A stretch of DNA of 64,000 nucleotides from an uncultured Bacteroidia bacterium (lineage in GTDB: Bacteria > Bacteroidota > Bacteroidia > Bacteroidales > Prolixibacteraceae): the NCBI GenBank assembly GCA_903904515.1, contig CAIVCR010000068.1, forward strand, positions 53,814 to 117,813, in the 5' to 3' direction. The translations under genes and the position numbers were made by a program. Shown in pieces: positions 1 through 64,000 of this stretch (the stretch's first letter is position 1; each line of letters begins with the position of its first letter). The notes beneath the pieces were generated by a model, which was not told the origin of the DNA, did no database searches, and saw only the letters and a list, made by a program, of their open reading frames with translations.

Positions 1-661
1 GCATTAAGTCCCAGTGCTGTTCCATGATCAGTTGTTTTACCTCCGGAGCTTTGGCATAATCGATCGAGGCAATTACCACCTGGAAATACTGCCATGGATT
101 GGCGCCAGCCGGAAGCTGCTTCTCATACTCCTTGCGCGTCAAAGAAGATAATATTTTGGCATCGAGATGAAAAAAGTAGTCCAGACTCTCCTTCCACTGA
201 TCTTTCAGATTGGCCGGAGTCAAAATCAGAATACGCTTAATTTTCCCGCGTTGCACCAATTCCGAGATGATCAGACCAGCTTCAATGGTCTTTCCCAAAC
301 CAACATCATCGGCAATAAGCATCCGGGCCTCAGGTTTCTCCAAAGCTAATACGAGTGGAACCAACTGATAATTATACGGGATAACGGCAGACCGTTGTAA
401 ACTTAAAAAAGGTGCTGAACCATGCATCAGATCAAAACGATAGGCGTGCAATAGCATCCGTTGTGCATGGAAATCACCAATTTGGTCTTTGGAGATTTTG
501 TCAAGTTCCGCAGCTTTAATCTGCTCGACATCACGCAAGAAAACACGTTTGTCGTCAAAGTCTCCGTTGATTGGGGTGGCATATAATTCAATGTCATTAA
601 ATTCATCGATGCGCCACAGCCGATTGCGCATTTCGATGATCTGACCAAGTTGTAGATTCAT
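1..661 (-). CDS. SNF2/DEAD-like helicase, N-terminal part (3' end lies outside the window)
   Basis: Own translation of the minus strand from ATG at 661: MNLQLGQIIEMRNRLWRIDEFNDIELYATPINGD...MLIADDVGLGKTIEAGLIISELVQRGKIKRILILTPANLKDQWKESL; Walker A (DDVGLGKT) and motif Ia of SNF2 helicases. Open to the window edge. Confidence 0.85.
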   Translation of the reverse strand, partial: MNLQLGQIIEMRNRLWRIDEFNDIELYATPINGDFDDKRVFLRDVEQIKAAELDKISKDQIGDFHAQRMLLHAYRFDLMHGSAPFLSLQRSAVIPYNYQLVPLVLALEKPEARMLIADDVGLGKTIEAGLIISELVQRGKIKRILILTPANLKDQWKESLDYFFHLDAKILSSLTRKEYEKQLPAGANPWQYFQVVIASIDYAKAPEVKQLIMEQHWDLM

Positions 662-1065
662 AGTATTTAGGGGCACTTTAGGTACTTAATAATCAACCGT
701 TAGAAGGAATTAAAATCGTAAGAAGGTATAATATCCCCCAATGTAAAGCCCAGTTTTAACCCTTTAATGTGATAATGTCAAATGTAAGAAATTAAGAGTG
801 ACGAAAACCAATATCAAACATAAAATTTACATGTATAGACCCGGGGGTAATTTGGCAAGGTAGATTTATCCTGTGAGAAGGTGGAAAACCCTAATGATTA
901 ATTAAAATACAATGAGGATTGCTTGAATTTAATCGTTTATAACCTTTACCTTATTATGAAATATCCTTATACACCGGTGGGGTACTGTTTCACATAATCG
1001 GTACAATTTAACTCACCTTATTTTCCAATCATTATAGAACTAGACAATTACTTTATTGGATCTTC

Positions 1066-1407
1066 TTATAGTGGCTGTTGGTCCAGTGGAGCCTCTCCCA
1101 GCCAAGATTTCAGTAATCTAACCTGGTAAATCAAGAATCGCACATACATGATCTCAGACATATCGTTTTCTGTTTGCTCTGGTAAACGCACCCTTCCACC
1201 TGTATATTTGATAAATCGGTTAATGGTTCCTTCCCTATCTTCATTGGCATCATCGATTTCATTCAACCTGTTCAGAACTTCATCAACAGTCATTCCACTA
1301 ACATCAAAATATTTCCTAACACCTATTATTAAATCTTCGTACTCAGAATTACCTAATCTTGAATAAACATTATCGAATAATTTATCTGTGAAGGCGTATG
1401 TTCCCAT
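1066..1407 (-). CDS. hypothetical protein (113 aa)
   Basis: ORF track; plausible composition, no recognised motif. Confidence 0.5.
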   Translation of the reverse strand: MGTYAFTDKLFDNVYSRLGNSEYEDLIIGVRKYFDVSGMTVDEVLNRLNEIDDANEDREGTINRFIKYTGGRVRLPEQTENDMSEIMYVRFLIYQVRLLKSWLGEAPLDQQPL

Positions 1408-2138
1408 CGTTTAAATTTTAAGATTAATAATTAATGACTTAATAGAATATGAAATATTTAGTCTATATGAACATTTCAATCATCCTCAACTAAAATGGAG
1501 ATGAATCAACTTTGGCAAGGGAGAATCAATATAAAACGGGACAAGATACTCAATGGGACAAAGGTGTCCAATTTTCAAAGATCATCTTAGGTAATAAAAT
1601 TAAGTTCAATCGCTAAATCATTGTTTTATGTTATTTACTCCTAGGTGAAAATAAACAATGAGATACCCAATTCTCAATAATTACTATTTTTTCAATCCAG
1701 AATGCAAAGACATCTTTATGTTTTGAATATCAACATGTTATTTACTTATTGGATTTTCATTGTCCCATAGTTGGCCATCACCAAGAAGGCCAAATTCAAC
1801 CAGTTAAAGAGCGAACCCATCTATTAACATGCTGACAATCTATTTATTGATGAATCTCTGGGTATTGAGTTATCCAGGGATTTCTTGTTATGACCCATTG
1901 GCACATAGGCGACCATCTTAATATTCAAGTATTGGCACATTTATACATACTAAATATCTTGCAAATTATTAGCCTCATTGCTACCCAGTATAATATACAA
2001 ATGGGCAATTGGTGATCTTCAAAATCGACAATTTCATCAATTTTGCCTACTGCATATTTTCACTCTTAGTGACAATTATACCCCAATATTTACCATTATC
2101 TTCCGGAGTTCTAATTTCTTAAGTTGATGCCAACGAAA

Positions 2139-2165
2139 AAGGGTGTAGTACAATGCTACACCCTT
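2139..2165 (-). terminator. Rho-independent-like hairpin, oriented for the minus strand
   Basis: AAGGGTGTAG-tacaatg-CTACACCCTT, perfect 10-bp stem; minus strand continues TTTTTCG. Confidence 0.5.
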
Positions 2166-2236
2166 AATCCTAATCTAATAGAGATTAATTGGCTGAATTT
2201 TTAATTTATTGTATAATCACCAAGTTGGACCTTTGG

Positions 2237-2398
2237 TCACAAACAACATATTTCTATAAAATCCTGGATGGAGGCATTTTGAAATGCCACACTTTTTTCG
2301 ATACTAATCATTAGTATAGGATCCCATATTAAATCATCCTCATAAAACTCCTCGATAATGGAATGTACTTTGTGATTGAATGGCCTTTTTAAGCCCAT
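2237..2398 (-). CDS. possible small ORF or gene remnant (53 aa)
   Basis: Own translation MGLKRPFNHKVHSIIEEFYEDDLIWDPILMISIEKSVAFQNASIQDFIEICCL*; protein-like composition, below the ORF track length cut-off. Confidence 0.25.
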   Translation of the reverse strand: MGLKRPFNHKVHSIIEEFYEDDLIWDPILMISIEKSVAFQNASIQDFIEICCL

Positions 2399-2869
2399 AT
2401 TGGCAAGGTAGCAGTCCGATCTGAGCGAACTGAAAACACTATTCCGATCACCCGGCTTGAGGAGGGGTGAGCATTATAGGTCAATGAACTTGTAAAATAT
2501 TTTTTTGAAAGCCCCATTTGGTATTTAATTAATTTTCGCTTAAGTCATAATTCTTTATCAACAGTAAATATATAAAGATTGACGTAAATTTTACTTCCCA
2601 AAAATCAATTTTTATTTTACATCAATCCAAAAGCCACGCGGGTTATACAATTGAATATAATCACATTAGCACATCCCTCCGATGAACTTTGCAGCAAATA
2701 GTTTGTTGAATCTCTGTATCCTTACACTACGACTTAAATCCAACACGTTGGGAATCCTGTGTCGGATACCATGATCTATTGATTGGTTAGAAATGATTTA
2801 TGATCTGGCTAAAAGCTGAATTATTAATCTGACTGTAAATGGTTTAACTTAAATTAACACCTCTTTAAA

Positions 2870-4300
2870 ATGAAAAAACACACCCCCCGCTTTGACTGGA
2901 ACGGAATCGACCTGGAAGCGCTGCGCCTGGTGATGGACAAGCCCGCAGATAGTGCTATCGAGGCGATCTTTGAATCAAAATCGATGGAGCATCTGCGTAC
3001 CTTGCTGGTGGAGATGGCAGCGAACGACAGTTTGGTTTCCAATGAATTACCAAAACCCATGCACGATTTTGTACAGGAAGAATTGAGCATTCGCTTCTCT
3101 CCGGAGGACATAGAACTTTTTAAAGAGGCTCATGAAGTTTGGAAAGAGAAAGGTACTAAATTCATTCTTATTTTGCTATTCAGAGCCTTACCTTATACAT
3201 ACATGGCCGAAAAGCCGGCTAATGTACTTCGAATGACAAAGCTGCTTATTACTCAACCAGAACGAAGGGTCTTTGAAACTGCTCAGTTTGTGTTCGATGT
3301 TATGGACGAAAATTGGTGGGAGCCCGATAAAAGGGGAATTCTTACTGCATTAAAGGTCAGAATAATGCACGCAGCAATGCGAAAAGTGATTCTTGACAAT
3401 ACCTATGGCGAGGAGTGGAATGAGGCTTGGGGAAAACCCATCAGCCAGGAGGACCTGGTAGCTACAAACCAGGTGTTTTCGCTTGAATTCTTTAAGGGAA
3501 TGGAATTGCTGGGTGACCCGCTGACCCCTCAGGAACAGAAAGCATGGTTTCACACCTGGAAAACCATAGGCAGCATTATGGGTGTTCAGGACGATCTGCT
3601 CAGCAAAGATGTAGCCGAAGCATGGTCATTACAACATGCTGTTTATAACCATCTGTTTAGTGACAAAACAGTTTCCGGGATACCTTTAACAAAGGCCCTA
3701 GTCGAAACCCTGCACCATTTTCACCTGCCATTAAAGTTAATCCTGCTGGTAATGAAACGGATGCTTGCAGATGATCAATTCCCCGATTGTTTCGAACGTA
3801 TGCTTGGCCCATCCTATGAAAAAGATTTTCCTGAAGTTTTTTTCAAACCTAATACGGACGATGAAAAAATCGCTAATGATAAACTATTAAATACCCACTT
3901 AGTTGTCAATTTGAAGATATATCATCAAACCATACAGGATAAAAAGGGTGATTTTATTAAGAAAGCTCCAAATCAGGGAATTGTCGAACAACTGATGGCT
4001 CTGGTATTGAAAATCCTGTCCCTTCTTTTAAAACAAAAAACTATCCTGGAAATTCACCATGATAATCTTGATAAGGTTCTATACCCCAAAGGGGAAGATA
4101 AAACAATAGAAGAAATAGGAGAAGAGGTGATCATGGAATCGATGTCGGCGTTAAGCGGAATTATAATTGGCATTCTCTCCGTTCATTTCAGAGAAGGTAA
4201 ACAATCGGGTTTTAGAATACCTAAAACACTAAGGGCAAACTGGGCACGCACAGGAAAAAGGGGGAAATCATGGATCTGGAATATCGGAAATCGATTGTAA
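2870..4300 (+). CDS. MpaB/latex-clearing-protein-like oxygenase (DUF2236 family)
   Basis: Motif order RALPYTYM...RRVFETAQFVFDVM...ALKVRIMHAAMR...EDLVATNQVFSLEFFKGMELLG...W...G consistent with the MpaB/Lcp haem oxygenase family. Confidence 0.75.
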   Translation: MKKHTPRFDWNGIDLEALRLVMDKPADSAIEAIFESKSMEHLRTLLVEMAANDSLVSNELPKPMHDFVQEELSIRFSPEDIELFKEAHEVWKEKGTKFILILLFRALPYTYMAEKPANVLRMTKLLITQPERRVFETAQFVFDVMDENWWEPDKRGILTALKVRIMHAAMRKVILDNTYGEEWNEAWGKPISQEDLVATNQVFSLEFFKGMELLGDPLTPQEQKAWFHTWKTIGSIMGVQDDLLSKDVAEAWSLQHAVYNHLFSDKTVSGIPLTKALVETLHHFHLPLKLILLVMKRMLADDQFPDCFERMLGPSYEKDFPEVFFKPNTDDEKIANDKLLNTHLVVNLKIYHQTIQDKKGDFIKKAPNQGIVEQLMALVLKILSLLLKQKTILEIHHDNLDKVLYPKGEDKTIEEIGEEVIMESMSALSGIIIGILSVHFREGKQSGFRIPKTLRANWARTGKRGKSWIWNIGNRL

Positions 4301-5121
4301 GTTATTACGACAATACCCGCCTTGATTATCGGGTACTCTGGTTTGGTAAAAAGAACAGAGCCGTACACTTTGGCTATTACGACCATGAAGTAAGGTCTCA
4401 CTCATCGGCACTTTTAAATCTGAATAAGGTAATGGCTTTAAAAGGGGGAGTCAAAGACGGCGACATCATTCTTGACGCCGGATGTGGCCAGGGAGGAAGT
4501 TCTCTGTGGCTGGCTGAAAAATATGATGTTCAGGTGACAGGCATTACGTTGGTGCCACACCAGGTCAAGAAGGGGCAAAAAACGGCCCTCAAAAGTCAAT
4601 TGAACCATCGGGTGAAATTTTTTGAGCAGGATTATGCAAATACCAGCTTTAAAGACGAATCATTTTCGTTGATCTGGGCCTGTGAAAGTATGTGTCATGC
4701 AAAGGAGAAATTAAATTTCTACAAAGAGGCATTCAGATTGCTTAAGCCAGGGGGCCGATTGATTTGTGCCGATTATTTCAGAACGGAACGAATACTGCCT
4801 CCGGAAGGAGAAAAGCTTTTGCACGAATGGCTGGATGGCTGGTCAATAAATGATCTGGACACCTTTTCGGAACACAAGAGTAATGCTGAACAATGTGGTT
4901 TTATTCAATTTGAAATTGAAGATATCACCAAATTCACCAGGCCTTCACTCCGACACTTACACTCTATGGCAAGCAAATTATGGAAATTTGGCAGATTTCT
5001 GAAAGTTATCGGGCTTCGGAATAAGGTAAATCACGGGAATCACTACAGTTCCATCAAACAATTCGAGGCTTTGGAAAATAAGTTGTGGTATTATGGATTA
5101 TTATCTTTAAAAAAAGGTTGA
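4270..5121 (+). CDS. SAM-dependent methyltransferase (class I, tocopherol/cyclopropane-synthase-like)
   Basis: ILDAGCGQGGSSLWLAE motif I, later LLKPGGRLICADYF; overlaps the upstream gene by 31 bp. Confidence 0.88.
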   Translation: MDLEYRKSIVSYYDNTRLDYRVLWFGKKNRAVHFGYYDHEVRSHSSALLNLNKVMALKGGVKDGDIILDAGCGQGGSSLWLAEKYDVQVTGITLVPHQVKKGQKTALKSQLNHRVKFFEQDYANTSFKDESFSLIWACESMCHAKEKLNFYKEAFRLLKPGGRLICADYFRTERILPPEGEKLLHEWLDGWSINDLDTFSEHKSNAEQCGFIQFEIEDITKFTRPSLRHLHSMASKLWKFGRFLKVIGLRNKVNHGNHYSSIKQFEALENKLWYYGLLSLKKG

Positions 5122-5123
5122 AA

Positions 5124-8100
5124 ATGAGTTCATCTGAAGGACAAATTATCCACTCTGGCTACACAGTAGTCAGATCGCTCTTTAAGAATGAGCGAAATGA
5201 GATTATCATGGCCCACCGCATCTCCGACAAAAAGAAAGTGGTTTTGAAACAATCTGTTTTGTTAAATGAAAATTTTTTAAAAATTTCAAAATTAGGTCAT
5301 GAATACGATATCCTTAAAGATATGGATCATGCAGGAATTCCGAAAGTTTTTGAGATTTTATTTGATGGCAAGACGGTTGCCATGGTTCAGGAGTACATCG
5401 ATGGAACAAACTTAAGAAAACTGATTTTCGAAAAGCAGATCAGTCGGACCGAGGCGCTGAACATCGCAATTCAACTTGCTGACATACTACACTATATCCA
5501 TCAAAATGGGGTAATCCACAAAGACATAAACTCCGGCAATCTCATGATTACAAAGGATGGCATCTTAAAATTACTCGATTTTGGCATTTCATCCAATCTT
5601 TACATCGAAACCAATGAAATTTTAAATGTCGATCAGATTGAAGGCACACTGACCTATATTTCACCTGAACAAACCGGCAGGACTGCCTATTCGGTAACTC
5701 ACAGCTGTGATTTTTATTCTTTTGGAGTGTTGCTCTACGAACTCCTGGCGGGTAAACCACCGTTCGATTCTATTGATCCACTTGAAGTCATCCATTTTCA
5801 TCTGTCCAGAAATCCGATTCCTTTGACCTCCATAATACCCGATTTACCCAAAGGATTGGACATGGTGGTTGCCAAGCTGATGGAAAAAAATCCGGATGAA
5901 AGGTATCATAGCGCCGCCGGATTAAAATCTGATCTTATGACCATCAGGAGGCACTACATTTCAAAAGAGCAATTACATAACTTCAAGGCCGGCTCAAAAG
6001 ATCAAATCGGGCACTACAAACAAAGCCAGAAATTATATGGCCGGGAAGATGAATTAAATGAATTGATAGGCTACTACAAAAATCTGCAACAACTAAAGTC
6101 GATGCTTATTTTGGTGGCAGGCTATTCCGGTGTTGGGAAATCGGAGCTGATCAGACATATTAAATTCCCGATTATTCAGGATAAGGGGACTTTTATCAGT
6201 GGAAAGTTCGATCAGTTTAAAAAAGATATCCCTTACTATGCCTTTATTGAAGCTATTCAGGAATTTATTAAAAATCTGCTGGCCGAATCTGCGGATAAAA
6301 TTAACCATTGGAGGGAGCGCATTACGGTAGCTTTAGGTGATAATGCCGGGTTAATCACCGAAGTAATCCCTCAGCTTTCAAGGATAATTGAAAAACAACC
6401 CTTAGTTCCTAAATTACAGCCGGCTGAGCAGGAAGCCCGGTTTCACATGGTGCTTCTCGATTTTATCTATGCTTTCAGCACTATTGAAAACCCGCTGGTC
6501 ATCTTTTTGGACGACCTTCAATGGGCTGACTTGTCTTCCCTGAACCTGGTCAAACGGATATTGGAAAATCCACGGCAGGAGAACATTCTGATTCTTGGGG
6601 CCTACCGCGATAATGAAGTTGAAAAAGGTCACCCGTTACTAATTACCTTAAAACAGATTAATGAATCAAATTGTCTGGTAAAAGTCATTCATATAATGCC
6701 CTTAAGCGAGGAGACCACCTGCCGGATAACCGCAGACTCATTCGGAATGGATCAGGTTCAGGCCAATGAATTAGGAAGTCATGTTTTTGGAAAAACCAAA
6801 GGCAATCCCTTCTTCATCCATAGCTTTCTAAAATCACTCTATGATAAAAAGCTGGTAAAAAAAGATTCGTCTGAAAAATGGATCTGGAAACAGCAAGAAA
6901 TTGATGAATTAGGCTATACCGACAACGTTATCGATCTGATGACAGAAGGACTGATTACCTTACCAAAACATACCCAGGAGATTCTGAAATATGCTGCAGT
7001 TCTTGGCAACACATTTAATCTCGCTGATCTGGCTGATATCACTGAAACATCACAAACAAAGGTTTACACCGACCTGAAGCCAGCCATTATTGGAGGCTAC
7101 ATCAACTCAAACGACAATAAATACAGGGCATTGGCATTAAGTTCATTCAGGAAGGATAGTCATCCTGATCATCAGTTTTCAGTTGAAACTGCCCGGTTTA
7201 CCTTTAGTCACGACAAAGTGCAGCAGTCGGCTTACAATTCAATAGCTTCCAACTCACTTGCCGCATTACATCTTCGGATCGGAAGATTACTCTTACAGAA
7301 CAGAGCCGAATCCTTTATCCAGGAGGGGATATTTGAATTATTAAATCATTTTGCAATAAGTTACCAGCTGATTGAAAATAAGAACGAAAAAGAGAGAATC
7401 GCTCAGCTATGTTTGATTGCAGGGAGAAAAGCCAAAGATTCGACCTCCTATAATTTCGGCGTCCATTTCTTAAAAGTGGCAAAATATTTACTCGGAAATA
7501 ACAGTTGGGAGAAGAACTACTCGCTGACTTATGATGTATTGTCGGAACTGGGAGAATGTGAATATTTAAATGACAATCAAATAGATGCTGAAATATATTT
7601 CAATGAAATAGTGGGTAATGCCCGCACAAAATTTGAAAAATTAAAAGTCTATTATATTCATTCATCCCTGTATCTGAAAATTGGAAATACCAGTGAATCA
7701 CTCCGCATTGGACTTGAAGCGGTAAAACTCTACGACATTCGCTTTCCTGAAAACAAAACAGCAATTAAGGTTGCAACTTTGTTTAAGATGGCAAAATACC
7801 TGTTTTCCTTCTCCACTAAATACAGAAACCCCGAACCTCTGTTCCACCTGCGGGACTGCAAGGATGAAGAAATTATTGCACTCAATAAATTTCTGATCGA
7901 CGTGGCTACAAGTGCCTACCAGCAGGATCAGAATCTGATGATGCTCGTGATCTTCAAGATAGTTAAATTATATCTCGAAAAAGGATTTACTGATGCCAGT
8001 GGCTGGGGGTTCTCCGGATTTTCGGTGGTTGTTCTCTCTGCCCTGAAGATGCAAAAAAGAGGGTTTAACCTTTGGGAAATCACCATGAAGCTTCACCAGA

Positions 8101-10490
8101 AAACACACTCCCCACTTATCAGATGGAGACTGAGCTACACGGTATTAGCTTTTTATAATCACTGGAAAAGTCCTATTCGTGAAGGCTATAACGACAATCT
8201 GGAGACCATTAAAGCCTGCGTATTGAATGGTGATCATATCTTCACGGGATATTCTGTTGCCTTATACTTAAGATCAAGGATTGTAGCAGGTGACAATCTG
8301 AAAGAAATTATAGAAACCTCTGAAGAGCATTTATCACTGATCAGGAATAGGAAAGGGGGACTGGATTTTTTTCAATGCTTCCAACAGCTTGCGAAAGCAT
8401 TGAACGGTCAGACTAACGGTAGCAGCTGGGATGATGCAACTTTTAGCAGCTTCGAAACTTTGGAACGGCTGAACAAGGAAGGGAATATGACAAAGCTTGC
8501 TTTTTATCATGTAGCAGAAAGCTCCCATCTCTACCTCTTCGGCCAACCCAGAAAGGCTCTTGAAACCAGTCAGATTGTCCTTAAATATTCGGCTAATTTC
8601 CTGGGCGACATGCTCGAGGTATTTCATGCCGTTTTTACGTCACTTTCCATCTCTTCCTGTTTTGAAGAGATGAATTCCATCGAGAAGAAAAAATATCTGA
8701 AAGTATTTAAAAAGCATATTCATGACCTGAAACTTTGGGCAAAAGGTTGTCCTGAGAATTATGGACCGCACTACGCCCTGTTACAAGCTGAATTTTTCGC
8801 GCTAAATAACAGGTTTGAAAGAGCAATGCTGTTCTATGAACAAGCGATTAAATTAGCTTCAATGAACCGAATAACATACATTGAAGCTATTGCAAATGAA
8901 AGAATTGCCAGTATTTGTGCGAAAAGACAGCTGACCAAACAACGGCAAATTTATCTCACAGATGCCTGGGAAGCGTACCAAAAATGGGGTGCATACGGCA
9001 AATGCAGGCAACTTGAAGAGTTGCATCCGGATTTCTTGAAATCACAACTAAATATTGAAATAAAAGAGAAATCCGGGATCTACGCAGGCACTTTTGCTTC
9101 AAGCACCACAGCTCTCGACCTGGCGAGTGTTTTAAAAGCTTCACAAAGTATCGCGATGGAGGTGAAATATGATGAATTACTGAATAAGCTGATGCATATT
9201 ACTATTGAAAATGCAGGAGCGGAAAGAGGATGTTTGCTGCTTTCAATTGGTAATCAGCTATGTATTGAAGCAATAGGTATAACCGGCACAAATGAGATTG
9301 AAATTCTCCCTTCTGTTCCTTTGAGCGAGATGGATATCGTTCCAAATTCAATCGTGAATTATTGCTGGCGGTCGGAAGAAAATTTAGTAGTTAATGATGC
9401 ACTCAACGAAGAGCGATTTAATTTCGATCCTTATATTCAGAAATTTAAAATATTATCGGTTCTCTGCCTGCCAATTAAGGCTCAGGGAAAATTAACCGGA
9501 TTACTTTACCTTGAAAACAGACTTTTGAAAGGCGTTTTTAACAAAAACAGAATTGATCTGCTGCAAATGCTGTCCGGACAGATAGGAATTTCTATTGAAA
9601 ACGCCTTGCTTTATGAGAACCTCGAAGAAAAAGTAGCAGAGCGGACTAAAGAAATTGAAAAAGCGTATTCCGAGCTTAAAGATGCGCAGGCACTCCTGAT
9701 CCAATCCGAAAAAATGGCTTCTTTAGGCGAACTTACCGCAGGCATCGCCCACGAGATTCAGAACCCTTTGAACTTTGTGAATAATTTTTCGGAAATAAAT
9801 GGAGAATTGATTGATGAGTTGATTCAGGAAATTGAAAGTGGCAATCTGGATGAAGTAAAAGCCCTTGCCAATGATATTGCTGACAACGAACAAAAGATCT
9901 CACAACATGGGAAACGTGCGGAGGCGATTGTGAAAGGGATGCTCCAGCACAGTCGCAGCAGTACCGGAGTCAAAGAACCATGCAATATCAATGCACTGGC
10001 TGACGAATATTTACGGCTGGCTTATCATGGATTAAAGGCAAAAGATAATTCATTCAATGCTTCGATGATAACCGATTTTGATCCGACAATCGGAGCTATT
10101 AATATCATTCCTCAGGATATAGGCCGCGTAATTCTGAATTTGATTTCCAATGCGTTTTATGCCATAAATGTAAAGACGCAGCACGCGGTAGAGACGCAGC
10201 ACGCTGTAGAGACGCAGCGCGCTACGTCTCTACAGCCATACGAACCCACGGTCTGGGTTTCTACAAAAAAATCAGGAAATCATATCGAAATCCATGTTAA
10301 AGATAACGGTCCCGGCATACCGGCCCACATCCTTGAAAAGATCTTTCACCCCTTCTTTACCACCAAACCAGCCGGTGAAGGGACGGGGTTAGGATTATCG
10401 ATGAGTTATGATATTGTAAAGGCGCATGGCGGAGAAATTAAGGTGGATACAAAAGAGGGAGAGTTTACAGAATTCATTTTAGTGCTGTAA
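5124..10490 (+). CDS. Ser/Thr protein kinase - AAA ATPase - GAF - histidine kinase hybrid
   Basis: Kinase HKDINSGNLMI/LLDFGISS; Walker A GYSGVGKS and Walker B LVIFLDDLQWAD; GAF-like region; HisKA LGELTAGIAHEIQNPLNFVNNF; HATPase VKDNGPGIP/GTGLGLSMSYDIVKAHGG. Track ORF starts at 5085; the likely start MSSSEG is at 5124. Confidence 0.93.
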   Translation: MSSSEGQIIHSGYTVVRSLFKNERNEIIMAHRISDKKKVVLKQSVLLNENFLKISKLGHEYDILKDMDHAGIPKVFEILFDGKTVAMVQEYIDGTNLRKLIFEKQISRTEALNIAIQLADILHYIHQNGVIHKDINSGNLMITKDGILKLLDFGISSNLYIETNEILNVDQIEGTLTYISPEQTGRTAYSVTHSCDFYSFGVLLYELLAGKPPFDSIDPLEVIHFHLSRNPIPLTSIIPDLPKGLDMVVAKLMEKNPDERYHSAAGLKSDLMTIRRHYISKEQLHNFKAGSKDQIGHYKQSQKLYGREDELNELIGYYKNLQQLKSMLILVAGYSGVGKSELIRHIKFPIIQDKGTFISGKFDQFKKDIPYYAFIEAIQEFIKNLLAESADKINHWRERITVALGDNAGLITEVIPQLSRIIEKQPLVPKLQPAEQEARFHMVLLDFIYAFSTIENPLVIFLDDLQWADLSSLNLVKRILENPRQENILILGAYRDNEVEKGHPLLITLKQINESNCLVKVIHIMPLSEETTCRITADSFGMDQVQANELGSHVFGKTKGNPFFIHSFLKSLYDKKLVKKDSSEKWIWKQQEIDELGYTDNVIDLMTEGLITLPKHTQEILKYAAVLGNTFNLADLADITETSQTKVYTDLKPAIIGGYINSNDNKYRALALSSFRKDSHPDHQFSVETARFTFSHDKVQQSAYNSIASNSLAALHLRIGRLLLQNRAESFIQEGIFELLNHFAISYQLIENKNEKERIAQLCLIAGRKAKDSTSYNFGVHFLKVAKYLLGNNSWEKNYSLTYDVLSELGECEYLNDNQIDAEIYFNEIVGNARTKFEKLKVYYIHSSLYLKIGNTSESLRIGLEAVKLYDIRFPENKTAIKVATLFKMAKYLFSFSTKYRNPEPLFHLRDCKDEEIIALNKFLIDVATSAYQQDQNLMMLVIFKIVKLYLEKGFTDASGWGFSGFSVVVLSALKMQKRGFNLWEITMKLHQKTHSPLIRWRLSYTVLAFYNHWKSPIREGYNDNLETIKACVLNGDHIFTGYSVALYLRSRIVAGDNLKEIIETSEEHLSLIRNRKGGLDFFQCFQQLAKALNGQTNGSSWDDATFSSFETLERLNKEGNMTKLAFYHVAESSHLYLFGQPRKALETSQIVLKYSANFLGDMLEVFHAVFTSLSISSCFEEMNSIEKKKYLKVFKKHIHDLKLWAKGCPENYGPHYALLQAEFFALNNRFERAMLFYEQAIKLASMNRITYIEAIANERIASICAKRQLTKQRQIYLTDAWEAYQKWGAYGKCRQLEELHPDFLKSQLNIEIKEKSGIYAGTFASSTTALDLASVLKASQSIAMEVKYDELLNKLMHITIENAGAERGCLLLSIGNQLCIEAIGITGTNEIEILPSVPLSEMDIVPNSIVNYCWRSEENLVVNDALNEERFNFDPYIQKFKILSVLCLPIKAQGKLTGLLYLENRLLKGVFNKNRIDLLQMLSGQIGISIENALLYENLEEKVAERTKEIEKAYSELKDAQALLIQSEKMASLGELTAGIAHEIQNPLNFVNNFSEINGELIDELIQEIESGNLDEVKALANDIADNEQKISQHGKRAEAIVKGMLQHSRSSTGVKEPCNINALADEYLRLAYHGLKAKDNSFNASMITDFDPTIGAINIIPQDIGRVILNLISNAFYAINVKTQHAVETQHAVETQRATSLQPYEPTVWVSTKKSGNHIEIHVKDNGPGIPAHILEKIFHPFFTTKPAGEGTGLGLSMSYDIVKAHGGEIKVDTKEGEFTEFILVL
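10171..10233. repeat. GTAGAGACGCAGCACGCT-type repeat cluster ending in its inverted arm, inside the hybrid kinase CDS
   Basis: Units (t)aaagacgcagcacgcg, gtagagacgcagcacgct, gtagagacgcagcgcgct followed by acgtctctac. Confidence 0.85.
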
Positions 10491-10558
10491 CGTCGGTTTA
10501 AACAAATGAACATTTTTATTTCTTAAACATTATTTATTAAAAACCAAAATTAATCATC

Positions 10559-11002
10559 ATGGCAACAGTATCAATTTATTTCAACTTCATGGGAAATGCT
10601 GAAGAAGCATTTGAATTCTACAAAAAGGCTTTTAAATCAGAATATTCTGCTCCTATCATGCGGATGAAAGACATTCCGGCACAACCAGGTATGCCGGTAC
10701 TTTCAGAAGCCGAACAAAACAAAGTAATGCATGTTGCATTACCTATCCTCGGCGGCACAGAGATTATGGCAACAGACGTGCTTGAAAGCATGGGGCACAA
10801 ACTGATTGAAGGGAATAACATATCAATCAGTTTAAATCCTGATACTAAAGAAGAAGCTGACCGTTTATACAACGAACTATCTCAATCCGGAACTGAATGT
10901 GCTCCACCCCATGATGAATTCTGGGGTTACTGGGGAACCTGCAGGGACCAGTTTGGAATTCGCTGGATGTTTAACATGGCAAGTCAGCCACTTAATCAAT
11001 AA
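10559..11002 (+). CDS. VOC family protein (PhnB/3-demethylubiquinone-9 3-methyltransferase-like)
   Basis: MATVSIYFNFMGNAEEAFEFYKKAF...HDEFWGYWGTCRDQFGIRWMFN. Confidence 0.9.
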   Translation: MATVSIYFNFMGNAEEAFEFYKKAFKSEYSAPIMRMKDIPAQPGMPVLSEAEQNKVMHVALPILGGTEIMATDVLESMGHKLIEGNNISISLNPDTKEEADRLYNELSQSGTECAPPHDEFWGYWGTCRDQFGIRWMFNMASQPLNQ

Positions 11003-11013
11003 GATAAAGTTGT

Positions 11014-11463
11014 ATGGAAACCAATAGCGTATCATTACACCGGGTTATTAATGCCTCTCCCGAAAAAATTTACCGTGCATTCACCGATCCAATTGCGATG
11101 GCATCATGGATTCCACCTTATGGATTTTTATGTGTTGTTCATAGTATGGATGTACGACAAGGGGGAAGCTACCGGATGTCATTTATCAATTTCTCCACCG
11201 GAAACGGAAATTCATTTGGTGGCACCTACCTGGAATTGAGGCCCAATGAATTTATCAAATACTCCGACAAATTTGAAGACCCGAATTTACCGGGTGAGAT
11301 GGTTACCTCTGTTTTGCTCGAAAAAGTTTTATGCGGCACAGAACTTAAAATTACCCAGGATGGGATTCCTTCGGTTATACCTACCGAGATGTGCTATTTG
11401 GGGTGGCAGGATTCGCTGGAAAAACTCAAAAAACTCGTTGAGCCTGAAATTCCGGATGCGTGA
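11014..11463 (+). CDS. SRPBCC / AHSA1-like domain protein
   Basis: HRVINASPEKIYRAFTDPIAMASWIPPYGF...GWQDSLEKLKKLVEPE. Confidence 0.88.
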   Translation: METNSVSLHRVINASPEKIYRAFTDPIAMASWIPPYGFLCVVHSMDVRQGGSYRMSFINFSTGNGNSFGGTYLELRPNEFIKYSDKFEDPNLPGEMVTSVLLEKVLCGTELKITQDGIPSVIPTEMCYLGWQDSLEKLKKLVEPEIPDA

Positions 11464-11629
11464 TTATTGAAACATATCTGCTCATGTATACGCAAACCCA
11501 ATCAATGACAAAAACTTTCCTGCCTGGTATTTTTGGCTAAGTATTGAGAATAATTGGATTTCGAATTTTAGAGACCGAGAGTTTGCTGTTTTGTAATCCC
11601 TTCGTTGCAAAATAAGTCTAGATGTTTCC

Positions 11630-11694
11630 ACCACAGATTACTCAGATTGACACAGATTAAAACCCCATTTTTCTAAATCTGTGTAATCTGTGGT
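11630..11694. repeat. ACCACAGATTAC... palindromic intergenic repeat
   Basis: accacagattactcagattgacacagatt ... aaatctgtgtaatctgtggt. Confidence 0.8.
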
Positions 11695-11823
11695 AAAATA
11701 TTTTGTACCCAATTCTATTTACCTATTAATTTAAATGTGTAATAAATTATACATAAGACTTCGTGTGATCCATACGACCCAGCATGAAGTCTTATTTGTT
11801 TGTGGTTCGTTGTTTTTCTCCAG

Positions 11824-12261
11824 TTAAAATTGTCCGTTATATTTTGGGTCAAAATCTACCATCCATTCGATGCCGTATTTGTCTCTAAACATTCCAAAGT
11901 AAGAGCCCCAGGGGCTGTCACACATTGGCACCTCAATTTGTCCGCCTACCGAAAGTCCATTAAATAAGTGGTCTGCTTCTTCTTTGCTTTCAGCACTTAC
12001 AGAAATTTTACTTCTGTTTTCGTTTTCATTGGTCCGTCCCATACTTTCCGGAACGTCATTTGCCATTAAAATAGTTTTCCCAATAGGCAAAGCAATATGC
12101 ATTATTTTATTCGCTTCATGCTCTGCTACCGTGAATTCCTCACTTTCGAGGTCTTTGAAACGCCTAATTTTTGCGAACTCTCCGCCAAAAACTGATTTGT
12201 AAAATGTAAATGCTTCTTCGGCATTTCCGTTGAAGTTAATGTGAGGATTGATTTGAGCCAT
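11824..12261 (-). CDS. VOC family protein (PhnB-like)
   Basis: MAQINPHINFNGNAEEAFTFYKSVFGGEF...SPWGSYFGMFRDKYGIEWMVDFD; paralogue of 10559..11002. Confidence 0.9.
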   Translation of the reverse strand: MAQINPHINFNGNAEEAFTFYKSVFGGEFAKIRRFKDLESEEFTVAEHEANKIMHIALPIGKTILMANDVPESMGRTNENENRSKISVSAESKEEADHLFNGLSVGGQIEVPMCDSPWGSYFGMFRDKYGIEWMVDFDPKYNGQF

Positions 12262-12283
12262 TTTATTATTTTTTTAGGTTATC

Positions 12284-12318
12284 AAATTGACGATTTACGA
12301 TTGACGATTTACGATTTA
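12284..12318. repeat. Left arm of inverted repeat framing the four-helix-bundle gene
   Basis: aaattgacgatttacgattgacgatttacgattta; reverse complement of the 12679-12724 arm. Confidence 0.85.
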
Positions 12319-12677
12319 TGGATTTGCTTTTGCCTCATTGTTTTGATTGAAGCGACGACGATGGCAGTAATTTCATTGACCTCCTTTTTAACGTTAACAA
12401 TTCTTGCTGAATCAATTAACCCGCTTTCTTCCAAAACGTCTAACCAATATTGTGTTTCGTCTGCTTCTTCCTCCACAATTTTAAGTTTATTGTTAAAATC
12501 TGGATCTGATTTTGCCCGACAAGCAGCCCGGTAATTAGCACCAACAGATGTGGAACTTCTGACTATCTGTTTCGCAATAATCCAGGCTGATGGCTTGTTC
12601 GGCAACTCATCAATAAGCTTAATTATTTCTATGCCTATCAGCTTAGTCCTTTTCTTAATTTGTTCCTGCACAACCAT
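12309..12677 (-). CDS. four helix bundle protein (23S rRNA-IVS/TIGR02436-like)
   Basis: KLIDELPNKPSAWIIAKQIVRSSTSVGANYRAACRAKSDPDFNNKLKIVEEEADETQYWLDVLEESGLI; family hallmark S-S-x-S-x-G-A-N-Y and E-A-D-E-T-x-Y-W. Confidence 0.92.
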   Translation of the reverse strand: MVVQEQIKKRTKLIGIEIIKLIDELPNKPSAWIIAKQIVRSSTSVGANYRAACRAKSDPDFNNKLKIVEEEADETQYWLDVLEESGLIDSARIVNVKKEVNEITAIVVASIKTMRQKQIHKS

Positions 12678-12678
12678 A

Positions 12679-12724
12679 AATCTAAAATCGTCAATCGTAA
12701 ATCGTCAATCGTAAATCGCAAATC
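12679..12724. repeat. Right arm of inverted repeat framing the four-helix-bundle gene
   Basis: aaatctaaaatcgtcaatcgtaaatcgtcaatcgtaaatcgcaaatc. Confidence 0.85.
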
Positions 12725-12908
12725 AAACATTCAAAGATACAATTATCCGTGGGTGTGCTGACAAGAAAACAGATCCTTTGCTTCCGAAAATTCTTGGGAT
12801 GGTGTAGTGATGGCTCTGGTCGATATTTTTGAGAAATGGGTGAGGTTGGATGGTTCAGGGAACTTGGATTTGTTTAAATCAATGGTGGGTCTTGTGGTTT
12901 TTGGATTG

Positions 12909-12970
12909 TTACTTACGTAGGAATCTACGTGCAGGGGTGGCTTTCGGGTAGCTGATGTTAGCAACCGTAA
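12909..12970. repeat. attC-like/structured intergenic repeat (site C)
   Basis: ttacttacgtaggaatctacgtgcaggggtggctttcgggtagctgatgttagcaaccgtaa; shares GCAGGGGYGG and AGCTGATGTTAGCAAYCGT with site B. Confidence 0.55.
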
Positions 12971-13070
12971 TTTTATGTTGTCTTAAAATTTGTTTTAAGT
13001 GGGCATCAAGCCATCGCAACGAACTGAATAAAAGCTGCTTTATATTGCTTGTTACTTGCTTGCATTTATT

Positions 13071-14195
13071 TCATTTTTTCAATTCATAATTTGTACTTCT
13101 TCCTCCTGCCGCCTCTTTTTGCAATACTTCCTTATTTATCAAGTCATTAATATCCCGAATTGCGGTGTCTTTTGAACATTTTGAAATTTTAGCCCATTTC
13201 ATAGAAGTCAGTTTACCTTCAAACCCATCCAATAATTTATTTAGTACCTTTTTCTGTCTCTCATTAATTAATGTTTTTGAATGTTTGTTCCAGAAATCCG
13301 CTTTTAATAAAACGCTTATCAGAACTTTATCTGTTGCTTTTAAAGCATTAACCAAACAACCCAGAAACCATTTTATCCATTCGGATATATCAAGGTCCCC
13401 TTTTTGGGTATTTTCAAGTATTTCATAGTATTCTTTTCTTTCTAATCTAATTTGAGCTGACATACTATAAAATCGTTGATTGCTATTATCCGATTGGGCT
13501 AATAGCATATCAGTTAATGCTCTTGCAATTCTTCCATTTCCATCCTGAAATGGGTGTATTGTAACAAACCAAAGATGAGCAATCGCAGCTTTAATAACCA
13601 AATCAATTTTATTTTCTTCGTTAAACCATGTAAGAAAACGATTCATTTCCATTTCAATTAAATCAGCATCGGGAGCTTGAAAATGAACTTTTTCTCTTCC
13701 CACAGTACCAGATACAACTTGCATTTGTCCGGATGTATCTTTTCTCCAATTAGCAACTGTAATTTTAAATATCCCACTTCTTCCAGTTGGAAACAATGCT
13801 GCGTGCCAATCAAAAAGTCTATCGGTTGTCAAAGGTTTAAAGCAATTTCGGGTTGCATCAATGATCATTTCAACCATCCCATCTACATTGCTATCAGACA
13901 TAATTGCTACAGCAAATTCAATTCCTAATCTTTGAGCAATTGAAGAACGGACTTGCTCAGGATTTAAGAGTTCTCCTTCAATCTCTGCCGATTTTAATAC
14001 GTCCAAAGTTAAAATTTCAAGTAAAGCTTCATCTCGTAATTCAAAACCTAGAGATTCCATTTTACCCATTAAACGTCCTTGTAGATTTCTCGCTTCACTT
14101 AACAGATTAACAAACTCGTTGTTATTCCATGTGAAATTTGGCCAATTGTCTTTCTGATGTATATAATATCCCATTCGTCTTAAATATTGCAACAA
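13071..14195 (-). CDS. Fic family protein with DUF4172-like N-terminus
   Basis: Canonical HPFQDGNGRIAR motif; putative inhibitory motif SAEIEG near the N-terminus; likely real start MGYYIHQKDNWPNF. Confidence 0.93.
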   Translation of the reverse strand: MLQYLRRMGYYIHQKDNWPNFTWNNNEFVNLLSEARNLQGRLMGKMESLGFELRDEALLEILTLDVLKSAEIEGELLNPEQVRSSIAQRLGIEFAVAIMSDSNVDGMVEMIIDATRNCFKPLTTDRLFDWHAALFPTGRSGIFKITVANWRKDTSGQMQVVSGTVGREKVHFQAPDADLIEMEMNRFLTWFNEENKIDLVIKAAIAHLWFVTIHPFQDGNGRIARALTDMLLAQSDNSNQRFYSMSAQIRLERKEYYEILENTQKGDLDISEWIKWFLGCLVNALKATDKVLISVLLKADFWNKHSKTLINERQKKVLNKLLDGFEGKLTSMKWAKISKCSKDTAIRDINDLINKEVLQKEAAGGRSTNYELKK

Positions 14196-14288
14196 ATATA
14201 CAGCTTATTCGTTGCAATCTAAGATTACCGTTGCACTATTTGCGTTGAATAGGCTCGTTATTCGATGCATTGTGCTCATTTATGCTTG

Positions 14289-14429
14289 CATGTAACGTAA
14301 GAAGCTATACGCAGGGGCGGATTGCGGGTTCCGAGTCCTCGGGATCAAGCCGAAAAGCAGCCCGGGCGGAAGGACACACCCCGAAAACCAATGCTGCAGC
14401 ACTTGCCGGGAAGCTGATGTTAGCAATCG
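14289..14429. repeat. attC-like/structured intergenic repeat (site B)
   Basis: tgtaacgtaagaagctatacgcaggggcgg ... cgggaagctgatgttagcaatcg, abutting the stop codon of 14430..15446. Confidence 0.55.
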
Positions 14430-15446
14430 TCAAGAGTTAATATGTCCATTTATTCTGTCGATAACGTTTGCCAATGGAGTTGCAATTGCGTTAATCCATT
14501 GAAAGTTTCCACTTCTGTCATTATCTATTGTTAGCTGAATTGGACAAGCTTCGCTTTGTATTGCATTTACCTTAAACGAATTTGTCTGCGTGTCAAATAT
14601 AATATATGGTGCTCCGGATGATCCGAAACGGAAGTACCCTTTAATTAAATATCGTAAACCTTGAAAAATATAATTTCCACCAACTCTGTCAGGTTGCATG
14701 TTCCATTGATCTACAAGACCTTCTATATTTGCCTCGTTAAGTAATCTTCCTGGAGTCAAGTCGGAAGGAGCAGTTTGTAAGCAATAAAAATTCTTATTTG
14801 TTACGTCATATACTTCAGGATCAATTTCAAAACTAGGAATCATGTCAATAATACTTTGATGAGTATTTACAATCTTGTATAGTGCCACATCATCTTCTGT
14901 AAAAGATTCAACTAATTCTGTTTCTATAAAATAAGTTTGTCTTTGGGAAATAGGATCTAAAACAATATTAATAGGATTAAAATTGCTATGTGCAATAGCA
15001 TTTTTATAATATTGCGCTGCTCGTTGCTGAATAATTAGATAAGGTTTGCATATTTGATTTTGGTAAAGAGTTGCAAATCTCGTGTCGTAGTTTATCCTTT
15101 TTAAAATGGCAATAATTTGATCGTGGTCATTTTGATTATTTGTATTTAGATACCTCTTTTGTGTAACGTTGTCAAGCAAATACCATAAATTTAATTGTGC
15201 GAATTCTCCGGCAGTTAAATGTGGAACAATGTCTGCTTGAAATTGAGCATCTATCAATGATCTAAAAATTGTCAATTCGCCTTTTAAAGCATGAGCTACA
15301 CTCAATATGTAACCTTTCCCAATGTGAAAGGCACAAATATTATTGTCGAATTGCCTTCTGAGGGGTTCATTGTCATTGTGGACAGCCATTATTCTAAAAA
15401 GAGGTGATGTCTGATCATTGATTGCTGCTAATTTCTGTTCTTTCAT
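14430..15446 (-). CDS. trypsin-like (chymotrypsin-fold) serine peptidase
   Basis: Putative catalytic triad in order: ICAFHIGKGYILSVAHAL (His), EDDVALYKI (Asp), FGSSGAPYIIF (Ser). Confidence 0.7.
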   Translation of the reverse strand: MKEQKLAAINDQTSPLFRIMAVHNDNEPLRRQFDNNICAFHIGKGYILSVAHALKGELTIFRSLIDAQFQADIVPHLTAGEFAQLNLWYLLDNVTQKRYLNTNNQNDHDQIIAILKRINYDTRFATLYQNQICKPYLIIQQRAAQYYKNAIAHSNFNPINIVLDPISQRQTYFIETELVESFTEDDVALYKIVNTHQSIIDMIPSFEIDPEVYDVTNKNFYCLQTAPSDLTPGRLLNEANIEGLVDQWNMQPDRVGGNYIFQGLRYLIKGYFRFGSSGAPYIIFDTQTNSFKVNAIQSEACPIQLTIDNDRSGNFQWINAIATPLANVIDRINGHINS

Positions 15447-15462
15447 GACTAGTCTATTTAAT

Positions 15463-15490
15463 GGTTGCTAACAAATTTATACCCGCTACA
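15463..15490. repeat. Partial site related to B/C (inverted orientation), site A
   Basis: ggttgctaacaaatttatacccgctaca; reverse complement contains GTTAGCAACC as in site C. Confidence 0.35.
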
Positions 15491-15718
15491 AATCATCGCT
15501 TTTACCACCACCGTCGTTGAGCTATAATGAACTAAATCGCGTATTATTTCCCTTTGAAAAACAACCCGAATTCGTAACCTCTTTATTCCTCCGGTCATTC
15601 GGCAAAAAGGCATACTCCAACGATTGATCCATTTCAAAACTAATCATTAAAAAGAACATATTCGCCAGCTGTTTTTAAATATCAGACAGATTATTAGCAA
15701 TTTAGAATAGTTTCAATA

Positions 15719-16035
15719 AGAACAGGAGCGGTGTAGGGGAATTAAGAACAGGTGTAACGAAAGAGCCAATAAGTGTAATCGGGAAATGACCGTTTGCCCA
15801 ATGTTTTCGGTTAAATGCAAGAGAGAAATGGAAATATGCACGGGAGAAATGGCAATATTCATTAGGTTTTGGGTTATATGTAGGAGAGAAACGGGAATAT
15901 GCAACAGGGATTTGGTTGTATGCAAGTGAGCATTGGTTATATGTAAGTAAGCATTGGCCATCTGTCCGATGTATTTGGTCATTTGTTAAACGGAAACGGG
16001 CATTTCACATAGAATTTCGGTCAATTGTTAAAGAG
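15719..16035. repeat. Degenerate tandem repeat, 21-bp period
   Basis: Units such as gttatatgtaggagagaaacg / ggaatatgcaacagggatttg / gttgtatgcaagtgagcattg / gttatatgtaagtaagcattg keep a 21-nt register. Confidence 0.75.
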
Positions 16036-16040
16036 ATGTA

Positions 16041-16100
16041 GGGTGCCGCGATTTTCAATCGCGGGGCAACTATCATCGGGCGATTCAAAATCGCCCCACC
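16041..16100. repeat. REP-like element, copy 1
   Basis: gggtgccgcgattttcaatcgcggggcaactatcatcgggcgattcaaaatcgccccacc; two internal palindromes. Confidence 0.85.
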
Positions 16101-16170
16101 TGGGTGTTCGTGCAAATGCGACCACTGGTCGCAACCAATTAAAAAAAGTTATCAGTAACCTTAAATATTC

Positions 16171-16208
16171 AGAGCCGGAGATGTTTCTAAAAAAACATCT
16201 CCGGCTCT
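16171..16208. terminator. Perfect 16-bp stem-loop (terminator or palindromic element)
   Basis: agagccggagatgttt-ctaaaa-aaacatctccggctct. Confidence 0.55.
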
Positions 16209-16399
16209 AACTTTTTGCAGTTTAAAATACTATTTTGTGCAAGTATTTATTCACGAAGATTGTGAATACAAAAAATGCCACAATCCGTCAGTTTACGGAC
16301 TGAGACTCAAAGATACACTAAGTATAAGTAAACCATTACATTGTTCTTTTTACTTAAGTTATAAGAATAATTTATTGTCGTATTTTTAACTGAACATTG

Positions 16400-16566
16400 G
16401 TTAGTAATCAATTCTGTCGCCGCAAGGCGGCTTACTAACTGTTATCTAATTATCCTTTTTACCAAACTTACGCCGTTACACGGCTCCTTAGAGGTTAAGG
16501 TGCATCGCACTGTCAGTTTGGTAAAATTGCAGGAATACAAAAATCCCAGCCGCATAGCGGCGACAG
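16400..16566. other. Nested inverted-repeat element; candidate structured RNA or MITE-like element
   Basis: CTGTCGCCGC (16414) pairs with GCGGCGACAG (16557); TTTTACCAAACT pairs with AGTTTGGTAAAA; local hairpins gccgc-aag-gcggc, gccgc-ata-gcggc and gttagtaa/ttactaac. Confidence 0.6.
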
Positions 16567-16673
16567 ATGGTTTAGTGAACATGCGACATTATACCCTTCT
16601 TATTACTTAGTTTGATAATCGTCATCTTCTTCAGTAAATAAACAGACATTAACCTAATGTAATACAATCGAAT

Positions 16674-19388
16674 ATGTTACCTATTTCTTCCAGACTTATT
16701 CAGGTTCTCGCTGTTTTGCTTTTCTGCAATTCAGCTTTTGGTCAGTTAAAAACCGACACCACAAAATATAATGCGTATTATATCGATGGCTATCATGGGG
16801 GTAAAGTCGGGCATATGCCTGCGGGAAGTTTTCGTGATATCGTTAATGGTTTGGAACGGTATCCATCGTGGAAACTCTCGTTTGATATAGAACCAGGCTC
16901 GTGGAGCTATTTAAAAACAACAGACCCCGAGACGTTCTATAAACTAAAGCATTATCTCAGCGATTACACAGCAGATTCACGGGTTGAAATTGTGTCACCC
17001 GGCTATATGCAACCCTACTGCTGGAACATTAGCGGCGAGAGCAATATCCGTCAGCTTATTATGGGACTGGAAGAGGTGCACAAAGCATTTCCTGGCTATC
17101 CTGTCAGGACCTATTCTGTTCAGGAGCCTTGCTGGACCAGTTCATTGCCCCAGATTCTTAAATCGCTGGGATTCACCCAGGCGGTACTCAAAGATCCCTG
17201 CACAGCTTTCGGAGGCTACACCAGGGGAGTGGATAAAAGCATCCTGTTCTGGCGCGGGCCCGACGGCACCAAAATAGCTGCAGTTCCAAGGTACAAATGC
17301 GAAAATCTCAATCCCGACGCTTGGGAGACAGAGAGCTGCTCGGTGATGTCCGATTTTATAGCCAAATGTGCTGAAAAGGGAATCCGCAATCCCGTTGGAA
17401 GTCAGTATCAGGATTTGGGGTGGCCTGCACACCCGGCGGTCGACTCAACGGGACGGTATGTCTATATCGATCCGGGATTAAAACAATGGCCCGATACCAA
17501 GCAGTTCAATAATTGCTGGTGGAATAAACCTGCCGGTCAGCTCACTAAATATCCCCGGCTAATTACCTGGAGGGAATATTTTCAAAATATCCTGCCTGAG
17601 CCCAAAGATAACTGGGACCTAACCCAGGAAGATCTCCAGGTGAACCTCATTTGGGGCTCCGGGGTTATCAATGCAATTGGGTCAAAAGTGCATAAAGCGG
17701 AAAAGCAAATCCTGCAAGCCGAGAAATTTTCCTCCCTGGCATCTGCGTTCACGGGCTACAAACTCCCGGAATCCAAACTCAACTATGGCTGGGAACAGCT
17801 TCTCATGGCTCAGCACCACGACGCCTGGATCTGTCCCATTGCCGATACAAACACTGACCACTGGGCCTCCTTCACCAAAGAGAAAGCATCGGTTTCCAAT
17901 GATGTATCTGCTGAAATAATCAGTGAATCGGCAAGTTCGCTGGTCAACCGCTTTCAGACAGAGGATGTCACCAATAAAAAATCATTACAGATTTGCGTAT
18001 TAAATTCGTCAGGATTCGAAAGAACTGAAAATGTCGAGACGACCGCGGTTTTTGATCCGGGGGTGAAGCAGTGTGAAGTTTACGACTACAAGCATCAGCT
18101 GATCCCTTCCCAGTTCATCCCGGTTAACTGGTATGGCGACGGAACTGTTAATTCAGCCAGGATTATTTTCAATGCACCAATCCCTTCTCTGGGATATAGT
18201 TTCTTCCTTTTGAAGCCGATTAAAGAGAACCTGAAGGAGGCGAAGATCCAGGATTGCCGGATAACTAAATTATCCGATTCAGAATACACCCTGGAGACCG
18301 ATTTGTATAAAATCGTTGTGAACATGGCAAAAGGGGGGTGCATCACCAGCTTAACCGATAAATCCAATAACCGGGAGTGTGTTGATCAGCAGAGCGATCG
18401 TCTGTTTAATGAATACAGCGGCTATTTCTCCCTCGACAAGCGGTGGCTAAGCAGCAAAGATTCAGTTGCGACACTTCAGATCATTGAAAATGGTCCGTTA
18501 AGAATTAAAACATTGATCAAAGGTAAAATCGGAAAATACAGCTTTGAAACATTGATCACACTCGCCAACGGGGAGAGAAAAATAGATTTTAAAACGAAGT
18601 TCTTTTTTGATAAAGATGTGCTCATCGGTGAGCCATGGGATGGTGAGCGCCCCAACAGGGGACAGCATCGCAAGCCGTGTTACGATTCGCGCTGGAAGCT
18701 GCAGGCCTTTTTCCCGGCTGCCCTAAAAAACCAGGTGGTATATAAAAATGCCCCTTATGATGTATGCCTCAGCAAGCTTGACAGCACTTTTTTTAATTCC
18801 TGGAACGACATTAAGCACAACATTATCCTGGATTGGGTCGATGTTTACGATTCGATCTCAAATTCCGGCATGGCCGTTTTCACTGATCGAACTACCAGTT
18901 ATTCTCACGCTAAAAACTATCCTCTTGCCCTTACCATGGGATGGAGTGGCTACGGATTATGGGAATCCTTTTATCCGATGAGCGCAACTCCGGAATTTAA
19001 TTATGCGCTGATTCCCCATGCCGGGAAATGGAACGATTCCAGCCTGAGCAGTCTCAATACCGCATGGAATGAGCCTTTGGTTACCCGAATTATTAACAAT
19101 GGGTCCGGGAACCTAAATACTCCATTCTCATATCTGAAAGTTTCTGATCCCCATATCGAAATTTCAACACTATTCAAAAAGGGGAACTCATTATTTGTAA
19201 GGTTATTTAATTCGAATGATCGTTCGACACAAAGTGATCTTTTACTGAATTTCCCGGTACAAAAAACTGAGGCGACGGAACTGGATGGAAAGGTTATAAA
19301 CGATCTGGTCATCAAAAAAATCGATAGCGGGTCATCTTTGCATCTCGGATTCAGGCCTTTTGAGATTAAGACATTGAGGATTCGATAG
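16674..19388 (+). CDS. secreted GH38-like alpha-mannosidase
   Basis: Signal peptide; LLMAQHHDAWI (GH38 family motif); FDIEPGSWSYLK, SLPQILKSLGF. Confidence 0.82.
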   Translation: MLPISSRLIQVLAVLLFCNSAFGQLKTDTTKYNAYYIDGYHGGKVGHMPAGSFRDIVNGLERYPSWKLSFDIEPGSWSYLKTTDPETFYKLKHYLSDYTADSRVEIVSPGYMQPYCWNISGESNIRQLIMGLEEVHKAFPGYPVRTYSVQEPCWTSSLPQILKSLGFTQAVLKDPCTAFGGYTRGVDKSILFWRGPDGTKIAAVPRYKCENLNPDAWETESCSVMSDFIAKCAEKGIRNPVGSQYQDLGWPAHPAVDSTGRYVYIDPGLKQWPDTKQFNNCWWNKPAGQLTKYPRLITWREYFQNILPEPKDNWDLTQEDLQVNLIWGSGVINAIGSKVHKAEKQILQAEKFSSLASAFTGYKLPESKLNYGWEQLLMAQHHDAWICPIADTNTDHWASFTKEKASVSNDVSAEIISESASSLVNRFQTEDVTNKKSLQICVLNSSGFERTENVETTAVFDPGVKQCEVYDYKHQLIPSQFIPVNWYGDGTVNSARIIFNAPIPSLGYSFFLLKPIKENLKEAKIQDCRITKLSDSEYTLETDLYKIVVNMAKGGCITSLTDKSNNRECVDQQSDRLFNEYSGYFSLDKRWLSSKDSVATLQIIENGPLRIKTLIKGKIGKYSFETLITLANGERKIDFKTKFFFDKDVLIGEPWDGERPNRGQHRKPCYDSRWKLQAFFPAALKNQVVYKNAPYDVCLSKLDSTFFNSWNDIKHNIILDWVDVYDSISNSGMAVFTDRTTSYSHAKNYPLALTMGWSGYGLWESFYPMSATPEFNYALIPHAGKWNDSSLSSLNTAWNEPLVTRIINNGSGNLNTPFSYLKVSDPHIEISTLFKKGNSLFVRLFNSNDRSTQSDLLLNFPVQKTEATELDGKVINDLVIKKIDSGSSLHLGFRPFEIKTLRIR

Positions 19389-19463
19389 ATTTTCTTTGTG
19401 GTTATACGCAGATAAAGCAGTCTATTAGCCGTAATGTACGATAGATAAAAACTGTTTGCATTC

Positions 19464-19522
19464 GGGTGACGCGATTTGCAATTAGGGGCAACTATCTGCG
19501 GGCGATTTAAAATCGCCCCACC
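19464..19522. repeat. REP-like element, copy 2 (direct orientation to copy 1)
   Basis: gggtgacgcgatttgcaattaggggcaactatctgcgggcgatttaaaatcgccccacc. Confidence 0.85.
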
Positions 19523-19532
19523 ATAATTCATA

Positions 19533-19907
19533 TCAGGAATGGCTACCATTTCCTCTAACCCTCGTTTTTTTAAAACTAAGTTCGAGTTGGGCCGAACTTC
19601 CAGCGTCAGTTTTAATCCACCTTTCATTAAGTGATTCAACACCAAAGATATTTTGGCTGTGAACAGTTCCAAAATCTTTTATTTGCAACAATTCCTGATG
19701 CTCTGATAAAAATCTCCCTATTTGAGCATGAACGTTTCTAAATGGTTCAAGTTTATAGGAACTTAAAAACTCAATATAGTTTATCTCAAATTTCCTGGCG
19801 AAATGCCGGATAAACGCATGGGAATCAAATTCCGGATTAGGAATAGCTCTGATTATCTCTTCTTTAATGACACCCAGGTTTTCATTCATAAATTGATTCA
19901 AACTCAT
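19533..19907 (-). CDS. hypothetical protein (124 aa)
   Basis: ORF track; plausible composition; starts MSLNQFMNENLGVIKEEI. Confidence 0.55.
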   Translation of the reverse strand: MSLNQFMNENLGVIKEEIIRAIPNPEFDSHAFIRHFARKFEINYIEFLSSYKLEPFRNVHAQIGRFLSEHQELLQIKDFGTVHSQNIFGVESLNERWIKTDAGSSAQLELSFKKTRVRGNGSHS

Positions 19908-20139
19908 AATAAGGGTTTTAAAAGGTAGTTTTTTATGTAAATCTACATTGTCTTTTACAATTTCAGATCATTTATATCCGCTTTTTTTTGAAAATTCCTT
20001 AATTAAGTCAATTTAGTTTTAAACCTTTTTAAGTAAAAATAGTCATAAGCTGAGAATTAAATTTTACAGAGTTTAAAATTTAGATCATAAATGAACTATT
20101 TTATTTTACAAATTGTGCATATTAATATTTGCCTAAAAC

Positions 20140-21153
20140 ATGAAATCCATTTTTGTTAAGAAAATATCCTTTGCGAAAAGCCTCGTTTTAATAGCACTAT
20201 CAGTGGCTTGCACCTTCTTTATAATGAACTATATTTTCTTTGGCTCATTTTTTAGCCAATCCTCATCATTGATAACTACAAAAACAACGACCCAGAATTG
20301 TGACACGGAAATTAAACGGCTAAATGGACTAAGCTATGTAAAACCATTAATGTTTGTTGATAATGAATGTGAATCAGAAGAGCTTGCTCCAATAAAGCAA
20401 CGGATTAATCAGCTGATAGAGGAGAATAAACAACTGGGGAATTTAATTTCAGCCTCTGTCTATTTGAGATCCTATTCAAAAAATGGTTGGATGGGAATTA
20501 ACGAGAATGACAAATACAGTCCTGGGTCGCTATTAAAAGTGCCTGTTTTGATAACTATTTTAAAAATGAAGGAACAAAACCCAGCTCTTTTAGAAAAATG
20601 CCTGTCGTTTGATCACCCCTTTCAGACCAATAAAACAACCCATATTTTATCAAACCAAATACAGTTAGGACATAAATATCAGATTAAAGAGTTACTAACC
20701 TACATGATCGTCTATTCGGATAACAATGCGACAAATCTTTTAAATACATTTATTGACGTGAATGTTTTAAAGAAAATCTTTACCGATTTTGGGTTGTCAG
20801 CCCCTGACTGGAATTCGAATAATTATCCTATATCCCCTAAGGATTACTCCCTATTTATGAGGGCAATTTATAATGCTACCTATCTTTCGAATGAAGATTC
20901 AGAATTTGCAGCAGAGCTCCTGGCCCACACTAATTTCAGGAATGGATTATTACGGAATTTACCCGAATTTGTGCATGTCGCACATAAATTCGGAGAGGGG
21001 GGAGATAGCAGGGAGCCGGAGCTGTCGGAGTCTGCAATCGTCTATCTTGATAATAAAACCTATTTGCTTACCGTTATGACAAAGGGGAAAGAGATCAAAA
21101 AACTGGAAGATGTCTTAAGTGAGATATCCGAAATCATATATCAAAGCTTATAA
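20140..21153 (+). CDS. serine hydrolase, class A beta-lactamase-like
   Basis: SPGSLLKVPVLITILK (SxxK), YSDNNATNLL (SDN), HKFGEGG (KxG); N-terminal TM segment. Confidence 0.85.
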   Translation: MKSIFVKKISFAKSLVLIALSVACTFFIMNYIFFGSFFSQSSSLITTKTTTQNCDTEIKRLNGLSYVKPLMFVDNECESEELAPIKQRINQLIEENKQLGNLISASVYLRSYSKNGWMGINENDKYSPGSLLKVPVLITILKMKEQNPALLEKCLSFDHPFQTNKTTHILSNQIQLGHKYQIKELLTYMIVYSDNNATNLLNTFIDVNVLKKIFTDFGLSAPDWNSNNYPISPKDYSLFMRAIYNATYLSNEDSEFAAELLAHTNFRNGLLRNLPEFVHVAHKFGEGGDSREPELSESAIVYLDNKTYLLTVMTKGKEIKKLEDVLSEISEIIYQSL

Positions 21154-21219
21154 AAAGATTTGATATATGATGTCACCATTCCCGAATCACAATTAGCCCT
21201 TTCTGAACTGTTTTTTTTG

Positions 21220-21594
21220 TTATTTAACCTCTTCTTTGGTCTTAGGACATGTTTTCAAAATTGAATCACTTTTAGCACAGTGATCTTTTTTTTCGCAACA
21301 CCCTTTTTGCATTTCAGGGGGACAGCACATCCCCTGATGCATCACCGGAGGACATCCCATACCAGGATGCATTCCGTGAGGACACTGTTGAGTCATCTCT
21401 TGCTGACAACAGGGATGACCCGTCGTATGACCATTCGTAACTTTGCAGATTACCCCAATAAAAAGGATGAAACCTACAACAACAAAAAACCACGAAACGA
21501 AGGCAAAGAATTTCCCCAACGCTTCCTTTCTGGTTTTAGCAAGCAACAATACGCCGGCAAGAATTGCCAGTAATGAGATAGGTAATAAATGCAT
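21220..21594 (-). CDS. small membrane protein with Cys/His/Met-rich C-terminal tail (putative metal binding)
   Basis: Two N-terminal TM segments then HTTGHPCCQQEMTQQCPHGMHPGMGCPPVMHQGMCCPPEMQKGCCEKKDHC. Confidence 0.7.
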   Translation of the reverse strand: MHLLPISLLAILAGVLLLAKTRKEALGKFFAFVSWFFVVVGFILFIGVICKVTNGHTTGHPCCQQEMTQQCPHGMHPGMGCPPVMHQGMCCPPEMQKGCCEKKDHCAKSDSILKTCPKTKEEVK

Positions 21595-21811
21595 TTTTTT
21601 CTGGTATTAAGATCGACTACTCTTTTAATGGTTTTCGTCATTCCCATTAATCATGTAAGTCCGATGTAAATGAACTCATAATCACAACAAATATAAAATA
21701 AATCAATGATAAATGGATCAATGCGCTTCGGATATGATCAATTGGGGGAAAAGGCAGATAACCTCTTCCCGAACGTGTAATCAGGAGTAAGATCAGGGAT
21801 CTTGGGAGGAG

Positions 21812-21943
21812 AGTGAGGGTTGGAATTGTTAGTGATTTGAAAAGTGAGGGTCGGACCTGTTCGCGATTTGAAAAAGTCCAGCTCTCAACGCTCCGAAAGT
21901 GAGGACCAGACCTGCACGTGATTTGAAGGAGTCCGGCTCTCAT
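21812..21943. repeat. Three direct repeats of AGTGAGGRYCRGACCTGTTCGYGATTTGAA type
   Basis: Copies begin at about 21812, 21843 and 21898; the latter two extend through agtccrgctctca. Confidence 0.75.
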
Positions 21944-21944
21944 G

Positions 21945-24194
21945 TCAGATTCCCTTAAAATACTGAGTGTTTGTTGTCGGAAAAATCACTTGACAGAGCT
22001 CCTGTTTAGAACCGGGATTTTCGTTTAACAGATTTTCAAAACGATGAATTAAACCTGCTTTATCTACCTCTATTTCGGTTTGGGTTTGAATATCCTCCAG
22101 ATTGATTAAAAAACTGGAAAAGAGACCTTTCAGATCTTCAACAATATCGGGATTGAAAAAATGAACCTCATGATGAATAGTGTGGTAGTTTCCCCTGGTT
22201 TTACTGATCAGCAACTTCCCGTTTTTTAAATTTGTTATGGACGATGATCTCTCGCACTGTTGAAGACAGGAATCATCAATGCTATTTTTTTCACACCCGG
22301 TAACCTGGTGAAACAGACATTGCCGGCTGGTCATCAGCACGATTGGATGAAAGATGCTGTAATAAAGTTTGAAATCTTCAGGCTTCTGAATCCCCCGGAT
22401 CTGAATTTTGCTTATTTCATTCGAAATAAAGGAACCCGAACAGTTAAAATTTTCCTTTAACGCCATCAGACTAAACGAATTCACAATATTCAGAAAAGGA
22501 CCTGCAATCCATTTGATTCCCATCTTATAAGCTTCATAAGCAATACCGGTATTGTTGGTTACGATAAGTGGGGGCTGCACTCTCCTTAAGAATTCTACCG
22601 CTGCGGTGTAGTCATCACCCATGATGACAGCGGGGAACCACGGGATGAGTCCTGGCTTACTGATAAAAAGGTCGGTCAGCATATCCAGCTCAAATCCGAT
22701 ACAATCGGGAAGTTTATAAAAGATCTCCGCGGAGGAGTTCCCCCAAAGGTGGAGATCCTTCGTGTTGGAGATCAAAACACAAAGGGTGGGGTTGACTGCA
22801 CGCTTTTCATTTTTAGGCGGAACAGGAATTTCGACGGGACCGATCATCTCCTTTGAACCGTTCAGGATAAACAGGATCTTCTTTTTGATAGAAGTGAGTT
22901 CTTTAAACGGTAAATAGACCTCCCCGCGAAGGTTGTCAATGTTAAGCCGACCGATAAAATATTCGGTATCGTTGATCGCCTTCAGCCTGTTGAAAAGCAT
23001 TGAATAGTTTAAAGGTTCTGTCCCCTTATTCTCCAGATTCTTCGATGAATAAACCACAAAAGAACGTTCAGCAGATACAACCGTAACCTTCAACGGAGCG
23101 CCATACTCACCTGAAATATCAAGGGTCAAAGGTTCCTTTGCGGCTGAGATTTGACTGATTCTATTTTCAAGTGAACTCTTTATCTCCACCTTATCTGCAT
23201 ATAATTTCAGGTGGGCCGTTTCCAGCTCAGCAGCTGTGGGATACGAATTAACTTCCGACAAATGCTGGATAGAGTGATCCCGGGGATTATCGATAAACAT
23301 CTCTTTTTGAATAGTACCACTGATGAAACCGTTTGAGAAATCACGATTGAATACTTTGTAAAGATCGTGGTTATTATTTTGGCGTTCATCCTGACTATAA
23401 AAATGTTGAAGATGTCGTTTCCAATTGTTTACAACCGTATACACATAGTCGGATTTCTTTATTCGTCCTTCAATCTTAAGAGAATCCACCCCCGCGTCTG
23501 ACAATGCTTTAAGATCATTCCATGCGGAATTATCCTTCAGATTCAGCGGGTAATCTTTCCCGACAGCGGTAGTTACATACCTGTCGCGGCAGGGCTGACT
23601 ACATCTGCCGCGGTTTCCGGAGTTTCCGCTTTGTACAGAACTTAGGTAGCAGATGCCCGAAAACGAGATGCAGTATGATCCATGGACAAAAACTTCAGAT
23701 AGCATATCGTGCCGGTGGGCAATGGTGGTGAGCGCTTTTATTTCTTCAATATTCAATTCCCGTGAGAGGTTGACTCTTTTGGTGTTGAGCCTCTTTAAAA
23801 AGCAGATCTGCCCCTCATTGTGAGTGGTAAGTTGAGTAGAAGCATGGACCTTCAGACCAGGAAAATAGTTGAATAAAATATAGAACAATCCCAGGTCCTG
23901 AACGATTATGCCGTCGATACTTGTGTTGACCAACCTGTTCAGTAAGGCCACCACTGCGGGGATTTCGCGATCAACAAGGATTATATTCAGGGTCAGAAAA
24001 ACTTCGCAGTTGTTTTTATGTGCCAGTCTTAGGATTCCCTGCAAATCGTCGAAGGTTATATTTGCCGCCCGGTTTCGTGCATTAAATTTATCCAGTCCGC
24101 AATATACCGCATCAGCCCCTGCGAGGATTGCTGCTTTAATGGAGTCGATATCTCCGCCCGGGGCAAGTAGTTCAATTTTCCGTTTCACATACAA
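21945..24194 (-). CDS. U32 family peptidase
   Basis: ELLAPGGDIDSIKAAILAGADAVYCGLDKFNAR...SVQSGNSGNRGRCSQPCRDRY...LKIEGRIKKSDYV. Confidence 0.95.
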   Translation of the reverse strand: MYVKRKIELLAPGGDIDSIKAAILAGADAVYCGLDKFNARNRAANITFDDLQGILRLAHKNNCEVFLTLNIILVDREIPAVVALLNRLVNTSIDGIIVQDLGLFYILFNYFPGLKVHASTQLTTHNEGQICFLKRLNTKRVNLSRELNIEEIKALTTIAHRHDMLSEVFVHGSYCISFSGICYLSSVQSGNSGNRGRCSQPCRDRYVTTAVGKDYPLNLKDNSAWNDLKALSDAGVDSLKIEGRIKKSDYVYTVVNNWKRHLQHFYSQDERQNNNHDLYKVFNRDFSNGFISGTIQKEMFIDNPRDHSIQHLSEVNSYPTAAELETAHLKLYADKVEIKSSLENRISQISAAKEPLTLDISGEYGAPLKVTVVSAERSFVVYSSKNLENKGTEPLNYSMLFNRLKAINDTEYFIGRLNIDNLRGEVYLPFKELTSIKKKILFILNGSKEMIGPVEIPVPPKNEKRAVNPTLCVLISNTKDLHLWGNSSAEIFYKLPDCIGFELDMLTDLFISKPGLIPWFPAVIMGDDYTAAVEFLRRVQPPLIVTNNTGIAYEAYKMGIKWIAGPFLNIVNSFSLMALKENFNCSGSFISNEISKIQIRGIQKPEDFKLYYSIFHPIVLMTSRQCLFHQVTGCEKNSIDDSCLQQCERSSSITNLKNGKLLISKTRGNYHTIHHEVHFFNPDIVEDLKGLFSSFLINLEDIQTQTEIEVDKAGLIHRFENLLNENPGSKQELCQVIFPTTNTQYFKGI

Positions 24195-24257
24195 TATTAA
24201 TGATTACTCCTATGATAATTTAAAATAATTATCCTGATGTTGCGGAAAGTGAAAAAA

Positions 24258-24313
24258 AGCGAATGCAATTCGCTTGACCCGGCCGGGTCCCGCGAATTGC
24301 ATTCTCGGACAAA
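24258..24313. repeat. REP-like palindromic repeat (GCGAATTGCATTCGCGGACAAA family), copy 1
   Basis: agcgaatgcaattcgcttgacccggccgggtcccgcgaattgcattctcggacaaa. Confidence 0.85.
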
Positions 24314-24344
24314 AAAAACATTTGAAAATAACCTTTTGAAAGTA

Positions 24345-24400
24345 AGCGATTGAAAATCGCTTGACCAGGCCGGGTCCCGCGAATTGCATTCGCGGACAAA
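24345..24400. repeat. REP-like palindromic repeat, copy 2
   Basis: agcgattgaaaatcgcttgaccaggccgggtcccgcgaattgcattcgcggacaaa. Confidence 0.85.
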
Positions 24401-24429
24401 ATATCCGATTAAAAATAAGTTAACCCATG

Positions 24430-25023
24430 CTAAATCCATATCATCGCGATACTTATAATCATCAGGCAAAACAATACGATACCTAAAATCTGATGAGCCT
24501 TTGCCGATTTAAGCATCCTTTCAATCAAATCGCCAAACAAGATCCATAAAATCATGCATGGAATTCCAACTACACCGAATATCATTGCAAAAACAAACAC
24601 ACTCCAATGAATATTTTCAAAATGAGGTAAAAAAGCGCTCGCACCACCTATTGCCATGATCCACGCCTTAGGGTTCACAAACTGCATGAAAAATCCCTCA
24701 AAAAAACCAATCCTGGATCTTGAATCGACCGAATCAACTGAATTAATTTTGCTTAGAATAACCGCAAGATAAAATAGCCAGAGTGAACTTGCGATTTTCA
24801 GATACAGTTCCGCGGTAGGATGTTTAGTTATCATGCCTGCGATACTATAGCCAGACAAATACAACAACACCATAAATCCGAAAAAAATTCCGGCCATCAA
24901 TTTCCCTGAATCTTTCAACCCATAATTCCGTCCATAAGAAAAAAGCATGTAGTTATTTGGCCCGGGGGTAATTGTTGTGACAAATGCAAAAATCAGATAT
25001 CCGGTAAGGTTATAGCCGATCAT
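24430..25023 (-). CDS. LysE/RhtB family transporter
   Basis: TTITPGPNNYMLFSYGRNYGLKDSGKLMAGIFFGF...FVNPKAWIMAIGG; track ORF extends upstream to 25089. Confidence 0.92.
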   Translation of the reverse strand: MIGYNLTGYLIFAFVTTITPGPNNYMLFSYGRNYGLKDSGKLMAGIFFGFMVLLYLSGYSIAGMITKHPTAELYLKIASSLWLFYLAVILSKINSVDSVDSRSRIGFFEGFFMQFVNPKAWIMAIGGASAFLPHFENIHWSVFVFAMIFGVVGIPCMILWILFGDLIERMLKSAKAHQILGIVLFCLMIISIAMIWI

Positions 25024-25438
25024 TTTTCCCAATTTAAGTTTAACATGAATCAAAAATAGTCCAAAATATCTGTTTGGCACAAACAACAAACCTCTTCACT
25101 TATTTCCAACTAATTACAAATAGATTTATGAAAATTTATTTGGCGTTTAAAAATACCCTGACCTGATATCAGTCTAAATTAAAATCTTCTCCCGATTTTG
25201 CATTTCATTAAGATAGAATTCTGTTAATGCCTGATCATCAGTTTTTAGATTAACCCATTTAATCGCTGATGCCAGGGTGGAAAATATCTCAATCTCCAAG
25301 GGTAAATCTTGTATTTTTCAATGATACACGATCGGCATTACCCTTTGAAGGGGCGTGTTTGCTAATATGGCTGTTCTTCTTTTACCAATCATCTTTGGGG
25401 TTGACCTGGTGAAATTGACATATGCCTCAATATCTTCT

Positions 25439-28333
25439 CTAATTCCAATAAAGCAACTCCTTTTTCTGAGAAATATTGTTATCGGGAACAACAACTGCCA
25501 CCCAGGGCTCATCAGGTGCACTTATTTTACATTGCCATTTAAGGGTAATTGTATCTCCTGATTTAAGGACAGCTTTATGAGTCGGGGATTCCAAAACCAG
25601 GTTATTTGATTTTACAGTAAATGTATGAGTTCCATTTCCCCGGACTTTTGCGATAATGGTGACAATCCCATTCCCTGAAGAGAGTCTGGATACTTCAAAC
25701 TCAAAATTATTTTCTTTTCGCAGGTCGATGAAATAATTTTCTGCGGGAAGAAGGGTAGCTTTCTGTTCAAGACCATCACTACTTATCAGATACTCCCCTT
25801 CAGGCAATTGCACCTTAAAAAATCCATATTTATTTGTTTTATAATAAGTTATCCTCCCTGAAGTAACATTATGAAATTCCACAATTTTTTCAGCTTTTCC
25901 CGTCACAAGAGCAGGACCTTGCAGGTCGTGCATCAGCCAGATCCATTGCGTTACAGGATGTGTCCACACCTCCTTATAGGTCCAGGTACTCTGCACTGGC
26001 CAATAGGGAACATCATTATCTCCCCGGGTTTGAATTCCCACGGGAAGGGCACCGACAATGTCACCCGATGAAGGGGTGTATAGCGGTGTAAAATCGTATC
26101 CCTCTCCATACATGGTACTTTGCGAAAACGGATTCCGGCCAACTACCCATTCAAGCTGATGCTCGGCGAGCTTAGCAGATTCAGGATCATTCCGAAGTCG
26201 TGCTGCATTATTGAGGGCCTGCGCCTTGGGCAGAATTGTACCAAAATGGCCCCGGTAGTCCATCCATACGGGAAAAAGGCGCAAGTAATGCCCCTTCCCC
26301 AGGGGAATTCCATTCAAAACTTGTTTGCGAAACGACTCCTGCCTGCTTTCGGGAACCTGCAGATATTCCTGATCGGTATAGATTGAAGAAGGCAAGACCC
26401 CATAGGGTTCGGTATATTTTGCAATTGTCTTAAGGTACTCCGAATATAAGGTCACTGCTGAATACCATTTCATCCAATCGGGATGATCAGGGAAGGCCTC
26501 ACAGAGTTGAGTGAGAGCGACAATAGGTTCCTGCTCATGGCCGCGATGGACATAATGAAGAATGTGCTGTTTCGACGGACTTGTATAGAAGAAACCTGTA
26601 ATTGGGATATCCCAGTCGGGTTTTTTACGTTGCTGTGATTCAAGGATAATATTAGCCAATTCAGCAGCTTTAACCTTATACCTCTCCTCTCCTGTTGCAT
26701 GCCAAAGCTCCACAGACGCCAGAATAGCTGCCGATGCCAGTTCATGAATTACATTCCCCGAATCAAACGACCCACTAAAGGACTCCCGGGAAGATTGATC
26801 TTCATTAAAATCGGCCTTTTGAATCGCAAATTGCCAATCGGTCTGGGCCATTTTAAGGGAATATGCTGCCAATCGCGGATCTTTATCTTTAAGGATCCGC
26901 GATGCAATGGCTTCAGAAGCGGAGGCTACAAAATTGGCCTTTGGCGAGTTCTGTGCAACTGAGGTGATATCGTCGAAGTCACCAATAATTCCATTGGTTC
27001 TGCGACTGTTTATTGATCCCTCATTTCGGAATCCATCGCCGAAGCTGGTTTTCAGGATCCAGTCCAGACCCCATTTCCCCTCTTCGATAAGTTTGTCAGC
27101 CAATTTTTGGTGATCACCCCGGAGAAGTAATTTCTCAGCCAGACTAAACATCGCATAAACAGCATCACCCGTATTTCCAAGACCCTGGGTGAAATCACCC
27201 GCATCGTGCCAGCCACCGTTAATTACGATACTTTTGTCGCCATGAATACAGGTCCAGTCGCGGTGACATACCCCATGAACTCCGGGAATTGAGATTCCAC
27301 ACCGTTCTGAATAATAGAAGTTCAGCGCTTTCCATATGGTTTCCTCCCACACATCGGAATTGATCCTAAACGGCTGGGTGAATGCCTCTCCCGCTTTCAG
27401 GATAAACGAACCATTTTCCTGAACCTCAGAAAAATCAAGGAGCTGAAAGGTGCCCAATGGCGATATTATGTTTTGAACAGGTTTAGTAAGGATGACTTCG
27501 CCTGTTTTCTGATCCACAAGGCTGAAATCCTCTGCTTTAAGGTTATTGGCAATTGCGCTTTTCGAAGCGCCTGTCTGGTATCCGGTATGACTAAATGAGA
27601 TTCTTCCGGGCCAGACTCCCCATCCTTCCGTATAATCGGGATCGACTTTTTGCAATTCCAGGTCGTCAAAATAATAGGCGAGTGTATCTGTTGCCTCGGG
27701 CTCGCTGCTCACCATCCATGAGGAGATTTCAAGTTTGGAGATTTTATCACGTGCCACATTCCCGATTTCCCATACCACATGATTCCACGCTCTGTTTTTT
27801 AACAGTACGGTCGTCTCCCCTTCCTGGGCAAACAAGGCGGGTAATTTTTCAACTCCCTCATTAAATAGACGCATTTCAAGCCAGTCCTGGTAATAACCCG
27901 GGCAATCGGGATAAATCCATACCGATATGCGGTTGAATTTGGTCAGGTCTTCTTTTTCGAAATTACGGATTACTCCGGCTCTTCCCCAGCCGCGGCCGCT
28001 TTTGGGTCCGGGACCCTCCATTTTAGTGGGCAATTTCATCAAAAGAGAGCTCTTCCCGCTATGAGATTGATCGTGAGAGTAGCTCATTAGGGTAACCATA
28101 CTTTTTGATTCCTCGATTTTTGCCGTAACTCGCGCATCAACAACGGAGATCGCACCGATGGTAAATGGAGTCCAGGGACCAGGTTTTTCCATGTCGTCCA
28201 AGACCTTGATTCCCAAGACCTCTTTATTGAGCCAACGGAAAGAGGCTGAATTCTTAATTTCAAACCCCATGGGCTCCTGACTTTTAGCCAGTAGGCAAAT
28301 CATCAAAAACGCAATAATTGTTACACTTTTCAT
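25439..28333 (-). CDS. secreted GH9 glycoside hydrolase with N-terminal Ig-like domain
   Basis: INGGWHDAGDFTQGLGNTGDAVYAMFSLAEKL; C-terminal EWVVGRNPFSQSTMYGEGYDF as in GH9. Confidence 0.9.
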   Translation of the reverse strand: MKSVTIIAFLMICLLAKSQEPMGFEIKNSASFRWLNKEVLGIKVLDDMEKPGPWTPFTIGAISVVDARVTAKIEESKSMVTLMSYSHDQSHSGKSSLLMKLPTKMEGPGPKSGRGWGRAGVIRNFEKEDLTKFNRISVWIYPDCPGYYQDWLEMRLFNEGVEKLPALFAQEGETTVLLKNRAWNHVVWEIGNVARDKISKLEISSWMVSSEPEATDTLAYYFDDLELQKVDPDYTEGWGVWPGRISFSHTGYQTGASKSAIANNLKAEDFSLVDQKTGEVILTKPVQNIISPLGTFQLLDFSEVQENGSFILKAGEAFTQPFRINSDVWEETIWKALNFYYSERCGISIPGVHGVCHRDWTCIHGDKSIVINGGWHDAGDFTQGLGNTGDAVYAMFSLAEKLLLRGDHQKLADKLIEEGKWGLDWILKTSFGDGFRNEGSINSRRTNGIIGDFDDITSVAQNSPKANFVASASEAIASRILKDKDPRLAAYSLKMAQTDWQFAIQKADFNEDQSSRESFSGSFDSGNVIHELASAAILASVELWHATGEERYKVKAAELANIILESQQRKKPDWDIPITGFFYTSPSKQHILHYVHRGHEQEPIVALTQLCEAFPDHPDWMKWYSAVTLYSEYLKTIAKYTEPYGVLPSSIYTDQEYLQVPESRQESFRKQVLNGIPLGKGHYLRLFPVWMDYRGHFGTILPKAQALNNAARLRNDPESAKLAEHQLEWVVGRNPFSQSTMYGEGYDFTPLYTPSSGDIVGALPVGIQTRGDNDVPYWPVQSTWTYKEVWTHPVTQWIWLMHDLQGPALVTGKAEKIVEFHNVTSGRITYYKTNKYGFFKVQLPEGEYLISSDGLEQKATLLPAENYFIDLRKENNFEFEVSRLSSGNGIVTIIAKVRGNGTHTFTVKSNNLVLESPTHKAVLKSGDTITLKWQCKISAPDEPWVAVVVPDNNISQKKELLYWN

Positions 28334-28528
28334 AGTATGAATGGTGATAATATCTTTTATAATTGGGCAGACACGAAATGTGTTATCACAGGTAAAAATA
28401 TGAAATTAAACCCAAGGAGCGGTTGCAGAAAATTTAAAATTATCCACAAAACTGAATATTGGATTAACAGAACAGTGGCGCCATTCAATCATAACTACAC
28501 TGGTGGCGGTTCGATAAAATTCAAATTG

Positions 28529-28536
28529 TATCTTTG
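28529..28536 (+). promoter_or_regulatory. Bacteroidetes -7 box TAnnTTTG upstream of 28541
   Basis: TATCTTTG, 4 bp before the ATG. Confidence 0.5.
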
Positions 28537-28540
28537 ACAA

Positions 28541-29599
28541 ATGATGATCGACTATTTAATTATCGGCCAGGGACTGGCAGGGAGTCTGCTTGCGTGGGAG
28601 CTCATGCAACGGGGGTGCAGGGTCGTTATTGTCGATAACGGGGGAGAGAATGCTTCGCAGATTGCCGCGGGGCTGATAAATCCGGTAACCGGGATGCGTT
28701 TTGTAAAATCTGCTGAGACTGACATCCTATTACCGGCTGCAAAAAACTATTATTCAAGCCTGTCCGGTTTTTTCCACCAGCAGTTTTTCATTGAAAAGCC
28801 GATGGTTCGGATTTTCAAAAGTGAGATGGAAAAGGATGCCGCTTCTAAACGGCTAAACAATCCTGAATATCTAAACTATATCGGGAAAATCCAGATGGAA
28901 ACCTTCCTTAATAGGAATCTTGCATCACCTTTTGGGTATCTCGAACAGAAACAAACCGGCTATTTGTTAACCGCTCCACTGCTGGAGTGTATGAAAGAGT
29001 ATTTTATCTCAAGGAACTCTTACCGTCTGAATAATTTTGATTATTCAGAAATTGAGCTTGATCCAATAGTGAATTGGAAGGACCTACACCCGAAGGCGGT
29101 AATTTTCTGCGAAGGGTATCTTGCCACACGGAATCCATGGTTTTCATGGCTCCCTTTTCAACCGGTTAAGGGTGAGATTATAACCCTGCAACACCAGGTC
29201 GAACTGCCCGATAAGATTATTAATCACGGAAACTGGCTCATCCCAATCGATGAAAATCAAATCAGGATTGGGGCCACATTCGACCGGGAAAATCTTAACA
29301 CACAGATTACAGAAGTTGGGAAAAGTGAGTTAATGCTTGCACTCAGTATTCTTACAGACGCCTTGTCGAATTCAACGCTAATCAATCATCAGGCCAATGT
29401 CCGGCCATGCACAAAAGACAGACAACCATTTATCGGGCGCCATCCGGAACATACCCAGCTGGCAATATTCAATGGTTTTGGCGCTAAAGGGAGTCTGCAA
29501 ATCCCCTGGTATAGCCAGCGGTTTGCGGATCATTTATTAAGTGGTACACTTCTGCCTCCTTCATGCAATATCAGACGTCATTCAAAAAAAATATTTTAA
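28541..29599 (+). CDS. FAD-dependent oxidoreductase (DAO family)
   Basis: DYLIIGQGLAGSLLAWELMQRGCRVVIVDNG; GINPVTG-like region; C-terminal FNGFGAKGSLQIPW. Confidence 0.9.
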   Translation: MMIDYLIIGQGLAGSLLAWELMQRGCRVVIVDNGGENASQIAAGLINPVTGMRFVKSAETDILLPAAKNYYSSLSGFFHQQFFIEKPMVRIFKSEMEKDAASKRLNNPEYLNYIGKIQMETFLNRNLASPFGYLEQKQTGYLLTAPLLECMKEYFISRNSYRLNNFDYSEIELDPIVNWKDLHPKAVIFCEGYLATRNPWFSWLPFQPVKGEIITLQHQVELPDKIINHGNWLIPIDENQIRIGATFDRENLNTQITEVGKSELMLALSILTDALSNSTLINHQANVRPCTKDRQPFIGRHPEHTQLAIFNGFGAKGSLQIPWYSQRFADHLLSGTLLPPSCNIRRHSKKIF

Positions 29600-29623
29600 A
29601 ATACTGTCAAACCGATAAACCGG

Positions 29624-30112
29624 TTAATAGGGACTGCCGCCATTACCACCGCTACCAGGACTCTGCTGAACCAATTGACCTCTTATCTCTCCATCCGGAT
29701 AAGCAGTACTATGTAAGTTTATATAATATTGGTTGGATAAAAGACTAGCCCGCTGCGTGACATCCAATACGGGTGAAGTAAAACTAATTGGTGAAGTTAT
29801 GGTCCCCGAAACAAGCAGGAAGACAACCACTCCGCCAACGCCTGGCGCGCCCTCATGAATGTGGGCTCCGGTTGGGGTCATGCCCTGAAAGGTTACTGTT
29901 CCACTTAAAATATAGGTCGCAGGATTATATGTGAAAGTGGCAGATCCTGTCGCTTTTGATCCATTGGCCGGAGTTGCGCTTGACCCGCTTAACGTGGACT
30001 GAAAGCCGATGTTCGAAACTCCTGCAGCCGGCGACATACTACTTTTACTGCAGGAATAAAGTCCGAAAACAATGATTGCCAGAATGGCAGAAGAAACTAA
30101 TTTTGATTGCAT
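29624..30112 (-). CDS. CHRD domain lipoprotein
   Basis: Lipobox-like GLYSCS; TPTGAHIHEGAPGVGGVVVF...YYINLHSTAYPDGEIRGQL. Confidence 0.93.
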   Translation of the reverse strand: MQSKLVSSAILAIIVFGLYSCSKSSMSPAAGVSNIGFQSTLSGSSATPANGSKATGSATFTYNPATYILSGTVTFQGMTPTGAHIHEGAPGVGGVVVFLLVSGTITSPISFTSPVLDVTQRASLLSNQYYINLHSTAYPDGEIRGQLVQQSPGSGGNGGSPY

Positions 30113-30264
30113 TTTAATATCACGTGTTTATTATTTGACATGCATCGCCAAAATACTTATTTAGATCTATTACAAATAACAAAGAGTATTTGTTGCAATC
30201 AGAAAGCGGAATAATTAAATTAGGTGCTAAATAACCTGCAATACAGGGTTGACTTCATCTATCT

Positions 30265-30975
30265 CTAATTTATTTCCCGAAACTGAATATTCTGGATCTT
30301 GTACGATCTCCAATCTTTATAGTCAAAATGCCACCATTCGAATTCATATACAGAGAAACCATTGGCTTCCATTTTGCTGCGTAACAAATCTCTCATCCTG
30401 CGTTGTTCTTCGGTACCACCTTTGTATTCCGGATAGGAACGCTCACTCATTTCGTCATATTCACCGGGCATCTCCACCTCTTTTCCTGAAATAATCTCAT
30501 ATAAACTCAAATCAACGGCGCACCCCCTGTTATGTCTTGAACCTTTGGATGGATCGGCAACGAATTTCTTATTTTCCACTGAGGTCAGATCCCAGAATAT
30601 TTTAGTGACACTCCATGGGCGGTACCCATCAAAAATAAGGAGCCGATAACCTAAAAGTTTGAATTCCTGGTTAACCTTTACCACGGCTTCGGCAGCCGGA
30701 CGTTGAAGAAATGCTCGTGCTTCAGAGTAGACCGCTTTACCAAGAAAATTATTGGTTTTAGCGTAACGGATATCCAGGTTGAGCGATGGGTCGAGTTTGA
30801 CCAGTTCAACTAAATCAGAATTTCGAAAATTACCTTTTTCAGTGGGAGGAGTTGGCTCACAACTACAAAAGAAGAGTAGGCTGAAAATCCACAGGGACAG
30901 GACAAATCTGGGTATTAAATTGGAATATTGCATCGGAAATGTTTGTTTAGTTTTTAAGAAACAAATCAAATCCAT
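30265..30975 (-). CDS. D-alanyl-D-alanine dipeptidase (VanX/M15D family)
   Basis: LDIRYAKTNNFLGKAVY...GYRLLIFDGYRPWSV...GSRHNRGCAVDLSLY...FSVYEFEWWHFDY. Confidence 0.95.
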   Translation of the reverse strand: MDLICFLKTKQTFPMQYSNLIPRFVLSLWIFSLLFFCSCEPTPPTEKGNFRNSDLVELVKLDPSLNLDIRYAKTNNFLGKAVYSEARAFLQRPAAEAVVKVNQEFKLLGYRLLIFDGYRPWSVTKIFWDLTSVENKKFVADPSKGSRHNRGCAVDLSLYEIISGKEVEMPGEYDEMSERSYPEYKGGTEEQRRMRDLLRSKMEANGFSVYEFEWWHFDYKDWRSYKIQNIQFREIN

Positions 30976-30999
30976 CTTTGGTTCCGGATTATGTGCTCT

Positions 31000-32367
31000 C
31001 TATTTTCCGATTAACCTTTTAATCCATGCTAATTTACGATTTGAATATGGTGGATATTTAAGATTGGGTTCAAGCCAGAATGGTTTATTCAGGATACTTT
31101 TAAAGTGGGAAAAAGTCTTAAATCCGGCTTCGCCATGATAATTGCCAATGCCACTACTCCCAACCCCTCCAAAGGGGAGATTACTGTTCGTAAAATGCAT
31201 CAAGGCATCATTTACTGCTCCTCCTCCAAAAGATATCTCATTTAATAATTTATTCCGGATGGTTTTGTCATTGGCAAAAATATAACAAGCCAAAGGTTTT
31301 GAACCTGATTTTATCTTTCCGATAGCATCGTTCAGATCAGAATAGGAGATAACTGGCAGGATCGGGCCAAATATTTCGCTTTCCATAACCTGGTCATCAA
31401 AGGATACTCCGGTTAACAGAGTTGGAGCGATATACCGATTCTGAAGATCAGTTTCACCTCCATGATAGATTCTATTTGCATCAATAAGGCACCTCAAACG
31501 GTTGAAATTTGATTCGTTGATGATCTGAACGTAATTACCGTTTTCAAATGAATAGTTATTTTTAATAATCTGAGACTTAAGAAGCAAAAGCAATTCTTCC
31601 CGAACAGATTCAGCAACCAGCACATAATCAGGGGCAATGCAGGTCTGACCCGAATTAAGAAATTTTGCCCAGACTATCCGTTTGGCAACCTCTTTCAGGT
31701 TACTATTGCTTGTAACGATTGCCGGACTTTTCCCGCTCAACTCCAACGTAACGGGGGTAAGGTTTTTTGCGGCTGCCCGATAGACTATCTTTCCAACTCT
31801 GCTACTGCCAGTAAAGAAGATTTTATCGAATTTCTGATCCAGAAGTGCGGTGGTTTCCAATATCCCTCCCTCAACGACAACCATCAGTTCAGGGGGAAAG
31901 CTGGCATTGATTAACCGCGCCAGAACAGCGCTTGTGGCCGGGGAAACCTCACTTGGCTTTAGAACGACCGTATTTCCGGATGCAATTGCGGCTACCAGAG
32001 GAGAGAGTGTTAACTGGTACGGATAGTTCCAGGCTCCGATTACCAGACAGACACCCAGCGGTTCAGAAATAATATAGCTTCGCCCGGGAAGGTTTACAAG
32101 ATTGGTTCTGACCTTTTTTCGTCTGGACCATTTTGGCAGTTTTTTGATCGACTCCTCAATATCCTGGTAGATAATATTCAACTCTGTTGAATAAGTATCG
32201 AATTCTGATTTTTTAAAATCGGCATAGATAGCCTCATAGAGAACTGATTCACTACTTTTAAGAAGAGCCTTGAGTTTTCTTAACTGTTCAATTCTAAAAC
32301 CTATATCTTTTGTTTGGTTAGAATTGAAAAAGTCATTCTGTTTTCTTATGATTTCTGAATAGCTCAT
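31000..32367 (-). CDS. aldehyde dehydrogenase (ALDH3-like)
   Basis: ISEPLGVCLVIGAWNYPYQLTLSPLVAAIASGNTVVLKPSE; VTLELSGKSPAIV; FLNSGQTCIAPDY. Confidence 0.96.
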   Translation of the reverse strand: MSYSEIIRKQNDFFNSNQTKDIGFRIEQLRKLKALLKSSESVLYEAIYADFKKSEFDTYSTELNIIYQDIEESIKKLPKWSRRKKVRTNLVNLPGRSYIISEPLGVCLVIGAWNYPYQLTLSPLVAAIASGNTVVLKPSEVSPATSAVLARLINASFPPELMVVVEGGILETTALLDQKFDKIFFTGSSRVGKIVYRAAAKNLTPVTLELSGKSPAIVTSNSNLKEVAKRIVWAKFLNSGQTCIAPDYVLVAESVREELLLLLKSQIIKNNYSFENGNYVQIINESNFNRLRCLIDANRIYHGGETDLQNRYIAPTLLTGVSFDDQVMESEIFGPILPVISYSDLNDAIGKIKSGSKPLACYIFANDKTIRNKLLNEISFGGGAVNDALMHFTNSNLPFGGVGSSGIGNYHGEAGFKTFSHFKSILNKPFWLEPNLKYPPYSNRKLAWIKRLIGK

Positions 32368-32438
32368 TTTGACGGCTCTTTGAGATTCTTAGTAATGGCG
32401 GGAGAATGTGACTTTAAGCAATAATTGACTGGCAGTAA

Positions 32439-32549
32439 GCTTCTGGCGACTTGCAAAAATCATCCGGAATGAGACTTATTTTTCAACACCGAATTTAGAA
32501 AAATATTCAATTGTCTGATGATCCGCGCAAGCCGCCAAAAGCCAGAAGC
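32439..32549. repeat. Imperfect inverted repeat (GCTTCTGGC...GCCAGAAGC)
   Basis: gcttctggcgacttgc (32439-32454) versus gcaagccgccaaaagccagaagc (32527-32549). Confidence 0.6.
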
Positions 32550-32604
32550 GGCATACGAATCCTTAAAATTAACCTAAGTTTCGTTAGTGGAAATTACATG
32601 AAGA

Positions 32605-33267
32605 TCATCTATTCTTCTTTGCCATCGCTGAATATTTCCTGAGATAAAACTGGTGCATCAGGTGAGCCTCAAAAACATTGATTCCCTTGGCTCCGCCTAA
32701 AAATTCGGCTTCAATAAATGCTTTACATGCTTTCTCGAGTACCTGGCAAACAACAAACGCCTCTTCCATATCGCGACCCACACAGACCGCTCCATGATTA
32801 GCCATCAGGGCAGCCATTCTTCCACGTAATGCTTTAACAGTTTTGGTTACAATTCGCTTTGTCGAAGGGAGTGCATAGTCGGCGACCCTAACACTTGGAC
32901 CAATAATCTGAACCATATCATCCAGGATCGGGGGAACCTCCCTGCGTGCAGCCGCAACGGTAGAAGCATTCATCTGGTGGGTATGAATAACGGCATTAAT
33001 CTCCTTTCTGGTGCGGTATATCTCGCAGTGCAGACCATTCTCGGAGGAGGGTTTTATACTCCCCTCATATTTTGAAGTATGATAGTTGACCAAAACAATA
33101 TCATTTAAGGTCAGATCATCATACGTTCTTCCACTTGGTGTAATCAGCATATTGTTCTCATCGACCCTAATGCTCACATTTCCCCACGTCCGGGTCACGA
33201 GTCCTTCGGCGAGAAGTTGTTTCCCGGATTTAATGATCAGATTTTTTAAGCTGTTGAGAGTATCCAT
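32605..33267 (-). CDS. class II aldolase/adducin family protein
   Basis: TRTWGNVSIRVDENNMLITPSGRTYDDL; PSSENGLHCEIYRTRKEINAVIHTHQ; MANHGAVCVG. Confidence 0.95.
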   Translation of the reverse strand: MDTLNSLKNLIIKSGKQLLAEGLVTRTWGNVSIRVDENNMLITPSGRTYDDLTLNDIVLVNYHTSKYEGSIKPSSENGLHCEIYRTRKEINAVIHTHQMNASTVAAARREVPPILDDMVQIIGPSVRVADYALPSTKRIVTKTVKALRGRMAALMANHGAVCVGRDMEEAFVVCQVLEKACKAFIEAEFLGGAKGINVFEAHLMHQFYLRKYSAMAKKNR

Positions 33268-34835
33268 TTTATAAATTTAAAAAGTTTAATCGAAAGTGAA
33301 TGGTAAATCTTTGTCTGTTCGGTATTTGCATAAATGTAGGCATTTTTAAGGCTGGCATAGACATTTTTATACGATTTAAAAAGCTCATCATAGGCGATTG
33401 AAGCCAAAGGATCAGGCACATACACCTTCTTTACCTGGATTACCCCATTGATATCATTAAAACTTTCAAAGTATCCGCACCCTACAAAAACACAGGAGGC
33501 AGCACCCAGAGTGCCGGCATAGGTTGGCTGGGTGATCGTTTCAACTATTTTGCCGGTGATATTAGCGATCCCCTGCATCCATTTTTCGTTGATCGATCCC
33601 CCGCCGATTGCACGCAATTTTATTGGATTAAAGCCAAAATCACGTTTAACATTTTCTAAGATCCATCGCAGGTTGAAGCCAATCCCTTCGAGCAGTGCAT
33701 TAACAAAATGCCCTCTGGTATGCTCAGGTCCCAGATTGAAAATTGTTCCGCGAGTGGTTGTTGTGCTTACCGGACATCGCTCACCAAGGAGCCAGGGAGT
33801 AAAAAGAAGATTGTCAGAGCCCGCAGGTATTCCAAACGTTTCATGATTGATAAAATCGTAAATATTCTCAACTGCGGGGTCATTATTCTCAAATTTGTAG
33901 AATTTCTCAATCATCCATTCAAGGTTCGATCCTGCCGATTCGGTGATACCAACAAGCAGGTTCATTGCCGGATCAGCACTCTGCAGTATAAATGCACCGT
34001 TTTTATGATTCAGGTTTTTTGCGGTGGTGATTCCTACCCATGCAGAGGTCCCCAGATAAATATGCGCTTCACCTTCACTGGCAGAACCTGACCCAATTGC
34101 AGCACTTTGAGTGTCATCACACCCGCCAAAAACGCGGACTGATTCGGGTAAGCCAAGTTCCATGGCTGCCTCTGGGGTAAGGGTTCCGACAATATCTGTG
34201 GATCTGACCAAAGGGGGAAGCTTGGCGATATCAAATCCAATTAACCTAAAGAGGAGATACTCCCATTTCTTTTTCTTCAGATCAAAGACGTATGAACAGG
34301 CACCCGACCATTCGAAAACCATTTTACCGGTGGCACGGAATTTCAGATAACCATTAACATCAAGAACCTTGTCCATCCGGTTGTAGATTTCAGGTTCGTT
34401 CTGTTTTAACCAGCGAAGTTTCGGCAAAACATCTTTCCCCGAGATTTCAGTCCCTATGATTTTTCTGAATATTGCCTTTCCCCCAAGGAGATTCATAATC
34501 CAGCGGGCTTGTTCCTGAGCCCGGCCATCGACCCAGGTAATATTATTTTTCAGCGTATTGCCATTTCTATCAACGGGGATTATTCCCATGGCCTGAGTAG
34601 TAAACACAATTCCCAGGATTCCTTCAGGATCTATCACCGGGGATTCCAGAATTTTACGGGTGTTAATAACAGAGCCTTGCCAGTAATCCTCCGGATTCTG
34701 CTCGACCCATCCAGGTTGTGTATGAGTAATACCATAAGCAGAGGTGTTGCAGGCGATGATTTCACCACGTTCGTTAATAAGGGCTGTTTTTATACTACTA
34801 GTCCCAACATCATGGGCAATCACATATTTACTCAT
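33246..34835 (-). CDS. FGGY-family carbohydrate kinase
   Basis: YVIAHDVGTSSIKTALINERGEI; GGCDDTQSAAIGSGS; LRAIGGGSINEKWMQGIANITGK. Confidence 0.95.
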   Translation of the reverse strand: MSKYVIAHDVGTSSIKTALINERGEIIACNTSAYGITHTQPGWVEQNPEDYWQGSVINTRKILESPVIDPEGILGIVFTTQAMGIIPVDRNGNTLKNNITWVDGRAQEQARWIMNLLGGKAIFRKIIGTEISGKDVLPKLRWLKQNEPEIYNRMDKVLDVNGYLKFRATGKMVFEWSGACSYVFDLKKKKWEYLLFRLIGFDIAKLPPLVRSTDIVGTLTPEAAMELGLPESVRVFGGCDDTQSAAIGSGSASEGEAHIYLGTSAWVGITTAKNLNHKNGAFILQSADPAMNLLVGITESAGSNLEWMIEKFYKFENNDPAVENIYDFINHETFGIPAGSDNLLFTPWLLGERCPVSTTTTRGTIFNLGPEHTRGHFVNALLEGIGFNLRWILENVKRDFGFNPIKLRAIGGGSINEKWMQGIANITGKIVETITQPTYAGTLGAASCVFVGCGYFESFNDINGVIQVKKVYVPDPLASIAYDELFKSYKNVYASLKNAYIYANTEQTKIYHSLSIKLFKFIKWILSTA

Positions 34836-36310
34836 ACTCCTTCAATATTCCTGAATACATTTTCAAACCTGTTTATTGCGTCATCAATCACCTCGTCGGT
34901 GTCTGCCATACTGGTATACATCCTGCTTCCTGCAACGGTAACGAGTCCTTCTGCCATATAGGCTGCCCCTATCTCTTCCATCATGTGCTTACGGATTTTG
35001 ATCTCTTTCAGTGCTGCAGGAATGGTCCAGGGTTTGAAAAAATTTACTTTTACAAACATGGTTCCTGAGGTCTCCAGGTGGCAGATTGAGCCCTGGTTAT
35101 AAGCGACAAACGGGAGGTTATATTTTTCAATAAGTAGTTGAAGACCCTTGGTCAATCGGTCGCCGGCATGGCCAGCCTTTTCGCAGGCGCTTGTCCGTTC
35201 GATCTCCATTAATGTGTAATATCCTGCCGCTGAACTCAACGGGTTTGCAGCCATTGTACCGCCAACCATTGCCTTCTTCTTTGCCCCCTGAAGTCCGGCG
35301 GCAAGGTATTGCATCAGCTCTTTTCGTCCGCCAAGTCCGCCGGCTCCGGCGTAGCCTCCTGCCATAACTTTTCCGAATACAGTAAGGTCAGGAGTTACCT
35401 TGTAATATCCCTGCGCTCCGCTAAGTCCAATCCGGAAAGCAGATACAACTTCATCAAGGATTAAAAGAGCCCCGTATTTATCACACAGCTTGCGTACTTT
35501 CTGATTATAGTCATAGTCGACAGGTCGTGTCCCACTTTCGGGGCCCACAGGCTCGAGGATGACCGCTGCAGTCCCTCCCCGAAACCTGTTGAGTCTCAAT
35601 TTCCGTTCCAATGAAGAGATGCTGTTTGGCCATACCTCCTGGGTATGTCTGCGGCAGCTTCGGGGTATTCCATGAGCCTCAAAACCACCAGTCCCCGGAA
35701 TTCTCAGCGCATAAACCATCTGATCACTCCAGCCATGATAAGCGCCTCCAACTTTAATAATCTTCTTTTTTCCTGTAGCCAACCTTGCCACACGAATAGC
35801 GGCCATCACAGCCTCTGTTCCGCTTCCAAGCATCCGGAACAAATCGACTGAAGGAAAGTGGTTGCAGATAAACTCTGCAATCTTCAATTCATATTCGTGG
35901 AACAGGCCAGTCGAAGGGCCACAATTATCAATCAGCGCTTTGACCTTTTCTTTTACATAAGGATAATTACTCCCTAAAACGGTCGGGCCACCCGCCTGTA
36001 TAAAATCGATATACCTGTTCCCATCCTTATCGTGCAGATATGCCCCCTCTGCTCTCGTAAAAACCAGTGGAAAAGGGTAGTTAAAAGCGAGGTTATGCTG
36101 CACGCCACCGGGAATAAACTGCATGGCCCGTTCAATAATCGGTTTTGACTGAACACATTTTTCATCAAAATAGTCCAGGTAAGCTGACATAGCAGAACGG
36201 TTTACCGGCCGAATAGGCTGAGCCAATAAACGCTCCAGTTTACGGGTAATCTCCTTTACATCAAGATATTCGCTGATCGCAAATCCGGTTTGATTTTTAT
36301 CCATTTTCAA
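34832..36310 (-). CDS. class-III aminotransferase (glutamate-1-semialdehyde aminomutase-like)
   Basis: DFIQAGGPTVLGSNYPYV; MLGSGTEAVMAAIRVAR; LLILDEVVSAFR; FGKVMAGGYAGAG. ATGA overlap with the kinase gene. Confidence 0.93.
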   Translation of the reverse strand: MKMDKNQTGFAISEYLDVKEITRKLERLLAQPIRPVNRSAMSAYLDYFDEKCVQSKPIIERAMQFIPGGVQHNLAFNYPFPLVFTRAEGAYLHDKDGNRYIDFIQAGGPTVLGSNYPYVKEKVKALIDNCGPSTGLFHEYELKIAEFICNHFPSVDLFRMLGSGTEAVMAAIRVARLATGKKKIIKVGGAYHGWSDQMVYALRIPGTGGFEAHGIPRSCRRHTQEVWPNSISSLERKLRLNRFRGGTAAVILEPVGPESGTRPVDYDYNQKVRKLCDKYGALLILDEVVSAFRIGLSGAQGYYKVTPDLTVFGKVMAGGYAGAGGLGGRKELMQYLAAGLQGAKKKAMVGGTMAANPLSSAAGYYTLMEIERTSACEKAGHAGDRLTKGLQLLIEKYNLPFVAYNQGSICHLETSGTMFVKVNFFKPWTIPAALKEIKIRKHMMEEIGAAYMAEGLVTVAGSRMYTSMADTDEVIDDAINRFENVFRNIEGV

Positions 36311-36409
36311 CTCTGCTTTAATATTTTATCAATTTCTACCTTAAAGGATTATTTTTACTGATTCGTATGTGAAAATAAATGCAGTCACAAATTTCAAAAC
36401 GCTTAAAAA

Positions 36410-37687
36410 ATGAAGCCTTCACCATATCGCTGGGTTGTTCTAACCGTGTTAATGCTCGTCACCTTTGTGGTCTCAGTACAATGGTTGACACATGCGGCGG
36501 TTGTACGTCCTGCCGAAGTTTTTTATAAGGGACAGGTTGATCCCGCATCATTCTTAAATATTGATTTTCTTGCACTTTCATACATGTTGATCTTTTTAGC
36601 GATGAGCTTTCCTGCCTCCTATATTATTGACACCTATGGCATCAAAACCGGATTAACCATAGGCTCGCTTATGATTGGCGTTTTCAGTATCACTAAAGCC
36701 ATCTTTGCATCCACTTTTAAGGGCGTTGTTATTTCTCAGATTGGCCTTGCAATTGCCCAACCGCTTATTTTAAATGCTGTTACGGCAGTGACTGTCCGTT
36801 GGTTCCCATTTTCCGAAAGAGGTTTGGCCGCCGGATTAGCTGTCTTAGCCCAATATCTTGGAATCATCGTCGCCATGCTGGTGACTCCACTACTTGTTGG
36901 CTCAAATCCTGAACTGGTAAATTATGGGACCGGGTTCGAACGGATGTTATGGATTTACGGTGTTTTATCACTCATTTCTTCATTGGCTTTAATTATACTG
37001 ATTAAAGAGCACCCTGAAAATTTTAAACTTCCAAACCAGGATCTCCTCCAGGGTTTCGGTAAAGGGGTTCTCGATATTCTGCGGAACCGGGATATGCAAA
37101 TTACAATGATCTTATTTTTTGTCGGACTTGGCATTTTCAATGCCGTAAGTTCAATGACTGACCGCATTTCGGAAATGGCCGGGGTAAAGGATTCGGATGG
37201 ATTAATCGGTGGGATAATGCTTACAGGCGGAATTATCGGAGCTTTAATCCTTCCTCTGCTTTCTGACAAATTCCAGAAAAGGAAACTTTTCCTTGTAATC
37301 TGTCTTATCGGAATGGTCCCGGGCATATTCGGATTATCGTTCGCAGGCGACCTGGGTTTAAACCCCGGAAACACCTATTCAGTATTGCTTTTTTCTTCAT
37401 TTATCTTAGGTTTTTTTGTGATGAGCGCTGGTCCGATTGCATTTCAGTATGCGGCAGAAGTTAGTCATCCGGCACCGGAATCGGCATCCCAGGGAATACT
37501 TCTATGGACTGGTCAGCTTTCGGGGATGTTGTTTGTCGCCGGGATGAGCATCGATAACAACGCTCACCTTGAATCTTTTATGTCTGCATTTGCCATACTT
37601 TCAATTTTTGCGCTCGTTAGTGTCTTTTTCCTGCGGGAGAGTCCGATGATGATAGCCGACAATGCCGCTTTCAAAGTAAGCGACTGA
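36410..37687 (+). CDS. MFS transporter
   Basis: About 12 hydrophobic segments; ASYIIDTYGIKTGLTIGSLMIG. Confidence 0.92.
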   Translation: MKPSPYRWVVLTVLMLVTFVVSVQWLTHAAVVRPAEVFYKGQVDPASFLNIDFLALSYMLIFLAMSFPASYIIDTYGIKTGLTIGSLMIGVFSITKAIFASTFKGVVISQIGLAIAQPLILNAVTAVTVRWFPFSERGLAAGLAVLAQYLGIIVAMLVTPLLVGSNPELVNYGTGFERMLWIYGVLSLISSLALIILIKEHPENFKLPNQDLLQGFGKGVLDILRNRDMQITMILFFVGLGIFNAVSSMTDRISEMAGVKDSDGLIGGIMLTGGIIGALILPLLSDKFQKRKLFLVICLIGMVPGIFGLSFAGDLGLNPGNTYSVLLFSSFILGFFVMSAGPIAFQYAAEVSHPAPESASQGILLWTGQLSGMLFVAGMSIDNNAHLESFMSAFAILSIFALVSVFFLRESPMMIADNAAFKVSD

Positions 37688-37804
37688 GTATGTTTAAACC
37701 CCTATGTGAGGGAAGTATTAAACCGTTGTTAGACGGCGTAATTTTTTGAGAGTTACTCAGCATCCCTGACTTTCTAAGCCCAGCCTTTTGAATATCAAAT
37801 AGCC

Positions 37805-40162
37805 CTAATTCTTAGCCACTTCCGGAAGACTGATCGTTTTGAAAACAGCCCTGATTTTCAACTGACTTTCATCCTGAAATTCGCAGTCAAATTTGAGGGT
37901 ATGCTTGCCCTGGGTCAATTCCGGAACCGGCTGAATTAATTGGATTTCCTTACTGAAATTACCCTTCTCGTTATACAACTTTAGCTTTCCGCCGTCACAA
38001 ACAATGGAATAGCCCGCCTTAAACTCACCGGGCAATTCAAGTTTATAATAGCCGTCAAGTTCCATCCATGGATTATTGATTACACCCTCCTTACCCATAA
38101 TTGTAAGGCTGAAAGTAAGTGGCTGCCGGGCATCTTTACTTTCAAATTCCCATTCCGAGAAGGTGGGTTGTCCGGGCTGCAACAACTGTTTCGCATGTTC
38201 AAATTTATATTTCTTAAATGGATAAAGCTGCCACTTGCCATTCGCTTTTTCAAGGTGAAAATCATTTTCAGGATTCTTCAATCTGGCTACCTGGTCGGCA
38301 GAGAATATTTTTGATTTATAGGCCTCCTGCCAAAGTCTTATCAATTCGAGTAATTGAAGTGTATTGGGGTTCTTTTGCAGGCTCTTGTAATAGGCCACCA
38401 TCGCAAATCCTGCATTGTATCCGGCCGCACGCGCCATCATCCACTCAATGTCTTCAACAGTTGTGGTCGCAGAAAGGAGGAACCATCCCAGCATATTGGG
38501 CATATAATTTCGTTCAAGGAATGGCTGATTTTCGAGCCGGTAGTCCCCCTGTGATTCGCGAAAACCGCCGTACCATGGTTCACCCCAGTTCCAGTAATGA
38601 CAAATATGCCAGTAAAAATGACTCGAACGGCTTGTCCCATTAACCAACGTATGGTTAGTCTCCCTGAATACCTTTTCAGCAAATGCCTGCATACCATAGT
38701 CACCCTCTCCGGATGCCATGCACCCTTCGTGCCCATCAAAATCCATCTGAGAAACGCCTGTTTCAGAGAAGAAACGGCCAAGATTTCCTGCAATCTCTTG
38801 TTGCAATTCGAAATTTGGGAATAGAGTCCGGTAAGGATAATCGAGCAACATACCGGCAGTCTCCCCTTTTTTATGATCAGAAGCTACGGTTCCAAATGCT
38901 CCCCGCTGACATTCGAGTAATTTGAAGGGAGGTTGATCTGTAACTTCGCGAAAACGGACTATTTCGTTTCCGATGAGGACAGCATGTAACGTGCTTGGCT
39001 TTATATTTTTAAAATACTCATTCGATTCGACTGCTATTTCATTTGCAGATGAATTTACCACTTCGCTCAGAACCGAAGATCCAGTGACTGCAAGCCGCTT
39101 ATCCGGGATCGGGGTTACGTAAGGGTCGTTTGTATTTATAAAAGTGCTAAGGGTATGAACGCCGATACGCAAACCCAATTTTGAGGCTTTTTCAACGCAG
39201 ACTTTCATCCCTGCATTGCCGTTGGGGAAACTTTTAGGATCAAGAATAAAATGTCCCCATGACTTAAAAGGACCTTCCTGATATAACGAATTCAACCCCG
39301 CCATCTGCGTATAAGCGAGCATTGAATCGATATTCGACTCGTTGAAATCACTGATCATATAAGCGCGGCCCGTTTCGGGGGATTGTTTCACCCAGGTGCC
39401 ATTGATCAGCGGATGGGGAAGCCCTTCGGCGAGTTCAATCGCTCCAAGGCGATTCAATACCTGTTTTTCAGGACAACCGAACAAGGCAATTTTAGACCCA
39501 AGGGTGGTCTCATTGGGGATCGGATCTACAGGCATGTTCGGATAATTCGTACCCCAAACGGTAATCTTCCGGGGTTTCGAACGGTCGAAACTAAAGGCTT
39601 GCAAACTACTGCCGTAATCCTGTTTAATGGCAACATTGCCGCGGGAATCATCAGCTCCTTCCCCGTTTTTAAGAACCCCTCCGATAGTTTTTGTATTCAG
39701 GCACTGAATCCCGATCGCATATTCATCATCCCTGACAACACCAACAACCTCCCCGATTGTTTTATCGATTGTGGTTGGGTAGGGTCCCCAGCAAACAGCA
39801 TTCACCTGGTCAGAAGGATTAACCTTAACCAATTCGAAAACCAGATGGGTTTTGTTTTGAGTGACTTTAATACCTGCGGACATATTCGTCCCCGGATAAT
39901 CAAGAGTTATAAGATTTGCCTCTTTATTGAAAGTCGCATGAGTCACCTCATTCCATAAGGTACCAATCCGCAGGGATAAAAGTGTACTGTTTTGACCCTT
40001 TGGCAGATAATTTTTACCGGTTGTGGGATTTACCAGATCAGTAATTTTACCGTTTTCAGAGATTGTAATTCTGAAATCAGCGGTTTCGAATTTTATTGGT
40101 TGGGATATTCCAAACGAAATGATCAGAAGGTAGAAGGAGGAAAATAAGACTATTTTTTTCAT
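37805..40162 (-). CDS. secreted putative glycoside hydrolase of unassigned family
   Basis: Signal peptide; GH-like central region (SQMDFDGHEGCMASGEGDYG, HYWNWGEPWYGGFRESQGDYR); genome context with GH92 and GH30. Confidence 0.6.
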   Translation of the reverse strand: MKKIVLFSSFYLLIISFGISQPIKFETADFRITISENGKITDLVNPTTGKNYLPKGQNSTLLSLRIGTLWNEVTHATFNKEANLITLDYPGTNMSAGIKVTQNKTHLVFELVKVNPSDQVNAVCWGPYPTTIDKTIGEVVGVVRDDEYAIGIQCLNTKTIGGVLKNGEGADDSRGNVAIKQDYGSSLQAFSFDRSKPRKITVWGTNYPNMPVDPIPNETTLGSKIALFGCPEKQVLNRLGAIELAEGLPHPLINGTWVKQSPETGRAYMISDFNESNIDSMLAYTQMAGLNSLYQEGPFKSWGHFILDPKSFPNGNAGMKVCVEKASKLGLRIGVHTLSTFINTNDPYVTPIPDKRLAVTGSSVLSEVVNSSANEIAVESNEYFKNIKPSTLHAVLIGNEIVRFREVTDQPPFKLLECQRGAFGTVASDHKKGETAGMLLDYPYRTLFPNFELQQEIAGNLGRFFSETGVSQMDFDGHEGCMASGEGDYGMQAFAEKVFRETNHTLVNGTSRSSHFYWHICHYWNWGEPWYGGFRESQGDYRLENQPFLERNYMPNMLGWFLLSATTTVEDIEWMMARAAGYNAGFAMVAYYKSLQKNPNTLQLLELIRLWQEAYKSKIFSADQVARLKNPENDFHLEKANGKWQLYPFKKYKFEHAKQLLQPGQPTFSEWEFESKDARQPLTFSLTIMGKEGVINNPWMELDGYYKLELPGEFKAGYSIVCDGGKLKLYNEKGNFSKEIQLIQPVPELTQGKHTLKFDCEFQDESQLKIRAVFKTISLPEVAKN

Positions 40163-40240
40163 CGGTTGAAAGGTTTACATTTAAAAGAATATAAAATTAG
40201 TCTATTTCAACTAAAACAAAATAGCTTTCTCTTTACGAAA

Positions 40241-42544
40241 TCACTTAAAAAGAGAGAAGTTTGGTTCTGGACCCATCATTAACTCAAGTTTTCCTCCGCT
40301 TACAACCTCTTTGAAAAGGAGAACCGGACTTTTTAATTCAACTCCATTCAGTTTTGCCGACTGAATATAAACATTGTCAGCCGAATTATTGCTGGCCGAT
40401 ATTGTGAAAGGTTTACCTCCGTTGTACATTTTATCGACATGAATCACCGCCTCATCAAAAATTGGCGATGAAAGGTCAAAGGAGGGTTCTGAGGTTACCC
40501 CTCCATTCATCTCGAACAAACCCATGGAAGCGATCGCAAACCAGCCACTCATCTGCCCTTCGTCTTCATCTCCTTCCCAGCCATGGTATGGCGAATTTCC
40601 ATAGAATTTATCAAGAATGGCTCGCGAATACTTCTGTGTCAGCCAGGGTTTGCCCGAATAGTTAAATAAAAAGGATGCCTGCATATTCCCTTCATTCCCA
40701 TGGTTGACGTAGTATTCAAAAGAAGAATCCTGGCCACGATCGAATGCATAGGCAGCAAAATTATGCTTTACAGATTTCCTAAAGCCATCTTCAAGGCGGT
40801 TGTTAAACAGATCCTTCCCCATTAAAGAAACCAATCCGGGGATATCGTGAGGCACATACCATGTGTACTGCCAGCTGTTTCCTTCGATCCACCTCTTTCC
40901 TGAAAACTGATCAAAATCCTTCATCCAGTTTCCCATTGAATCTTTGGGAACCTGTAATTTTAATTCAGGATGGAACTGGTTTTTCCAGTTTCCTGACCGT
41001 TTGATAAAGAATGAATAGTCATCATTATGATTCATCGCTTTGGCCAGCTGGGCAGTGCAGAAATCGGTATATGCATAATCAAGGGTACGGCTGGCCGCAT
41101 CTTTTTCAAGCGGAACGTAACCTAGCCGGTTGTAAATATTCAGTCTTTCCATTCCTGCCAGGCAGCCCCCAGGAAAGCGTTTGCCCTGCTCCTTGCCGTT
41201 ATGGCTAACCGCCTTGTAAAGTTTATCCGTATCATAATCCCTGATTCCTTTCTGATATGCCGAGACCATTAGTGCAATCTCATGTGTAACCTCCATGATT
41301 CCAGTTAGTTTAAGGCCGGTAGGACCATTGCTTGTCCACCCGGTTTTGGCGAAAAGCTCAAGTTCTGTTTTGACCCAGTTGCTCATAATATCCGGAGCGA
41401 TAAGCGATAAAATCGTATTGAAATTCCAAAAGGTATTCCAAAATGCATCACCGCCATACATTACTCCTCCCTGAGGTAACTGCTGAATTTTTTTGTATTG
41501 GTCTACATAGCGTCCGTCTGAATCGCTCCATGTTTGCTTGGCAAAGCTCCTGTATAAATTAGTATAAAATTTCTCTTTATTCACTTCACTACCCTTTACC
41601 TCAATCCTTGAGAGGAGATTATCCCATTTCTCCCGGGCTGAAGCGACCACGGCTTCAAAATCCCATCCAAATCCATCCAATTCTGTCTTTAGATTGTTTC
41701 TTGCACCCCCCTGATCGACCAACGACAAGCCAACTTTCATCAGGATAGCTTCGTTATCTGTGGTGGAATAAGTTACATAAGCACCCACATCCTTAGATCC
41801 TGAAATCCGTTCAACATTTGTTTTGATTGTATCGTTACTCCAACCATTCAACGACTTAAATGGTTTACTGAACTGAATCACAAAGTAGAGTTTATATGCA
41901 CCAAAGCTGGCCCGCGTTTCAGCAAAGCCTTCAATTGAAGATTCGGTTGTTTTTTTGAATTCTGCATCTTCAATCCGGATACGATATTCAGTCGGGAAGT
42001 TCAATACCATGAGGATCCGTGCATCATCCTGAGCTTTAAACGTATATTTATGAAACCCGCAATGAGTGGTGGCAGTCAGCTCAGCCTTACAGTCGGCATC
42101 GTAGAGTTCACAGGAATAGTAACCGGGCGATCCTTTTTCGGTTTCCTTAAGAATGCGTGAATGAAATCCTGCTCCCGCACCTCGGTATGGTTTTGAAGCT
42201 GCCCCATCACTATTCGTAAAATCCAGTATAGCTGGCATAACCATAAGTCCAGCCCTTGTCCAGGCATGAATATGGCTAAACCCCGTCACGTTCATGATGG
42301 AATAATCATAGCCCGCCATCCATCCGGACTCCTGGTTATCCGGTCCCAGCTGTACCATTCCATAGGGAACCCCGGCATAGGGGCCAAGCATCCAGCGTGA
42401 ATTGGATGTTCCCGTGAAGACATTGACGTAATCGACAGCTTTTTTTCCCTCCTGAGTATAACCACCAGTAACAACCCCGGACGTTAAGCAAATAATCAGA
42501 ATAAGCCGAAGGGCAAGGTTAAGTAAATTGATCTTAAGAGCCAT
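40241..42544 (-). CDS. GH92 family alpha-mannosidase-like
   Basis: GMVQLGPDN, GYDYSIMNVTGFSHIHAWTR, YGGDAFWNTFWNFNTILSLIAP, NHGNEGNMQASFLFNYSGKPW, GDEDEGQMSGWFAIASMGLFEMNGG. Confidence 0.92.
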   Translation of the reverse strand: MALKINLLNLALRLILIICLTSGVVTGGYTQEGKKAVDYVNVFTGTSNSRWMLGPYAGVPYGMVQLGPDNQESGWMAGYDYSIMNVTGFSHIHAWTRAGLMVMPAILDFTNSDGAASKPYRGAGAGFHSRILKETEKGSPGYYSCELYDADCKAELTATTHCGFHKYTFKAQDDARILMVLNFPTEYRIRIEDAEFKKTTESSIEGFAETRASFGAYKLYFVIQFSKPFKSLNGWSNDTIKTNVERISGSKDVGAYVTYSTTDNEAILMKVGLSLVDQGGARNNLKTELDGFGWDFEAVVASAREKWDNLLSRIEVKGSEVNKEKFYTNLYRSFAKQTWSDSDGRYVDQYKKIQQLPQGGVMYGGDAFWNTFWNFNTILSLIAPDIMSNWVKTELELFAKTGWTSNGPTGLKLTGIMEVTHEIALMVSAYQKGIRDYDTDKLYKAVSHNGKEQGKRFPGGCLAGMERLNIYNRLGYVPLEKDAASRTLDYAYTDFCTAQLAKAMNHNDDYSFFIKRSGNWKNQFHPELKLQVPKDSMGNWMKDFDQFSGKRWIEGNSWQYTWYVPHDIPGLVSLMGKDLFNNRLEDGFRKSVKHNFAAYAFDRGQDSSFEYYVNHGNEGNMQASFLFNYSGKPWLTQKYSRAILDKFYGNSPYHGWEGDEDEGQMSGWFAIASMGLFEMNGGVTSEPSFDLSSPIFDEAVIHVDKMYNGGKPFTISASNNSADNVYIQSAKLNGVELKSPVLLFKEVVSGGKLELMMGPEPNFSLFK

Positions 42545-42576
42545 ATCTACAAGTGTTAAAGGTTGTAATACACTTA

Positions 42577-44070
42577 TTATTTATTTAATAAAAAGGTAGT
42601 TATACTCTCCGAAGGAACTACGATTGGTTCCCTGGATGAAATGGGTACAGTTCCTGAAAGACTCTTATTTTGAGAAGTCTCCCAACCAGTAAGGGTTCCC
42701 AGTGGAAGGTTTTTCAATGTAATGGACTGCTTTTCGGCTTTCATATTTATCACGACAATAACTATTCCGTCCGACCCTATATTCCTGTAAGCTGAAACAA
42801 AAACTGCTTTATTAAGCTTACCCTTCACCTCTACTCTTACAGCTCCAGGTTTAATAAACTGACTAAAGTTCCCCAATGCCCACATGGTTTTTGAGTCAGC
42901 AAGTCCAGTGCCATTCCTGTTAGCATATACAAGTCCGTCTTTAAAATCAGCTGTCGAAATCCCGAGCCACCAGCACCAGGCTGCTGCATTTCCAAAAACC
43001 AGGTCATGATGAATAACCCTCGCAATATACAGGGCTGTGTGCATTCCCATGTCACGACCACCACCTGTAATTTCTTTTGTTGTTCTAAGGATGCAATACT
43101 CCGACATCCAGTATTCCAGATCATGGCGTGAGCAAACACGTGCAGTCTTTTTTCTCACCTTTCTATTAATCCAGAGCGGCCATTCGGTAAAGTAACTATG
43201 AGCACAGATTTGTTTGGCAACCTGATACTGGTCCCCAATATAGGTATCCTTCCCTTTTTTAAAAAAACTATTGATCTCGTTTTGTCTGCCTGGTTTAAAT
43301 TTATAGCCGGGATTTGCAAAGATTAAAAGACCGCTTTCCGGAATCTGAATCTTTGTATTGATTTGATTATCTATAAGTTTTCGATTTAATTCCCTGGTAA
43401 TATTGGCGATTTGAAGGGTTTTGTATGGATTTCCCTCCTGACCAGTGTCGCACCATCCCCACTCCGGTTCATTTACAGGGCTTATATAATTGAAATGGAT
43501 TTTTTCCTTCTCAAAATATTGAAGTGAGCGGGTAATATAATCGGCAAAAGGTTCAACTTTATCAGGTGCCAGATTTGACTCTCCGCAAATACCGGAAAAT
43601 GCCTTGCCGTTGCGTGTCAGACTCACAGGAGGAGAGTTACAGAACATAACAAGATTCTCCAATCCCCTTGTTTTCGCAGCTTTTAATAGCCATTGAGCCC
43701 CCAATTGTTTTCGAAAATTATAGGTGCCATCTGCATTCAGAAAAGATTCAGCCCGTCGGTAGGGGTCACCAATAAGGCTGCTGTCACCCTGCTCTGAACT
43801 TCCTGCTCCAAGGTTGTATCTCCAGATTGATAGTCCAATTCCCTTGTATGACCCATCAGGTTGTGCTTCCTTACTGAACAGCCAGTCGGCGACGATGTTC
43901 CTGGCTGAGTCGTTCCAGAGCTGAACCAGGTCGTTGCTCCAGGCATCGGAGGCTCCAAATCCACTGATTGTTTGAAAAGTTTTTGATTCGTCAATTTTGA
44001 AAACCAGTTGAGCCGGGGCAGAGAGGTTAATCAAAGTGACCAAAAGCAGGATTGGTAATATCGTTTTCAT
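42577..44070 (-). CDS. GH30-like O-glycosyl hydrolase
   Basis: TFQTISGFGASDAWSNDL; GLSIWRYNLGAGSSEQGD; NYISPVNEPEWGW; YWMSEYCIL. Confidence 0.88.
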   Translation of the reverse strand: MKTILPILLLVTLINLSAPAQLVFKIDESKTFQTISGFGASDAWSNDLVQLWNDSARNIVADWLFSKEAQPDGSYKGIGLSIWRYNLGAGSSEQGDSSLIGDPYRRAESFLNADGTYNFRKQLGAQWLLKAAKTRGLENLVMFCNSPPVSLTRNGKAFSGICGESNLAPDKVEPFADYITRSLQYFEKEKIHFNYISPVNEPEWGWCDTGQEGNPYKTLQIANITRELNRKLIDNQINTKIQIPESGLLIFANPGYKFKPGRQNEINSFFKKGKDTYIGDQYQVAKQICAHSYFTEWPLWINRKVRKKTARVCSRHDLEYWMSEYCILRTTKEITGGGRDMGMHTALYIARVIHHDLVFGNAAAWCWWLGISTADFKDGLVYANRNGTGLADSKTMWALGNFSQFIKPGAVRVEVKGKLNKAVFVSAYRNIGSDGIVIVVINMKAEKQSITLKNLPLGTLTGWETSQNKSLSGTVPISSREPIVVPSESITTFLLNK

Positions 44071-44182
44071 CCAGGGTCTGATTAGAGTTTACTGAAATTT
44101 AATTGGAAGGCCTTTCTTCTAAAAACCGCAAAGTACTCGTGAATTGTGAAACTCCAACCTCAAAACAGATAACGTTAAAAAA

Positions 44183-44242
44183 TCACGCAAAGGCGCTAAG
44201 ACGCAAAGGAATAAAACTTTGCGACTTTGCGGCTTTGCGTGA
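44183..44242. repeat. TCACGCAAAG palindromic repeat
   Basis: tcacgcaaaggcgctaagacgcaaaggaataaaactttgcgactttgcggctttgcgtga. Confidence 0.85.
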
Positions 44243-44254
44243 GAAAAAGAATTA

Positions 44255-44623
44255 TTAAAGTTTCTTAACAGCAGTCAGATCTAGAAGACCGTCCGGCGCA
44301 TCTACTTTACCGGTAAGCTTCGAATTTTCAACTTTAGCTGTAACTTTAATATCGTTTCCATCGATATTGAACGCAAATTTGAGAACATCTTTGGCGAAAA
44401 CAAGTTCTGAAACTTTAAGTTCCTGGCCATCTTCAAAAACAACTTTCCCGGAAAGTACACCATTCGCCTCAGAAACGACAAAAGAACTTTTAACATATTC
44501 GTAAGGTGCATCAGCCACTGCCACCTTCCAGGTTCCAAGGACACTTTTATTGTCATTGGCAAAACTCCTCTGAGTTGCAAATACAAAAGCGAGAACCATC
44601 AAAACAAACGTTACTTTTTTCAT
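44255..44623 (-). CDS. small secreted protein (122 aa), paralogue A
   Basis: Signal peptide; VLGTWKVAVADAPYEYVKSSFVVSEANGVLSGKVVF; near-identical to 45831..46199. Confidence 0.9.
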   Translation of the reverse strand: MKKVTFVLMVLAFVFATQRSFANDNKSVLGTWKVAVADAPYEYVKSSFVVSEANGVLSGKVVFEDGQELKVSELVFAKDVLKFAFNIDGNDIKVTAKVENSKLTGKVDAPDGLLDLTAVKKL

Positions 44624-44839
44624 AAAACCATTTTTTTAATTAAATAATAAATAATTTCACCAACACTGTCACAACCAATTCTGTGGATTTCACAACCACT
44701 AATTTAGTTTGTGACGTTATTGAATCCGTGGCAAATATAATCAGGCTGATACCGCAAAAATGGCTTCAGGGGTGAATTTCCATTATCGGGTATAGGTTTC
44801 ACAAAATGGGATTAAGCGCTACAATCTCCGGAAGTTCAT

Positions 44840-45703
44840 TTACCTTTTCCGGATCGAGCCGGCAATGAAGGCTTCATAAAACGTTGGGGAGGCAGGGATC
44901 CTGAGTCCATAAGGCAAATATAAAAGATAGCGTTTAGGTTCCTTCTTGACTTGTCGTATCCTCTCAGTATGAACCATAAATGAGCGGTGACAGCGAAGGA
45001 TACCAAATTGTTTCAACCCTGCTTCAAGATTTTTAAGGCTATTTCTAAGGATTTGTTTTTGCACACTGTCAAGTTCAAAAAAATAAATTATTACATAATT
45101 ATCCGCAGCCTCAAGGTACAAAAGATCCTCCACCTTTATACCAAATTTAAAATTCCCATTCTCGTCATTGAATGAAACCAGTGAACTCGCCTGGTCGTTA
45201 TTTCCTTCACTACTATAAACGCCAATTTTCTTAGGGGTGAAAATACGGTTGATCAGCAATGAAAATGTATATGCCAAACCTGCAATCAGGGTAGTATATC
45301 TGAATGTAGACCCAATTTCGCTCCGGAAATTCCTTATGGATAATTCGTCAATCGCAAATAGAAAATTAAATATAAGAGTAAGAACAAAAATCTCACCCAA
45401 AGACCAAAAGCAAAAGTCTAAAATTCTAAAATGCAACGAACCTGTGACGGGACGTACCACAAATTGTGATAAGCCAATAACCAAAATTGATATTAAGCCA
45501 AAACTACTATAAAATAATCCCTCCCAGCGTCCGGGAATATCAAACCACCTGTCGATATTAAAAGGTTTGAAGATATTAATAAACAGAATAACAAATATGC
45601 CATTAACAATCACAAATCTTAATCGTTGGGGAATTGTATCGAGTAGCCCCAAAGGGGCATATAAAAAGGCCTTTAACCTGATAAATAACTGAAGAAACCA
45701 CAT
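44840..45703 (-). CDS. membrane-anchored LytTR-family transcriptional regulator
   Basis: Four or more TM segments, then EDLLYLEAADNYVIIYF...LKNLEAGLKQFGILRCHRSFMVHTERI. Confidence 0.92.
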   Translation of the reverse strand: MWFLQLFIRLKAFLYAPLGLLDTIPQRLRFVIVNGIFVILFINIFKPFNIDRWFDIPGRWEGLFYSSFGLISILVIGLSQFVVRPVTGSLHFRILDFCFWSLGEIFVLTLIFNFLFAIDELSIRNFRSEIGSTFRYTTLIAGLAYTFSLLINRIFTPKKIGVYSSEGNNDQASSLVSFNDENGNFKFGIKVEDLLYLEAADNYVIIYFFELDSVQKQILRNSLKNLEAGLKQFGILRCHRSFMVHTERIRQVKKEPKRYLLYLPYGLRIPASPTFYEAFIAGSIRKR

Positions 45704-45712
45704 TCTTTTAGG

Positions 45713-45743
45713 ATTGAAAATTTAAAGATATTAAATTTTCAAT
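45713..45743. promoter_or_regulatory. Perfect 12-bp-arm palindrome upstream of the LytTR gene
   Basis: ATTGAAAATTTA-aagatat-TAAATTTTCAAT. Confidence 0.55.
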
Positions 45744-45830
45744 AGATTCAATTCCAGTAAATCAAAATCAAAGGAAGGAATTCCTGTTTAAACAGGTTTA
45801 TTCCATCCGGGAGTATAATCAGACGACAAT

Positions 45831-46199
45831 TTACTGTTTCTTTACAGCAGTCAGATCGAGGATTCCGTCAGGTGCATCAACTTTACCTGTCAGTTTCGAA
45901 TCTCCGACTTTAGCCGTTACTTTAATATCATTTCCATCTATATTGACCGCAAATTTGATAACATCCTTAGCAAATTCAAGATTGGACACTTTAAGTTCCT
46001 GGCCATCTTCAAAAACCACTTTCCCGGACAGGATGCCTTTCACCTCAGAAACGACAAAGGAACTTTTCACATATTCGTAAGGGGCATCAGCTACTGCGAC
46101 TTTCCAGGTTCCCAGGACATTTTTGTTGTCGGCGGCAAAACTCTGCTGAGTTGCAAATACAAAAGCGAGAACCATCAAAACAAACGTTACTTTTTTCAT
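45831..46199 (-). CDS. small secreted protein (122 aa), paralogue B
   Basis: MKKVTFVLMVLAFVFATQQSFAADNKNVLGTWKVAVADAPYEYVKSSFVVSEVKG; same length as paralogue A. Confidence 0.9.
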   Translation of the reverse strand: MKKVTFVLMVLAFVFATQQSFAADNKNVLGTWKVAVADAPYEYVKSSFVVSEVKGILSGKVVFEDGQELKVSNLEFAKDVIKFAVNIDGNDIKVTAKVGDSKLTGKVDAPDGILDLTAVKKQ

Positions 46200-46242
46200 A
46201 CAATCACTTTTTTAAATTAATAAATAACAAGAACATAGAATA

Positions 46243-47277
46243 TTAATCAACAATAAAGTCAGGCATAATCTCTTCACCTTCCGGAACAAGATAAATGGCG
46301 TATACCTTCCCTGATTTTCCTTGTGTAAATCTGATATTTCCATCGGCGAACTTTTCAGTGCCTCGTGTATTATAAATCGCAACATGATTCAGATTCATCC
46401 AGCCTGATATCTCCCGTAAGCGGTTATAAGCTTCCTGATGCCATTCCCCGTCTGGACCGGGACCAATATTCAAAAGAAGGTTTCCCCCTTTAGAAACAAC
46501 ATCGACAAGAGAATGAATAAGTTGTCGTGCAGATTTATAACTCTCTTTAGGATTGAACGACCAGCTCCCCCCCATGGTAAGGCAGGTTTCCCAGGGATAA
46601 GGAAGATAGGCAGTAGGAATTACCTGCTCAGGGGTCATGTAATTCTGGTTTGGACCATCTGCAAAACGGTCTACCACGATGATACCGGGTTGTTTCCGTC
46701 GGGCATTGGCTACAATCTGATCCATCTTCAGATCCTGGTTCTGCGGAACACGTAACTGAGTGTATCCATGCTGACGAAAAATGCCATCCAATGTTACCGA
46801 AAAAATCAGCTCTTCAGGTTTTAATGAATTTACCCAACCGCCATCGAACCATAGGATATCCAGCTTGCCGTAATTGGAACATAACTCATCAATTTGGGTA
46901 TGTGTAAAATCAACAAATTTCTGCCATCTTTCGGGATATTTAGTGGTGCTGTAATTCGCATTCCGGTCAGGGGTAGAAAATTTTGGCCACCAGAAATATT
47001 CGGAGTTCCAGTCAGGTTTTGAAAAGTAGGCTCCCGTCATCATCCCTTCATTCCGAAAAGCGTCATCTTCAGCACAAATTGACCACGATTCGACGACACC
47101 CTTCTGACTATAAGGTCCCCAATGCATCATCAGACCAAATTTGGAATCCTGCCATTTACTGAAATTTTCGGCCACAGCTGCATCATCCGGCTTTACCCAT
47201 GAACCTTGGGATTCCTGGGCAGACAGAGGGAATGACAATAAAATTGATCCAATCAAAATATAAAAAAGTCTCCTCAT
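46243..47277 (-). CDS. secreted GH29-like alpha-L-fucosidase
   Basis: WQDSKFGLMMHWGPYSQKGVVESWSICAEDDAF; LDILWFDGGW; KGGNLLLNIGPGPDGEW. Confidence 0.9.
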   Translation of the reverse strand: MRRLFYILIGSILLSFPLSAQESQGSWVKPDDAAVAENFSKWQDSKFGLMMHWGPYSQKGVVESWSICAEDDAFRNEGMMTGAYFSKPDWNSEYFWWPKFSTPDRNANYSTTKYPERWQKFVDFTHTQIDELCSNYGKLDILWFDGGWVNSLKPEELIFSVTLDGIFRQHGYTQLRVPQNQDLKMDQIVANARRKQPGIIVVDRFADGPNQNYMTPEQVIPTAYLPYPWETCLTMGGSWSFNPKESYKSARQLIHSLVDVVSKGGNLLLNIGPGPDGEWHQEAYNRLREISGWMNLNHVAIYNTRGTEKFADGNIRFTQGKSGKVYAIYLVPEGEEIMPDFIVD

Positions 47278-47459
47278 TTTGCGGGCATATATTTTTCAAA
47301 CCAATTTACACAGGCTTCATCATCCAAATTCTTGGGAGCCCAGCGGTGTGCAGCTCCATCCTTAAGTATAAGTTCGCACGGAACATTATTTTCTTTCAAT
47401 AGTAATTGATGCATGGTCACTCCGAAGAATGAATTCGATTGTTCGTTGAATAGATCTTC
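47274..47459 (-). pseudogene. 3' remnant of an alpha/beta-hydrolase-like gene, partly overlapping the GH5 3' end in another frame
   Basis: Own translation EDLFNEQSNSFFGVTMHQLLLKENNVPCELILKDGAAHRWAPKNLDDEACVNWFEKYMPAK*; its stop overlaps the GH29 ATG (ATGA). Confidence 0.6.
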
Positions 47460-49026
47460 CGGAAACCGGAATGATTAGGTAACCCCCATCACTATTTTCA
47501 ATAACCTGAATTACAGCACTTTTTCCTTCAGGAGAAAGTTTTATGCTCTCCTTTACGACACCTCTCAGATCAGGTATATAAATTACTGTCGGTTGAACTA
47601 TATTGTCTTTTTCCTCCCAGATACAATTAAAAGTAGCTGTTTTGTAATTCATGGAATAAGAGATTAAGTTTCCGGCAGTAAACTGAGGAAATGGCCTTAG
47701 CAGAGCTTCTTTAAAGCACGCTTTGCTCCCCATCGTTGATCCGTACGCCCAATAGGTATTCCCGAATTTGAACCGTTCAAAAAGGGAAAGGATAAACCTG
47801 GCAGGTGGAATAGAAGAGGCTTCCATAGCATAAAATGCCCCCCATTCACCAATAAGAACAGGCACATTCATCCTTTTGGAAGTTTCCTGAATTCTGCTGA
47901 AGATTAATTCCACTCTTTCATTACTTTGATTATCTGCCTCTTTTGTATCAACAATTAAATCATACGCATGGGCAGCATAAGCCTGCTGAGATTCCCGCTC
48001 TCCATTTTTACATTTCACAGGTTCAATTGAGGTTCTTATGCCTGTATTTGAAAAATACCCATGTTCGAGGAAAATAATATGGGTGGAATCTGCTAATCGG
48101 ATTGCGTCGGTGGCACGCTGGTAAAAAGATTGCAAATTTGTCGTTTCAAATTGTTTGACAGGCTCAATTGCTGCATCAATAATCCTCGAATATTTATCGG
48201 CCTTTTCAAGTTTTTTGAGCACTTTCAATCTCGATTGTTCATCAGCCCACATCATCATTAACTCCTGTTCACCAGGCGGAGCCTGACCTGTCTCCTCAGC
48301 CAGGATTTTTGCATATTCGGTTAAAATAAGAGGCAAAACCATATTTGCATTCGAGCCATTAAACGGCTCGTTCATAATGTCATATCCAATAACATTTTTA
48401 TACCTTGAAAACCGTTTCGCTACGTGTTTCCACATGTTAATATAATGATCCTGCACCCCTACGCCATCAGAAACGGGTTTATTCGCCCAGAAATTATCGA
48501 AAGAGTGTTGCACTGCACCACTTATCAGATAAGCGTCGCTCCAGATTGCACCTGTCTGGTGTGGTTGCAGATCATCAAGTGTGGCCCAAAGCGGAGCTCC
48601 ATCTGAGAATTTCCTGCTATAGAGGTCCTGATGCATGTCGAGCATGATATAAATATGGTTATCTCCGGCCCATTTAACCTTTTTCTCCATGGCATCCAGG
48701 TATTTTTCATCATATTTCCCAGGCTCAGGTTCGACTCCGTCCCAGATTAATCCAAGTCTAAGACAATTAATTCCCCAATTCCGGAACCGGGTATATACCT
48801 CAACTGAGTCTTTGATAAGGTAATTCCCAGCCGGGTTTTTATCCACATAGTTGAACCCGCTGAAGATCACCTGGCGACCGAATGCATCAACAAATTTGGT
48901 GTCCTGGACCTGAATAATTCCACCATCGTAAGCTTCAAGGGACACCCCGGCTTCATGTTTTGAAAGATGGCATGCTCCGAAAATACAAGCCAACAACACA
49001 ATAAAAATTGAATGTATTTGCTTCAT
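47386..49026 (-). CDS. GH5 family, endoglycoceramidase-like lipoprotein
   Basis: FSGFNYVDKNPAGN; NCLRLGLIWDGVEPEPGKYDEKYLDAMEKKVKWAGDNHIYIMLDMHQDLYS; YDIMNEPFNGSN; VLIGEWGAF. Confidence 0.88.
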   Translation of the reverse strand: MKQIHSIFIVLLACIFGACHLSKHEAGVSLEAYDGGIIQVQDTKFVDAFGRQVIFSGFNYVDKNPAGNYLIKDSVEVYTRFRNWGINCLRLGLIWDGVEPEPGKYDEKYLDAMEKKVKWAGDNHIYIMLDMHQDLYSRKFSDGAPLWATLDDLQPHQTGAIWSDAYLISGAVQHSFDNFWANKPVSDGVGVQDHYINMWKHVAKRFSRYKNVIGYDIMNEPFNGSNANMVLPLILTEYAKILAEETGQAPPGEQELMMMWADEQSRLKVLKKLEKADKYSRIIDAAIEPVKQFETTNLQSFYQRATDAIRLADSTHIIFLEHGYFSNTGIRTSIEPVKCKNGERESQQAYAAHAYDLIVDTKEADNQSNERVELIFSRIQETSKRMNVPVLIGEWGAFYAMEASSIPPARFILSLFERFKFGNTYWAYGSTMGSKACFKEALLRPFPQFTAGNLISYSMNYKTATFNCIWEEKDNIVQPTVIYIPDLRGVVKESIKLSPEGKSAVIQVIENSDGGYLIIPVSGRSIQRTIEFILRSDHASITIERK

Positions 49027-49150
49027 TTATCAGTAATATAATAACTTAATCAAAAAATGCAGTCTCAAATTACGACATAATAATCTTAAAACACAGTTTG
49101 CTATGCCTATTGCTCAAATTCAGGAAAATTGATTTTACCGTCTCTTACCT

Positions 49151-50092
49151 TTACTTCTTAACCTCGAACGTGAGGTGCATCAGCAGTGCAGGTAAAAAGA
49201 CATATTCCGGATCGTACGGGTAACTACAGAGAAATAAGGCAACGTTCATTTTTTCAGATGACACTTCCTTGATGACAAATTGTGCAGTTGTCGGAAAATC
49301 AAGAATACCAAAATAGGCGCCTGAAGATAGACTTACCCAATTTTTCCCTGTAATGGTTATATTTCCATGAACAGGAGGCGCATCGGTGGTATTTGGGTCA
49401 GTGATTGCATCAACAACAAGATTATCGGAATGAAGTTCCCAGGTCGAGGCAGAAGGCTCGAATGCGGCCTGGCACAATCCGACATCTTCGGAATACCCCC
49501 CGCTTATAGTGCCCGTAGCCATACCATAGATAAGTCCGGCAAGTGCACTACCATTCTTAACGCTCATTTTATAAGTGCCGTCAAAGTAGAACGTGTATTC
49601 ATTATCGTACTCATCTCCCAAACCAACCATCTCAAGAACATTGTCAATACTGGGACGGACGATGGGCATTTCATTCATGACCGGTCCGGCACCATCCTTA
49701 CCAACATTGTACATTCTGCTCATCACCCATGTTTTTCCGTTAACCGCCTGGACTCCGCCGGTAAGAAGGTCTCTTAAGGAGGTAGCTTCAATCTTTATAA
49801 TTTTTGTGGTTGTAAATTCTCCTCCAGCACCTTTTACTGTAAGGGAAACGGAGTAATCTCCAAAACTTTCATACGTATGGACAGGTTTTTGATCAGTACT
49901 TGCAGAACTCCCGTCTCCGAAATTCCACGAATAGGTTGTGGCGTTTGCAATATGCGGATCAAAAGTTACCGTATACTTGTCAATCGTCCTGTAGATCTCT
50001 GCATTTGGCATAGGCGTCTCCTTCTTGCACGAGTAAAACATACCGGATGCAAAGACGGTTCCTAACAGGAATAAAAATATTTTTTTCTTCAT
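49151..50092 (-). CDS. PKD-domain lipoprotein
   Basis: MKKKIFLFLLGTVFASGMFYSCKKE lipobox; TTYSWNFGDGSSASTDQKPVHTYESFGDYSVSLTV; track ORF extends to 50143. Confidence 0.9.
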   Translation of the reverse strand: MKKKIFLFLLGTVFASGMFYSCKKETPMPNAEIYRTIDKYTVTFDPHIANATTYSWNFGDGSSASTDQKPVHTYESFGDYSVSLTVKGAGGEFTTTKIIKIEATSLRDLLTGGVQAVNGKTWVMSRMYNVGKDGAGPVMNEMPIVRPSIDNVLEMVGLGDEYDNEYTFYFDGTYKMSVKNGSALAGLIYGMATGTISGGYSEDVGLCQAAFEPSASTWELHSDNLVVDAITDPNTTDAPPVHGNITITGKNWVSLSSGAYFGILDFPTTAQFVIKEVSSEKMNVALFLCSYPYDPEYVFLPALLMHLTFEVKK

Positions 50093-50118
50093 AATATCTT
50101 CAATGTTAATTGTTTGAT

Positions 50119-51594
50119 TCAATTTCCCCTTACATCCCACCAAACTGGTGTATCAATTTTATCAGGACCCTGGATTTTAACAGCGTCTTCCACATTTATC
50201 TGGTTGTTCAGATATTCATTCGATGCATATTTAAACCTTTTGGGAAGAAACCCGTTAGTAACACCCAATGAATAAATAGTGGCATCAGTCCTTTGTGCAA
50301 TTTCGGGATAACCGGTTCTTTTGATATTACTCCATGCCTCAAAGTAGTTAGGGATAAAAGCAATCCACATTTGAGTTCCAATTTGACGGAACCTATTCTC
50401 TGTCGAACCGTTTAATGTTGCTTCAGGCTGAGTCGCGAGAAATTCTGTAATGGCGTCCGGATTAACATTCCATTGCTGCAAATTTAACGTTGTTCCCTGC
50501 TGATAAAATTGGTTAGCATCGCCGGGTATCAGATTAAACAGAGCAGCCTCAGCCTTAAGAAACCACACTTCAGATGCACTCATCATATACTGTGACATCG
50601 ATTTGGAATAAAGCGCAGGCATTGGATCGGAATAGTCAGTCCACGTTACAAGACTATATGCCTGATCATTTAATCCATTCACTGCCCCCTTCCATTCGCC
50701 GGAACCATTTGGTTGCACGAATACATTCAATCGTGGATCATTAGTTCCCTTTAACCACTCGGTGAATTTTTCACTCATTTTATAATTTTGGGCTTTCCGA
50801 AGATCAAACCAGTGATTATAGAAATCACCATTGTCACTTTCCTGATGTTTGAGCTCAAAATTCTGATCGTTCGATTCGATGAGTGGCTGAGACATACATT
50901 CGGTAATTACTGAAGCGCTGGTTGAAGGATCTACGAACCGGGTTCTCATGGCGAGACGGAACCTCAATGAATTGGCAAAGCGAGCCCATTTAGTCAGATC
51001 ATTATTATATATCGGATCTGCACCTGCATAACCTTCCGCAGGATTCGCAGTTTTGAGAATTGCAATTGCCAGTTTCAACTTCGCGATCATATCGGCATAG
51101 ATTGCCTTCTGCCGATCGTATTTTGGATACTTAATGGTGCCTCCCTGTGATCCCTCGGTATAGGGAACATCACCCCAGCAATCGGTCGCCCGGGCAAAGT
51201 TGGTTATGGCGATAATCTGAGCCATTGCATTTCGCACCGGATTCTTCGTATCCCCGGTAGCGGTTAAGGCCAATACTTCGTTTATATAGCGCAAGGGGCC
51301 AATATAAATTGCGGAAAATAGCTCCTTGTACATATCCTGTGTATGGAAATCCTTGTATCCGTCAGCAGCCCGGTTTTCATTATTAGTGACAAAGATATGC
51401 GCATATTGGGCAGAGAATCTCAGTTCGTGGCTGCAATCCCAGAAGCTTTGCCGGATAGCAGTAGTAAAGAGATATTCATCAGGCAAAGCCGCAAGGGCCA
51501 GCGGATTAGTGTTCATTTCTGACAACGGTTTATTACAAGCAACAAAACCAGTGAACAAGGTTAATATTGCAACTATGTATTTAATTTTCTTCAT
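50119..51594 (-). CDS. SusD/RagB family nutrient-binding lipoprotein
   Basis: FTGFVACNKPLSEMNTNP lipobox; RATDCWGDVPYTEG; MMSASEVWFLKAEAAL. Confidence 0.95.
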   Translation of the reverse strand: MKKIKYIVAILTLFTGFVACNKPLSEMNTNPLALAALPDEYLFTTAIRQSFWDCSHELRFSAQYAHIFVTNNENRAADGYKDFHTQDMYKELFSAIYIGPLRYINEVLALTATGDTKNPVRNAMAQIIAITNFARATDCWGDVPYTEGSQGGTIKYPKYDRQKAIYADMIAKLKLAIAILKTANPAEGYAGADPIYNNDLTKWARFANSLRFRLAMRTRFVDPSTSASVITECMSQPLIESNDQNFELKHQESDNGDFYNHWFDLRKAQNYKMSEKFTEWLKGTNDPRLNVFVQPNGSGEWKGAVNGLNDQAYSLVTWTDYSDPMPALYSKSMSQYMMSASEVWFLKAEAALFNLIPGDANQFYQQGTTLNLQQWNVNPDAITEFLATQPEATLNGSTENRFRQIGTQMWIAFIPNYFEAWSNIKRTGYPEIAQRTDATIYSLGVTNGFLPKRFKYASNEYLNNQINVEDAVKIQGPDKIDTPVWWDVRGN

Positions 51595-51633
51595 TTTACA
51601 TCTAATATTTGAATTGAAAACTAACCTTATATA

Positions 51634-54600
51634 CTAAAAATTTACCTTAACATTGAAACCGATGCTTCGGGTAGTGGGGATAGCAGAATGTTCAAAACCT
51701 CCTCCGGTATTTCCGCTTGAATAGCCTGATTCTGGATCGACATCCTTCATTGCATTATAAAAGAAGAATAAATTACGACCAACCAACGAAACCTGAACAT
51801 CTGTTAACGGAGTTTTTGAAAGCAGTCGCCTTGGCAAGGAGTATCCAAGTGAAACTTCTCTCATCCGAACGTTAGTCGCATCTTTTAAATTTTCCGTTCC
51901 AATCTCTTTATTCCAAATATTATAGTAACGGTAAAGAGGATCCACAGCCACTGTGTTCTTTTTTCCTGTATTTTCATTGATAGCATCTTCCACATACCCC
52001 TTTTCCGTTACACCGGGCAAAGGGGTGGAATAACCATATTGCGGATCGTGTGTTTCATACCAGTCAGCACGTCCTTTGAGTGTGGCAACCGATGTCCCAA
52101 ACAGATTTCTGTATGCAGTACCCATTGAATAAATACTTCCGCCTTTACGCATATCCACAAGTACGGATAACGAGAGGTTTTTATATTTAAAATTGTTTGA
52201 AATACCTGCCATCCATTCGGGATTGATATCTCCTATTCGCTTATAATCACCTTTAAGTGCGAACCCCTGATCATCAACTAATTTCACACCAAAATTGTCG
52301 CGTTTAAAATCTGTGGCATAGATTCCTCCGTATGGTTGACCAGGCCTTGCCTGAATCGTTGTAAACCACGTGTCGTCCAAAACAATAGACTCTATATTAT
52401 TATACAATGAGACAACCTCAGATCTGTTCCTGGACCACGTACCAATGATATTCCAGGAGAAATTATTTTTTTTGATCGGAGCAACATCTACCTGAACTTC
52501 AAAACCTTTATTCCGAAGGTGCGCAGCATTTGTATTCACACTTGAATAGCCGCTTCCCGGGGGAAGGGGGACATTCATAATCTGATTTTCGGAATTATTC
52601 TGGTAGTAAGTCAGATCTAATATTATAAGACTATTCAATAAATTCAGGTTGGTTCCGACTTCAAAGGAGGTTGTAATCTCAGGTTGCAGATTAAATGTAG
52701 GAAGTACATCACTGAATGAACCAGTCGGATAGGGTAACTGAGACTGGTTAACCGAATAGTATTTATTTGTCTGATAAGGTCCGGTATCATTACCCACTTT
52801 TGACAATGAGGTTCTCAGTTTTCCTGAAGTAAGTACGGATGATTTTATCCCAAACGCTTCGGTAAACAGGAAACTCAGATTTTCCGAATGATACATATAG
52901 GAGTTATTGTTGGAAGGAAGCGTTGATGACCAGTCGTTACGCACTGTAAAATCGCAGAATAGCCAGTTTCTGTAAGAAATTGTTGCAAGACCATATAATG
53001 AATAAACTTGCTTTTCGGAAAACCATTCGCCTGTTCCATAAGTAGCTGCATTAGAGATGGCATAGAAATTATTAATCCTGAGATTACTACCCCACTGAGA
53101 AAGACCGTCACTCTTATTATAACGATCATTACCACCTAAGCTTAGTGTATATTTAATGGCACTCTCTTTCAGCGGATTAAAGCTTAACAGGAAATCGGAA
53201 TTCCACTCAACCGCGTTTCCAGTAGAATTATTGATATTCCCATTCATCCCCGCGGCCTTACTTCCCTTGGCTATACCACTACGGATCTGCCTGTTGGTAA
53301 AGTCCATACCCGATCTCAGCAACAGATTTAGTTTGGGATTAAACTTTATTTTAGCTGAAAATACCCCCTGAACGCGATTTTTTTCATCACTGCCAGGGTG
53401 ATTGTACAACTGCCAGTAGGGATTGACTGTATATCCGTCGTTGGTCCAAAGAAGTTCATTCCCATCGGGACCTGTCATATGATCATGCATATCAGAATTG
53501 GCCATGTTTCTGGGCATAATTGAAAGCATATACCCCGGATTATTAGACCCTTCAGCCACCTCAGGTCTGCCACCGGCTTTGGAATGGATATAGTTAATTT
53601 TAGCATCCAGTTCCACAATCTCTTTCATTTTGGTAAAGCCTCTCAGACTTATATTCTGGCGATTTATTTCATTGAGCGGCACGATACCTGAACTATTTTG
53701 TGTCGTAATCGAAGCCCTCACACTGCTTATTTCGGTCCCCGATTCCAGAGCGACTGAATTGACAAATGATGTACCATTCCTGAAAAAATCTTTAAAGTTA
53801 TTCGGCTGTGGTTTATAAGGAGCAGTCCCGCCCCAATAAGTGGGAAGCGTCTGCCCTTCCATTTTCGGACCATAACTCCATGCCCAGGGCATACCGGGGT
53901 CTGGCATACTGGAAGGATAGGTGCCGAACGCACCATGTCCATAATCATTTTGCAAATCAGGGTATAACAATGGCGATTCAACCGCATAATTTGAACTTAC
54001 CGAAACACCAAGTCCCTTTTTGAGTTTCCCCTTTTTGGTGGTAATCAAAATGACACCGTTAGCTCCGCGCGAACCATAAGCTGCAGCAGCACCGGCCCCT
54101 TTAAGAATGCTCATTGATTCAACATCTTCGGAATTGATGTCAGACAATGCATCACCGTAGTCGCTTCCTCCCCAACGGCCACCACCGCCGTGTCCGGCAT
54201 CAACAGGAATACCGTCGATTACAAACAGCGGCCTGTTTTCACCCGTGATTGAAGCTACTCCCCTAAGGATTACACGTGAAGAACCGTCAACTCCGGTTGC
54301 TGATTTCGATATTTGCAAACCTGCAACTTTCCCGGCAAGACTGTTAATAATATTATTTTCTTTGGCTTTATTGAGATCTTTCCCATCAATGGTAGAGATT
54401 GAATAACCCAATGAAGCTTTTGATCTGTCAACATTAAGGGCAGTAACCACCACCTCTTCAAGTCTTGTAACATCCTCCCGCATAAAAATATCGACAGATT
54501 TTTTTCCCTGCAGGGCTACCTTTTGAGTCGAATACCCAACAAACGAAAAACTTAAAATCTCGCTCAATCCCGGAACAAGCAACATAAATTTGCCCTCCGA

Positions 54601-55026
54601 ATCGGTCACAATTCCTTTCGTCGTTCCGACAAGAACCACCGTCACTCCGGGTAACAATTCTCCGGTCTTTGCATCTTTTACAGTTCCTGATATTACCTCT
54701 GCAACAGAATTCCGGTTAGTGGCATCTTCAACAACAATCAGGTTGTTATCCTTGATCGTGAAATTGAGTCCAGTTTTACCCGACAATTCCTTAACAAGAT
54801 CTTCAAGTGTGATATCTCCTGAAGATAAAGTTACTACCATATCAGATTTAACAACATCGTTGTTGTAGAAAAACCTGTACCCATATTTTTCCTGTATGTA
54901 GGAGAAGAGGCCGGTAAGGTTCTGAGGAACAACTTTTAAAGCCATTTTTTGTACCTGAGCATTGGTCTGAAACGCCTGCGCAAGGATAAGAAGGCAGATG
55001 AGAATTACATTTTTAATTGATTGCAT
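51634..55026 (-). CDS. SusC/RagA family TonB-linked outer membrane protein with STN domain
   Basis: STN-like N-terminus (FSYIQEKYGYRFFYNNDVV), carboxypeptidase-like domain, plug LFVIDGIPVDAG...AAAAYGSRGANGVILITTKKGK. Confidence 0.97.
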   Translation of the reverse strand: MQSIKNVILICLLILAQAFQTNAQVQKMALKVVPQNLTGLFSYIQEKYGYRFFYNNDVVKSDMVVTLSSGDITLEDLVKELSGKTGLNFTIKDNNLIVVEDATNRNSVAEVISGTVKDAKTGELLPGVTVVLVGTTKGIVTDSEGKFMLLVPGLSEILSFSFVGYSTQKVALQGKKSVDIFMREDVTRLEEVVVTALNVDRSKASLGYSISTIDGKDLNKAKENNIINSLAGKVAGLQISKSATGVDGSSRVILRGVASITGENRPLFVIDGIPVDAGHGGGGRWGGSDYGDALSDINSEDVESMSILKGAGAAAAYGSRGANGVILITTKKGKLKKGLGVSVSSNYAVESPLLYPDLQNDYGHGAFGTYPSSMPDPGMPWAWSYGPKMEGQTLPTYWGGTAPYKPQPNNFKDFFRNGTSFVNSVALESGTEISSVRASITTQNSSGIVPLNEINRQNISLRGFTKMKEIVELDAKINYIHSKAGGRPEVAEGSNNPGYMLSIMPRNMANSDMHDHMTGPDGNELLWTNDGYTVNPYWQLYNHPGSDEKNRVQGVFSAKIKFNPKLNLLLRSGMDFTNRQIRSGIAKGSKAAGMNGNINNSTGNAVEWNSDFLLSFNPLKESAIKYTLSLGGNDRYNKSDGLSQWGSNLRINNFYAISNAATYGTGEWFSEKQVYSLYGLATISYRNWLFCDFTVRNDWSSTLPSNNNSYMYHSENLSFLFTEAFGIKSSVLTSGKLRTSLSKVGNDTGPYQTNKYYSVNQSQLPYPTGSFSDVLPTFNLQPEITTSFEVGTNLNLLNSLIILDLTYYQNNSENQIMNVPLPPGSGYSSVNTNAAHLRNKGFEVQVDVAPIKKNNFSWNIIGTWSRNRSEVVSLYNNIESIVLDDTWFTTIQARPGQPYGGIYATDFKRDNFGVKLVDDQGFALKGDYKRIGDINPEWMAGISNNFKYKNLSLSVLVDMRKGGSIYSMGTAYRNLFGTSVATLKGRADWYETHDPQYGYSTPLPGVTEKGYVEDAINENTGKKNTVAVDPLYRYYNIWNKEIGTENLKDATNVRMREVSLGYSLPRRLLSKTPLTDVQVSLVGRNLFFFYNAMKDVDPESGYSSGNTGGGFEHSAIPTTRSIGFNVKVNF

Positions 55027-55079
55027 TCTTCATAAATTTAAGTTTAACGATCTACATTTATTCCTGGTGTTCATTTTGG

Positions 55080-56138
55080 TTAACTATTTTTCCTGGTAAG
55101 CCAGATTTCACGCTCACGGATCCTGTAATTTACAGGTGAAGATATTTTTAATACTTCCAGAATCTGCTCGATGGTTTCGTTTTTTAGTATTCCGGTAAAA
55201 CGCAATTTTTTCAATGAATTATCATCGAAATGAAATACAACATCATATTTTCTGCCCAGCTTAACAGTTAGTGATTCAAGATCTTCGCTGCTGATAACAA
55301 GTTTGTCACTGATCCATGAGGTGAAGAGTTCCGCCTTGATACCCTTTGTGACAAGAATTTTCTCAATCTCACGGTTTTTAATATCAGGCTTATTATAGAG
55401 AACCTGTTCATTAGGCTTTAGTACTATTTTTTCTGAAGATTTATTATCTGCTCCAACGATCACCGATCCTTCAACCAGGGTGGTTTCAACAATCTTCTCG
55501 TCAGGATATGCCTTTACATTAAAGATTGTTCCAACCGCCTGTACTACGACTCCGCCGGCAAATACATTGAAAGGCTTTTGCGCATTTTTGGCCACTTCAA
55601 AATAGGCCTCTCCCTCGAGAAATATATCGCGCTCCAGTTTATTGAAATTTTGATTATACTTAATTTTACTACTCGCATTCAACCATAACTTCGTACCATC
55701 AGCCAGGGTCATCCGCGTTTTGGAACCACGCAATACAGAGATCTCCGTGAAATTCTTATTTTGTATACCCCCTGAAAATTCGTAAACCAGCAGTGTTGAA
55801 ATTCCAATCAGAATGAGTGCCAGAGCTGCATATTTCAGCAAGGAAGGAAAAAGCTTCCGGTTAATGTTTGCAGACTTCTCATTGCTTTTTATCGTAGCAC
55901 TTTGAGCCTGAATGACTTTCCATAAAAATTTCTCTTTAGACCTGATTGCATCCCATTCCCGCAATCCAATCCCGGCTGTAGCAAACTCCCAGGCTTTTTG
56001 AAGCTTTTCAAACTCTTCTCTATTTTGGGGAGATTCACGGAGCCATTGATCTACCACCTTTATTTCTGTTAAATCCGCCTCGCCATTCAGATATTTCGTA
56101 AGTATTACAAGATCTATGTCTAAAGATTGATCTTTCAT
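55080..56138 (-). CDS. FecR family anti-sigma factor
   Basis: SVLRGSKTRMTLADGTKLWLNASSKIKYNQNF...RDIFLEGEAYFEVAKNAQKPFNV; DUF4974-like C-terminus. Confidence 0.95.
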   Translation of the reverse strand: MKDQSLDIDLVILTKYLNGEADLTEIKVVDQWLRESPQNREEFEKLQKAWEFATAGIGLREWDAIRSKEKFLWKVIQAQSATIKSNEKSANINRKLFPSLLKYAALALILIGISTLLVYEFSGGIQNKNFTEISVLRGSKTRMTLADGTKLWLNASSKIKYNQNFNKLERDIFLEGEAYFEVAKNAQKPFNVFAGGVVVQAVGTIFNVKAYPDEKIVETTLVEGSVIVGADNKSSEKIVLKPNEQVLYNKPDIKNREIEKILVTKGIKAELFTSWISDKLVISSEDLESLTVKLGRKYDVVFHFDDNSLKKLRFTGILKNETIEQILEVLKISSPVNYRIREREIWLTRKNS

Positions 56139-56230
56139 CTTGATTTGATAAGCAATTGTTGATAGTTATTTGGTTGTAAGAATTCAGAAAGCACCTTTTG
56201 ATGGAAGATTTATTATCCTGATATTTACAA

Positions 56231-56250
56231 AGCGATTAAAAATCGCTGCA
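56231..56250. repeat. Short GCGATT/AATCGC palindrome related to the 16041/19464 elements
   Basis: agcgattaaaaatcgctgcacccc. Confidence 0.45.
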
Positions 56251-56278
56251 CCCCTATGTTGAAAAAAAGATTTTTAAC

Positions 56279-56827
56279 TTAGAGAAAAGGGGCAAGCTCT
56301 TTTCTCACAATTTTCAATGCCTTCCCGATTTGATTCTCCACTGTTTTAACAGAAATATTCAAGTTGGCTGCAATTTCATTATAGGGGATATAATTATAGC
56401 GACTCATTAAAAAAATCTCCCTGCAGTGTTTTGGCAGTTTATTTATCGCCAGGTCTAAGGAGATCTGTAAATCACGTGTTACCAGTTCCTGAAAAATATC
56501 CTCGTATGATTCATGAGCTGTCCGCAGGTAATGACCCGCATATTTTTCTTCGATTTTCTTATGCTTGAGATGATCCAGACAATCATGTTTTACAGCGGTC
56601 ATCAAATAACCCTTCACGGAGGAATTTACCGGCAATTTTTCCCGATTTATCCACACCTCAAGAAATACATTCTGGGTGATCTCCTCTGCAATGGCGGGTT
56701 GTTTCACGAAGAAATTCGCAAAGGAACACAACGCTTTATAATACAAGTCATAGCACAGATTAAAGGCATCAATACTCCCCTCTTTTAGTGCCAGAACAGT
56801 GACTTGTTCAAGTTCCTTTAGTGTCAT
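56279..56827 (-). CDS. RNA polymerase ECF sigma factor (FecI-like)
   Basis: LYYKALCSFANFFVKQPAIAEEITQNVFLEVW; LPKHCREIFLMSRYNYIPYNEIAANLNISVKTVENQIGKAL. Confidence 0.95.
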   Translation of the reverse strand: MTLKELEQVTVLALKEGSIDAFNLCYDLYYKALCSFANFFVKQPAIAEEITQNVFLEVWINREKLPVNSSVKGYLMTAVKHDCLDHLKHKKIEEKYAGHYLRTAHESYEDIFQELVTRDLQISLDLAINKLPKHCREIFLMSRYNYIPYNEIAANLNISVKTVENQIGKALKIVRKELAPFL

Positions 56828-57077
56828 ACACAGAATTCACAGTTTATAAATAGGCCCGTTTCGATTTATTCAGAATCGAAATCACATGATCAGTTTGGTT
56901 TGTAAACGCAGCGATTGAAATAGCTGCTGCTTAAAGTGAAATCAGTAAATACTATTCAAAGATCAAATATAACAGATTGAAGTGAAAATTTAACAGAATA
57001 TACAATTGTCTTAATTATTTATTTAACAAATCCTGAGAATCAGTAATGGCAAATAGCAGTTTAACACAAGGAATTTG

Positions 57078-59534
57078 CTACTTTCTCAAATTAATTGGAA
57101 CAATAAGTTTGACACTGATATTTCTCCCCATATTATAAATCCCCGTTCTTCCGGTTAAATTGTTTACAGGAAGGTATTTCAAGCGGCTTAAATGGCTTTG
57201 ATAAGCGACATCGGCCAGATTTTCAGCATTGACAAAGATCGAGAAGCGCGTAATCCTGGCCACTACAATTTCAGTTCCGATTCCCATACTGATTAAGGTA
57301 TAACCACGACTCCGGGTTTCGGTTCCCATAGCAGCGTAAAACTTATTTTGTTCAAAATAATTGTCTACCCCAATTTTCAGGTATGAGTTTGCAAGATACT
57401 TTCCTAACTTTCTGGTTGTGGCTTTAAGTTCCGTCGTAAATTTTGGTGCAGGGGTAAAAGGTAAATATTTTGTCGAATCGGGTTGGTTTTTCTGAACAGA
57501 TTGAACCAGAGAAAAGGAATTTTCAAAATGGAGCCAATCCAGTGGATGGGGATGAATATCAACAGAGATCTCCCCCCCCATTAAATTAGCTTCACCCGAA
57601 ACAAATTTGAAGGTACTATAACCATCGGAGAGTGAGTCACCCTTGACAACACTTTCAAGCTTTCGGGAGAAAATAAAATTGTGAATGGTGTTGCTAAACA
57701 GATCAATTTCAGCGGTGACATGCTCTGAATTTAATCCCAGTGCAAAGTCAAACTGAAGACTGCTTTCAGCAATTAATTTTGGATTCCCAATTTCAAACCG
57801 TGCTGTACCGTCATGAACCCCATTGGCCCCGATTTCCCCAATATTTGGCGCACGAAACCCGCGTGACAAGTTGATTTTCGTGAAACTGTTGTCACTGAAC
57901 TGATAGGTAGCTCCAATACTTCCCGATATTCCCGTGAAGGTTTTACTAAAAGCTGAGAATTTCCGAATTGGAAGGAGACCTTCTAAAGGAGAAATAGCTT
58001 CACCAAAACTGTTTAGGTATAAATCTTTTCCATGTTCCATGCGCGAATCATAGCGTAACCCTCCACTGACATCCAATTTTCCAAGATTTTTTTTTGCAAT
58101 AACAAATAATCCAACGTCAAAAAGATCGTATTCCGGGACTAAAAATTCAGTCCCTTTGTTTTGCGAGATTTGTTTCATCCCGTTTACCCCAACAGAGAGA
58201 TTGAGATTACTCTTTTCAGGAAAAATATACCGTAAATCATAATTAATCGTATTGAGCATGAAATAGAGTCCATAATGATTCTCATCAAGGGTATTCCCGT
58301 ACTCCTGCCTCTGGTTTTGCTGCCAACCGATCGTTGTTTTTAAACTTCCATCTCCCAAAATAAAATTGTTATCTGCCACGACCTTATAATGATGAACCTT
58401 TTGATAAGGGGTTAACGGGGTATAGGATTTAAAATCGCTATTTGTAACATCTGTTACACCCTCGGTCGGGCTATTTAAGGCTATCGGCTTTACAAACTTT
58501 CCCGTCAAACTGTCTCGCTCGCCTCCAATAATTCCAGGGGTAAGGTTATAAATACTGAAATGGAGATGAGAATATCCCCAATATTTGTTCACTCCTACAA
58601 TTCCTCCAAAGGCACTCTCCTTAAATCCGGAATTTGCAACGTATCCGTCATAGGTGTTTTGGTAGCTATGGGCCATCTTATTCGTGCCGCGCACGTCCCA
58701 GATAAAACCTCTTTGATTTCCGGCAAAGTTCGCGGAATAACCGATTAATCCGTTATTCGATTGATAGGTTGTTAGAACAGTAGCCTCTCTGTTTCCATCG
58801 GGCATAGTAGGGGAAGTCAACAGATTGATCACCCCGGCCATGGCATCAGAGCCATACGAAAGCGAAGCCGGACCTTTTAAAATTTCAACGCGCCTGACAG
58901 AAAACTCATCAATTTCAATACCGTGCTCATCACCCCACTGCTGCCCCTCCTGTCGGATGCCGTCATTAACTGTAACGACACGGTTGTAACCCAATCCCCT
59001 GATTACAGGTTTTGAGATTCCTGAGCCAGTGGTTATTTGCGAAATACCAGGCTGTTTGGCTAAAGCGTCAATAATATTAGCTGAGGAATTTTGCAGAAGC
59101 TGAAAAAAGGGAACTGTAGTAATTGGAGTCGGAGCTCTGTTCTTCTCTTCAGCTTTGGATACACCGGTCACCACAATTTCGTCAAGTTCCTTGATAGACT
59201 CTTCAAGTGCAAAATTCCTCACAGAAATTTCTGAAAGATCAACAATCTGTTTAATAAGCTTATAACTTACGAATGATACCTGTAGAAGAACTTTTGATTG
59301 CGGCAGATTATCGATTTGAAAATAACCCTTTTCATTACTGACTGCCCCTGTTTTTATATCGGGAAAATAGATACTCACTCCAGGTAGTGATTCACCCGTT
59401 TTCTTATCGGTAATTCTACCGGACAGCGATCGTTTAACCGGAATTGGACTGCTGACTGCTATTGATCTGTTTGAGATAAATAAAATTATCCCAAACATTA
59501 TTATGAATGTTGGTTTCATTATGTTGCGTTTCAT
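57078..59534 (-). CDS. TonB-dependent receptor with carboxypeptidase-like domain
   Basis: SGRITDKKTGESLPGVSIYFP; plug KPVIRGLGYNRVVTVNDGIRQEGQQWGDEHGIEIDEFSVRRVEILKGPASLSYGSDAMAGVINL. Confidence 0.95.
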   Translation of the reverse strand: MKRNIMKPTFIIMFGIILFISNRSIAVSSPIPVKRSLSGRITDKKTGESLPGVSIYFPDIKTGAVSNEKGYFQIDNLPQSKVLLQVSFVSYKLIKQIVDLSEISVRNFALEESIKELDEIVVTGVSKAEEKNRAPTPITTVPFFQLLQNSSANIIDALAKQPGISQITTGSGISKPVIRGLGYNRVVTVNDGIRQEGQQWGDEHGIEIDEFSVRRVEILKGPASLSYGSDAMAGVINLLTSPTMPDGNREATVLTTYQSNNGLIGYSANFAGNQRGFIWDVRGTNKMAHSYQNTYDGYVANSGFKESAFGGIVGVNKYWGYSHLHFSIYNLTPGIIGGERDSLTGKFVKPIALNSPTEGVTDVTNSDFKSYTPLTPYQKVHHYKVVADNNFILGDGSLKTTIGWQQNQRQEYGNTLDENHYGLYFMLNTINYDLRYIFPEKSNLNLSVGVNGMKQISQNKGTEFLVPEYDLFDVGLFVIAKKNLGKLDVSGGLRYDSRMEHGKDLYLNSFGEAISPLEGLLPIRKFSAFSKTFTGISGSIGATYQFSDNSFTKINLSRGFRAPNIGEIGANGVHDGTARFEIGNPKLIAESSLQFDFALGLNSEHVTAEIDLFSNTIHNFIFSRKLESVVKGDSLSDGYSTFKFVSGEANLMGGEISVDIHPHPLDWLHFENSFSLVQSVQKNQPDSTKYLPFTPAPKFTTELKATTRKLGKYLANSYLKIGVDNYFEQNKFYAAMGTETRSRGYTLISMGIGTEIVVARITRFSIFVNAENLADVAYQSHLSRLKYLPVNNLTGRTGIYNMGRNISVKLIVPINLRK

Positions 59535-59575
59535 TTATTAACCTGACCTGAATATATCCCAGCGGGAAATAGAAT

Positions 59576-59701
59576 TTAAATCAGGAATGAAGGGGGTGCA
59601 CGTAACGAGAAGGAAAATTGCGATTGATTAGGATAATATGCTGAATGATAATCAACTTCGAAATTCAGTAAAGGAGTAACTTTACTAAGATCAGTATCTT
59701 T
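59576..59701 (-). pseudogene. possible C-terminal gene remnant upstream of the TonB receptor
   Basis: Own translation KDTDLSKVTPLLNFEVDYHSAYYPNQSQFSFSLRAPPSFLI*; coding-like, no start codon. Confidence 0.3.
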
Positions 59702-59773
59702 TCAAAAATGTGAGGTGTTGAAACAGGTTAACAGGAAAATAAAAACCGAATTGACAGCGGGGTTGAAAAAATG

Positions 59774-60484
59774 TTATGCCCAACGACTAAGCTGCCTCAG
59801 GTTGTTTCTGAAACGACGGATCCGTTGAAATGCAGGAGAATAATTGAGTCTGCGAACTTTTGGGAATTCGATTTTTGCAAAGTCATACCCTTCAGCCTTC
59901 AGTGCTTTAATTGCCCTTGGCAATACCCAGTATAAATGGCTGGCTGCCTTTTTTGAATCGTGAAAGGTTATAATGCTGCCGGCTCTGGCGAAATCCAGTA
60001 CATTTTGCAGCACCTCCTCTTTGGTAATATTCTGATTATAGTCACATGAGATAACATCCCACATTACAATTTTGTACCGGCCCGAGAGATAACGGTACTG
60101 TGCCCTTTTCAACCAACCGTGAGGCGGGCGGAACAGATTTGAACCAATCAACTTATCAGCCATAACCACATCCTTGAAATAGGTGAGATTATCAGATTTA
60201 AGCCCCTGCATATGATGGTAGGTATGATTCCCTACTGCGTGACCTTCATCGATTATCTGTTCAAATATCTCGGGATAGCGGAAGACATTTTCGCCAACGG
60301 CAAAAAAAGTTGCCTCTATATTATTTCTTCGCAAGAGATCAAGAACCCATGGGGTGACCTCAGGAATAGGGCCATCGTCAAAAGTAAGATACACCGTTTT
60401 TGAATCATCGGGCATCCTCCAAATGGCTAATGGAAACCATTTGGTAATATATTGCGGAAGGTGTACCTGCAGTTTTAATCTCAT
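59774..60484 (-). CDS. polysaccharide deacetylase (NodB-like)
   Basis: VYLTFDDGPIPEVTPWVLDLLRRNNIEATFFAVGENV; AVGNHTYHHM; LFRPPHGW; IITFHDSKKA. Confidence 0.96.
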   Translation of the reverse strand: MRLKLQVHLPQYITKWFPLAIWRMPDDSKTVYLTFDDGPIPEVTPWVLDLLRRNNIEATFFAVGENVFRYPEIFEQIIDEGHAVGNHTYHHMQGLKSDNLTYFKDVVMADKLIGSNLFRPPHGWLKRAQYRYLSGRYKIVMWDVISCDYNQNITKEEVLQNVLDFARAGSIITFHDSKKAASHLYWVLPRAIKALKAEGYDFAKIEFPKVRRLNYSPAFQRIRRFRNNLRQLSRWA

Positions 60485-60565
60485 TCCTCGGATGATCTAT
60501 TGACCCAGTTTTTTTTATTAATCAGGGACAAAAGTATATAAATCTATTCAGAATAAACAAAAATA

Positions 60566-63500
60566 TTATTTTTTTAACCCTTGCCCCGCTAATTCGGGTT
60601 GATAAACAGACAATAAATCATTTAAACGCTTGGCTACATCATCGCTTAAACTCTTTTCTCCATAGTGGGAAGCGATGTTGCTCAATTCGCGCATGATGTA
60701 GAATGACCGTTGTAATTCATCCTGAACCGATGCTCTGAAACGTGGTTCAAGGGTGAAATAGTACTTCAACTCCTCTTCGCAATTTTTTGCCATTATTTTC
60801 ACCACTTCGTTCCCTTTCTTAGTAGCAGCAGGGAAAGTATTCACCTCAAGGGACAAACTGTCGGTGGTGGCATTTTTAAGCAGGTTATGACCAGCCCGGT
60901 AATAGGATTCAACCATCAACAGGTTAAAATAGTTGTAGGTAACCTTTTCGTTGGGAACTAATTCATTACAACGATCAAGGACCGCAATGGCAGAGTCACG
61001 CCTTCCCTGTTCCAGTAATCCGTCAGCCAACCGAACGAAACTATTGCGCACATTCATCGACATACGCACATTATTTTCATCCAGGTAAACTTTAGGATCG
61101 TTCATATTACCCCATTTAAATTTATTGATGATATTGTTATACATCACATCGGTGCGGATACCACCAACCTGGCCATTACTTGAAGCGGTCTTGATAGGGA
61201 CCAGTCTGTAGGCAAACCCTTCTGTCTGGAAATATTCCTGAAGGTTCAGGTATTTATCCCGTCCGACGGTAATTGCAAAATAGATCGGTCGCTTCCAGTT
61301 GTTATTGGCGATCATATCCAGAATCATTAACTCATCTTTGGTGATATAATTCCCTGTCAGCTTAATGTCGATTTGAGAAACGATTTTGTCAGCGTCCTTT
61401 GGATCAATTACATTATTAGCCAGAACAGCTGCCTTATCGACAGGATAAAACAATTGTTTGGATGGGAGGAAGGAGGCATTATCAGCCTGCTGCAATTTCG
61501 TACCGGGATCATCAGACCGGACAAAATCCATAGCTTCTTTAAGATTCACGGGTCGCTTGATCTGATCCAGCACATAAACCACATCTCTGGTTCCCTGAAC
61601 ATATTGGTTATGGTCAAATTTGATTGGCAACGGATCCGAATCATACGCCTTGCGCCTCATCTGATCGACATACCAGTCTGTCTGAAAATAACTTAAATTA
61701 CAAACGCGTACATCCGGTCTGACACCCTCTACCATCTGAACATACCACAATGGGAAAGTGTCGTTATCTCCGTTGGTGAAAATGATGGCATTCGGAGCAC
61801 ATGACTCAAGATAGTCTCTGCCGAAATCGCGGGCGGTAAAACGTCCGGACCGGTCGTGGTCATCCCAGTTCTGGTTAGCCAGCAGACAAGGGACAGCGAT
61901 AAGAGAAATAGTTGTTGCTGCAATCGCACTTATTTTGGCCGGGGAGACTTTATTCAGCAATTGATACAGAGAGAGCACACCGAGCCCGATCCATATCGCA
62001 AATGCATAGAACGATCCTGCATAGGCATAATCCCGTTCCCGCGGTTGCAGTGGTTCCTGATTCAGATAAACCAAAATTGCCAGACCTGTCATGATAAACA
62101 AGGTCATCACCACCCAGAAGTCCTTTTTCCCTTTCAGACCTGCATTAAACTGAAAAAACAGACCCAATAATCCAAGGATTAGTGGAAGCATGTAATATTT
62201 ATTTTTACCTCTGTTGTTCGCCAGGGCAGTAGGAAGGTGATTCTGATCGCCAATCCTTATTGAATCGAGGAAGTTAAACCCGGTAATCCAGTTACCATTC
62301 AGGATATCCCCATTTCCCTGAATATCATTCTGTCGTCCGGAGAAATTCCACATAAAGTAGCGCCAGTACATCCAGTTAATCTGGTAAGCAAAGAAATAGG
62401 TGAGGTTTTCGGTGAATGTTGGCTTCATGAGCTTTTGAGGCTCCCCTTCACGGTTAGTAACCTGAATTGGTGTCCCTTTGACATTTGCCCAGGTCTGATA
62501 CTCTTTGACATGTTCCGGATTCGAATCGTACATTCGGGGAAAAATTGTCATGAACCGGCTGTCGTAATTGGGGGATTGCTTATAGTCGGAGATTTCGTAT
62601 CTACCGTTCTTCTCAATATAATTGGCACTTCCCTTAGAATATGGATTCTCGCTGTCAAGCGGAGCATTGTAATACTGGCCATAAAATACAGGTTTGCTTC
62701 CGTATTGTTCACGATTCAGGTAAGAGAGTAACGAGAAAGCATTGTCCGGATTATTTTGATCCATCGGAGGATTGGCCGATGAACGGATAACGATCAAAGC
62801 GTACGAGGAGTATCCGATAATCATTACTGCAAAACTCAAGATAATTGTATTAGCTAATACTTTTTTCTTCTCCATCGTATACTTTACTCCCCAAACCAGA
62901 CCAGCAACGAGTAGCAGCGAATAAATAACTACCCCAGTGTTATATGGCGCACCAAGCCCATTCACAAAGAGCAATTCGAACCACTGAGCAAGGATGATAA
63001 CCCCAGGAATAAATATGAACATTACAAAGGCCACCAGAAACATCGAAATAGCCACTGCGATAACTACCCCGAATTGGGTAGTCTTATATTTTCTGAAATA
63101 ATAAACCAGTACAATAGCAGGGATTGCCAATAAATTCAGCAAGTGAACGCCGATAGAAAGACCGATCAGATAGCTGATAAAGATGATCCAGCGGTTTGCA
63201 TATTTCTCGTCAGCCTCATTTTCCCATTTCAGAATACACCAAAATACCAGGGCTGTAAATAATGATGAGGTTCCATAAACTTCCCCCTCGACTGCTGAGA
63301 ACCAGAATGTATCAGAAAAAGTGTAGGCAAGTGCCCCAACCGCCCCTGCACCTAACACGGCAATCAGCTGGGGAAGTGTCAACTCTGCATCTTCGGTACC
63401 TACGATTTTGCGCGCAAGATGGGTAATGGTCCAAAACAGGAAAAGGATAGTAAACGCACTGGCAAGGGCTGTAAGGATATTCACCATTACGGGCACCTGG

Positions 63501-63739
63501 GCAGGACTCCCCGCAAACATGGTAAAGAGACGACCCATGATCATAAAGAGAGGGGCACCCGGGGGATGGCCCACCTGCAGACTAAATGCTGTAGCAATAA
63601 ACTCCGGGCAATCCCAGAAGCTGGCAGTTGGCTCAATTGTGCTGAGGTAAACTATAGCTGCAATAAGGAATATAAACCAGCCCACAACTTTGTTGTAAAA
63701 TTTATACCCTTGTGACTTCAAATCATTTGCGTTCATCAT
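60566..63739 (-). CDS. DUF2723 multi-pass membrane protein
   Basis: STIEPTASFWDCPEFIATAFSLQVGHPPGAPLFMIMGRLF; NGDNDTFPLWYVQMVEGVRPDVRVCNLSY. Confidence 0.95.
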   Translation of the reverse strand: MMNANDLKSQGYKFYNKVVGWFIFLIAAIVYLSTIEPTASFWDCPEFIATAFSLQVGHPPGAPLFMIMGRLFTMFAGSPAQVPVMVNILTALASAFTILFLFWTITHLARKIVGTEDAELTLPQLIAVLGAGAVGALAYTFSDTFWFSAVEGEVYGTSSLFTALVFWCILKWENEADEKYANRWIIFISYLIGLSIGVHLLNLLAIPAIVLVYYFRKYKTTQFGVVIAVAISMFLVAFVMFIFIPGVIILAQWFELLFVNGLGAPYNTGVVIYSLLLVAGLVWGVKYTMEKKKVLANTIILSFAVMIIGYSSYALIVIRSSANPPMDQNNPDNAFSLLSYLNREQYGSKPVFYGQYYNAPLDSENPYSKGSANYIEKNGRYEISDYKQSPNYDSRFMTIFPRMYDSNPEHVKEYQTWANVKGTPIQVTNREGEPQKLMKPTFTENLTYFFAYQINWMYWRYFMWNFSGRQNDIQGNGDILNGNWITGFNFLDSIRIGDQNHLPTALANNRGKNKYYMLPLILGLLGLFFQFNAGLKGKKDFWVVMTLFIMTGLAILVYLNQEPLQPRERDYAYAGSFYAFAIWIGLGVLSLYQLLNKVSPAKISAIAATTISLIAVPCLLANQNWDDHDRSGRFTARDFGRDYLESCAPNAIIFTNGDNDTFPLWYVQMVEGVRPDVRVCNLSYFQTDWYVDQMRRKAYDSDPLPIKFDHNQYVQGTRDVVYVLDQIKRPVNLKEAMDFVRSDDPGTKLQQADNASFLPSKQLFYPVDKAAVLANNVIDPKDADKIVSQIDIKLTGNYITKDELMILDMIANNNWKRPIYFAITVGRDKYLNLQEYFQTEGFAYRLVPIKTASSNGQVGGIRTDVMYNNIINKFKWGNMNDPKVYLDENNVRMSMNVRNSFVRLADGLLEQGRRDSAIAVLDRCNELVPNEKVTYNYFNLLMVESYYRAGHNLLKNATTDSLSLEVNTFPAATKKGNEVVKIMAKNCEEELKYYFTLEPRFRASVQDELQRSFYIMRELSNIASHYGEKSLSDDVAKRLNDLLSVYQPELAGQGLKK

Positions 63740-63934
63740 ATTTTACGGCTCTATTTCTTTATTTTGTATGAATAGCGATCTAAAAATTGAGGCGAAGATA
63801 CCAATAATCTTAATCTCCCCACCTATTGGAAGGGTTAACATTATCATTTATTAACTTTTTAAGGTCCGAAAAGAGCAGATTTAGAACCAAATGAACAAAT
63901 TTTCAGATTGTTTCCATTTTTTAACCCCGATCAG

Positions 63935-63964
63935 TTTGCAACAAAAAAAAACTTCGTACTTTTG
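63935..63964 (+). promoter_or_regulatory. Bacteroidetes-type promoter (-33 TTTG, -7 TACTTTTG) at the right edge
   Basis: TTTGCAAC then about 18 bp then TACTTTTG; downstream gene is outside the window. Confidence 0.5.
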
Positions 63965-64000
63965 CAGCCGTCTTAAATAATAAGACAATATTGATTGACC

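Follow-up and report, generated by a model that had tools for sequence, protein, structure and literature searches.

In Ralstonia, the SAM-dependent methyltransferase PhcB makes a lipid-derived methyl ester that is perceived by the kinase PhcS (PMC8578825), and in the oxylipin-dependent quorum sensing of Pseudomonas (ODS/OdsR), cells signal to one another by means of oxygenated fatty acids (PMC6377657). The fungal kinases CHK1, Mak2 and Mak3, as well as Candida Chk1, follow the domain order Ser/Thr kinase, AAA_16, GAF and histidine kinase (PMC9069115), and the response to farnesol, an isoprenoid, has been linked to Chk1, which may not bind this compound directly (PMC8274445). Among the enzymes that attack polyenes, the rubber oxygenase LcpK30 uses His198 as its proximal haem ligand, a residue 100% conserved in 495 Lcps, and Arg164 and Thr168 as active-site residues, Lys167 being conserved in just 59% of Lcps (PMC5522427). 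A 2026 survey of bacterial Pyr4-like cyclases includes, at least in its main text, neither MpaB proteins nor kinases (PMC13307353).

The DNA analysed here, a stretch of 64,000 nucleotides from an uncultured Prolixibacteraceae bacterium that is hereafter called the window, carries three genes on the same strand, which the list of open reading frames and the sequence show to form a tight unit (Table 1): an MpaB/Lcp-type oxygenase (gene 1), a methyltransferase (gene 2) and a giant receptor kinase (gene 3). As in PhcB-PhcS, a small-molecule-forming enzyme would be co-encoded with a sensor kinase, and this hallmark of PhcBSRQ-type quorum sensing is met by a tight and conserved linkage. A second one, a linked response regulator, is not met, as a Pfam scan of the eight proteins encoded at 1066-12677 revealed none with a receiver domain. 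Unlike the triple, PhcB-PhcS includes no MpaB/Lcp oxygenase. PhcS is also not known to have the kinase-STAND-GAF receptor architecture. Candida Chk1 has the same domain order as gene 3, but CHK1-type hybrid kinases are eukaryotic, carry a REC domain and have no co-encoded oxygenase, whereas Pfam reveals no C-terminal REC domain in gene 3, which ends after HATPase_c at residue 1787. A domain architecture like that of gene 3 is also present in the HstK-type trifunctional STK/ATPase/sensor histidine kinases of cyanobacteria. A survey of these kinases exists (PMC2176072), and no description of HstK-type kinases linked to lipid oxygenases was found in the open-access literature.

ODS/OdsR differs from the window system in relying on other enzymes and on a LysR-type receptor. 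LcpK30, MpaB and the trans-anethole oxygenase resemble gene 1 in fold and active-site residues, but they are catabolic or biosynthetic enzymes, whereas gene 1 lies in a signalling locus and lacks a secretion signal. Bacterial Pyr4-like pathways, such as those of xiamycin and zigralone, have in common with cassettes related to the window triple a Pyr4-like (PF25129) protein, which in these cassettes takes the place of the methyltransferase. No description of the MpaB-methyltransferase-receptor arrangement was found in the open-access literature, subscription papers and supplements being outside the scope of the search. All the protein families involved are known, and any novelty would lie in their arrangement, a putative variant of synthase-receptor signalling.

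Table 1. Features of the three-gene unit (positions in the window)
Feature	Position	Strand	Description	Basis
Gene 1	2870..4300	+	Haem oxygenase-like protein of the MpaB/Lcp family (PF09995), 476 aa	Pfam 8.8e-17
Gene 2	4270..5121	+	Class I SAM-dependent methyltransferase, 283 aa	Pfam, PDB, Foldseek
Gene 3	5124..10490	+	Giant receptor kinase, 1,788 aa	Pfam
Gene 3 receptor module	5124..9599	+	Kinase-ATPase-TPR-GAF	Alignments to distant cassettes
Gene 3 output module	9600..10490	+	HisKA-HATPase histidine kinase	Pfam; comparison with distant cassettes

The coordinates and domain calls that a first-pass annotation had given for all three genes proved correct against the list of open reading frames, the sequence and Pfam. 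The frame of gene 3 has its mechanical start at a GTG (5085), and the start conserved in the orthologues corresponds not to this codon but to the ATG at 5124, located 2 bp past the stop codon of gene 2 (5119-5121), from which the length in Table 1 is counted. The 31-bp overlap between genes 1 and 2, which the same annotation had taken as a sign of co-translation, is present in the window but is not a conserved trait: overlaps of 28-31 bp are limited to three loci, that of the window and those of the two relatives closest to it (L002, L003), because gene 1 is extended at its C-terminus there. In the remaining orthologous loci the two genes do not overlap, their spacing ranging from a few to about 25 bases. 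The spacing between genes 2 and 3 is always about -4 to +6 bp across the orthologous loci. None of the three genes has an NCBIfam equivalog, and a search of window positions 300-13000 gave no match to the sigma-type -33/-7 consensus, a result that is uninformative on the real promoter.

Gene 1 matches the MPAB_Lcp_cat family with 62.4 bits (cut-off 23), and its sole PDB match by phmmer is LcpK30 (5o1m/5o1l, 5e-12). Its residues R133, T137, R164, H167 and R171 align with R164, T168, R195, H198 and R202 of Lcp and are invariant in all aligned MpaBs of the cassettes described below, down to 20-30% identity, and the position of Lcp Lys167 is occupied by Glu136. An AlphaFold model of the protein (pLDDT 74) finds its best Foldseek matches in 5o1l/5o1m (E 1.5e-6, TM 0.45-0.61), followed by the trans-anethole oxygenase 8s1j, and fulfils the criterion of a globin-like Lcp fold at about 20% sequence identity to the group of LcpK30, MpaB and trans-anethole oxygenase. 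These data support a haem oxygenase acting on C=C bonds, with the haem-dependent activity inferred in the absence of biochemistry. The protein has no N-terminal hydrophobic segment of the secretion type, so that, as far as can be predicted, it is probably cytosolic. A secreted rubber-cleaving Lcp sensu stricto was considered for gene 1 and rejected, given the missing secretion signal and the glutamate in place of Lys167.

Gene 2 matches the Pfam families Methyltransf_11 and Methyltransf_25, with the motif DAGCGQGG, and its NCBIfam matches remain below cut-off. In both sequence (PDB 3bus, 3e-23) and fold (Foldseek matches to 6uv6, 3bus, 5gm1, 4f85 and 7fbo) it resembles natural-product and isoprenoid methyltransferases (RebM, AtmM, MitM, TleD and geranyl-diphosphate C-methyltransferases), and C-, O- and N-methylation cannot be distinguished on these grounds. 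The remote homologues of gene 2 outside the cassettes (G137, G116, G111, G250, G101 and G153) are solitary, so the methyltransferase family by itself is no marker of the system.

Gene 3 combines, in this order, a Ser/Thr kinase (Pkinase, residues 28-268), a STAND-type ATPase (AAA_16, 303-490), a TPR-like region, a GAF domain (1350-1491) and a histidine kinase (HATPase_c, 1664-1787), as delimited by Pfam; the HisKA match falls below cut-off, and the H-box AHEIQNPL is present. The catalytic motifs are intact (K42, HKD 132-134, DFG 152-154 and the Walker A motif GYSGVGKS 333-340), and both criteria of an HstK/CHK1 architecture, i.e. domain order and intact motifs, are met.

Orthologues of gene 1 were retrieved from six loci of a named genome collection and from eight genomes among 101 relatives, the latter including the window's own and several loci being shared between both sets. 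The first-pass annotation would have been refuted if the three genes were nowhere else found together, which is not the case: their order and strand are kept in 10/10 orthologous loci from more than one family, with identities to genes 1, 2 and 3 of 55-79, 69-82 and 58-80%, respectively. Among these loci are L006, from a MAG of the Prolixibacteraceae, and L004, whose MAG is labelled Chitinophaga and whose kinase runs off the contig, and the full triple is also present outside the window's class (G208/L050; 61/72/61% identity). Starting from the kinase, orthologues with 57% identity or more occur in 10 genomes among the 101 relatives, in eight of which both enzyme genes lie directly upstream; the kinase copies of the remaining two (G010, G017) stop at contig ends. 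Since the triple is kept in all ten loci, and the window's genome has no second copy of the STK-ATPase-TPR part of gene 3, the linkage of the three genes exceeds chance. Three of the orthologous loci (L002, L003 and L005) carry one to several additional histidine kinases flanking the triple, which share 57-69% identity with gene 3 in the kinase domain, and such genes are absent beside the window triple.

More distant MpaBs were collected by scanning 396 genomes at the level of the phylum and 245 at that of the class, the genome surveys of cassettes and receptors being limited to Bacteroidota. Many of these homologues, just 20-30% identical and from other classes of the phylum, also sit in cassettes. 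In L053, the order is methyltransferase, MpaB and an STK-AAA-GAF-cyclase protein. In six other loci, the MpaB is followed by a Pyr4-like transmembrane terpene cyclase (PF25129) and an STK-AAA-GAF receptor with either SpoIIE (L054, L109, L110), cyclase (L057, L146) or histidine kinase (L113) as output, and L051 and L108 encode MpaB, Pyr4-like and SpoIIE proteins. The receptor module is common to all cassettes, whatever their enzyme or output; that of gene 3 shows 24-34% identity in alignments with those of distant cassettes, where a SpoIIE phosphatase or a class III nucleotide cyclase can replace the histidine kinase output. The L053 and L054 receptors match Pfam TPR_CHK1, and the kinase of the L113 receptor lacks the HRD and DFG motifs. 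In the Pyr4-like proteins the WE motif is invariant and an Asp is conserved at the C-terminus, and the window genome contains no PF25129 match. Pyr4 itself requires two acidic residues, to which those of the cassette proteins might correspond.

Not every relative of these enzymes belongs to a cassette. Solitary MpaBs of about 340-415 aa occur at 23 phylum-scan loci and on a Persicobacter plasmid (L123), and most of them group into two separate clades, so that the association with cassettes is a property of a subfamily and not of all MpaBs. No cassette was found in the three loci checked for plasmid-borne MpaB/methyltransferase relatives (Streptomyces, Nostoc and Persicobacter), and the Pyr4-like genes of L118-L120 and L122 have neither MpaB nor receptor alongside. 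Four more loci (L111, L112, L114 and L115) were uninformative because of contig edges.

The receptor module was also followed independently of the enzymes, by scanning 297 genomes with a kinase-ATPase-TPR-GAF profile built only from MpaB cassettes; since scoring was confined to the two best candidates of each genome, all counts are lower bounds. At least 21 proteins in 16 genomes were obtained and, among the 21 listed, at least five are accompanied by MpaB and at least six by a lipoxygenase. The cassette lipoxygenase matches the solved lipoxygenase 5ek8 over its full length (2e-100), and a coral-type allene oxide synthase (AOS; 1u5u match, 5e-63) is also encoded in five of the six lipoxygenase loci, the sixth having a second lipoxygenase-like protein instead. 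A gene of the RPE65/carotenoid-oxygenase type lies directly upstream of the receptor in at least three loci (L178, L181, L183), and flavin oxidases adjoin it in at least three more: a flavin amine-oxidase-like enzyme in L170 and in L171, where an RPE65 gene also lies at a distance of two genes, and an FAD/ALO oxidase in L177. Two of the 21 listed receptors are accompanied by an unassigned 238-aa protein, two others have no recognisable partner, and no recognisable oxygenase neighbour was seen beside the receptors of L180, L182, L205, L207 and L208. Within the 16 receptor genomes, 6/6 lipoxygenase genes lie in receptor loci, which would have a probability of about 1e-17 under random independent placement (a rough bound that ignores shared descent), and three of the five RPE65-type genes adjoin a receptor, with one more two genes away. 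As the query profile contained no such cassette, these lipoxygenase and RPE65 associations are not biased by the query.

Enzyme type changes 12 times on the receptor tree, compared to 24.0 times in shuffles (0/200 as low), and output type varies inside the enzyme clades, the MpaB-Pyr4 clade comprising SpoIIE, cyclase and histidine kinase. The L053 receptor is placed apart from the window clade, and the L053 MpaB is sister to that of the window (88% SH-aLRT, on a long branch), a disagreement which suggests that the pair of MpaB and methyltransferase moved as a unit. MpaB and receptor distances are correlated (r 0.94 across 16 loci, with values of 0.78 and 0.74 in subsets). A linked unit that is passed on vertically would produce such a correlation and linked trees as well, and these are no proof of a ligand, a contact or signalling.

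The anatomy, linkage, order and conservation of the triple, together with the exchange of enzymes and outputs around one module, are direct observations, and we take a modular oxygenase-receptor system as their best-supported and moderately probable meaning, the enzymes of which would synthesise or modify the ligand, an oxidised lipid or isoprenoid. The linkage in this reading is established, and its chemistry and sensing are inferred. Genes 1-3 would constitute one transcription and translation unit coupling the production of a lipophilic small molecule to its perception. Judging from its family and conserved active-site residues, the MpaB/Lcp haem oxygenase would act on an isoprenoid or a comparable polyene, inserting O2 at a C=C bond and probably cleaving this bond, and the methyltransferase may then tailor the product at an undetermined site. 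This product would be bound by the cytosolic receptor module of gene 3 (STK-STAND ATPase-TPR-GAF), the GAF or TPR part being the likeliest binding site. Signalling to an unlinked response regulator would fall to the histidine kinase at the C-terminus, which the kinase and ATPase at the N-terminus may gate. The general design would thus consist of one or more lipid-oxygenation enzymes, one conserved receptor and an exchangeable output.

The first-pass annotation had already advanced the idea that two enzymes modifying a lipid or isoprenoid are coupled to a sensor dedicated to them, and this idea is supported by the strict co-localisation in orthologues and the distant recurrence of the cassettes, substrate and activity remaining inferences. 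Of its two options, that in which the enzymes make the sensor's signal is favoured by the other lipid and polyene oxygenases found beside the same receptor family. The strongest argument for a ligand is precisely that non-homologous but chemically parallel oxygenases (haem MpaB, non-haem lipoxygenase and RPE65-type) share this receptor family. PhcB-PhcS, the oxylipin signals of Pseudomonas and Candida Chk1, with its possibly indirect part in the farnesol response, offer precedents. Both the identity of the ligand and the direction of signalling are deduced indirectly, and the enzymes could be inferred either to produce or to remove the oxidised lipid or isoprenoid bound by the receptor. Against the ligand reading count the lack of biochemical or expression data, the partnerless receptors, the 238-aa partner protein of two loci, which matches no Pfam family, the solitary MpaBs common in other clades, the absence of a response regulator among the scanned window neighbours and the E136 that replaces Lcp Lys167.

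Information could also flow in reverse, from a kinase that senses something else (e.g. membrane lipid state or redox) to the oxygenase and methyltransferase, whose activity or expression it would control; the unit would then represent a tailoring pathway under regulation instead of one that makes a signal. Tight co-encoding fits a regulator and its target equally well, and the N-terminal Ser/Thr kinase of the window, catalytically intact by its motifs, could phosphorylate the enzymes. However, the loss of the HRD and DFG motifs in the L113 kinase implies that enzyme phosphorylation cannot be general, the swapping of outputs (histidine kinase, SpoIIE or nucleotide cyclase) while the enzymes stay would be needless for regulating two enzymes, and the same receptor is shared by unrelated lipid oxygenases. 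A reversed flow is therefore unlikely, although it deserves consideration. Quite improbable seems a role of the Lcp-like haem globin as a sensor in trans (of O2, CO, NO or redox), otherwise analogous to globin-coupled sensors, that passes its state to the kinase by contact, which would agree with the predicted cytosolic location of gene 1 and with the coupled evolution of MpaB and receptor, but not with the pairing of the same receptor with non-haem lipoxygenase, RPE65-type and catalase-like AOS proteins, which are catalysts. Neither would a sensor account for the constant second enzyme, be it a methyltransferase or a terpene-cyclase-like protein, nor does it sit well with the invariance of the distal active-site Arg and Thr. 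Enzyme exchange is explained less well by either of these two alternatives than by a receptor for an enzyme-derived ligand.

We give very little credit to an anti-phage or stress defence, in which the STAND ATPase and kinase would sense invasion and the enzymes would modify membranes or lipids as effectors. STAND-type AAA_16 and Ser/Thr kinase domains are known in defence systems, a caspase-GDSL-MpaB fusion occurs in L052, and PADLOC reports kinase (PD-T4-6, mad6) and methyltransferase matches at the triple; all of these matches are generic, however, covering only common kinase and methyltransferase folds without meeting any system-specific gene set, no defence neighbours were seen around the window triple, and the outputs are classical signalling domains. 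Finally, a coincidental or merely inherited neighbourhood of functionally unlinked genes, conceivable insofar as linked genes may persist by descent in one family, is scarcely credible in view of a linkage that persists to 55-60% identity with near-zero spacing, of units that were assembled independently in different receptor clades with different types of enzyme, and of the complete confinement of lipoxygenase genes to receptor loci in the 16 receptor genomes, even if its nominal probability is only a rough bound.

Beyond the window, the ligand reading may be extended, tentatively and with slightly more doubt than trust, to a widespread and undescribed class of lipid signals in Bacteroidota, either intracellular or intercellular, with one receptor family, exchangeable outputs and clade-wise alternative oxygenase modules: MpaB/Lcp with methyltransferase, MpaB/Lcp with terpene cyclase, lipoxygenase with AOS, and carotenoid-cleavage oxygenase. 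If this holds true, it would represent a modular class of bacterial signalling in which a polyene-lipid-oxidising enzyme is permanently coupled to its receptor, and bacteria would possess an equivalent of the signalling based on oxylipins, jasmonates and apocarotenoids. The ligands of giant Ser/Thr kinase-STAND-GAF-histidine kinases would become testable, and the same question could be asked of fungal CHK1 and farnesol. Orphan MpaB/Lcp proteins, lipoxygenases, coral-type allene oxide synthases and Pyr4-like proteins of Bacteroidota would gain functions as well.

Several minor observations were made at individual loci. A lipoxygenase and a coral AOS-like protein are encoded beside giant receptor kinases in L168, L169, L172, L173 and L175 (e.g. 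L173:4107-7418), pairs that possibly represent a bacterial oxylipin pathway, and in L172 a receiver-histidine kinase protein follows the receptor. The 238-aa protein mentioned above (P238), which has no Pfam match, is encoded directly upstream of the receptor in L174:11424-12140 and L176:6433-7149. Class III cyclase-STAND proteins occur with an MpaB of about 505 aa and a fatty acid desaturase (L116:5588-11584, L117:7786-13713) or with such an MpaB and a methyltransferase (L144:9004-14793), and were noted as a second receptor type paired with MpaB. In L121:9321-11241, a Pyr4-like gene without MpaB directly precedes a gene for a 424-aa class III cyclase-domain protein, and the L052 fusion (L052:6087-11165) is a 1,692-aa caspase (C14)-GDSL lipase-MpaB/Lcp-DUF5995 protein followed by a 7TMR-DISM histidine kinase. 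Just downstream of the window triple, two glyoxalase/3-dmu-9-type paralogues (10559-11002 and 11824-12261; 47% identical) flank an AHSA1-family gene, an arrangement that is not kept beside the triple elsewhere, and they are followed at 12309-12677 by a four-helix protein of the 23S rRNA-intervening-sequence type (PF05635).
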